Shown here: positions 1 to 38,095 of the stretch, piece by piece | Numbering within the stretch: the first letter of the stretch is position 1 | How the letters are laid out: each line of letters starts with the position of its first letter | Source: an uncultured Chloroflexus sp. | GTDB taxonomy: Bacteria > Chloroflexota > Chloroflexia > Chloroflexales > Chloroflexaceae | Assembly (NCBI RefSeq): GCF_937129525.1 | Contig: NZ_CAKZNK010000029.1 | Span: 1-38,095 of the forward strand | Direction: 5' to 3' | DNA length: 38,095 bases | The notes under the pieces: model-generated | Told to the model about the DNA's origin: nothing | The model's database searches: none | What the model saw: only the letters and a program-made list of their open reading frames with translations | Program-made: the position numbers and the translations under genes

Positions 1-52
1 AAAGGGGTAACATTGCCGGTTCCTTTGCCCCTTCCTGCCGCAGGAGTCTGTT

Positions 53-1093
53 ATGCCCGGTGACGACAAGACCGAGTCTCGCAAGATAGATCACATCCGC
101 ATTGTGCTGAACGAAGATGTCGCCGCCAAGGGTATCGTCACCGGTTTCGCCGCTTACCGCCTCCCCCACCGGGCGTTGCCCGAACTCGATCTCAACGAGA
201 TCGACACTCGCACTACGTTTCTGGGCAAACCGATCGCAGCGCCGCTGCTGATCAGCTCAATGACCGGAGGTACGTCCAGCGCCGAAAAGATCAATCTCGC
301 CCTGGCCGAAGCCGCCGAATATCTGGGCCTGCCCATGGGAGTCGGTTCTCAGCGCGCTGCGGTGATGGATCCGCGCCTTGCCAGCACGTATCAGGTGCGC
401 CGGGTTGCGCCTCGCATTCCGCTTCTGGCCAATGTGGGTGCAGTGCAGTTAAATTACGGCTTTACGGTCGATCACTGTCGGCGCGCTGTTGAGATGATCG
501 AGGCCGATGCCCTCATTCTGCATCTCAACCCGCTGCAAGAGGCGGTACAACCCGAAGGCGATGTCAATTTCAAGGGGTTGCTGACCAAGATCGAAGCGGT
601 GTGTCGCCAGCTCGAAGTTCCAGTCGTCGTTAAAGAGGTTGGTAACGGCATTGGCGCGGCTGATGCGATTCGCCTGTACGAAGCGGGGGTGCGGATCATC
701 GACGTGGCCGGCGCTGGTGGCACCAGTTGGAGCGAGGTCGAGCGCTTTCGCCAGACCAACGATACCGGGCGGCGAGTGGCCGGCGCTTTCGCCGATTGGG
801 GCCTGCCAACCACCGAATGTGTGCGCGAAGTGCGCGCTGCGTTGCCCGATGTGACCCTGATTGCGTCGGGTGGCGTGCGCAGCGGGGTTGATGTGGCCAA
901 GGCAATTGCGCTCGGCGCCGATCTGGCCGGCACTGCCCGCCCTGCCCTCTTCGACGCCATCAACGAGCGGGGCGCAGAAGCAGTGATCGAGGGCTTGAGC
1001 GCCTTCATTCGCGAGTTGCGGGTGGCAATGTTTTGCAGCGGCTGCGCCAACCTGCGCGCGTTGCGCGACCTGCGTCTCGGCGCGCGCCCGTAA
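53..1093 (+). CDS. fni: Type 2 isopentenyl-diphosphate delta-isomerase (FMN-dependent)
   Basis: This cytosolic enzyme interconverts isopentenyl and dimethylallyl diphosphate and supplies isoprenoid precursors for carotenoids, quinones and chlorophyll side chains. The 346-residue protein has the family landmarks in order: SRKIDHI near residues 9-15, MTGGT at 70-74, the [10 protein letters not shown] stretch at 94-103, HLNPLQE at 157-163, the FMN-contacting AGGTSW at 221-226 and ASGGVRSG at 271-278. Length is normal for the family and it needs reduced FMN and Mg2+. The ATG is preceded by CAGGAG at 41-46, six bases away. recF begins 17 bases after the stop, so the two genes are probably cotranscribed. 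The other IPP isomerase family (Idi1, Nudix fold) is ruled out by these motifs. I see nothing broken. Confidence 0.96.
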
Positions 1094-1110
1094 GTCCGCT
1101 GACAGCATCT

Positions 1111-2289
1111 ATGTACGTGCATCATCTCTCCCTGCGCGATTTTCGCAACTACCGGCGGCAGGATCTGGCCCTCGCCCCCACCACGATGCTCTTCTACGGC
1201 CCCAATGCCGCCGGTAAGACCAGCCTGCTTGAAGCAATTTTTTACCTCGCCACCACCCGCTCGCCCCGCCTGAGCAGCGACCGCGAACTGGTGCGCTGGG
1301 AAGCGATGGGTGAAGCCGGCGCGCCCCCCTTTGCCCGCATCGCCGCTGAGGTCGAACGTCGGATCGGGCCGGTGCGCCTGGAAGTGCTCGTTCAGCGTCG
1401 CCTCGACGATGATGGTCAGCCGATCAATGGCGCGCAAAAACTGGTGCGGATCGATAAGCGACCGGCGCGAGCCCTCGATCTGATCGGCCAGTTGCGGGTA
1501 GTGCTCTTCACTCCCGCCGACCTGACCCTCGTTGACGGCCCTCCCGCCGAACGACGGCGCTATCTCGACATCACGCTCTCGCAGCTCGATCCGCACTATG
1601 TCCGCGCCCTGGCCTACTATCAAAAATTGTTGCTCCAGCGCAACAGTCTGTTGCGAGCCTGGCGCGAACAACGGCGTCCGCTCCGCAATCTTGATGCCGA
1701 GCTGGCGTATTGGGATCAAGAACTGGCCGCTGCTGGCGGCTACGTGCTTGCCGAACGGTTGCGCGCCGTCGTCGAGTTGAGCGCGCTGGCCGGCCCGCTC
1801 TTCCGCGCCATTAGTGGCAGTGAACACGAGTTGCAGATCGAGTATATTGCCAGTTGCCCCGTCGATACGGCGCGCGATACCGGCGGGTTGGCCGAACAAC
1901 TGCGGCTCGCATTCGTCTCCCAGCGTTCCGAAGAGGTTACTCGCGGCCAGACTCTCTGCGGCCCGCATCGCGACGATCTGATCTTTCGCGTAGCCGGCAT
2001 CGATCTCGGTCGCTACGGATCGCGCGGTCAGCAGCGGGCCATTGCGCTGGCGCTCAAGATCGGTGAGGCCGAACTGATGCGCCAGCGCAGCGGCGACGCC
2101 CCGGTCTTATTGCTCGACGATGTGCTCGGCGAGCTAGACGCGCAGCGTCGCGCTCATCTGCTTCAGCTCATTCAGCGTCCTGACCAGCAAACATTGTTGA
2201 CCGCAACCGATCTGAGCGATTTTAGCGCCGATTTTCTCGCCGCTGCTCGCCGCTTTCGCGTTGAGGAAGGTCAGGTCTTCGCTGGCTGA
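1111..2289 (+). CDS. recF: DNA replication and repair protein RecF
   Basis: RecF is an SMC-like ATPase that works with RecO and RecR to load RecA at gapped DNA. The open frame extends upstream to 1033, but conserved RecF sequence starts at the ATG at 1111 ([14 protein letters not shown]), outside fni, giving 392 residues. Seen: Walker A GPNAAGKT at residues 30-37, an ABC signature-like SRGQQRA near 304-310, Walker B PVLLLDD at 331-337 and the D-loop ELD at 341-343. Length fits the family. The neighbour is fni rather than the usual dnaA-dnaN-gyrB, so recF has left the origin-type cluster here. Its 3' end overlaps the convergent malQ gene by 19 bases, which leaves no room for a separate terminator. 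Confidence 0.95.
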
Positions 2290-3785
2290 AGTCGACTGTA
2301 GATATAACTAAGTTGACGTAATTGATGAGCCAGCTCTTCGCTCAACGCTTCAGCCGCGTAGCGCCAGGCCCAATTGCCCCCCAACCGACCAGGCGTGTTC
2401 ATCCGCGCCTCCGAACCCAGCCGCAAGATGTCTTGCAGCGGCGTGATCGCGTAGTTCGCGACCGACATCAATCCTAGACGCATCAGATCCCAGGCAATAT
2501 CAACGGTTGTCTCGTCGCGACCGAGATAGGTCAGCGTGGCAGCGCGCGTGGCCGGATCGAGCGAATTGAACCAGCCGATGGTAGTGTCGTTGTCGTGGGT
2601 ACCGGTATAGACGACATAATTCGGCGTGTAGTTGTGCGGCAGGTACGGATTGGTCGGATCATCGCCGAAGGCGAAGTGCAACACCTTCATCCCCGGTAAA
2701 TCGAACTCGCGTCGCAACGCATCGACTTCGGGTGTGATCAGGCCCAAATCTTCAGCGATAATCGGCAAATCGCCAAGCTCGGCCTGTAACACCTGGAAAA
2801 GATCGGCGCCCGGCCCCTTGACCCAGCGGCCATCGACGGCGGTCGGCGCGCTGGCCGGAACTTCCCAATACGCTTCAAAGCCGCGGAAATGATCGAGCCG
2901 CAAAACATCGTACAGCGTGAACGACTGGCGCATCCGCGCCACCCACCAGCGATAGCCGGTTTCAGCCATCTTATCCCAGCGGTAGAGTGGGTTGCCCCAC
3001 CGTTGACCGGTAACACTAAAGTAATCCGGCGGTACGCCGGCCACGACCGTCGGCATTCCGCTCTCGTCAACAAAGAAGAGATCGCGATTGGCCCACACAT
3101 CGGCGCTGTCGTCGGCGACGAAGATCGGCGCATCGCCGATGATCAGCACGCCGCGCTGGTTGGCGTATTCTTTCAGTGCCTGCCACTGCCGGAAGAAGAG
3201 AAATTGTAGAAACTGGTGGTAGTCAATCGCGGTTGCCAGCGCGCGGCGGGCCTGGGCCAGCGCTGCCGGTTGGCGATCACGCAGCTCGGGTTGCCAGCCG
3301 TGCCAGCTTCCGCCACCTTGCGCCTCCTTGATCGCCATAAACAGGGCGTAGTCGGCCAGCCACTCGGCGTTTTCGATGCAGAACCTGGTGTAAGCCTGGT
3401 GGAGGGAGGTGCCGTGCCGACTGCGAAAGCGTTCAAAACTGCGCTGAAGCAGCTCGTGTTTAGCCGGAATGAGTGCGCCAAAATCGACTCGCTCGCCGGG
3501 CAACTGACCCAGCGCCGCGTTTGCTTCATCGGCAAAGAGCAACCCTTGCTGGATCAAATCATCAATGCTGATTAGCAACGGATTGCCCGCAAACGCCGAA
3601 AAGCACTGGTACGGTGAATCACCGTAGCCGGTCGGACCAAGCGGCAAGACCTGCCAGAGTGATTGTCCCGCCGCAACCAGAAAATCGACGAACCGGTATG
3701 CCATTGGTCCCAGATCACCAATCCCCCATGGGCCGGGAAGGGATGAGGGATGCAGTAAGACTCCGCTAGCGCGTGGTAATTGCAT
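2271..3785 (-). CDS. malQ: 4-alpha-glucanotransferase (amylomaltase, GH77)
   Basis: MalQ transfers alpha-1,4-glucan segments between maltodextrins and releases glucose, acting in cytosolic glycogen and maltodextrin turnover. The 504-residue protein begins with the family hallmark [19 protein letters not shown] (residues 8-26) and has [15 protein letters not shown] near 217-231. The catalytic residues fall at Asp298 (LRLDHFRGF), Glu345 (AEDLG) and Asp398 (GTHDND). This is the short bacterial type without an N-terminal extension. The start ATG follows a GAGG Shine-Dalgarno in TTGAGGTACCGTT. The gene converges on recF with a 19-base overlap. The glycogen synthase at 10511-11725 belongs to the same storage pathway but is not in the same operon. 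Confidence 0.96.
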
Positions 3786-3818
3786 AACGGTACCTCAATA
3801 CCTGAAGAATAAACTGCC

Positions 3819-3852
3819 CGGTATTGTAGCATACCGTTGCGGATGCAATCAA
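3819..3852 (-). promoter_or_regulatory. Probable malQ promoter with overlapping inverted repeat
   Basis: On the minus strand an extended -10 (TGC then TACAAT at 3828-3823) lies 18 bases from TTGATT (3852-3847), which resembles a -35 box. The inverted repeat CGGTAT (3819-3824) and ATACCG (3831-3836) sits over the -10. It could be an operator, for example for a LacI-type maltodextrin regulator, but no such regulator gene is in the window. Placement relative to malQ is good; function is inferred. Confidence 0.5.
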
Positions 3853-3888
3853 TCGAGCTACAGCCGAATGGTCATGGATTAAGATTTG

Positions 3889-4917
3889 CTACCGGTTCGT
3901 CGATATTGGTGAAATGGGATCAATGCATGTCTTATTGGAATTGCCGGTTGTCACCACTCGGAAGAAGCCGATCGTTCGTCGCCCGTTTTCAGTTCCCTCA
4001 AAGGCAATTGCCCAGATGCCCGGCATTGCGTCGGCTGGGGTCTGGTAACAGAACGTTTCGGTAACGCCACTCGAACTGATGTCGCTCAATTCGGCAGTTC
4101 CTACGCTGTTGCCATCGGCGCGGATGACAGTTACTCTGACCTGGCTTTCACCGGTATACCCATTGGCGCGCGCCGTAATTGCGCCCCCGGCAGTCACGGT
4201 TTCGCTGTTGAGGAAGACGCCGTTGTTGCGTGGCAACGGGGGTGGATTGGCGCGGTTACTCACCACATCCCGGCCCAACGGCGTAATGATAATCTGTTGA
4301 GTCACACCGTCGATCTGTAAGCGTGCCTGTTCAAACCACTGGGTGAGATAAATCTTCCCATCAGCCGCCCTCTCGCGACTGACAGTGCTGATCGGCCTCC
4401 CAAAGAGGGCAATCCGTTCGGCATCGGTATAATTGCGCTCATTGTCGAGATTCAGGCCGTTGCTTTCCCAAAAATTGAGCAGGTCGCCGCAGACTGTAAA
4501 GCCTGTCTCGGAAAAGAACCGGCAATTGACGGTCGCCGGCGGCCTGGCCGGTAGTTCGGGAGCGAGCTCGAGCTGGCGCAGTCGTTCCATGCCGATCATC
4601 TGCAAACTGATCCTGGCCGGGTCAGTGTTTCCCAGCGGCTGCTGCATAATCACCCGTTCAAAAGGTTGCGCCAGCATTGCTGCGCCGTCAACTGCCTCGA
4701 TCCGCGCTGGGCCGATAGGGTAGCCAAAGAACCGTAGCGCATTGCCATTCTGTCCGCTGATGGCATGGCGATCATTGCGACGCCAGAAATCGGCGAAACG
4801 CTCGTCAACGCAATCGGTAACACCTTCAAAGCAAATCGGGTTAGCTGCGCGCATCGGTGTCGGTGTGAGAAGAAGGACGCCCAGTAAAACCACGATGATC
4901 AGGCATAATCTGTTCAT
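3889..4917 (-). CDS. Secreted protein with two FGYPIS/FER-type modules and an Ig-like C-terminus
   Basis: No enzymatic function is recognised. The 342-residue protein has a signal peptide (hydrophobic 4-18, cleavage probably after PMRAA near 25). Two related modules follow. Module 1 (about 30-120) has FADFW, FFGYPIG and QPFER. Module 2 (about 132-218) has FFSETG, LLNFWESNG, LFGRPIS and QWFEQAR. Both match the order W, FG-P-IS, Q-FE-R found again at the C-terminus of the glycoside hydrolase ending at 37868. Residues 231-325 look like a beta-sandwich (VTAGGAITARANGY, then alternating hydrophobic strands). Cysteines at 29, 36, 132, 143, 290 and 331 may form disulfides. Start is supported by GAGGG seven bases upstream and by an extended -10 (TGC plus TATACT, 4968-4960). 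It is probably extracellular and may bind wall or polysaccharide, which is inference only. Confidence 0.82.
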   Translation of the reverse strand: MNRLCLIIVVLLGVLLLTPTPMRAANPICFEGVTDCVDERFADFWRRNDRHAISGQNGNALRFFGYPIGPARIEAVDGAAMLAQPFERVIMQQPLGNTDPARISLQMIGMERLRQLELAPELPARPPATVNCRFFSETGFTVCGDLLNFWESNGLNLDNERNYTDAERIALFGRPISTVSRERAADGKIYLTQWFEQARLQIDGVTQQIIITPLGRDVVSNRANPPPLPRNNGVFLNSETVTAGGAITARANGYTGESQVRVTVIRADGNSVGTAELSDISSSGVTETFCYQTPADAMPGIWAIAFEGTENGRRTIGFFRVVTTGNSNKTCIDPISPISTNR

Positions 4918-5067
4918 CGATAGCCCTCACCGTTACTGTCGCCTGCATAATATGCCCGTAGTATAGCACGATAAGCAGTAAATTCATAGTAGGGTATTGC
5001 AGGTTTCACAGACAGCGGGTAGAGCTGCGCTTCGAAACCCGGTTCTAGAATGCCAGTGGCGTCTCAA

Positions 5068-5096
5068 TTGACAGTCTTTTTCATCTCAGCTATACT
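5068..5096 (+). promoter_or_regulatory. Near-consensus sigma-70 promoter of the BMP importer operon
   Basis: TTGACA at 5068-5073 and TATACT at 5091-5096 are separated by 17 bases, the best promoter match in the window. The predicted transcript start is near 5103-5104, which puts a leader of about 175 nt before the first gene. An 8-bp inverted repeat, CAGTGGCG at 5054-5061 and CGCCACTG at 5097-5104, flanks the promoter symmetrically and could bind a dimeric regulator. Confidence 0.8.
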
Positions 5097-5102
5097 CGCC
5101 AC

Positions 5103-5229
5103 TGCAATCGGGCGCTCCGCGATAGCGTCCTGAACAGCGATGAGGCTGGCAGGGAGCCTTCCCCGTCTGAAGGCGAATCTGCGCGAAACTGTCTCGGCGC
5201 AGCGATGATTTCGGTCATCGATTGCGCCG
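5103..5229 (+). promoter_or_regulatory. Structured 5' leader with competing helices: candidate riboswitch or attenuator
   Basis: Two exclusive folds can be read directly. Fold A: the first transcribed bases GCAATCG (5104-5110) pair with CGATTGC (5219-5225) as a closing helix. Inside it lie a CTGCGC/GCGCAG helix (5179-5184 with 5197-5202) and either AGGCT/AGCCT (5143-5147 with 5155-5159) or CCTTC/GAAGG (5157-5161 with 5169-5173). Fold B: CGGCGCA (5195-5201) pairs with TGCGCCG (5223-5229), stacked on CGATGA/TCATCG (5203-5208 with 5215-5220). This long stable hairpin is followed by TTTCGTTGTT and resembles an intrinsic terminator. Fold B destroys both the closing helix and the CTGCGC helix. A 22-codon upstream frame (ATG 5140, stop 5206) with no clear ribosome site gives an alternative leader-peptide model. 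I did not recognise a known riboswitch consensus. Confidence 0.55.
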
Positions 5230-5278
5230 TTTCGTTGTTAGGGTACAGTCTTTGCAGATGCTGACAAGGAGTCGACCG

Positions 5279-6508
5279 ATGAGAGTCCGTTTTGTCCGCT
5301 GGCCATTGCTGTTCATCACGCTGCTCAGTCTGGTGTTAACGGCATGTGGCTCGCAACCGGCTGCCGCGCCGACTGCTGCGCCAACCACCGCGCCGGCTGA
5401 GTCGACCGAAGAGTTTACCTTCGGGATGGTGCTGGTTGGTCCTATCAACGATGGCGGCTGGAACCAGGCCCACTACGAGGCCGCTCAGTACGTGGTGGAA
5501 AAGGTGCCCGGAGTGAAGTTCATCTACATCGACAAGGTGAATCCGGCTGACCGGCCCAATGTCAAGGTCGAACAGGCAATTGAAGAGCTGATCGGCCAGG
5601 GCGCCCGGCTTATCATCACCAATTCGGCTGAGTTTGCCGATGGCACTAATATTGCCGCTGCCGCTCACCCCGATGTCTATTTCATTCACGCTTCCGGCGA
5701 TAAAGTGCTGACCGGTGAAGCGCCGCCGAATGTGCGCAATTTAATGGGTCGGATGGAGTACGGCAAGATGATCGCCGGTTGCGCCGCAGCCTTAACTACT
5801 GAGAATGGCAAGCTGGCCTATCTCGGCCCCCTGATCGATCCCGAAACGCGCCGGCTGGTCAACTCTACCTATCTCGGCGCTCGCTATTGCTGGGAGAATT
5901 ATCGCGGTCGCTCCGCCGATGAACTGGCGTTCAAGGTGACCTGGATCGGATTCTGGTTCAATATTCCTGGCGTAACGCTCGATCCGACTAAAGTCGCCAA
6001 CGACTTTATCAATGAAGGCTACGATGTCATTCTCTCCGGCATTGATACCACTGAAGGTATTGTCGAGGCGAATAAGGCCACGCAGGCCGGCAAGCGCGTC
6101 TTCGCCGTGCCATACGATTTCAAGGGCGCTTGCGCGCAAGGTGAAGCGGTGTGTCTGGGTGTCCCCTATTTCAACTGGGGGCCTGACTATAAGCGACTGG
6201 TTGAGCTGGCGCGCTCAGGCCAGTGGGAGCCGGCATGGGAGTGGACGGGGCCGAATTGGAGCAATATCAATGACCCTGACACCAGCATGATCGGTTTTGT
6301 GAAGGGGCCGGCGCTGAGCGCCGAGAATGCGGCTAAGCTTGATGAGTTTATCGCCAAACTGGCCGACGGTAGTCTGAACCTTTTCACCGGTCCGCTCTAC
6401 TATCAAGATGGCAGTGTCTTCGTGCCGGAAGGTCAGGTAGCCGACGATAAGACGATCTGGTATACTCAGCAGTTGCTGGCCGGCATCGAAGGTCAGAGCG
6501 CGCCGTAA
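5279..6508 (+). CDS. BMP-family substrate-binding lipoprotein of an ABC importer
   Basis: This is the extracytoplasmic receptor of the importer encoded downstream. The ATG at 5279 is chosen because AAGGAG lies at 5266-5271 and a lipoprotein signal follows at once: hydrophobic 8-20, lipobox LTAC with Cys23. A longer reading from TTG 5222 would bury the signal. After an Ala/Thr/Pro linker (24-43) the 409-residue protein shows the basic-membrane-protein (PF02608-type) start FGMVLVGPINDGGWNQAHYE (48-67). The family includes nucleoside receptors (PnrA, BmpD, Med) and some riboflavin receptors, so substrate cannot be fixed from sequence; a nucleoside or purine is the default guess. The gene is preceded by a strong promoter and structured leader and followed by a terminator. 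That terminator would let the receptor be made in excess over the membrane parts. Confidence 0.92.
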   Translation: MRVRFVRWPLLFITLLSLVLTACGSQPAAAPTAAPTTAPAESTEEFTFGMVLVGPINDGGWNQAHYEAAQYVVEKVPGVKFIYIDKVNPADRPNVKVEQAIEELIGQGARLIITNSAEFADGTNIAAAAHPDVYFIHASGDKVLTGEAPPNVRNLMGRMEYGKMIAGCAAALTTENGKLAYLGPLIDPETRRLVNSTYLGARYCWENYRGRSADELAFKVTWIGFWFNIPGVTLDPTKVANDFINEGYDVILSGIDTTEGIVEANKATQAGKRVFAVPYDFKGACAQGEAVCLGVPYFNWGPDYKRLVELARSGQWEPAWEWTGPNWSNINDPDTSMIGFVKGPALSAENAAKLDEFIAKLADGSLNLFTGPLYYQDGSVFVPEGQVADDKTIWYTQQLLAGIEGQSAP

Positions 6509-6521
6509 TCGGTTATCATAC

Positions 6522-6559
6522 GAAGAGACGGACGGCGCGTCCGTCTCTTCCATTTTTTT
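6522..6559 (+). terminator. Intrinsic terminator inside the importer operon
   Basis: A perfect 12-bp stem (GAAGAGACGGAC 6522-6533 with GTCCGTCTCTTC 6539-6550) has a 5-base loop and is followed by CCA and seven T (6553-6559). It lies between the receptor gene and the ATPase gene, eight bases before the ATPase start codon. It should cause partial termination and favour receptor over transporter expression. Confidence 0.9.
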
Positions 6560-6566
6560 CACAGCC

Positions 6567-8066
6567 ATGCACATCGCGGTTGAACACCTGACCAAACGGT
6601 TCGGCGCAGTATGCGCCAATGACCGCCTGACCATTTCGTTTGCCGCCGGCCAGATTCACGGCGTGCTGGGGGAAAATGGCGCCGGCAAGAGCACGCTCAT
6701 GAAGCTGTTGGCCGGTTATCTACAGCCCGATGAGGGTCGCATCCTGTTTGACCATGCTCCGCGTCGCTTAAGCGGGCCGGGCGATGCGCTGGCAGTTGGC
6801 GTGGGTATGGTGCATCAGGAACCGCTCGACATTCCGGCGTTTACCGCGCTTGAGAATCTGCTCTGCGCCGCGCCGCCAGGGGTTTTTCGTTCGCGTCGCG
6901 CCGCTCAAACGGCCTTGCAAGAACTGGCTGAACGGCTGGGTTTCCCTGTCGATCCGGCGGCCCGCCTCGATCAGTTGACGGTTGGTCAGCGACAGCAGAT
7001 CGAGATTATGCGCCTGTTGTTGTGCGGCGCTCGCGTGTTGATCCTTGATGAACCAACTACCGGCATTACCGCCGCTCAGGCCCGGTCACTCTTCACCGCG
7101 CTGCGCCAGATTGCTGCCGAGGGGCGAACTGTTTTGTTTGTGTCACACAAGCTGGAAGAGGTGGCCGAGTTGTGTCACACGGTAACAGTGTTGCGCAATG
7201 GGCAGGTCGTTCCTCCCGGTCAGTTGCCTATGCCACAGCCGCAGGAGTATCTGCTGTCGCTCATGTTTGGCGAAGCCGGCGCTGAGCCGCCGATCTACCG
7301 TCCGTTGCCGTTAATTGATGCCCCGCCGGTATGGGAATTGCATCGCGTGACCGCGCGGAGCGGCACGCTCCAACTGGTCGATCTCAACCATCGCTTCGCC
7401 GCCGGACGCATCATCGGCCTGGCTGGCCTTGACGGCAGCGGTCAACAGGTCTTGTTGCGTTTGCTTGCCGGTCAGCTTGCGCCCGATCGCGGGCGGGTGC
7501 TGGTGAACGGTCGCGATCTGACCGGCGCAGGCCCAATCGCATTTCGCCAGGCCGGGATCGAATATCTCCCCGCTGACCGCTTGCGCGATGGCATGATCGG
7601 CGCTCTGTCGCTGACCGATCACTTTGCGCTGTTGCAGGGTAGAGGGGCGCTGGTTGATCGCCGCGCAGCCGAGGAAGCTGCGCGTCAGGCCATTGCTGAG
7701 TATCAGATTAAAGCTACTCCGATCACCCCCATCGCCGCCCTATCGGGAGGCAATCAGCAACGGGCAATGCTGGCGCTGGTGCCGCCCGATGCGCGCGGTA
7801 TTCTGGCCGAACAGCCAACCCGCGGCCTCGACGTAGCTTCGGCCCGCGCCATCTGGGGACGGTTGCAGGCGCGCCGTGATGCCGGCTGTTGCGTCATCTT
7901 CGCTTCGCCCGATCTCGACGAGATTATGGAATATAGCGACGAGGTGATTGTCTGTTTTGCTGGCCGTATCGGACCGCCGATCCCGCGCGCGTTGCTGTCA
8001 TCGGCCAGATTGGCCGAATTGATCGGCGGAGTAGGTTTTGATGCTTTGGTTGAGGCAGTTGCCTGA
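6567..8066 (+). CDS. ABC importer ATPase with two nucleotide-binding domains (BMP/nucleoside type)
   Basis: This 499-residue protein powers the importer from the cytosolic face. The first domain is complete: Walker A GENGAGKS (35-42, Lys41), Q-loop MVHQEP (81-86), signature LTVGQ (137-141), Walker B VLILDEP (157-163) and switch His at SHK (193-195). The second domain is degenerate at its P-loop, GLDGSGQQ (287-294), with Gln in place of Lys. It keeps a good signature, LSGGNQQR (392-399), and EQPTRGLD (415-422). A weakened second P-loop is common in this double-domain family, so it is not evidence of decay. No Shine-Dalgarno is obvious because the ATG follows the terminator T-run closely. The stop lies 13 bases before the start of the next gene. 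Confidence 0.93.
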   Translation: MHIAVEHLTKRFGAVCANDRLTISFAAGQIHGVLGENGAGKSTLMKLLAGYLQPDEGRILFDHAPRRLSGPGDALAVGVGMVHQEPLDIPAFTALENLLCAAPPGVFRSRRAAQTALQELAERLGFPVDPAARLDQLTVGQRQQIEIMRLLLCGARVLILDEPTTGITAAQARSLFTALRQIAAEGRTVLFVSHKLEEVAELCHTVTVLRNGQVVPPGQLPMPQPQEYLLSLMFGEAGAEPPIYRPLPLIDAPPVWELHRVTARSGTLQLVDLNHRFAAGRIIGLAGLDGSGQQVLLRLLAGQLAPDRGRVLVNGRDLTGAGPIAFRQAGIEYLPADRLRDGMIGALSLTDHFALLQGRGALVDRRAAEEAARQAIAEYQIKATPITPIAALSGGNQQRAMLALVPPDARGILAEQPTRGLDVASARAIWGRLQARRDAGCCVIFASPDLDEIMEYSDEVIVCFAGRIGPPIPRALLSSARLAELIGGVGFDALVEAVA

Positions 8067-8079
8067 CAGGTATACTCGC

Positions 8080-9099
8080 ATGCGCCTGGATCGTTTAAAA
8101 CCTCTGGCCAGCCTGACGCGACCGCTCCTGGCGCTGCTGGCCGCCTTTGTGCTTACGACTATCGCCCTGTTGAGTAGCGGCGTGGCGCCGCTCGAAGCGT
8201 ATCGCCTGATCCTGTTTGGCGCCTTCAGCACGCCAGTGCGCTTGAGCGATATGATCATGCTCGCTGCGCCGTTACTGCTCTGTTCCGTTGGCCTCAGCAT
8301 CACCTTTGCTGGCGGTCTCTACAATCTCGGCGTCGAGGGTCAGATGATCGCCGGCGCTATCGCAGCGATGGTTCCGCTGCGCCTGTGGCCAGACTGGCCG
8401 CCGCTGTTGCTCTGGTTGCTGGCCGGACTCAGTGGCGCGGCAGGTGGCGCGCTATGGGCATTGCTGATCGGTGGCTTGCGCCGCTACGCCGGCGTCAGTG
8501 AAATCTTTGCCGGCCTCGGCATGAATTTTCTCGCCAGCGGATTGGCCCTCTACCTCGTGCTCGGCCCCTGGCGGCGACAAACCTCGGCGTCACTCTCAGG
8601 CACCGATCTACTACCGCGCGAACTCTGGCTTCCCACCGTTGACCGGTTGCGCCTGGCGCCGGCAGCGCCGGTGATCGCTCTGATTGCGCTGGTAATCGTC
8701 TGGTGGGCGCTCACCAAAACGCGCTGGGGGTTGGAAGTGCGGGCTGTTGGCCTCAACCCGGCAGCCGCCGCAAGGCTGGGTATTGTCACCGCTCGCCGCA
8801 TGGCCGAGACGCTGGCCGCCTGTGGCGCGCTGGCCGGTACTGCCGGAATGTTGCAGGTAGTTGCGGTGCATCATGCTCTCATTCCCAACATCTCGAGCGG
8901 GATCGGGCTGTTGGGATTGCTGGTTGCGCTGCTGGCGCGGGCCGATCCACGCTGGCTGTTGCCAATCGCGGTTGCCTTTGCCGCTTTCACCGTGGGCAGC
9001 ATTCAATTGCCGCTCACGCTCGGCATCGATAGCGCGATTGCCGGCGTCTTGCAGGGCGCTCTAGTGCTCTTCGCTCTGGCGACCCGCGCTCGACGCTGA
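8080..9099 (+). CDS. ABC importer permease 1 (BPD_transp_2 family)
   Basis: This is one of two inner-membrane channel subunits of the BMP-type importer. The 339-residue protein is hydrophobic throughout, with about eight to ten membrane segments. It carries the family signature ITFAGGLYNLGVEGQMIAGA near residues 76-95, followed by a Gly/Ala-rich region. Start: the frame is open from TTG 8038 and ATG 8041 inside the ATPase gene. The ATG at 8080 gives a normal N-terminus (MRLDRLKPLASL) and follows GACAGG at 8065-8070, so I prefer it. It would pair with the product of the next gene as a heterodimer, as in nucleoside importers such as NupOPQ/BmpDEFG-type systems. Confidence 0.9.
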   Translation: MRLDRLKPLASLTRPLLALLAAFVLTTIALLSSGVAPLEAYRLILFGAFSTPVRLSDMIMLAAPLLLCSVGLSITFAGGLYNLGVEGQMIAGAIAAMVPLRLWPDWPPLLLWLLAGLSGAAGGALWALLIGGLRRYAGVSEIFAGLGMNFLASGLALYLVLGPWRRQTSASLSGTDLLPRELWLPTVDRLRLAPAAPVIALIALVIVWWALTKTRWGLEVRAVGLNPAAAARLGIVTARRMAETLAACGALAGTAGMLQVVAVHHALIPNISSGIGLLGLLVALLARADPRWLLPIAVAFAAFTVGSIQLPLTLGIDSAIAGVLQGALVLFALATRARR

Positions 9100-9145
9100 T
9101 CGGCGGTCAGTTTCCTCCATAACCACGACGAAATGGTGTGACGGT

Positions 9146-10132
9146 ATGGAACAACTCTTGATCGATCTGGCGGCAGTATTGGCTGCTGCGTCGCCACTAG
9201 TCATTGCGGCGATGGGCGAAACGCTCAGCGAGCGGGCTGGCGTCATCAATCTCTCGCTTGACGGCACGATGCTCTTATCTGCAATGACCGGCTTTGCCGT
9301 TGCGCTTATCACCGGTAATCTCATCCTCGGCTTCATCGCCGCAGCCCTGGTTGGCGCACTCGTCGCAGCCGTGCTCGGACTGTTCAGTCTAACCCTCGGC
9401 CAGTCACAAACGGCGGTTGGGTTTGTGCTGGCCCTGCTCTGCACCGATCTCTCATCATTTCTCGGCGCTCCTTTCGCTCGCGTACCTGGCCCGTCAGTTC
9501 CCTTCACCCCGATTCCCGTCCTGTCCGATCTCCCCGTCTTCGGCCCGCTCTTCTTCCGCCACGATCCGGTCATCTACGCCAGCTTGCTCATCGTGCCCTT
9601 CACCGCTTTCCTGCTCTACGGCACGCGGCTGGGTCTCATCGTGCGCGCGCTCGGTGAACGACCGGCGGCGGTCTATGCGCGGGGTGTAGACGTGACCCGT
9701 TGGCGATATGCCATGCTGATCGCCGGCGGCGCGCTGGTCGGCATTGCCGGCGCCGCATTCTCGCTCGATCTCAAGCAAGGCTGGAGCTACCGCCACACCT
9801 TCGGTTCAGGCTGGATCGTCCTGGCCATCGTGATCTTCGGCGGCTGGCGACCGTGGCGAGTCGCATTGGGATGCTACCTCTTCGCGGCGCTCGAGCTGGT
9901 CGCCACCCGATCGCAGAGTGCCTTGCCAGACATTCCCACCCAAATCGTTCAGGTAGCGCCCTTCGTGCTCATGATCCTGGTGCTGGCCCTGGTTAACCTT
10001 GCCGCATCGCCGGCAGCAGCGCGCCAGGTCATGCGCCTGCCCGCATTCTGGCAACGCCCTCTGCTGGCTGCCATCAACCGCCTGCGCGCTACCGCTCCTG
10101 CGGCGCTCGGTCAACCATTCGAGCGACCGTGA
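9146..10132 (+). CDS. ABC importer permease 2 (BPD_transp_2 family)
   Basis: This is the second channel subunit. The 328-residue protein has the typical opening MGETLSERAGVINLSLDG (residues 23-40), then repeated hydrophobic segments and a cytoplasmic loop with TRWRYAML near 187-194. It lies 46 bases after permease 1 in the same direction and is the last gene of the importer operon. The Shine-Dalgarno is weak (GTGTGACGGT just upstream). The C-terminus is charged and extends past the last helix (from about residue 288). With the receptor, ATPase and permease 1 this makes a complete importer of the purine nucleoside/BMP class. Which nucleoside or related compound it carries is unknown. Confidence 0.9.
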   Translation: MEQLLIDLAAVLAAASPLVIAAMGETLSERAGVINLSLDGTMLLSAMTGFAVALITGNLILGFIAAALVGALVAAVLGLFSLTLGQSQTAVGFVLALLCTDLSSFLGAPFARVPGPSVPFTPIPVLSDLPVFGPLFFRHDPVIYASLLIVPFTAFLLYGTRLGLIVRALGERPAAVYARGVDVTRWRYAMLIAGGALVGIAGAAFSLDLKQGWSYRHTFGSGWIVLAIVIFGGWRPWRVALGCYLFAALELVATRSQSALPDIPTQIVQVAPFVLMILVLALVNLAASPAAARQVMRLPAFWQRPLLAAINRLRATAPAALGQPFERP

Positions 10133-10510
10133 GGTGTTGCCAGGCTGTTCAGTAGAGAGCGGAGATAGTGATACTAGCTCAAAATAACACGAATCTGCCT
10201 GCCAGAACCAATTGCCATACTCACGAGAGTTGGATTGTTTATTCAAATGAGGCGTCAAGAAAAAACTTGAGCGTAATCGAAGACGTTATTTCGATCGGTA
10301 TTTACATAATAAAGTAACAAGTGTTCAATAATTTTATGTTTCTCAGTGTTTAGATTCATTCTGTAGATGAGCGATCCTTTCAAAATACGGTCTCATATGC
10401 CTTGTAATACCGATTTCTGCAACGAATACTTTCCTCTCGTATGGCTTAGCAACCTGTTGTTATCATGACAAAGACGAGAGGCAGATCTCCACCCCTCGCC
10501 TGTCTGTCAT
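10133..10510. other. AT-rich intergenic region without a recognised gene
   Basis: This gap lies between the end of the importer operon and the convergent end of the glycogen synthase gene. It is visibly AT-rich between about 10250 and 10440, unlike its neighbours. I find no convincing reading frame, RNA gene or strong terminator. Short imperfect inverted repeats such as GAGAGGC with GCCTGTC (10478-10505) are too weak to call. Confidence 0.6.
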
Positions 10511-11725
10511 TCACCCGATCAACGACCGGTAAAGGGCAATCGTCTGCTGTGCAATGGCGTCCCAGCTAAAGACCTGCTCGACTCGCCTTCGACCGGCTTT
10601 GCCAAACTGTTCACGCAATGCCGGATCGGCCAGCAGGCGATTGATCGCTGCCGCCAGCTCGTTTGAGAATGCTGCCGGATCGACCGGATCAAAGCTGCCC
10701 GGTTGCAGATTCGGATCTACCAGCAAACCGGTTTCTTCTGGCACCACCACCTCTTTGATCCCGCCGACTGCCGAAGCGACCACTGCTGTTTCGCACGCCA
10801 TTGCTTCCAGGTTGATGATCCCGAACGGCTCGTATACGCTCGGACAGCAAAAGACCGCAGCGTGAGAATAGAACTGAATTACGTCTTGCCGCGGTAACAT
10901 CTCGCGGATCCAGATCACGCCAGGACGCTGAGCGCTGACGGCGGCTACCCGTTCTTCCATCTCAATCCCGATCTCTTTCGTGTCCGGCGCGCCGGCGCAG
11001 AGTACGACCTGCGCTGTCGGATCGATCTGTGGAATGGCGTTGACCAGATGGATGATGCCTTTTTGACGGGTAATCCGTCCGACAAACAGCACGAACGGTC
11101 GCTGTGGATCGACGCCGTACCGTTCGAGCGCATTGGTCGCTGCTGTCTTGCGGTATTCATTCAGATCGATCCCGTTGTAGATGACATGAACTCGCTCTGG
11201 ATCGATCTTGAACAGGCGCAGAATGTCAGCCCGCGTCTCCTGTGAAACGGCAATCACTGCGTGAGCTTGCTCAATCGCAGTGCGCTCGATCCATGAGCTG
11301 AGATGGTAAGCGTTGCCGAGTTGTTCGATTTTCCACGGACGCAATGGTTCAAGCGAGTGGATGGTCAACACGTAAGGGATACCCCACAGCTTGCTGGCAA
11401 ACAGGCCAGCCAGATCGGTATACCAGGTGTGGCAGTGTACCACGCTGGCATCGAGGTTGTCCTTGGCCATTGCCAGCGACCGGGCCACAGCGTCAATTGC
11501 GCTCGCAAAACGGGGATCGGTGTTCTGGCGCGACTCTTCCCAACGCGAGTAACCGCGCACAGTGAGCTGCGGATCTTCCACGCGCTGATCGCCGAAACAG
11601 CGCACTTCTACCGGCACAATACGCGCAAGCGCTCGACTCAAATATTCGACGTGAACTCCGGCTCCGCCATAGATATACGGTGGATATTCGTTGGTAAAGA
11701 TGGCCACACGGCGCAATTCGGGCAT
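10511..11725 (-). CDS. glgA: Glycogen synthase, short actinobacterial type (GT4; GlgA/GlgM-like)
   Basis: This enzyme transfers glucose from a nucleotide sugar (ADP-glucose in the family) to a growing alpha-1,4-glucan or to glucose 1-phosphate. The 404-residue GT-B protein opens with TNEYPPYIYGGAGVHVEYL (11-29), the signature of the Corynebacterium-type family. It also has VRCFGDQR (41-48), the donor-site R217/K222 in GRITRQKG, and the E-x7-E motif Glu299/Glu307 (YEPFGIINLEA). Mycobacterial relatives (GlgM) make maltose 1-phosphate for the GlgE route. Whether this one does cannot be told here, since no GlgE or trehalose synthase gene is in the window. GAGG sits six bases before the ATG. A TATACT (11772-11767, minus strand) may be the -10. 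It is transcribed divergently from the LysE-type gene. Confidence 0.88.
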   Translation of the reverse strand: MPELRRVAIFTNEYPPYIYGGAGVHVEYLSRALARIVPVEVRCFGDQRVEDPQLTVRGYSRWEESRQNTDPRFASAIDAVARSLAMAKDNLDASVVHCHTWYTDLAGLFASKLWGIPYVLTIHSLEPLRPWKIEQLGNAYHLSSWIERTAIEQAHAVIAVSQETRADILRLFKIDPERVHVIYNGIDLNEYRKTAATNALERYGVDPQRPFVLFVGRITRQKGIIHLVNAIPQIDPTAQVVLCAGAPDTKEIGIEMEERVAAVSAQRPGVIWIREMLPRQDVIQFYSHAAVFCCPSVYEPFGIINLEAMACETAVVASAVGGIKEVVVPEETGLLVDPNLQPGSFDPVDPAAFSNELAAAINRLLADPALREQFGKAGRRRVEQVFSWDAIAQQTIALYRSLIG

Positions 11726-11825
11726 AGCAAGCCTCTTTAAGAGCGTGACAGCGAACTAGTGCCTTCAGTATACACGCTTTTCCCGCGACTGCGACAGATT
11801 GAAACAATGCCGAAGCAGAATCGCG

Positions 11826-11831
11826 TATAAT
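11826..11831 (+). promoter_or_regulatory. -10 box (TATAAT) for the LysE-type gene
   Basis: A perfect TATAAT lies 22 bases before the ATG at 11854. The best -35 candidate, TTGAAA at 11799-11804, is 21 bases away, which is too far for normal spacing. The call rests on the -10 and position only. Confidence 0.45.
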
Positions 11832-11853
11832 GCACCGAAAAGGATAGGCACAA

Positions 11854-12465
11854 ATGATCGATCTTTTCATTCGCGGGATGTTGTTTGGGCTGGCTATCGC
11901 AGCGCCGGTTGGTCCAATCGGTCTGCTCTGCATCAAACGTACAATCATCGATGGTCGTATCGCCGGATTCGTCAGCGGGTTGGGCGCGGCTACTGCCGAT
12001 GCAATCTATGGCTCGATTGCCGCGCTGGGCTTGCAGGCGATCAGTAACCTGATCCTCAGCTTCAGTCCGTTTCTCCGCATCGTCGGCGGCCTGACCCTGC
12101 TCTGGATCGGCGTAACAACCATCTATGCCGCCCCGCAGACTATCGACATCGCGCCAGCGGTCTCGCGCCGTGGCCTGCTCGCCGCTTACCTTTCGACTCT
12201 GTTCCTCACGTTGACTAATCCGGCGACCATCCTGATCTTCACAGTCATCTTTGCCGGTCTTGGCCTTAGCGCCGGCATGGATAGTCTGGCCGGTATAACT
12301 CTGGTGGCCGGCGTTGCCGGTGGTTCTGCCTTGTGGTGGACGATCTTGAGCGGTGGGGTAAGCTTCGCGCGCGGGCGCGTAACCCCACTGGTGTTGCGCG
12401 TGATCAACCTGATCTCAGGCGTGATCATTAGCGGTTTTGGTGTGGCGGCATTCGTCGCGTTGTAG
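11854..12465 (+). CDS. LysE/RhtB-family exporter
   Basis: This is an inner-membrane efflux protein of the LysE superfamily, which exports amino acids or similar small solutes. The 203-residue protein has about six membrane segments and the family N-terminus, GMLFGLAIAAPVGPIGLLC (8-26), containing the conserved APVGP. A Gly/Ala-rich second helix (VSGLGAATADAIYG, about 40-53) and an LTNPATILIF segment (near 116-125) are also typical. Length is normal. An AAAGGA-like site lies about ten bases upstream of the ATG. The thiamine pyrophosphokinase gene begins 48 bases after its stop on the same strand, so the two may be cotranscribed. Substrate is unknown. Confidence 0.87.
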   Translation: MIDLFIRGMLFGLAIAAPVGPIGLLCIKRTIIDGRIAGFVSGLGAATADAIYGSIAALGLQAISNLILSFSPFLRIVGGLTLLWIGVTTIYAAPQTIDIAPAVSRRGLLAAYLSTLFLTLTNPATILIFTVIFAGLGLSAGMDSLAGITLVAGVAGGSALWWTILSGGVSFARGRVTPLVLRVINLISGVIISGFGVAAFVAL

Positions 12466-12513
12466 CCAGCCGGCGCCGGGATAGTGGAGCGCTGGATCAG
12501 GAGGGCAGAAACA

Positions 12514-13161
12514 ATGTATGTCGTGATTGTAGCCAATGCGCCAGACCTTGATCTGACACCCTACCATCATCTGCTTACTGCCGCCGAGCGCCTGATCGCC
12601 GCCGACGGAGGCGGCACAAGCCTGTTTGCCCACGGCTATACACCACACCTGCTGATCGGCGACCTTGATTCGATTACCTCTGAGGCGTTAGCCGCCTATG
12701 AGGCGCAAGGCGTGACGATCGAACGGCATCGTCCCGATAAAGACGAAACCGATCTGGAACTGGCGCTGCTGGCAGCCGTGAACATGGGAGCCGACCAGAT
12801 CGATGTGATTGGCGCGTTGGGAGGCCGTTGGGATCAGTCATTGGCCAACGTTGCGCTGTTGGGCATGGCTGAACTGCGCGGTCGTCGCGCGCGGTTAATC
12901 GATCATCCGCAACAGATCTGGCTGGTGCGTGACGAGAGCGTGATTCCTGGCGAAGCTGGCGATACCGTTTCACTGCTCCCCTTTGGCGGCGATGCGAGCG
13001 GCATCAACACCGCAGGATTAGCATACCCGTTGGTCAACGGCACTTTGCGCGCTGACCGGGCGCGCGGTGTCAGCAATGTCATCGTCAACCCTCCGGCGCG
13101 CGTTCAGGTGCGCGATGGCGCTCTGCTGGTTGTCTGGACAACCCGTTCCGGGTCGGTCTGA
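12514..13161 (+). CDS. thiN: Thiamine pyrophosphokinase
   Basis: This enzyme transfers pyrophosphate from ATP to thiamine, making the cofactor thiamine diphosphate in one step. The ATG at 12514 is chosen over GTG 12484 because AGGAGGG lies at 12499-12505, eight bases upstream, and conserved sequence begins at once. The 215-residue protein shows AADGGG (29-34), GDLDS (49-53), KDETDLELAL (76-85) and GALGGRWDQSLAN (100-112), the catalytic-domain motifs. The C-terminal half (about 125-212) is beta-rich, as in the thiamine-binding domain. Length is normal. No TPP riboswitch or thiamine importer is visible nearby. The upstream partner is a LysE-type exporter. Confidence 0.94.
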   Translation: MYVVIVANAPDLDLTPYHHLLTAAERLIAADGGGTSLFAHGYTPHLLIGDLDSITSEALAAYEAQGVTIERHRPDKDETDLELALLAAVNMGADQIDVIGALGGRWDQSLANVALLGMAELRGRRARLIDHPQQIWLVRDESVIPGEAGDTVSLLPFGGDASGINTAGLAYPLVNGTLRADRARGVSNVIVNPPARVQVRDGALLVVWTTRSGSV

Positions 13162-13318
13162 TTCGCTCATCGGTGAAAAAGTGAGCTAAAAGCTGTTGCC
13201 GTGCCGGGCGAGGCGTATGCCGACAGAAGGCTTGGAGCGCTCTTGCGTGTTGGTGTCAGCGCGAGGATGGATGGCGGGCGTGGGAACAATAAGCGCTTAC
13301 TGACCTGAACAATGAGAG

Positions 13319-14650
13319 TCACTCCGCTGAGTTCTGATCATTGTGCAATGCGGCAATCGCAGCTTGCAATTGATCGGAAATAGCCAGAGGATTATCCCCT
13401 GGTTGCACAACAGCATCTGCGCCGGCATCACGCGCGGTGATACTGGCTGCTTCGTCGCTTGCCAGCGCGATCAACAGCGTACTGTCGTTAAGTTGTTGCC
13501 ACCAGGTGGTGCTGGTGGAATCAACCACTTCAGCCACCACAAGACCAGGATGCGGATGACTTGCCAGCAAACTTTGGGCGGCTATCTCGTTATCGGCAGT
13601 CAACAGCCGGTAACCACACACATTCAAGGTCGCCACCACCGCAGCCTGCGCAATGTTGTTGCGACAAACGATGAGGGCATCGGGCGAATTTCCGCTCCGT
13701 CGATCACTCAGCGCATTGATAGCTCTCTTGTCGCTCCGACGGTCAATCCTAAAGCTGCTACCGGCCACCTGCTTGGCCGCATGCTTCAATTCTGCGGCGA
13801 CGCGGCTCATCTCGTCAACGTCGGAGAAGGTGCGCGAGTGGGTAGTCACCACTCCGATAGACAGACTGATGATCCCAAACTGGCGAGGAATGCCATATCG
13901 GTCGATCGCGGTGAGATACCCGCGCTGCAAGTCAGCTTCATCGTATAGCGTGCGGATCTGCTCATCGAAGGCGCGAATGATGCGCTCGCATAACTCTTCT
14001 GGCCGGTTACCAAAATGGAGGATAACAAAATCATCACCACCAATGTGACCGAGAAAGTCATTCGGATCGACATGCTCTTTCAAGACACTGGTCAGCAGGT
14101 GGATCGCCCGGTCGCCGCGCGAGAAGCCGTATTCGTCATTGAAGGCCTTAAAATTGTCCAGGTCTACGTACATCAGCGCAAATGGAGTTCGTTGTTCCAG
14201 ATTGCGCTTGATCTCAGCCTGAATCGCAGCATTGCCGGGCAAGCCGGTAAGCGGATTGCGGGTTGGTAGTTGGGTGGCTCGTCGCAAATGGGAGCGTACC
14301 CGCGCCAGCAACACCTCGCGGTCGTAAGGCTTGACGATATAATCGTCGGCTCCCGTCTCAAAGCCCTCAACAACCCGTGATGACTCGCCGATAGCAGTAA
14401 GAATGAGCATTGGCAGATGGGCAGTGCGCGTGTCATTGCGCAACTGGCGGATCGCCTCTAGCCCGTCCATCGACGGCATGAGTAAATCGACAATGATCAG
14501 ATCTGGTGGTTGCTCTTGCGCGCGCCGAACCAGTTGATCGCCACTGGAAACAAGCTGAACATCGTATCCTTCGCTGACCAATATCTCTTGCAGGAGCATG
14601 CCAACATCTGGTTCGTCTTCAGCGACGAGTATGCGGGCCGGTAATGCCAT
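13319..14650 (-). CDS. Response regulator: REC - GGDEF - degenerate REC
   Basis: This cytosolic signalling protein has three domains in 443 residues. The first receiver (1-125) is intact: acidic pair Glu11/Asp12, phosphoacceptor Asp55 (LIIVDLLMP), Thr85 and Lys107. The GGDEF domain (about 133-305) has DLDNFKAFNDEYG (163-175), but the active motif reads GGDDF (204-208), with Asp for the usual Glu. The position five residues upstream reads DPND instead of RxxD, so product inhibition through an I-site is not expected. Residues 325-435 fold like a second receiver, but its acceptor position is Glu374 (LVVAEVV) and its lysine position is Gln416. Start: ATG 14650 has GGGAG upstream; the frame extends to GTG 14680. 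It is divergent from the helicase gene. It may be a weak or inactive cyclase, and its kinase partner is not in the window. Confidence 0.88.
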   Translation of the reverse strand: MALPARILVAEDEPDVGMLLQEILVSEGYDVQLVSSGDQLVRRAQEQPPDLIIVDLLMPSMDGLEAIRQLRNDTRTAHLPMLILTAIGESSRVVEGFETGADDYIVKPYDREVLLARVRSHLRRATQLPTRNPLTGLPGNAAIQAEIKRNLEQRTPFALMYVDLDNFKAFNDEYGFSRGDRAIHLLTSVLKEHVDPNDFLGHIGGDDFVILHFGNRPEELCERIIRAFDEQIRTLYDEADLQRGYLTAIDRYGIPRQFGIISLSIGVVTTHSRTFSDVDEMSRVAAELKHAAKQVAGSSFRIDRRSDKRAINALSDRRSGNSPDALIVCRNNIAQAAVVATLNVCGYRLLTADNEIAAQSLLASHPHPGLVVAEVVDSTSTTWWQQLNDSTLLIALASDEAASITARDAGADAVVQPGDNPLAISDQLQAAIAALHNDQNSAE

Positions 14651-14826
14651 GCCAATCTCCCAACCAGTCCGAGTCGTCACAGGTGTCTTTCGCAGCCACG
14701 TTTATGCATCATTCTTCGCCGGTCGCATATAGCATACCATACCTGATTGTAATCCGTGAAGACCTTATTTTTTTCATACGATTTGCTATCGTAGAACTTA
14801 AAGGATCTTTTCAAATCGATAATTTA

Positions 14827-14835
14827 TGCTATAAT
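14827..14835 (+). promoter_or_regulatory. Extended -10 promoter of the DEAD-box helicase gene
   Basis: TGC followed by a perfect TATAAT (14830-14835) forms an extended -10 in an AT-rich stretch. A weak -35 (TTTTCA, 14808-14813) is 16 bases upstream. Transcription would begin near 14842 and leave a leader of about 54 nt. Confidence 0.65.
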
Positions 14836-14895
14836 ACAAATCTTGTGTGGCGCATTTGGCGTCACGACATGATAGTGATTGGGAAACAGAACACC

Positions 14896-16581
<1,686 letters not shown>

Positions 16582-16612
16582 GAACGCACAGCATTCCCCC
16601 ATCATCGACGCA

Positions 16613-16689
16613 GGGGCGCAACATATCGCGTCCCCATTGTCCATCCACGCCGCGTCGGGGCGTCAGGTTATGCGCCCCGACGCTTCTTT
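16613..16689 (+). terminator. Tandem GC hairpins after the helicase gene
   Basis: Two GGGGCG/CGCCCC-type hairpins lie in the helicase-glnA gap. The first (16613-16635) has one bulge. The second is a perfect 11-bp stem (GCGTCGGGGCG 16652-16662 with CGCCCCGACGC 16673-16683) followed by TTCTTT. The second is the likelier terminator of the helicase transcript. Both resemble other intergenic hairpins in this window. Confidence 0.65.
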
Positions 16690-16708
16690 CGCCTGCATCT
16701 CACCGGTA

Positions 16709-16717
16709 TGGTATAGT
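16709..16717 (+). promoter_or_regulatory. Extended -10 promoter of glnA
   Basis: TGG plus TATAGT (16712-16717) lies about 48 bases before the glnA start and just after the terminator hairpin. No convincing -35 is seen. The following ribosome site AAGGAGGAG (16748-16756) is strong and eight bases from the ATG. Confidence 0.5.
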
Positions 16718-16764
16718 ACAGATAACGATCTATTCGCCTGAACTAGTAAGGAGGAGCGCAGCCC

Positions 16765-18099
16765 ATGAGCGAAGATCCACGCGAAATGCTGCTGCGCCGC
16801 GTCGCTGCCGATAATGTTGCCTTCGTGAACTTGCAGTTCACCGATGTATTAGGGATCGGGAAGAGCGTTACCATCCCGGTGGAAGAACTGCCGGATGCGC
16901 TCGATCATGGGGTTTGGTTCGATGGTTCCTCAATCGAAGGCTTTGCCCGCATGGTCGAGAGCGATATGTATCTGGTGCCTGACCTGGATACTTACGCCGT
17001 AATACCCTGGGATCGGCACGAAGGTATGGTCACGGCCCGCTTGATCTGTTCGGTCTATACCCCTGATGGCAAACCATTTGCCGGCGACCCGCGCAATGTG
17101 CTTGCCCGTATGCTCGAGCAGGCCGCTGCCGCCGGTTACCGGTTTATGGTTGCGCCAGAGCTAGAGTTTTTCCTTTTCAAAACCGATCCAAATGGACAGA
17201 TCCGAGATCCGCATGACAAGGCCGGCTATTTCGATGTCTCAACCGACCTCGCCACTCACATCCGACGGCAGATGGCGCGCGCGCTTCAGCAAGTGGGAAT
17301 CACGGTTGAGGCGGTGCATCACGAAGTCGCCCCTGGTCAGCACGAGATCGATCTGCGCTACGCCGATGCGTTGCGCTCTGCCGATAATCTGGTGACGGCG
17401 CGGGTGGCGCTCAAAGCAGTGGCTCAAATGAACAATTTGCATGCCACATTTATGCCCAAACCAATGGCCGGTGTCAATGGCAGCGGCATGCACGTTCACC
17501 AGAGCTTACTCGATATCGAGAGCGGCAAGAATCTCTTTGCCGATCCCGATGACGCCTACGGCCTCTCTTCCCTGGCCCGTCACTTCATCGCCGGCCTGCT
17601 CGCTCATGCGCGTGGCATGTGCGTCTTGCTCGCTCCGCTGGTCAATTCCTACAAGCGGCTGGTGCCCGGTTTTGAGGCTCCGGTGCATATCTCGTGGGGG
17701 CGCACCAATCGCTCGGCGCTGGTGCGAGTGCCGCGCATCACCACCGGACGCCACCAGGCAACCCGAATTGAGTTGCGCTGCCCCGATCCGGCCTGTAATC
17801 CTTACCTGGCGTACACGGCCATGCTCGCTGCCGGTCTCGATGGTATTCGCCGCAAGTTGCCGCTGCGCGACGCTGCCGAAGAAGACCTGTTCCACGTCGA
17901 TCCGCGCGCGCGAGGTTTAGCGACGCTACCCACATCGTTGGGCGCCGCGCTCGATGCCTTGCGCGAAGATGAGGTCATTCTCGCCGCAATCGGTCCATCG
18001 GTGGCCGAGCGTTTTCTCGACGCGAAACAGCAGGAGTGGGAGAGCTACCGTGCCTACGTGTCGCAATGGGAAGTTGATCGCTATCTGTCCATTTTCTGA
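16765..18099 (+). CDS. glnA: Glutamine synthetase type I
   Basis: This enzyme condenses glutamate and ammonia to glutamine with ATP, the main ammonia-assimilation step. The 444-residue protein has the beta-grasp N-domain and FDGSSIEGF (52-60). It also has the metal-binding APELEFFLF (131-139), NGSGMHVHQS (near 240-249), the NSYKRLVPGFEAP segment (near 297-309) and RIELRCPDPACNPYLA (near 336-351). The region where adenylylated enzymes carry a Tyr in NLYxLPP reads AEEDLFHVD, so control by GlnE adenylylation is not expected. The protein is also shorter than the roughly 470 residues of that subtype and fits the GSI-alpha-like group. It has its own strong ribosome site and promoter, and it ends in a long hairpin shared with the convergent tetR gene. 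Confidence 0.93.
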   Translation: MSEDPREMLLRRVAADNVAFVNLQFTDVLGIGKSVTIPVEELPDALDHGVWFDGSSIEGFARMVESDMYLVPDLDTYAVIPWDRHEGMVTARLICSVYTPDGKPFAGDPRNVLARMLEQAAAAGYRFMVAPELEFFLFKTDPNGQIRDPHDKAGYFDVSTDLATHIRRQMARALQQVGITVEAVHHEVAPGQHEIDLRYADALRSADNLVTARVALKAVAQMNNLHATFMPKPMAGVNGSGMHVHQSLLDIESGKNLFADPDDAYGLSSLARHFIAGLLAHARGMCVLLAPLVNSYKRLVPGFEAPVHISWGRTNRSALVRVPRITTGRHQATRIELRCPDPACNPYLAYTAMLAAGLDGIRRKLPLRDAAEEDLFHVDPRARGLATLPTSLGAALDALREDEVILAAIGPSVAERFLDAKQQEWESYRAYVSQWEVDRYLSIF

Positions 18100-18102
18100 T
18101 CT

Positions 18103-18135
18103 GCCAACGACGCAACCGATCGTTGTGTCGTTGGC
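18103..18135. terminator. Bidirectional terminator hairpin between glnA and tetR
   Basis: GCCAACGAC (18103-18111) pairs with GTCGTTGGC (18127-18135), and the stem continues inward as GCAAC with GTTGT, about 14 bp in all with a 5-base loop. There is no T-run on either side, so efficiency is uncertain. It fills the whole gap between the two convergent stop codons. Confidence 0.6.
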
Positions 18136-18729
18136 TCAATCTGCCCGCCGGCCTAGCCCATCAAAGAAGGTCGTGATAATCAGTTCAGCCACTGCGGCGC
18201 CATTCTCGCCAACTGCCGCCTGCTCAGTGTGAAAGAAGGGATAGAGCATGCCGAGCAGCAACCACGTCGCCAGATGCGGATCGACCGGTTGCAGTTCACC
18301 GCGTTCAATACCGGTTCTGATCATCGCGCTGATGGGCGCAATCAAACCGTTGGCATAGCAGCGCGCGACACTGGCGCGCGCTGCTTCGCTCAGGCGCGGC
18401 ATGTCCTGGTTACTCAAGCGCACCAATGCCCGTTGAGCAGGCGCTTGCGCAAACAGCCCGCGGATTAGCGCCGTCAGTTGCGCGCGCGTGTCCGGTTCGC
18501 GCCCGGCAGCGTCGGCCAGCGCTGCCATCTCGTTTGCCCAATTGGTGAGTACCGCAACCAGCAGATCCTCTTTGTCGCGAAAATGGTGGTAGAGGCCGGC
18601 TTTCGACAGACCAGCCGCTTCGGCAATCTCGCGCATGGCTATCCCGTCGTAGCCGTAGGTGACGATCAGCCGCGCCGCTTCATCGATAATCCGGTTGCGA
18701 ATCTGCTCAGAACTCTGTTGGCGGTTCAT
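18136..18729 (-). CDS. TetR-family repressor, likely regulator of the adjacent MFS pump
   Basis: This is a dimeric DNA-binding repressor that releases DNA when a small ligand binds. The 197-residue protein has a clear TetR helix-turn-helix at about residues 11-57, with TYGYDGIAMREIAEAAGLSK and GLYHHFRDKEDLL. A helical ligand-binding domain without recognisable specificity follows. It is the second gene of a minus-strand pair and starts 24 bases after the stop of the MFS gene. Two copies of a 14-bp palindrome sit on the pump promoter (20179-20192 and 20225-20238) and are the obvious operators. Control would therefore be autoregulatory, with the repressor encoded behind its target. GAGG lies ten bases before the ATG. 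Confidence 0.92.
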   Translation of the reverse strand: MNRQQSSEQIRNRIIDEAARLIVTYGYDGIAMREIAEAAGLSKAGLYHHFRDKEDLLVAVLTNWANEMAALADAAGREPDTRAQLTALIRGLFAQAPAQRALVRLSNQDMPRLSEAARASVARCYANGLIAPISAMIRTGIERGELQPVDPHLATWLLLGMLYPFFHTEQAAVGENGAAVAELIITTFFDGLGRRAD

Positions 18730-18753
18730 GCAAAGCTTGCCTCTACTTCATCG

Positions 18754-20142
18754 CTATGCCTGCTGCGCGTGCGTCAGTGCGCTGGCACGCTCAGCCGCGC
18801 GATCCTTCAGACCGAGCGCCGCCGCAGTCAGCAAGAAGATTCCAACACCAATTGCCAGAAACGCTAATCCGTAGCCGGTTACCGCGCCGCCGCCGGCAGC
18901 CGCAATTAACCCGACCAGAACCGCTCCCAGTAACTGGCCGCTACCCATCGTGACGGTCAATAACCCCTGTGCCGCAGCTCGCTCGTGAACTGGCACTTCA
19001 TTTAGTAGAATATACCGCAATGCCGCGCCGAGCAAGATTGCCAGCCCTAGCCCCGCCACCAGCGCAGCTACGTAAAATGCCACCAGACTGGTCGGCCAGC
19101 CGCCAAGCACAATGAGACCTGCGCCACTCAGGGCCACGCCAATGGTCACGACAATCCGCGAACCAAACCGGTCAAGCATTCGCCCCGAAATCGGTGAACC
19201 GACCGCCATTGCCAGCACGACCGGCAAGAGCATAAAGCTGGCCGTTGAACTGCTCACACCATACGCGGCGGTCAAGAGCGCGGGTACAAAGACAATTGCC
19301 GACTCGGCAATGCCGGCGCCGATTGCCAGAGCTGCCGTTAGCCAGATCTGGCGCGAGCGAAAGATCGACGGTTGCAAGATAGGCTCAATGGCTCGCCGCT
19401 CGACTGTGACGAAGAGGGGCGCCAGCGCTATCGCCGCCGCCAGTGAGCCGATTGCCGGCCATGGCAGATCGCCATTTTGCAGCCGTGCCGGATCAAGCCC
19501 GGTTAGCCCATAGGCCAGTCCGGTTAATATCAAGCCAAGCGTTACCAACCCCGCCAGATCGAATGGAGCAGAAGTTGTTCGCAAGCGCCCAGGTAAGAGC
19601 TTGACGCTGAACCCGATCAAAATCGCGGCAATCGGAATATTGATTAAAAAGAGCCATTGCCAACCGATCAGGAGAAGCAGACCGCCAAGGATTGGCCCGA
19701 TGAGAAATGCAATCCCGAACACTGCCCCGATCAGACCTAACGCCGCGCCGCGTCGCTCTGGCGGAAAGGTGTCGCCAATCACGGCGCTTGCGACCGGAAA
19801 GATACCGCCTGCGCTAATGCCCTGTGCGAGGCGTCCGATTAAGAGGACGGGAAATGATGGCGCGAAGGCTACGAGAAGCGAGCCGAGGGCAAATCCGCTC
19901 AGGCTGGCAACGTAGAGCGCGCGTCGGCCAAATCGATCGGAAAGCGCCGCGATTGGTGGCGTGCCAACCAGGTTGCCTAACACGTAGATGGAAAAGACCC
20001 ACGACAGGCCGCGTTCGTCGGCGTCGAAGACGCGCTGGATCGATGGCAATGCCGGCCCAACGATAGCAATGTCGAGCGCCGCCATCAAGACACCAAAGAA
20101 GAGCAGGCCGAGGATGTGATTGCGTTGACGTTCCTGATCCAT
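18754..20142 (-). CDS. MFS efflux transporter, DHA2 (14-TM, EmrB/QacA) type
   Basis: This is a proton-driven drug or metabolite exporter of the inner membrane. The protein (462 residues from ATG 20142) has about 14 hydrophobic segments. It carries family motifs in its first helices: ALDIAIVGPALPSIQ (DHA2 motif D1), LSDRFGRRALY (motif A) and the ISAGGIFPVASAVIGDTFPPERRGAA region (motif C neighbourhood, read here in parts). The start at 20142 is preferred because GGGGAAG lies nine bases upstream. ATG 20160 in the same frame adds six residues but has no ribosome site. It is the first gene of an operon with the TetR gene. Substrate is unknown. Two operators bracket its promoter, so expression is probably induced by the pumped compound. 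Confidence 0.9.
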   Translation of the reverse strand: MDQERQRNHILGLLFFGVLMAALDIAIVGPALPSIQRVFDADERGLSWVFSIYVLGNLVGTPPIAALSDRFGRRALYVASLSGFALGSLLVAFAPSFPVLLIGRLAQGISAGGIFPVASAVIGDTFPPERRGAALGLIGAVFGIAFLIGPILGGLLLLIGWQWLFLINIPIAAILIGFSVKLLPGRLRTTSAPFDLAGLVTLGLILTGLAYGLTGLDPARLQNGDLPWPAIGSLAAAIALAPLFVTVERRAIEPILQPSIFRSRQIWLTAALAIGAGIAESAIVFVPALLTAAYGVSSSTASFMLLPVVLAMAVGSPISGRMLDRFGSRIVVTIGVALSGAGLIVLGGWPTSLVAFYVAALVAGLGLAILLGAALRYILLNEVPVHERAAAQGLLTVTMGSGQLLGAVLVGLIAAAGGGAVTGYGLAFLAIGVGIFLLTAAALGLKDRAAERASALTHAQQA

Positions 20143-20178
20143 AGACTCTCGCTTCCCCATGTTTTAATCTGCAAACCA

Positions 20179-20238
20179 ACCGACCGGTCGGTCTGTAGTA
20201 TAGCACCTTTGACACTGTTTGTCTACCGACCGGTCGGT
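20179..20238 (-). promoter_or_regulatory. MFS-tetR promoter with two identical TetR-type operators
   Basis: The perfect palindrome ACCGACCGGTCGGT occurs at 20179-20192 and 20225-20238, 46 bases apart. Between them on the minus strand lies a promoter: TAGACA (20225-20220), 17 bases, TATACT (20202-20197). One operator touches the -35 and the other covers the predicted start site near 20190. This is a textbook steric-repression layout. The upstream operator is also about 50 bases before a possible extended -10 (TGG plus TACAAT, 20280-20285) of the rightward gene, so shared control is possible. Confidence 0.88.
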
Positions 20239-20320
20239 TGGGATTTGATCTGAAATCGATCAGATGGCGCGCAGTATGGTACAATCGAGCAGGTATGGGT
20301 TCACGTCATGAGCATGACCT

Positions 20321-21601
20321 ATGCAACTAACGCTCAATATTGAAAATATTCGCGCCGACACCCCCCTCCCGCCGCTCTTTCGTGTCCGTCAGCGCTGGCA
20401 AACCACGCCGATTGCCGATGTTGCCGCCACAACCCGGAACGAACTCGATCGACTGGGGTTAGCCGCTCAGCTTCGTCCTGGAATGCGGATCGCCGTTACC
20501 GCCGGTAGCCGTGGGATCGCCAATATCGTTCCGATTACCGCAGCCGCAGTCTCCTGGCTGCGCGATCACGGCGCTGAGCCGTTTGTCGTCCCGGCTATGG
20601 GTAGTCACGGTGGCGCAACGGCTGCCGGGCAGGTGGCGTTGCTCGCTTCACTCGGCATTACCGAGCAGACGGTTGGTTGCCCGATTCGCGCAACAATGGA
20701 TGTGGTTGAGCTGGGTCGGATCGCCGATGGCACGCCGGTCTACATGGATCGGTTTGCCGCCGAAGCTGATGGCGTGCTGGTGATTAACCGGATCAAAACC
20801 CATACCTCATTCAAGGCGCCGATTGAGAGTGGTTTGGCCAAGATGTGCGCAGTTGGTCTGGGGAAACGTCAGGGGGCTGAAATCGTTCATCGCACTGCCG
20901 TTTACGGTCTCAAAGAGCAACTGGTGCCGATGGCGCGCGTGATAGTTGAGTATGGCAAGGTGCTGGCCGGCCTGGCGATCCTCGAAGATGCGCGTGATCA
21001 GACTGCGGCGATTGTCGCGTTGCCGCCTGCCGACATCGGCGGCCCTGGCGAGGCGGCCTTGCTGGCTCGCAGCAAAGTGATGATGGCGCGCCTGCCCTTC
21101 GATCGCCTCGATGTGCTGGTCGTTGATCGGATTGGCAAGAATATCAGCGGTACCGGTATGGATACCAACGTGATCGGTCGGTTGCCGATTCCCGGTGAAC
21201 CGCCGCCTGATCGCCCGGTAATTAACGTCATTGTGGTGCTCGATCTGACACCTGAAACGCATGGGAATGCGAACGGGATTGGCCTAGCCGATATTACGAC
21301 GGCCCGCCTCGCAGCGAAAATCGATTTTCATGCCACTTACGTTAATGTACTGACTGCCGGTCTGGTTGGATTGTGTAAGGGTGGGTTGCCGATCACGTTG
21401 CCAACCGAGCGCGATGCGGTCGCCATGGCAGTGAAGACGTGCGGGCAGCCCGATCTGGCTGCCGTGCGACTGGCGCGTATTCCCGATACGCTCCATCTCG
21501 AAGAGCTGTTAGTCAGCGAGGCGCTGCTGCCAGAAGTTGCCGCCAATCCCGATCTCGAACTGCTTGGCCCCGCCGAATGGGTGCTTGATAGCGAAGGATA
21601 G
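20321..21601 (+). CDS. LarA-like / DUF2088 lactate racemase-domain protein
   Basis: The 426-residue cytosolic protein belongs to the DUF2088 group related to the nickel-pincer lactate racemase LarA. Seen: TAGSRGIANI (near 60-69), PAMGSHGGATAAGQ (near 90-103), and a long conserved segment NRIKTHTSFKAPIESGLAKM (near 151-170) followed by VGLGKRQGAE. I do not see the LarB, LarC or LarE genes that make and insert the nickel pincer cofactor, and I could not confirm the LarA cofactor-binding Lys and His set. The true reaction may therefore differ from lactate racemisation. It heads a run of four close same-strand genes, with the C39-like peptidase seven bases downstream. Upstream is an extended -10 (20277-20285) and no clear ribosome site. 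Confidence 0.8.
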   Translation: MQLTLNIENIRADTPLPPLFRVRQRWQTTPIADVAATTRNELDRLGLAAQLRPGMRIAVTAGSRGIANIVPITAAAVSWLRDHGAEPFVVPAMGSHGGATAAGQVALLASLGITEQTVGCPIRATMDVVELGRIADGTPVYMDRFAAEADGVLVINRIKTHTSFKAPIESGLAKMCAVGLGKRQGAEIVHRTAVYGLKEQLVPMARVIVEYGKVLAGLAILEDARDQTAAIVALPPADIGGPGEAALLARSKVMMARLPFDRLDVLVVDRIGKNISGTGMDTNVIGRLPIPGEPPPDRPVINVIVVLDLTPETHGNANGIGLADITTARLAAKIDFHATYVNVLTAGLVGLCKGGLPITLPTERDAVAMAVKTCGQPDLAAVRLARIPDTLHLEELLVSEALLPEVAANPDLELLGPAEWVLDSEG

Positions 21602-21608
21602 TCTCATT

Positions 21609-22646
21609 ATGCCACACCATCTGCTGCACCATTGGAATGAAAGCGCTATCGACAACTGGGAACGGGCTGCGCCGCTGCCCGGCGATGATCCCTACGCCCG
21701 CATTGCGATGGTGAGTCCTTTGCTGACAGTGCCCGATGCAGTGGCAATCATTCCGAGTTGGGCTGCCGATACTCCACCCGATAGCTGGATCGAAGTGAAT
21801 GTGCGCGCGCAGCAGAATGGGATCTGGAGCAACTGGTACCGGCTGGCAGCCTGGGATGCCGATGGCTCGCGGCGCGCGAGCTTCGACCGTCAACGTGACG
21901 ACTGCGGTTTTGTTGCCACCGATACGGTAAAGCTGACTGCGCCGGCGCAGGCAGTTCAGGCGCGCGTGTTGCTCTGCGGAAGACCCGGCGCCGATATGCC
22001 ATCGGTGACCGATCTTTTTCTCTGTGTGACTACAACTGCCTCGCCGGCGATCGCTGCCGAACCACCAGCGCTTTCGGCGATAGATCTGCCGCTTTTGCTC
22101 TGTCAGTATGATTATCCCGGTGGCGAAGGCTGGTGCAGCCCCACTGCCGTTCATATGGTGTTGGCCTACTGGCATGCCCAACTGCTCGATCCGCGTCTGG
22201 CCCCCTTTGCCGATCCTGCTACCTTGCCTGACTTGACCGTCGCCGGGATTTTCGATCCTGGCTGGGATGGCACCGGGAATTGGTCATTCAACACGGCCTT
22301 CGCGGCGCGTTTCGGTCTGCGCGCATATGTCACTCGTTTCGATACGCTCGAACAGATCGGACGCTGGACGGCAGCCGGCGTGCCGGTGATTATCAGTCTG
22401 GCCTGGGAACCCGGGCAGATCGATGACGCGCCGAGGCGTACCGATGGACATCTGACGATTGTGCGTGGTTTTTCTCATACCCACGCGCTGATTGCCGAGC
22501 CAGCCGGTCGTGACCGCCTCTTGCGCGCTTATCCACAAGCGCAACTGGCCGAAGCCTGGCAGGCTAATTCAGCCGGTACCGTCTACCTGATCTATCCGCC
22601 CGATTGGCCGCGCCCACAGCCTGGTTTGTCCGACGCCTGGGTGTAA
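21609..22646 (+). CDS. C39-like cysteine peptidase domain protein
   Basis: The 345-residue protein has a beta-rich N-terminal half (about 1-150) and a C39-like papain-fold domain (about 160-330). The catalytic Cys176 sits in GEGWCSPTAVHMVLAYW and the His281 in DGHLTIVRGF; an acidic or Asn third residue is not certain. No signal peptide or membrane anchor is visible, which is unusual because many C39-like proteins are secreted or fused to exporters. ATG 21609 is supported by GAAGGA at 21594-21599; the frame extends uselessly to 21537 within the previous gene. It lies seven bases from both neighbours, so it is part of a tight operon. Substrate is unknown. It may be a non-processing C39 relative that hydrolyses an amide in a small molecule or peptide. 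Confidence 0.82.
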   Translation: MPHHLLHHWNESAIDNWERAAPLPGDDPYARIAMVSPLLTVPDAVAIIPSWAADTPPDSWIEVNVRAQQNGIWSNWYRLAAWDADGSRRASFDRQRDDCGFVATDTVKLTAPAQAVQARVLLCGRPGADMPSVTDLFLCVTTTASPAIAAEPPALSAIDLPLLLCQYDYPGGEGWCSPTAVHMVLAYWHAQLLDPRLAPFADPATLPDLTVAGIFDPGWDGTGNWSFNTAFAARFGLRAYVTRFDTLEQIGRWTAAGVPVIISLAWEPGQIDDAPRRTDGHLTIVRGFSHTHALIAEPAGRDRLLRAYPQAQLAEAWQANSAGTVYLIYPPDWPRPQPGLSDAWV

Positions 22647-22653
22647 TGTAACG

Positions 22654-23862
22654 ATGCGCGCGCTGGTTCTGTCACCCTACCCACCTTACCCGCCGCGTGG
22701 CGGCGGTGCGTTGCGCATCTACCATCTGCTGCGCGCGCTGGCCGTTCATCACCAGGTCACGTTACTGACCTTCGCCCCTGATGTAGCCGCTCAATCTGCC
22801 CTGCAACCGCTGGCCGATCTGGTCAGAGTTATGACGGTGATCGGGCCACCGGCCCGTTCACTCTTCCGACGCGCGATCACAACTCTGTTCAGTCCACTTC
22901 CCGATATGGCGCTACGCAATGCCAGCGCGGCGTACCGAACCGCGCTGGCCGAACTGTTGGCTCGCGAGCAGTTTGATGTCGTACTGGCCGAAAGTATCGA
23001 AATGGCGCCCTATCTCCGGCAAGCGCGCGGTTGCGGCGCGCGGCTGGCGCTTGATGAGTTTAACGCCGAATATGTGCTGCAACGCCGCGCTGCGCTTACC
23101 GATCTGCGCCGCGCTCCTCATCCACGATCCCTTATCGCCGGTAGCTATTCGCTTGTCCAGTGGTTGAAGTTAGCCGCGTTCGAACGCCGCATGCTCCGGT
23201 TGGCCGATCGGGTGCTGGTCGTATCAACCGAAGACGCTGCGGCATTGCAACGTCTCGCCCCTTCTGCGCGCCTGTCAATTGTCCCTAACGGAGTTGATTG
23301 CACCCACTTTGCGCCGCTCACTCCGCCACCGCCACCCGCCGCCGAGCTGGTCTTCGTCGGAACGCTAGACTACCGGCCTAATGTCGATGCTGTCCTCTGG
23401 TTTGTGCGTGAGGTGTGGCCGCTGATTCGCGCGCAACACCCGACGCTGCACTTTCGTCTGATCGGACGCCGACCGCATCCGGCCTTGCTGGCGCTCCATC
23501 AGCACCAGCATGTGATCGTAACAGGCGAAGTCGCGGACACCCGACCTGCCATTGCCGCTGCTACCGCTGTCGTAATCCCAATGCGTATCGGCGGTGGTTC
23601 TCGCTTGAAACTGCTCGAGGCGCTGGCCATGGCCGCTCCGGTGGTAAGCACAACAATGGGCGCCGAAGGTATTCCCGGATTGCGCCATAGCGAGCATTTG
23701 TTGCTGGCCGATACGCCTGCTGCATTTGCGCAGGCGGTCGATCGATTGATCAAAGATCGCGCATTTGCCCATCGTCTCGGTCAGAACGGTCGGGAGTTTG
23801 TTTGCGCCGGCTACGATTGGGCCCAGATCGTGCCGCGTCTTGAAATGGCATTGGCCGGTTGA
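22654..23862 (+). CDS. GT4-family glycosyltransferase
   Basis: This is a GT-B fold sugar transferase, probably acting on a lipid- or cell-surface glycan. The 402-residue protein opens with LVLSPYPPYPPRGGGALRIYHLL (residues 4-26, read in parts), the usual N-terminal nucleotide-sugar site. It has VSTEDAAAL and SIVPNGVDCTHF mid-protein, FVGTLDYRPNVDAVLWF near 232-248, and the donor-site GGGSRLKLLEALAMAAPVVS near 310-329. It resembles polysaccharide-associated transferases with a sugar PEP-CTERM/EPS style C-terminal domain. It starts seven bases after the peptidase gene with a weak ribosome site, which suggests translational coupling. Donor and acceptor cannot be assigned. Confidence 0.88.
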   Translation: MRALVLSPYPPYPPRGGGALRIYHLLRALAVHHQVTLLTFAPDVAAQSALQPLADLVRVMTVIGPPARSLFRRAITTLFSPLPDMALRNASAAYRTALAELLAREQFDVVLAESIEMAPYLRQARGCGARLALDEFNAEYVLQRRAALTDLRRAPHPRSLIAGSYSLVQWLKLAAFERRMLRLADRVLVVSTEDAAALQRLAPSARLSIVPNGVDCTHFAPLTPPPPPAAELVFVGTLDYRPNVDAVLWFVREVWPLIRAQHPTLHFRLIGRRPHPALLALHQHQHVIVTGEVADTRPAIAAATAVVIPMRIGGGSRLKLLEALAMAAPVVSTTMGAEGIPGLRHSEHLLLADTPAAFAQAVDRLIKDRAFAHRLGQNGREFVCAGYDWAQIVPRLEMALAG

Positions 23863-23904
23863 GGCAAAACATTTTGCAAACACCCGAAAGGTTGCGATCC
23901 AGGT

Positions 23905-24660
23905 ATGCACACATTTCTGATCGGCATGAGCTATCCCTTCCGCGCCATTCGACTGATTGCCGGACAGCCTGCGCTCTGGCGCTACATTGCCATTCCAATT
24001 GGACTGAATCTACTGGTTGGTTTCGCGCTCTACACGACCCTGTTGCTGGCCGGCTTTCAGGCTATTGAAACCCTGCTCGCAGGCTGGCCGGTCTGGATTG
24101 CCTGGCTGGCGCAGATCGTGCTGGTCATTGCGCTCTTTATTGGGCTAGGGTATCTGCTGGTACGGTTCGGGGTTGTGCTCGGCTCGCCGTTTTACAGCCG
24201 ATTGTCAGAATTGCTCGAAGAACGGTTGCTCGGTGTGGCGACCACGGCGCCGCCAGCGAACGTCGCCAATGTGCTGCGCGATCTCAGTCGGGCAGTATTG
24301 TTTGAAGTGAAAAAACTACTGCTCACGCTGTCCATTGCGCTACCTGCCCTCTTGCTCAACTTCATTCCGGGTGCCGGCTCAATCCTGGCAACGATCGCTG
24401 GTATCACGCTGGGCGCCACCATCGCATGCCTTGATTTCTTCGATCCTCCCCTCGAACGACGGCGATTAGCGTTCCGCGCCAAACTGGTCTTTATCCGCCG
24501 CCATCTGCCGGCGAGCGCCGGGTTTGGCCTGATCTGTCTGGCTCTGGTCAGCATTCCCTTGCTCAACCTGCTCGCAGTGCCGGTCTGTATTACTGCTGGT
24601 ACTCTCTTCTTCTGCGAGCAGGCGCGATCGTTGCAGGTAGTCACTGCCCGCCAGGGTTAG
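23905..24660 (+). CDS. EI24/CysZ-like multi-pass membrane protein
   Basis: The 251-residue protein has about five to six hydrophobic segments and the EI24 family opening FLIGMSYPFRAIRLIAGQP (4-22). The family includes CysZ, a sulfate channel of gamma-proteobacteria, but most members are uncharacterised, so sulfate transport should not be assumed. No other sulfur-assimilation gene is nearby. It begins 42 bases after the glycosyltransferase stop and ends the four-gene run. Its last 20 bases overlap the end of the convergent sugar dehydrogenase gene. The start is set by conserved sequence; the ribosome site is weak. Confidence 0.82.
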   Translation: MHTFLIGMSYPFRAIRLIAGQPALWRYIAIPIGLNLLVGFALYTTLLLAGFQAIETLLAGWPVWIAWLAQIVLVIALFIGLGYLLVRFGVVLGSPFYSRLSELLEERLLGVATTAPPANVANVLRDLSRAVLFEVKKLLLTLSIALPALLLNFIPGAGSILATIAGITLGATIACLDFFDPPLERRRLAFRAKLVFIRRHLPASAGFGLICLALVSIPLLNLLAVPVCITAGTLFFCEQARSLQVVTARQG

Positions 24661-25897
24661 GCACAATCCGGTAGATGTTTCCATTCCGATCATCGGAAAC
24701 GAAAATGACCCCATTGGGCGCGATAGTAACCCCCGCCGGTCGGCCCCACGCTCCGCCACACTCTTGTTGTGGATGATCGCGGAAGCCGGTTAGAAACGGC
24801 TCAGCCGATACCGGTACGCCATTGCTGACGCGAATGCGCTGTACCCGACAATCGCGTGGCGTGTCATCGGCATTCCAGGATCCGTGATAGGCAATGAGCA
24901 GATCGCCGTCTGGCAATCGATCCAGACCGAGTGGCGCATAATGGGCCAGTTCGGTAAACAGCGCCGGCGTAGCTTGCGCGCAACTGGTGAACGTTTGATC
25001 GAGCGGCACGCGCTCATCGCGCACTTCTTGCGCGCCAACTGGCACCGGCCCCAATTCCGCCGTATAGCAGTAGGGCCAGCCGTAATGCCGACCGCGCTCA
25101 ACGTTGATCACAACCTCTTCTGGCGGCAAATCATTCCCAAGGCCATCGCTGCCGTTGTGAGTTGCCCAGAGACGACCATCAGGCAAGAAGATGAAATCAA
25201 CGCTATTGCGCAAGCCTTCCGCCCACACCGCGCGTCGGCGTGGATCGGGATCGTTGATAAAAGGGTTGTCATCCGGAATGTCGCCGTCGAGGGTATAGCG
25301 TAAGATTGCCGCCCGGCGCGGATCGCCTTCACTGCAACCGACTGTAATATTGCATTTTGAGCCGACTGACACGTAGAGCATACCATCCGGGCCGATGCGC
25401 GCAGTGCGCGTCGAGTGGCCGCCATCATTGGGCAGGCCGGTAACGATGACCGTCACTTCATCGCTGCTGAAACTGCCATTGTTATCGTTATCGCGCAGTC
25501 GCCACACCGTAGCGTTACCGGCGGCATACAGATCGCCGTCGTGCCAGGTCAGGCTATGGACACCCGGCAGATTGGTTGCCACTGCGATCACCTCATCAGC
25601 TCGACCATCGCCGGTTTGGTCAGGCAGGCGGACAATGCGGTTCGCGCCACGTTCAGCAACGTACAGCATACCATCTGGGCCGATTGCCATCAGGCGTGGC
25701 CGGTTGAGGCCGGCGGCATATTGGCGCGCAACATACCCATCGGCAACCTGCAACCGCGCACTCACCTCGTCAGGGTCGGGAATGACAAGGGTATGACTGA
25801 TAAAAGGCAGAAAGATGTACTGAGGGGACTGAGCCAGTCCGACTCCGACCAGTCCGATCAAGAGCAGGAGCGCGCTGAATAGCCATCGCTTTGCCAT
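24641..25897 (-). CDS. Secreted PQQ-dependent sugar dehydrogenase-like beta-propeller
   Basis: This is a predicted soluble extracytoplasmic glucose/sorbosone dehydrogenase-type protein that would oxidise aldose sugars with PQQ. The 418-residue protein has a signal peptide (hydrophobic 5-21, AQS at 22-24) and an unusual YIFLPFISH segment (28-35). A six-bladed propeller follows with GLNRPRLMAIGPDGMLYVAE (63-82), GGHSTRTARIGPDGMLYVSV (159-178, with the likely catalytic His161) and the AEGLRNSVDF region (226-235). It also has NDLPPEEVVINVERGRHYGWP (255-275, read in parts). DNDNNGSFSSDE (136-147) is a Ca-binding-like loop. PQQ synthesis genes are absent here, so the cofactor would come from elsewhere in the genome or the medium. 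It converges on the EI24 gene with a 20-base overlap. Confidence 0.88.
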   Translation of the reverse strand: MAKRWLFSALLLLIGLVGVGLAQSPQYIFLPFISHTLVIPDPDEVSARLQVADGYVARQYAAGLNRPRLMAIGPDGMLYVAERGANRIVRLPDQTGDGRADEVIAVATNLPGVHSLTWHDGDLYAAGNATVWRLRDNDNNGSFSSDEVTVIVTGLPNDGGHSTRTARIGPDGMLYVSVGSKCNITVGCSEGDPRRAAILRYTLDGDIPDDNPFINDPDPRRRAVWAEGLRNSVDFIFLPDGRLWATHNGSDGLGNDLPPEEVVINVERGRHYGWPYCYTAELGPVPVGAQEVRDERVPLDQTFTSCAQATPALFTELAHYAPLGLDRLPDGDLLIAYHGSWNADDTPRDCRVQRIRVSNGVPVSAEPFLTGFRDHPQQECGGAWGRPAGVTIAPNGVIFVSDDRNGNIYRIVPNPGGQ

Positions 25898-26110
25898 GGA
25901 GTTTCATCCTTCGTCTGCGTTGGGATGAGTCAGAATTTACTCTCATCATAGCAGATCGCGCCTCGCTGCCGCCACCGCAAACAGCGCAGCGCATCCCACA
26001 GAAGCTACGACGTAGCGCCTGAACACCACAACGAGACCTGGAGGAGAGAGGAGATTGATCTGAACGTACCGTGAGAAAGAGCGCTGAAACCTGACCCAGA
26101 AAGTATGAGA

Positions 26111-26135
26111 GCGGCGCGAAGCATGTTCGCGCCGC
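26111..26135 (-). terminator. Hairpin downstream of the small HTH gene
   Basis: A perfect 10-bp stem, GCGGCGCGAA (26111-26120) with TTCGCGCCGC (26126-26135), has a 5-base loop. On the minus strand it lies 40 bases after the HTH stop and is followed by TCTCATACTTTCT, a moderate T-rich tail. The rest of the 25898-26175 gap shows no credible gene. A frame of 84 codons there has no ribosome site and looks like chance. Confidence 0.55.
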
Positions 26136-26175
26136 GTCACCGAAATTAGCAGAGGCAACCTGAATAACTGGTTCT

Positions 26176-26475
26176 TTATAGGGAACTCTTTAACTGCCAA
26201 TAGACGATAGCCAGAACAATGATTGTTGCCCGGTTGAAATTCTGCACTGCTGGATGATCCTTCAGATTCAGCTTGCTGTAAAGCATATCGATGTACTTCC
26301 GCACTGTCGGTTCGCTCAGATGGAGGCGACTGGCAATGACTGACGGAGAATAATGGATATGCCGGGCAATGTTCAAAAGGTGTCGAGGCAGGCGTGGCAA
26401 TTGCTTCGCGACCTCCACGACGACGGGGCGCAGGTGCGGGTCAATTGAGGCGAGGAAGTGCTCAAGTGGGTTCAT
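26176..26475 (-). CDS. Small LuxR/GerE-type HTH protein with hydrophobic C-terminal tail
   Basis: I know no named family for this 99-residue protein. Residues 1-30 form an amphipathic helix region (FLASIDPHLRPVVVEVAKQL). Residues 38-72 match a LuxR/GerE DNA-binding helix-turn-helix: RHIHYSPSVIASRLHLSEPT then VRKYIDMLYSKLNL. Residues 83-95 (ATIIVLAIVYWQL) are strongly hydrophobic, enough for a short membrane anchor or a packing helix. There is no receiver or ligand domain. Upstream lies a 324-bp tandem repeat whose units each hold a broken copy of the first part of this gene, so it is the surviving member of a local family. The start is shared with the broken copies. A hairpin terminator follows. 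Confidence 0.68.
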   Translation of the reverse strand: MNPLEHFLASIDPHLRPVVVEVAKQLPRLPRHLLNIARHIHYSPSVIASRLHLSEPTVRKYIDMLYSKLNLKDHPAVQNFNRATIIVLAIVYWQLKSSL

Positions 26476-26610
26476 GAGCGTCCCTCCGTTGTAGTGGTGA
26501 AACGAACAGGCCGGAAAGCAACCTGATTGCGCTAACTGGTGCGCTGGTGAATTCCGTCTTTGTCTGGTGGGTTTTATTGATCATGTCTCATAGTACCGGT
26601 TGAGCCTCGT

Positions 26611-26829
26611 TTAGTGAAGTGCAAATAAGCCAAATTTTTGATGAATTAAGCGGCACCCACCGTTGGTTCGCCAGATAGAGGCGACTGGCGATGATTGAAA
26701 GAGGGCAATGGATATGCCGGGTAGTCTTCTAAAGGTGTCGAAGGCGCCTGGCATTTGCTTCGTGACCCGCGCGACGATGGGGCGGAGGTGTGAGTCAACT
26801 GAGGCCAGGAAGTACTCGAGCAAATTCAT
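26611..26829 (-). pseudogene. Decayed copy A of the small HTH gene
   Basis: The N-terminal 27 or so residues (LLEYFLASVDSHLRPIVARV) match the intact protein. The frame is then lost. Relative to the intact gene there is a one-base loss in the region before the HTH (GGTGTCGAAGGCG against GGTGTCGAGGCAG). A second loss lies in the recognition helix (GGTTCGCCAG against GGTTCGCTCAG). The C-terminal third is missing and replaced by unrelated sequence. The 72-codon open frame that remains is therefore not expected to give a working HTH. Confidence 0.72.
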
Positions 26830-26934
26830 ATAGGCCGGAAAGCAACCTGATGACGCTAACTGGCGCGCTGGTGAATTCCGTCTTTGTCTGGTGGGTTTTA
26901 TTGATCATGTCTCATAGTACCGGTTGAGCCTCGT

Positions 26935-27153
26935 TTAGTGAAGTGCAAATAAGCCAAATTTTTGATGAATTAAGCGGCACCCACCGTTGGTTCGCCAGAT
27001 AGAGGCGACTGGCGATGATTGAAAGAGGGCAATGGATATGCCGGGTAGTCTTCTAAAGGTGTCGAAGGCGCCTGGCATTTGCTTCGCGACCCGCGCGACG
27101 ATGGGGCGGAGGTGCGGGTCAATTGAGGCGAGGAAGTGATCGAGCGGAATGTA
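26935..27153 (-). pseudogene. Decayed copy B of the small HTH gene
   Basis: This is the same broken structure as copy A and is identical to it through the frameshifted part. Its N-terminal codons (DHFLASIDPHLRPIVARVAK) are closer to the intact gene than those of copy A, and it has lost the ATG, leaving only a TTG at 27156. This mosaic suggests that conversion between copies has homogenised the middle but not the 5' ends. Confidence 0.7.
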
Positions 27154-27215
27154 CAAGCGTTCCTGCTCAATCTCCCGGCTTTCACCGGTTATCTATCTGC
27201 GTCTATCCAAAGCGC

Positions 27216-27247
27216 GACGCGGGGCAACCGTTTTGTTACCCCGCGTC
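27216..27247 (-). terminator. Hairpin downstream of etfA
   Basis: GACGCGGGG (27216-27224) pairs with CCCCGCGTC (27239-27247), with partial further pairing inside the loop. It lies 27 bases after the etfA stop on the minus strand. The following tail is only weakly T-rich (CGCGCTTTGG). Confidence 0.55.
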
Positions 27248-27273
27248 ATTGATCCAGTTCTATACTGAGCGCC

Positions 27274-28251
27274 TTACCGGTTGAGCCGGCGCTTAATCTC
27301 CTCGGTCAACAACGGCAAAACCTCATTGACATCGCCAACCAGGCCGAGGGTGGCGATGCGGAAGATCGGCGCTTCAGGGTCTTTGTTGATCGCAACAATC
27401 GCGCGACTGGTGCGCATACCAGCAAGATGCTGGATGGCGCCACTGACGCCGGCAGCGATATAGAGTTTAGGGCTGACCGTCTTGCCGGTCTGGCCGACCT
27501 GATGCTCATACGGCACCCAGCCATCGTCAACAATCGCTCGCGATGCGCCATACGCTCCACCCAGCGCTTCAGCCAGTGGCGGAATCAGGCGATAATAGTT
27601 GTCTTTGTTGCCCAACCCGCGTCCACCGGTAACGATGATCGCGGCATCGGTCAGGTTTACTGCTCCCACTTTCGGCGCGATCGCCTGCACTTCGACGCGC
27701 GGATGCAAATCGGCGATTGCCAGCTCGGTCACCGGCGCGCTGCGTTCAGGTTGCGCGGTAGCTTCAGGAAAACTCTGCTTGCGAACGAGCGCCACGACCG
27801 GCTTGCCGGCAGCGAATCGGTAGGTGTTGATCACGTTTCCACCGTGAGATGGTCGAGTAGCCTGAATTGCGCCCTCAACGACTTGAATGTCGGTGGCATC
27901 AACAATCAGACCGGCTTGCAGGTCGGTCGCCAGGGCCGCGCCAAAATCACGCATCTGGAAGCCGGTGCCGGCCAGGATCAAGGCGGGCTGGCAGACCTCA
28001 ACCGCAGCCTTTGCTGCCGCGACATAGCCATCGGTGGTATAGTTCGCCAGCGCCGGCGCCTGAACGGTATAGACCTGATCGGCGCCAAAGTTACCGGCCT
28101 GTGCCGCCACTGCTGTGGTGGGGCCAATCGCCAGCGCAGCCAGCTTACCGCCGAGCGCGTCAGCCAGTTGCCGCCCTTTGCCGAGCAATTCGCGCGAAAT
28201 GGCGGCCAGATCATTGCCAATTGCCTCTAGAATCACCAGTACGTTGCTCAT
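27274..28251 (-). CDS. etfA: Electron transfer flavoprotein alpha subunit
   Basis: EtfA binds FAD and, with EtfB, carries electrons from acyl-CoA and related dehydrogenases to the quinone pool. The 325-residue protein has an N-terminal domain (1-190). A C-terminal FAD domain follows with VTGGRGLGNKDNYYRL (near 206-221), GASRAIVDDGWVP (near 234-246), VGQTGKTVSPKLYIAAGVSG (near 252-271) and AINKDPEAPIFRIA (near 287-300). These are the classic ETF-alpha FAD contacts. It starts 19 bases after etfB with GGAGC six bases before the ATG, so the two are cotranscribed. No bifurcating partner dehydrogenase or ETF-quinone oxidoreductase is in the window. Confidence 0.95.
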   Translation of the reverse strand: MSNVLVILEAIGNDLAAISRELLGKGRQLADALGGKLAALAIGPTTAVAAQAGNFGADQVYTVQAPALANYTTDGYVAAAKAAVEVCQPALILAGTGFQMRDFGAALATDLQAGLIVDATDIQVVEGAIQATRPSHGGNVINTYRFAAGKPVVALVRKQSFPEATAQPERSAPVTELAIADLHPRVEVQAIAPKVGAVNLTDAAIIVTGGRGLGNKDNYYRLIPPLAEALGGAYGASRAIVDDGWVPYEHQVGQTGKTVSPKLYIAAGVSGAIQHLAGMRTSRAIVAINKDPEAPIFRIATLGLVGDVNEVLPLLTEEIKRRLNR

Positions 28252-28270
28252 GATCGGCTCCTTTCCGCGC

Positions 28271-29050
28271 TCAGATAACTTGATACTCCATCAGCTTATC
28301 GACCAGCTTGCGCACCTTCGTTGCGGCATCAGGGCCATCGATCATCTCACCCTTCGGACGTGGCGGTGGCGGCACGCGCTCAACCAGTTGCGCTGTTGGC
28401 GTCAAATCAGCGGCGCTCAGCCCAAGATCGGCTGCCGTCCATACCGGTGGCTCGACCTTGGCCACTCGCTTAATCTTGAGCAACGACGGGTAGCGTGGTT
28501 CGTTAATATCTTTAATAACCGACATCACGGCTGGCAGACGGCAAGTCACCGTCTCAATCACGCTCTCAAGGTGGCGTTCAGCCTTGATAGCGCCTCCTGG
28601 CTGCAATTCCAGCACCTTGCCGACGTAGGTCAACTGCGGCCAGCCCAGTAAACGAGCCAGCGCCGGCGCGAACGCGCCGCTCTCATCGTCAGTGCTATTG
28701 CGGCCAGTAATGACCAGATCGACATCTCCCAGCTTGCGGATTGCCGCCGCTGCAACCCTGGCCGCAGTGATTGTATCGAGCTGCGCAAATGCCGGATCGT
28801 TCAACAGCAGCGCATCGGTTGCGCCCATCGCCAGCGCCCGCCGCAATTGCTCAACCCATTCAGGAGTGCCGATCGACAGCGCTGTTACCTTTCCGCCGTG
28901 CTGTTCATTCCAGCGGATACCCTCTTCCAGCGCATACTCGTCAAAGAGGTTAATAATCTTTTCGATCCCTTCGGCATCGATGGTCAGATCCGGTCGAATC
29001 TTGACCGAATTATCGCGCGGAACCTGTTTGAGACACACAACGATGTGCAT
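28271..29050 (-). CDS. etfB: Electron transfer flavoprotein beta subunit
   Basis: EtfB is the partner of EtfA and usually holds AMP or, in bifurcating types, a second FAD. The ATG at 29050 is preferred to 29092 because AAGGAGG (29058-29064) sits seven bases upstream and the protein then starts MHIVVCLKQVP, the normal beginning. In 259 residues I see ALEEGIRWNEQHGGKVTALS (near 41-60), ALAMGATDALLL and GRNSTDDESGAFAPALARLL (near 115-134, nucleotide-binding loop). ERHLESVIETVTCRLPAVMSV follows mid-protein, read here in parts. I cannot tell bifurcating from classical type with confidence. It lies 41 bases after a membrane STAS gene on the same strand. Confidence 0.95.
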   Translation of the reverse strand: MHIVVCLKQVPRDNSVKIRPDLTIDAEGIEKIINLFDEYALEEGIRWNEQHGGKVTALSIGTPEWVEQLRRALAMGATDALLLNDPAFAQLDTITAARVAAAAIRKLGDVDLVITGRNSTDDESGAFAPALARLLGWPQLTYVGKVLELQPGGAIKAERHLESVIETVTCRLPAVMSVIKDINEPRYPSLLKIKRVAKVEPPVWTAADLGLSAADLTPTAQLVERVPPPPRPKGEMIDGPDAATKVRKLVDKLMEYQVI

Positions 29051-29091
29051 TATATGGCCTCCTTCGCACCATAGGACGGTAACGCACTGCA

Positions 29092-30267
29092 TTATAACAG
29101 AGTGAGCGAAAGATTGAGCGCAGCGGGAATATCGCGGGCGAAATGGAACAAATCACCCGGTAGATCGGCAAGTCGCAATGCCTGTTCGGGTCGCGTGCCC
29201 ACCAGCGCCGCGCGCGCTCCAAGCAAGCGCGCTCCACGCCCGACCCGAATCAGGGTCTGAATAGTTGTTTCGTCAAGAGCGGCAAGACCGTTAATATCAA
29301 TCACTACCAGACGCGCGCGACGTTGCTGAATTGCCTGAAGCACAGTTTGCTCAAACTGCTTGCTACGCTCATTGTCAAGATAACCAACCAATGGCACAAA
29401 AATCGTCTGTGGGCCGAGCGGTGTCACCGGCAAGCTAAGCGCTCGGATCGTTGCCTGCAACTGCAATTCGCGCTCAAGCTGCGCCTGCTGCGCCTGCAAA
29501 GCAGCGGCCAATTGCTGTTGACGAGCGTGGTTCGTGTCGAGGAGATGTTGAAAAGCGTCGCGTAGTCGCCGAATCTGGTTGATAGAACTGATTGCGCTAA
29601 GCTGGCCGGTCGCTTCGGTCGTGGCAAAACGTTCAGCGTCAGCCGTCAGGCGATCAACACTCTTGCCGACCTGCCAGATCAGCGATATGGCCAGCGCGAG
29701 CGCAATGAAGACTGCCGTCCCTACAACTGCAGACGCAATCCAGAAACCCTCGTTGGCGATCCGTTCCAACGCGGCAATCTGCTGCAAATAAACCACTTCG
29801 TACTCACGCTGCGCGCCAATTGTCAGGCTGTGAATGGCGCGGATATTTCGATAATAATCCACCCCTCTGATTAACGCCTGCGCCCGCTCGTAATCGCCGC
29901 GATCGAGAAAGGTCAATGCGGCGTCATGCTGGGCAACCATCACCTCATAGCGCGCCGCCAGTTCAAGTTCGATGAAACCGCCACTGCGCTCGTTATGCGC
30001 CTCGAAGAATCGGCGCGTTTCCGCTCGAATCTGCTCTACATCGCTGCGATTCCTACTTGCGCCTTCAATCAGATCACTCACGTAAAAGTGTTCGAGCAGA
30101 ATGAGTGACTCGGTCTGAGCAACCTTGATGAGATTGAGCGCGCTGCGATCAACCGCTTTCAGGCCTTCGCTAATGCGTTGTTGGGTATAGAGTGCCACAA
30201 TCCCGATCAGGGCCAGGGCAACAAAGAGTGGTGAGAGTGACAGAATAAGTCGGGCGCGCAAGTCCAT
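29092..30267 (-). CDS. Membrane sensor with C-terminal STAS domain (RsbR-like)
   Basis: This is a predicted transmembrane stress or environment sensor that feeds a STAS output. From ATG 30267 the 391-residue protein has TM1 (7-28), a helical extracytoplasmic domain (about 30-172) and TM2 (176-199). A HAMP-like stretch (200-245) and a Gln-rich coiled coil (247-275) lead to a STAS domain (about 280-391) with LSLPVTPLG, VVIDINGLAALDETTI (321-336) and ARLLGARAALVGTRPE. The site that is Thr in RsbR proteins (IDTxVA) reads LDETTI, so phosphorylation may differ. The frame is open to 30558 but that part overlaps the argG promoter and argG itself and is rejected. The ribosome site is weak. No anti-sigma kinase gene is nearby. 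Partner unknown. Confidence 0.8.
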   Translation of the reverse strand: MDLRARLILSLSPLFVALALIGIVALYTQQRISEGLKAVDRSALNLIKVAQTESLILLEHFYVSDLIEGASRNRSDVEQIRAETRRFFEAHNERSGGFIELELAARYEVMVAQHDAALTFLDRGDYERAQALIRGVDYYRNIRAIHSLTIGAQREYEVVYLQQIAALERIANEGFWIASAVVGTAVFIALALAISLIWQVGKSVDRLTADAERFATTEATGQLSAISSINQIRRLRDAFQHLLDTNHARQQQLAAALQAQQAQLERELQLQATIRALSLPVTPLGPQTIFVPLVGYLDNERSKQFEQTVLQAIQQRRARLVVIDINGLAALDETTIQTLIRVGRGARLLGARAALVGTRPEQALRLADLPGDLFHFARDIPAALNLSLTLL

Positions 30268-30360
30268 GATTGCACTCGATTGATGAGTCCATTGATTGAC
30301 TGATAACATTTTACCATTTTTTAGTGATTGGTTTTCCACGACAGCGATGAGTCGCTTCCC

Positions 30361-30369
30361 TGCTATAAT
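30361..30369 (+). promoter_or_regulatory. Extended -10 promoter of argG
   Basis: TGC plus a perfect TATAAT (30364-30369) lies 49 bases before the argG start. No -35 match is seen, consistent with an extended -10 promoter. The same TGCTATAAT occurs before the DEAD-box gene. Confidence 0.65.
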
Positions 30370-30390
30370 ACAGCGAAACATCGTGCATGA

Positions 30391-31776
<1,386 letters not shown>

Positions 31777-31789
31777 GCACAGCTACTGC

Positions 31790-31828
31790 GGGGCGACGAT
31801 GAAGTCGCCCCATCTGCTTATTTTATTT
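31790..31828 (+). terminator. Intrinsic terminator after argG
   Basis: GGGGCGAC (31790-31797) pairs with GTCGCCCC (31804-31811) around a 6-base loop, followed by ATCTGCTTATTTTATTT. The T-rich tail overlaps the end of the convergent STAS gene, so the hairpin may serve both strands. Confidence 0.75.
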
Positions 31829-32905
31829 AGATAGTGCCGCTTGCAGGGTGCTAAACGCGCGGATAGTATGTAAATCGATCCCTAGAGTCACCAGGGTCTG
31901 CGCCACTTCAGGACGAATCCCAACCAGAGTGACCTGCGCCCCCATCAAACGCGCCGCTTCAACAATCTGAATCAGGCTCCTCGCTACCTGTGTATCAATC
32001 ACCGGAACACCGGTGACATCGATCAATAACTCGCGAGCGCCGGTATGCTCGATCTGGCGTAAAGCTTGCTGCTGCATATCGGTCAGGCGGGCTGTGTCGA
32101 GCGCCCCGATCAGTGGCATAACCAGGGTTGTTGACCGCACTGGTAGAACCGGCACGCTCAATTCACGAATAGCCTGGCGCTGTTGCTCATTTTCAGCCAG
32201 GAGTCGGGCCTGTTCGGCGGCGCGCCGTTCGAGTTCCTCGAGCGCAGTTTGGAGCGCTGCTGTGCGCTGACTCACCTGTTGTTCAAGCTGGTCGTTGAGC
32301 TGGGCCAGCCGGCTCGCGCTCTGCTTCGCCTCTTCGCGCAACCGGCGCGTTTCGCGCAGTGTGCGTTCAAAGATCATGCTACCGACAAAGGTGAATAGAG
32401 CAGTGCTGAATTGCAGGAAGATCGCCGCCGCATCGAGTACTGTGCCCAATTCGCCGGAAAATAGTGGCGTACCGCCAAGCTGACGCGCAACAGTGCCGCT
32501 AATCAGATTAATTGTTAGAATGGCCCAAATGAGCGGTGGACTGACAGTTAATCCGGCGACCAGGAGCGATAGGTTCAGGTAGAAGAACGAGGTGTAGGGG
32601 CTGGTTGCTGAGGTATTGATGATAGTTGGCGCGATGGTTGGCAGGATGATGAAAGCGATCAAGATCAATCCACCCACGTTCACAAAACCAGCTCGCGTTA
32701 CAGCAATTGCAATGATGTAGGCAATAATGCCGCTGGCAATTGCAATGTTTCCCCCTGCTCCGCTACCGGTTATGATGCTGATAGGGATGGCCAGAATGGC
32801 CAGAACTATCATGATGAGGGCAAGGATGATGGTTGTTTTTCCCCGTCGAACGGTATCTTCGTCACTGCTTCGAATCTCCGTTAACCAGGCGAACCATGAC
32901 TGCAT
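31823..32905 (-). CDS. Multi-pass membrane protein with coiled coil and STAS domain (RsbR-like)
   Basis: The 360-residue protein has about six membrane segments (roughly 25-47, 52-70, 76-97, 105-121, 123-143, 158-178). A long coiled coil (180-245) ends in a STAS domain (about 248-360). The STAS part has LSVPVLPVRSTTLVMPLIG and LLIDVTGVPVIDTQVA, with Thr305 in the IDTQVA motif where RsbR paralogues are phosphorylated by RsbT-type kinases, and LMGAQVTLVGIRPEVAQTL. It is therefore a plausible live stressosome-type input protein. Its STAS sequence resembles that of the other STAS gene at 29092-30267, but the sensor halves are unrelated. Two 13-bp repeats with a Shine-Dalgarno lie directly before the ATG. 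No RsbS, RsbT or sigma gene is in the window. Confidence 0.83.
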   Translation of the reverse strand: MQSWFAWLTEIRSSDEDTVRRGKTTIILALIMIVLAILAIPISIITGSGAGGNIAIASGIIAYIIAIAVTRAGFVNVGGLILIAFIILPTIAPTIINTSATSPYTSFFYLNLSLLVAGLTVSPPLIWAILTINLISGTVARQLGGTPLFSGELGTVLDAAAIFLQFSTALFTFVGSMIFERTLRETRRLREEAKQSASRLAQLNDQLEQQVSQRTAALQTALEELERRAAEQARLLAENEQQRQAIRELSVPVLPVRSTTLVMPLIGALDTARLTDMQQQALRQIEHTGARELLIDVTGVPVIDTQVARSLIQIVEAARLMGAQVTLVGIRPEVAQTLVTLGIDLHTIRAFSTLQAALSK

Positions 32906-32930
32906 ATATACCTCTAATATATACCTCTAA
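32905..32930 (-). repeat. Tandem 13-bp repeat carrying the ribosome-binding site
   Basis: TATATACCTCTAA occurs twice without a gap (32905-32917, 32918-32930). On the coding strand each copy reads TTAGAGGTATATA, and the nearer AGAGG is positioned as Shine-Dalgarno for the ATG at 32905. Copy-number change here would alter spacing or add ribosome sites. Confidence 0.8.
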
Positions 32931-33457
32931 TGTGAACTGACTGCCCCCGTTCGACATCTATGATATACGAATCGATTCAAAATCGCTATCCTGATCATGC
33001 CTTTCTTTAGTTAGAATCTGGTGATCTTTCGATGTCTATCCACGTCTCAACGACGTGTCTACGCCTGCCTGAAGCGAGCAATAGTCTGCCAGACATCCTC
33101 TGAAGATCGGCACAGTCACCATTCAACCTCCAACATTGCGTGAGCTTACATGCGGCAGTTGCCGATAGTGAGCGAGCGCCTCTCCCATGCGGTCGAAACG
33201 GTCACCGTTTAACGTCGCCCGGGCCGGCGGCACAATCCAGAAGTTTCCGGTCTTTCACTACCAGCTACACATTATTTGTGAAAAAAATTACAAAAATTTA
33301 ATAGTACATTTCTCCTACCTGTTGTCGTTAATCATTGGTTCCATCCACCACCTTACGACGGGACTCTTTCGCCTCTCGTCATCCCCGACTGCGCCGGCTA
33401 CAGTAGAAGCAAGAGACGGCTTTGCCATCCGCTTTCAATCTATCGAGCGAGGCCGCT
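32931..33457. other. Intergenic region with a 15-bp palindrome and AT-rich tract
   Basis: No credible gene is seen between the divergent STAS and protease genes. AAACGGTCACCGTTT at 33196-33210 is a perfect palindrome around one central base and looks like an operator half-site pair. An AT-rich tract at about 33270-33315, with runs of A and T, could be an UP-like promoter element for the protease gene. No clean -35/-10 pair was found. Confidence 0.5.
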
Positions 33458-35032
33458 ATGCGCACCAATCTGCTTCTCTGCCTGCTTCTCTGCCTTTTGC
33501 TGGCTCCAGCTTCAATCCTTTCCGCAAGTCCGGCTGCGGAACCGAATATACCGTTACCGCCAGATGATGTCTTGATCGCGCCATTGCCGGCGTCGCTGGC
33601 TTTCACCGTTGATGGCGAGCAAGACGCGCGTTTGCCCAGCCAGTATCTGGCCGGATCGGTGGCAGTGCGCCTGGTTTTGCCGGAAAGCAACGGCGAATTC
33701 GATCGCTCAACGGAAGATTGGACAGTGTTTCAGATCGAACAGGTCGTTGCTCAAACTCAGGCTGCCCTGGATTGGTGGCGCGAACGGTTGCCTGCTGCCC
33801 GGCTCGCCTTTGAGCTGACGGTGCAGGTTGTGCCAACCCGCTACGAGCCGATTCGTTATGGCCTGGCGCAAGAAGGTTTGTGGATCGGTGATGTGTTGCG
33901 GCGGTTGGGTTACGAGAGCGCGAACTATTTCGAGCAGGCATACATGGCTGCCTTCGATCTCCGCGACCACAACGGTACCGATTGGGCAACCACCATCTTC
34001 ATCGTGAATAGCGCTCAGGACGATGGCTACTTTGCTGATGGCCGCTTTGCCTATGCGTATCTTAATGGCCCGTTTAGCGTTATCACCTCTGACGGCGGAC
34101 CGTACAGCACACAATGGCTGCGCGCCGTGATCGCCCACGAACTTGCCCATCTTTTTGGCGCTCTCGACCAGTATAGCGCAGCCGGCATCAGTTGCGATCA
34201 ACGGAGTGGTTATCTCTACGCTCCCACGACGAACAGTATGTTCAATAACTGCGGAACCAACGAGCCGAGCATCATGCGCGAACTGATCAATAGTTTCACC
34301 ATCGGCGCAGTTGATGTGTCGGCGCGAGCGCAGCTAGGCTATCGTGACAGCGACGGTGACGGTATCATTGACGTATTAGATACAACGCCGTTCATCACGA
34401 TTGCGAATACGCTCCAATCCCGCAGTGGCCGCCCGCTGGTCGAACTGGTCGCGCGCGATCAGGCCTTCCCATCACCGGTTCAGCCCGATGCCAGCATCAA
34501 TCCGATTACCGCGATTGAATACCGGGTAAATGAGAGCGACTGGCAACTGGTTATTCCCGCTGATGGCGCGTTCGATCGGGCGCTCGAAACAGCCGAGATC
34601 GAACTACCGCTGTATGACGGTGACTACGTAGTCGAATTTCGCGCGTTCAATGCCGCCGACAATACCTCTGACGTCGTGACCCAGACGATGACGGTCAATG
34701 GCCTGGGGCCGGCGCCAGCCTATCGGATTGCCGGGCCTGCCCGTCTCGAAGGACAAGCGCTCATCATCCGCGCCCAGGCGCCATCAGGCACACAGTTGAT
34801 TGAGGTGAGCGCGCAACGCGCCTTCGCTGATGCTGTGCGACTCCCGTATGAACCGGAACTTACTCTGATGCTTGATAGCGCACCTGCGCTGAGTGTTGTG
34901 CCGGCTACCATGCCGACGATCTATGTGCGTTTCATTGATCAAGCCGGACTGCCGTCACTTGTTTACAGTCTACCGGTTGAGATACCCGTTCCAGAAACCT
35001 ATCAGGTGATGATCCCGATCGTCACGCGATAG
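33458..35032 (+). CDS. Secreted metzincin-like zinc metalloprotease
   Basis: The 524-residue protein has a signal peptide (hydrophobic 4-18, cleavage near 24). The catalytic motif is HELAHLFGALD: His227, Glu228, His231, Gly234 and Asp237. It fits HExxHxxGxxD, the metzincin pattern with Asp as third zinc ligand, as in snapalysin-type enzymes. SIM (271-273) may be the Met-turn. Cysteines at 246 and 265 flank a likely disulfide loop. DSDGDGIIDVLDT (297-309) is a Ca-binding, thrombospondin-3/dockerin-like loop. Residues 330-510 look like Ig-type beta domains. The protein ends in YQVMIPIVTR, similar to the LPxxxR-like tails I associate with secreted Chloroflexota proteins. The ATG at 33458 has GAGG upstream and starts the signal peptide; the frame extends to 33422. 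Target unknown. Confidence 0.85.
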   Translation: MRTNLLLCLLLCLLLAPASILSASPAAEPNIPLPPDDVLIAPLPASLAFTVDGEQDARLPSQYLAGSVAVRLVLPESNGEFDRSTEDWTVFQIEQVVAQTQAALDWWRERLPAARLAFELTVQVVPTRYEPIRYGLAQEGLWIGDVLRRLGYESANYFEQAYMAAFDLRDHNGTDWATTIFIVNSAQDDGYFADGRFAYAYLNGPFSVITSDGGPYSTQWLRAVIAHELAHLFGALDQYSAAGISCDQRSGYLYAPTTNSMFNNCGTNEPSIMRELINSFTIGAVDVSARAQLGYRDSDGDGIIDVLDTTPFITIANTLQSRSGRPLVELVARDQAFPSPVQPDASINPITAIEYRVNESDWQLVIPADGAFDRALETAEIELPLYDGDYVVEFRAFNAADNTSDVVTQTMTVNGLGPAPAYRIAGPARLEGQALIIRAQAPSGTQLIEVSAQRAFADAVRLPYEPELTLMLDSAPALSVVPATMPTIYVRFIDQAGLPSLVYSLPVEIPVPETYQVMIPIVTR

Positions 35033-35183
35033 TGGCAATGCTAGAGGAAACGCGCGCCAATTTGCCGGCTGGCTCTGCGCCAGCCGGTCAAAATTTTGCA
35101 AAAATGTTACCATTTTTGGTTTGCCAACCCGATATACTATGCTTGTCTGTTCGCTGTCTTTGTGAAACAGGGAGTCTGCTTGT

Positions 35184-37868
35184 ATGCCTCGTAGCCGCCA
35201 TCTAAACCTGTTACTGCTCCTGGGGATCTTGCTGATCGGCTGGCCGGCGACTGTGCCGCCAGCGCAGTCGGCAAACCCTTCGGCGTTTGGCGCCAACACT
35301 CACATTGCAATGACCTACCCGTTTCCCGACTCGCTCAACCGACCGGCTGATGTCATCGCTCAGAGTGGGTTGGGTTGGGCGCGGGAAGAGTTTCAATGGG
35401 GGCGGATCGAACCACGTCCCGGTCAATTTGACTGGACGTTCACCGACCGGGCAGTGAATGAATTGGTGCAACGTGGCATCAATATCGTTGGTCTCCTCAA
35501 TCCGGCAGTGGGTTGGGGTACGCCTGACCCATCGGATGACAATATTCCACCGGATCAGGGTAGTTTCTATCCGCCTGATCCACAACTTTTCGCCCGTTTC
35601 GCCGCGACGGTGGTCAATCGCTATAAAGATCGCGTTCGCTACTGGCAGGTATGGAATGAGCCTGACAACGCCGTTTACTGGCGACCGGCGCCCGATCCGG
35701 CAGGCTATGCCGCTCTGCTGCGCGCTGTCTATCCGGCGATCAAACAGGCCGATCCCGGCGCTACCGTGTTGGCCGCCGGCATCGTATCGCCCGAACCGGC
35801 TGGTTCCTTCCTGCAAGCCATCGCCGACAATGGCGCCTGGGGTTCATTCGATGTGATTGCACTGCACCCTTACACTGATCCGAATAGCCCGGAGGAAGGA
35901 TCAATTGATACTGTCGGTATTGGCGCGATCAAGACACTGGCAGCCCGGCTCGGTCCCAAACCGATCTGGGTAACCGAGTTTGGCTGGTCTGATACTCCAA
36001 GTGATCGCACTGGCAATCGAGTGACCGATCTTGAAACGCAGGCCAACTATCTCGTGCGCGCGATGGTGCTCTTGCGGCAGGCTGGCGTGGAGCGGGTCAT
36101 TATGTTCCGCTTCAAAGATATGCAATTGCGCGACGGTGTGCCGTTCAACGGCTACGGCCTGCTCCGCTACGGCAGCGGACAAGACGATTACACCCAGTTC
36201 AAACCGGCTTTTAACGCCTTCCGCGCGCTCAATCAGCAAGTCGGTGGACGACAACCGCTTGGATTGCGCCGTCTCAGCGATGAACGGGTAGCGTTCAATT
36301 TTGAACGGGCGATCGCCTGGCAGACTTTCCCTACTGGCAATGGTTCAATCGCGCAGAGCGGCGCTCAGGCGCGCAGTGGCAACGGCGCTGCGGAAGTGCG
36401 CTACCGCTTTGCTACCGGCGATAACGACTACGTTAGCTTCACTCCACGCGAGAACATCACCTTCCCAGCAGGCACAACCCAGCTCGGCATATGGGTGTAT
36501 GGCGACGGTAGCAGTTTCGATCTCAAGGTACAACTGCGTGATGCCCAGGGCGAGATTTTGCAATATCGCCTCGGCAAGATCGGCCCTGCTGGCTGGCAAC
36601 AGCTCGTGGCTGCGATCAATGGCCCGGTTGAGCAAGGCAACCGGATTCGCTTCGTCGATGGGAAGCTTGATGGCGACATCACTTTACAAGCGATTGTGAT
36701 CGATGACGATCCGGATAGTCGCACCGGTGAAGGGGTCATCTATCTCGATGATCTGACCGGCTTCAGCGGGCCGGAAGCCTATGCTGCCCGCTTTGCCGCC
36801 GATCGTGGCGTGGTTGAAGTTGTTTGGGCAGTCGGTGGTGGCCAGGTACGGATTCCGAGCGCCGATCCCGAAGTGACCATCATCGATCGCGACGGCGGTC
36901 AACGTCGCCAGGCGGCGCCCGGCGGCGTGTTAACACTCGATGTCGGGCCGCGTCCGGTCTACCTCATCTATCAACCGGCAGCAGCGGCGCCATCCAATCC
37001 GCCGCCGAATCCACAGCCGCCGGTTAGCGGTGGCGGGTTCGTATCGCCGAACGGCTCGTTTGCCGATGATGCGATGCGCAATGTCTGGCAACGAACCGAT
37101 CAACCGGTAGCAAACGGCGCTCCCGGCCTTCGACCCCGGTCGTGGATTTGGGGACCGCAACCGATCAGCGGCGCAATGCGTGAACCATACGCGCAAAGCC
37201 CGGGTGGCAGTCGGCTGGTACAATACTTCGATAAGAGCCGAATGGAGATCAACAACCCTGACGCCCCCCGCAACCAATGGTATGTTACCAACGGTCTGCT
37301 GGTAGTGGAAATGTTGACTGGACGGTTGCAGCTCGGCGATGCGCAGTTCGAAGAACGCGCGCCGGCCAGCGAAGCGGTTGCCGGCGATCCGGCCAGCGTC
37401 AATCCCAATGCGCCAACCTACGCCACGCTGCGCAGCGTAGCCTTCCCTGTCAACCAAAACCGGGCAGCAGATCGCGTTGGACAGGTGGTCACCGCATTTC
37501 TCAACCGTGATGGCGCCGTGGTCGATCGGCCCGATCTAGCCCGCTACAACATACGGATTGGCCAGTATGAAGCGACCCTTGGCCACAACATCCCCCAGGT
37601 CTTTCTCGATTACTTCGCCCAGCAGGGCATTGTCCTCGAGAATGGTCGCTACGTGAACCGCCAGATCATCGACTGGCTGTTCGTGATGGGTTTGCCGATC
37701 AGCGAGCCATACTGGGCGCGAGTGAAAGTTGGCGGCGTGGAAAAAGACGTGCTGATGCAAGCCTTCGAGCGGCGCGTCTTGACCTACACCCCTGACAACG
37801 ATCCGAACTGGCGCGTCGAAATGGGGAATGTCGGCCAGCACTACCTGCGCTGGCGATACGGCCAATAG
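35184..37868 (+). CDS. Secreted multidomain glycoside hydrolase (clan GH-A, GH39/GH5-like) with FGYPIS/FER C-terminus
   Basis: The 894-residue protein has a signal peptide (hydrophobic 8-20, cleavage near AQSA 27-30). A (beta/alpha)8 catalytic domain (about 33-350) has the acid/base Glu159 in WQVWNEPDN and the nucleophile Glu265 in IWVTEFGWSD, plus LHPYTDP (227-233). A beta-sandwich, CBM-like domain follows (about 365-530). After a second beta region and a Pro-rich linker (about 598-615) comes a 270-residue C-terminal part. This part has two module copies: ADDAMRNVWQ with QYFDKSRMEI, and WLFVMGLPISEPYW with QAFERRVLTYTP. These are akin to the protein at 3889-4917. It could cut plant or bacterial polysaccharide at the cell surface; family number is uncertain. 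GGGAG lies ten bases upstream of the ATG, and a TATACT is at 35133-35138. Confidence 0.87.
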   Translation: MPRSRHLNLLLLLGILLIGWPATVPPAQSANPSAFGANTHIAMTYPFPDSLNRPADVIAQSGLGWAREEFQWGRIEPRPGQFDWTFTDRAVNELVQRGINIVGLLNPAVGWGTPDPSDDNIPPDQGSFYPPDPQLFARFAATVVNRYKDRVRYWQVWNEPDNAVYWRPAPDPAGYAALLRAVYPAIKQADPGATVLAAGIVSPEPAGSFLQAIADNGAWGSFDVIALHPYTDPNSPEEGSIDTVGIGAIKTLAARLGPKPIWVTEFGWSDTPSDRTGNRVTDLETQANYLVRAMVLLRQAGVERVIMFRFKDMQLRDGVPFNGYGLLRYGSGQDDYTQFKPAFNAFRALNQQVGGRQPLGLRRLSDERVAFNFERAIAWQTFPTGNGSIAQSGAQARSGNGAAEVRYRFATGDNDYVSFTPRENITFPAGTTQLGIWVYGDGSSFDLKVQLRDAQGEILQYRLGKIGPAGWQQLVAAINGPVEQGNRIRFVDGKLDGDITLQAIVIDDDPDSRTGEGVIYLDDLTGFSGPEAYAARFAADRGVVEVVWAVGGGQVRIPSADPEVTIIDRDGGQRRQAAPGGVLTLDVGPRPVYLIYQPAAAAPSNPPPNPQPPVSGGGFVSPNGSFADDAMRNVWQRTDQPVANGAPGLRPRSWIWGPQPISGAMREPYAQSPGGSRLVQYFDKSRMEINNPDAPRNQWYVTNGLLVVEMLTGRLQLGDAQFEERAPASEAVAGDPASVNPNAPTYATLRSVAFPVNQNRAADRVGQVVTAFLNRDGAVVDRPDLARYNIRIGQYEATLGHNIPQVFLDYFAQQGIVLENGRYVNRQIIDWLFVMGLPISEPYWARVKVGGVEKDVLMQAFERRVLTYTPDNDPNWRVEMGNVGQHYLRWRYGQ

Positions 37869-37874
37869 CGCATT

Positions 37875-37895
37875 GCCTATCGCCTATCGCCTATC
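37875..37895 (+). repeat. Three tandem copies of a heptamer (GCCTATC)
   Basis: GCCTATC repeats three times exactly at 37875-37881, 37882-37888 and 37889-37895, directly after the glycoside hydrolase stop codon. The related TCGGCTA heptamer recurs at 38004-38038 and single relatives near 38076-38095. Confidence 0.85.
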
Positions 37896-37927
37896 ACCAA
37901 ACGCGCCGGCCACCTGCTGGCAGATGG

Positions 37928-37950
37928 GGGGCGCAGCAGCGCTGCGCCCC
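37928..37950. repeat. GC hairpin, possible terminator or REP-like element
   Basis: GGGGCGCAGC (37928-37937) and GCTGCGCCCC (37941-37950) form a perfect 10-bp stem with a 3-base loop, followed by TACCCCTACCCC. There is no T-run, so it is a weak terminator candidate. It resembles the GGGGCG hairpins at 16613, 16652 and 31790. Confidence 0.7.
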
Positions 37951-38003
37951 TACCCCTACCCCCTTTCCGCCCGCCGCTCCCCGTAACACGCAATGCTTGA
38001 CCA

Positions 38004-38038
38004 TCGGCTATCGGCTATCGGCTATCGGCTATCGGCTA
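38004..38038 (+). repeat. Five tandem copies of a heptamer (TCGGCTA)
   Basis: TCGGCTA repeats five times without interruption at 38004-38038. It is related to the GCCTATC heptamer upstream. The period is 7, with no spacers, so this is not a CRISPR array. Confidence 0.88.
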
Positions 38039-38047
38039 TTGATCTAC

Positions 38048-38074
38048 CGCAGAGGTCGCAGAGAACGCAGAGAG
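38048..38074 (+). repeat. Three 9-bp repeats with CGCAGAG core
   Basis: CGCAGAG starts at 38048, 38057 and 38066, a 9-base period with two variable bases after each core. Similar CGCAGAG strings are common between genes in many environmental bacterial genomes. Function unknown. Confidence 0.7.
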
Positions 38075-38095
38075 ACTATCGCCTACCAGCTATCG

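Follow-up and report, generated by a model that had tools for sequence, protein, structure and literature searches.

Attenuation is frequent in ABC-transporter operons, and sensing systems have been switched between attenuators that occupy syntenic positions (Naville and Gautheret 2010, PMC2965389). The unclassified "ABC-leaders" described in that paper, whose main text does not mention Chloroflexus, closely resemble the element reported here. Both are conserved, structured, and lineage-restricted leaders that carry a terminator-like hairpin and precede an ABC transporter operon. They differ in that the Chloroflexus leader is predicted also to mask the Shine–Dalgarno (SD) sequence, through a pairing that we call helix 1, and in that its antiterminator is only a possible one. 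A second point of comparison is provided by translational riboswitches that sequester the SD. Like these, the Chloroflexus leader is predicted to have two folds that exclude each other, with the ribosome-binding site (RBS) paired in one of them. Unlike these, it has neither a known aptamer nor an Rfam match, and the predicted masking strand lies at the extreme 5′ terminus of the transcript. To our knowledge, the regulatory RNAs of Chloroflexota have been little studied.

The window analyzed here is a 38,095-nt stretch of contig 29 from a Chloroflexus genome (G000). Its leader, which is shared with relatives including C. islandicus, heads the operon of an importer with a BMP-type binding protein (Table 1). 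We classify it as a new orphan cis-regulatory leader; very probably it serves as an on/off control built into the mRNA, and it matches no described RNA family.

Table 1. Features of the leader and its operon, in window coordinates
Feature	Position	Strand	Remarks
Sigma-70 type promoter TTGACA-17-TATACT	5068–5096	+	Matches the consensus at 11 of 12 positions; highest-scoring site in the region
Conserved structured 5′ leader RNA, ∼178 nt	5103–5278	+	Single copy per genome, 8 of 8 Chloroflexus
Helix 1, 5′ strand, AUCGG-CGCUCC	5107–5118	+	Pairs with 5268–5280
Alternative 5′ hairpin GGGCGCU/AGCGYCC (5110–5116/5124–5130)	5110–5130	+	Its formation would release 5107–5118 from helix 1
Hairpin 5128–5138/5145–5154	5128–5154	+	Two independent compensatory changes (G000, G006)
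Hairpin 5156–5161/5169–5174	5156–5174	+	Compensatory changes at two pairs
Candidate helix bracketing the terminator-like hairpin, 5′ strand, AUCUGCG	5177–5183	+	With UGCAGAU, 5253–5259; invariant in 8 of 8
Terminator-like hairpin (5195–5229) and U-rich tail (5230–5239)	5195–5239	+	C-G outer pair, one bulge; tail TTTCGTTGTT
Shine–Dalgarno AAGGAG	5266–5271	+	7 nt upstream of the ATG at 5279; invariant in 8 species
Helix 1, 3′ strand	5268–5280	+	GGAG of the SD, CG, and CCGAU including the AU of the start codon
BMP/PnrA-like substrate-binding lipoprotein, gene 1 of the regulated operon	5279–6508	+	Pfam PF02608, 1.1e-14
Remaining operon	6567–10132	+	ATPase 6567–8066; permeases 8038–9099 and 9146–10132

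Results

Judged by sequence comparison, the leader is real and is under strong purifying selection at the RNA level. Across eight Chloroflexus genomes its mean pairwise identity is 87%, compared with 83% for the BMP coding sequence and 49% both for the fourfold sites of that gene and for the 200 nt upstream of the leader. Substitution at neutral sites has thus been heavy, and almost the whole leader is constrained as an RNA. One might still suppose that the leader is a plain untranslated region, kept alike by chance or by recent common descent and devoid of any regulatory role, given that there are just eight related genomes and that most pairs are invariant. However, recent ancestry cannot explain the identity of the leader when fourfold sites in the same comparisons have diverged so far, and we strongly disfavor this reading as highly improbable.

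The leader is also narrowly distributed. R1, our covariance model of it, hits each Chloroflexus genome exactly once, in every case ahead of the BMP gene, and has no convincing match elsewhere among the 158 class-level and 400 phylum-level genomes searched. The best match outside the genus, in G180, was rejected because it falls in coding sequence, and the remaining outside matches are marginal. An exact-pattern scan of GTDB contigs returned four Chloroflexus records and one from Elusimicrobia; the latter was discarded, its flanks being unlike the leader and its R1 score only at chance level. A sequence-only reading of this DNA had been unable to fit the leader by eye to the purine, TPP, FMN, cobalamin, SAM, glycine, or THF consensus patterns. 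The Rfam release 15 covariance scan agrees, with no match at the gathering score in the leader and chance-level matches only; Rfam scans of the window and of the orthologous leaders likewise returned nothing relevant. By eye, a short CCUGAUC...AGGGA in orthologous leaders recalls the P4/P5 side of the TPP riboswitch (RF00059). We rejected that family: it has no match in the leader even at a threshold of E 10, nor in five other Chloroflexus genomes, whose leaders were scanned at E 2, and the CUGAGA pyrimidine-sensing part of the TPP riboswitch is missing.

The solved structures closest to the BMP protein are 3s99, a Brucella-type basic membrane lipoprotein, and 6pi5, an atrazine periplasmic binding protein. 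By analogy with these, a nucleobase-like substrate is likely for the importer, and the transporter family makes a purine-type nucleobase or nucleoside a natural guess for the signal that the leader would sense. The gene neighborhoods of the BMP loci that we looked at held no informative neighbors as to substrate. Genes for a LysE-type exporter and a thiamin pyrophosphokinase lie on the same strand of the window (11854–13161), ∼2 kb downstream of the operon. They show no sign of membership in the regulated operon, and a glycosyltransferase gene on the minus strand intervenes.

The promoter proposed in the sequence-only reading holds up well. It is recognizable with an identical 17-nt spacer in all eight Chloroflexus genomes and, at the same spacing, in most orthologous operons from other genera of the family; its position places the transcription start near 5103. 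Between this promoter and gene 1, as transcription-attenuating riboswitches require, sits a putative intrinsic terminator. This hairpin, which had also been proposed earlier, outscores 200 shuffles together with its U tail in G000 and in seven of the eight Chloroflexus leaders; in the eighth, from G003, the stem is longer and interrupted, and the scorer missed it. It covaries, with one compensatory pair within the genus. Its U tail is weak (7 U in 10). Comparably short and interrupted U tracts characterize the intrinsic terminators found where C. aurantiacus genes end, and terminator-type matches in that species occur in 14 of 171 gene-end windows as against 17 of 594 mid-gene windows.

Other pairings suggested from the window sequence fared less well. 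The proposed closing helix, GCAATCG (5104–5110) with CGATTGC (5219–5225), is indeed complementary but is not a conserved P1, since it is broken in two of the eight leaders and otherwise shows wobble changes only. Similarly, CTGCGC (5179–5184) can pair with GCGCAG (5197–5202) and is invariant in all eight, but the strength of its possible pairing as an antiterminator does not rise above shuffles. More generally, pairing between the upstream region and the 5′ arm of the hairpin gave p values of 0.19–0.65 against each leader's own shuffles in four Chloroflexus leaders, and antiterminator pairing exceeded chance in only one of 24 leaders. A lack of covariation in these three helices had been named as grounds for abandoning the riboswitch or attenuator interpretation; it largely applies to the closing helix and to CTGCGC/GCGCAG, whereas the terminator-like hairpin does covary. 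The alternative of a ribosome-mediated attenuator with a leader peptide was rejected: the 22-codon frame at 5140–5208 is present here, but its ATG or frame is missing or broken in other species. What survives of the original interpretation is a structured, conserved, Rfam-negative BMP-operon leader with a terminator-like hairpin; its closing helix and leader peptide do not, and its antiterminator is supported no better than chance pairing.

Comparison of the eight species supports an overall fold in which 97.3% of cells are paired. Pairs changed on both sides number 5, compared with 1.1 in shuffles and 0–1 in slid controls, and these compensatory changes are located in the two local hairpins (Table 1), neither of which the sequence-only reading had named, and in the terminator-like hairpin. 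Folding z-scores range from −3.2 to −3.8 for the full leader in all eight genomes, but only from −1.0 to −2.1 for the 5′ domain alone. Much of the folding signal therefore comes from pairing over long range to the 3′ end. The helix bracketing the terminator-like hairpin has a 5′ strand that overlaps the possible antiterminator; being invariant, and hence without covariation, it is a candidate.

The strongest feature, which was absent from the sequence-only reading, is helix 1. In our predictions this is the best-supported fold, and it is seen in all eight species. Its 11 pairs are formed in 98.9% of cells, and the duplex is stronger than shuffles (p about 0.004–0.04). The GGAG of the SD is predicted to pair with a probability of at least 0.97 in all eight leaders, and the AU of the start codon with at least 0.92 in seven of them and 0.12 in G002. 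Certainty about helix 1 is limited because it does not covary and rests on invariance and thermodynamics; part of it, being SD and start codon, is constrained in any case. The competing 5′ hairpin keeps its seven pairs in all eight genomes, with one position U or C opposite G, and is predicted to be the earliest hairpin in growing transcripts. Forcing this alternative fold costs ∼3–8 kcal/mol at 55 °C and releases the SD only partly. In five leaders folded at 55 °C the SD is still predicted to be paired, and an RNA thermometer is unlikely because this pairing persists at 55–65 °C.

Orthologous operons tell a story of turnover. A hairpin with a U-rich tail recurs in the same place, with different arm sequences, across most of the family's other genera and part of a second family. 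In the family it typically lies 87–102 nt from the transcription start and ∼40 nt before the ATG. The orthologous hairpins were selected as hairpins, and their perfect pairing arises partly by construction; the fair test is therefore the comparison with shuffles, which most of them beat, while L039, L044, L052, L054, L067, and G003 do not under that scorer. Because the hairpin and U tail recur at the same place with different sequences, premature termination in BMP leaders is plausible. The distance from promoter to hairpin is nearly constant across the family, which would also suit a separate small RNA of ∼135 nt delimited by these two elements, with the importer expressed by read-through. 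We regard this as improbable: conservation extends beyond the hairpin to include the SD and start codon, the global fold depends on that stretch, and the leader always adjoins the BMP gene.

The segment upstream of the hairpin differs between lineages. Outside Chloroflexus, the conserved 5′ segment often has TTAAC-N5-CTTAAT (or a close variant) near the transcription start, followed by AGC-RRCGYN-GCU and a GGG...CCC hairpin. With R2, our model of this segment, 19 genomes of the family each give a single hit, located at the BMP operon; Chloroflexus gives none. Since the R1 and R2 segments differ, the same operon is served by unrelated upstream elements. Sequestration of the SD by the 5′ end did not emerge as a general property of other genera, and long-range pairing there between the 5′ region and the sequence after the terminator is not above chance.

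Several further observations concern these orthologous leaders. The TTAAC-N5-CTTAAT box forms direct repeats with an 11-base period near the transcription start in L039–L058 (for example G013:C146:38855–38870, minus strand). It resembles a PhoB/OmpR-type regulator site, and it also precedes genes for a response regulator (L150), a CYTH-domain protein (L144), and an ABC ATPase (L145). A CAGAT located 10–15 nt before the SD is conserved in most genera (L039–L060) and in Chloroflexus (5255–5259), despite the differing leader around it. The leader of L059 (G020:C54) has two successive terminator-like hairpins, GCGTTCCC/GGGAACG with a T-rich run and then GACACGGATG/CATCCGTGTT. In the second family (L068–L073), the leader is short, with 44–53 nt to the terminator-like hairpin; it has a GATGCA/TGCATC hairpin, and CCCAG/CTGGG or CCCC/GGGG brackets the terminator. 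The operon thus has yet another distinct type of leader.

Discussion

Our favored explanation, to which we give somewhat better than even credence, is that a genus-specific cis-acting control RNA of ∼178 nt heads the BMP importer mRNA and acts by attenuation together with RBS masking. The layout that best fits the leader is RBS sequestration, with the terminator-like hairpin embedded in it. As the RNA is being transcribed, its 5′ end would first fold on itself through the alternative 5′ hairpin. At the terminator-like hairpin, RNA polymerase would then either stop or read on. In the full-length transcript, the 5′ strand of helix 1 would pair with the SD and start codon and thereby block translation. 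A signal, which may be a metabolite, a protein, or an ion, would switch the importer on by keeping the 5′ hairpin in place or by otherwise opening helix 1. Conservation of the leader, the compensatory changes that support its local hairpins, and the terminator-like hairpin are present in the sequences themselves; we infer the switching, and both termination and translational masking in the cell, from them.

In another reading the leader is a new riboswitch class, the 5′ domain of which would directly bind a small ligand, probably the compound that is imported or a product of it, and switch the terminator, the SD helix, or both. The long and nearly invariant leader, in which even the loops are conserved, is consistent with such an arrangement ahead of an importer operon, as are the covarying local hairpins and the lack of an Rfam match. 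ABC-transporter operons, moreover, frequently host unclassified attenuators (PMC2965389). Against this, the leader occurs in a single genus, before a single operon. Riboswitch aptamers are as a rule shared between genera, whereas no aptamer conserved across lineages emerged here: R1 has no convincing match outside Chloroflexus, and the orthologous operons of sister genera have a different 5′ segment. We consider a new class of this kind a tentative reading, and direct ligand sensing by the leader possible, with about a quarter of our credence. A bolder version, in which a riboswitch class confined to Chloroflexus exerts two-level control (termination, plus RBS masking by the first bases of the transcript) and replaced the leader of the sister genera, seems to us doubtful.

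Alternatively, the leader may be a protein-responsive leader or attenuator, whose fold would be dictated by an RNA-binding protein or by the ribosome, with a terminator as the effector. Here the sensor parts would have turned over between lineages while the terminator stayed. Across most of the family the terminator-like hairpin keeps a similar distance from the start while its sequence varies and the segments upstream of it are lineage-specific. This argues for such a mechanism, and syntenic attenuators with different sensing systems provide a precedent (PMC2965389). On the other hand, there is no conserved leader peptide, the short frame being absent in other species, and no candidate protein was identified. 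This reading we hold to be rather unlikely.

With RBS masking and attenuation combined, as we favor, the Chloroflexus leader is a compact and testable candidate for control of an importer. Finding its signal would help to find the substrate of the importer, and vice versa. More broadly, the same operon keeps a terminator-like hairpin while the element upstream of it changes between genera, which makes the BMP importer operon a case for studies of RNA sensor replacement.
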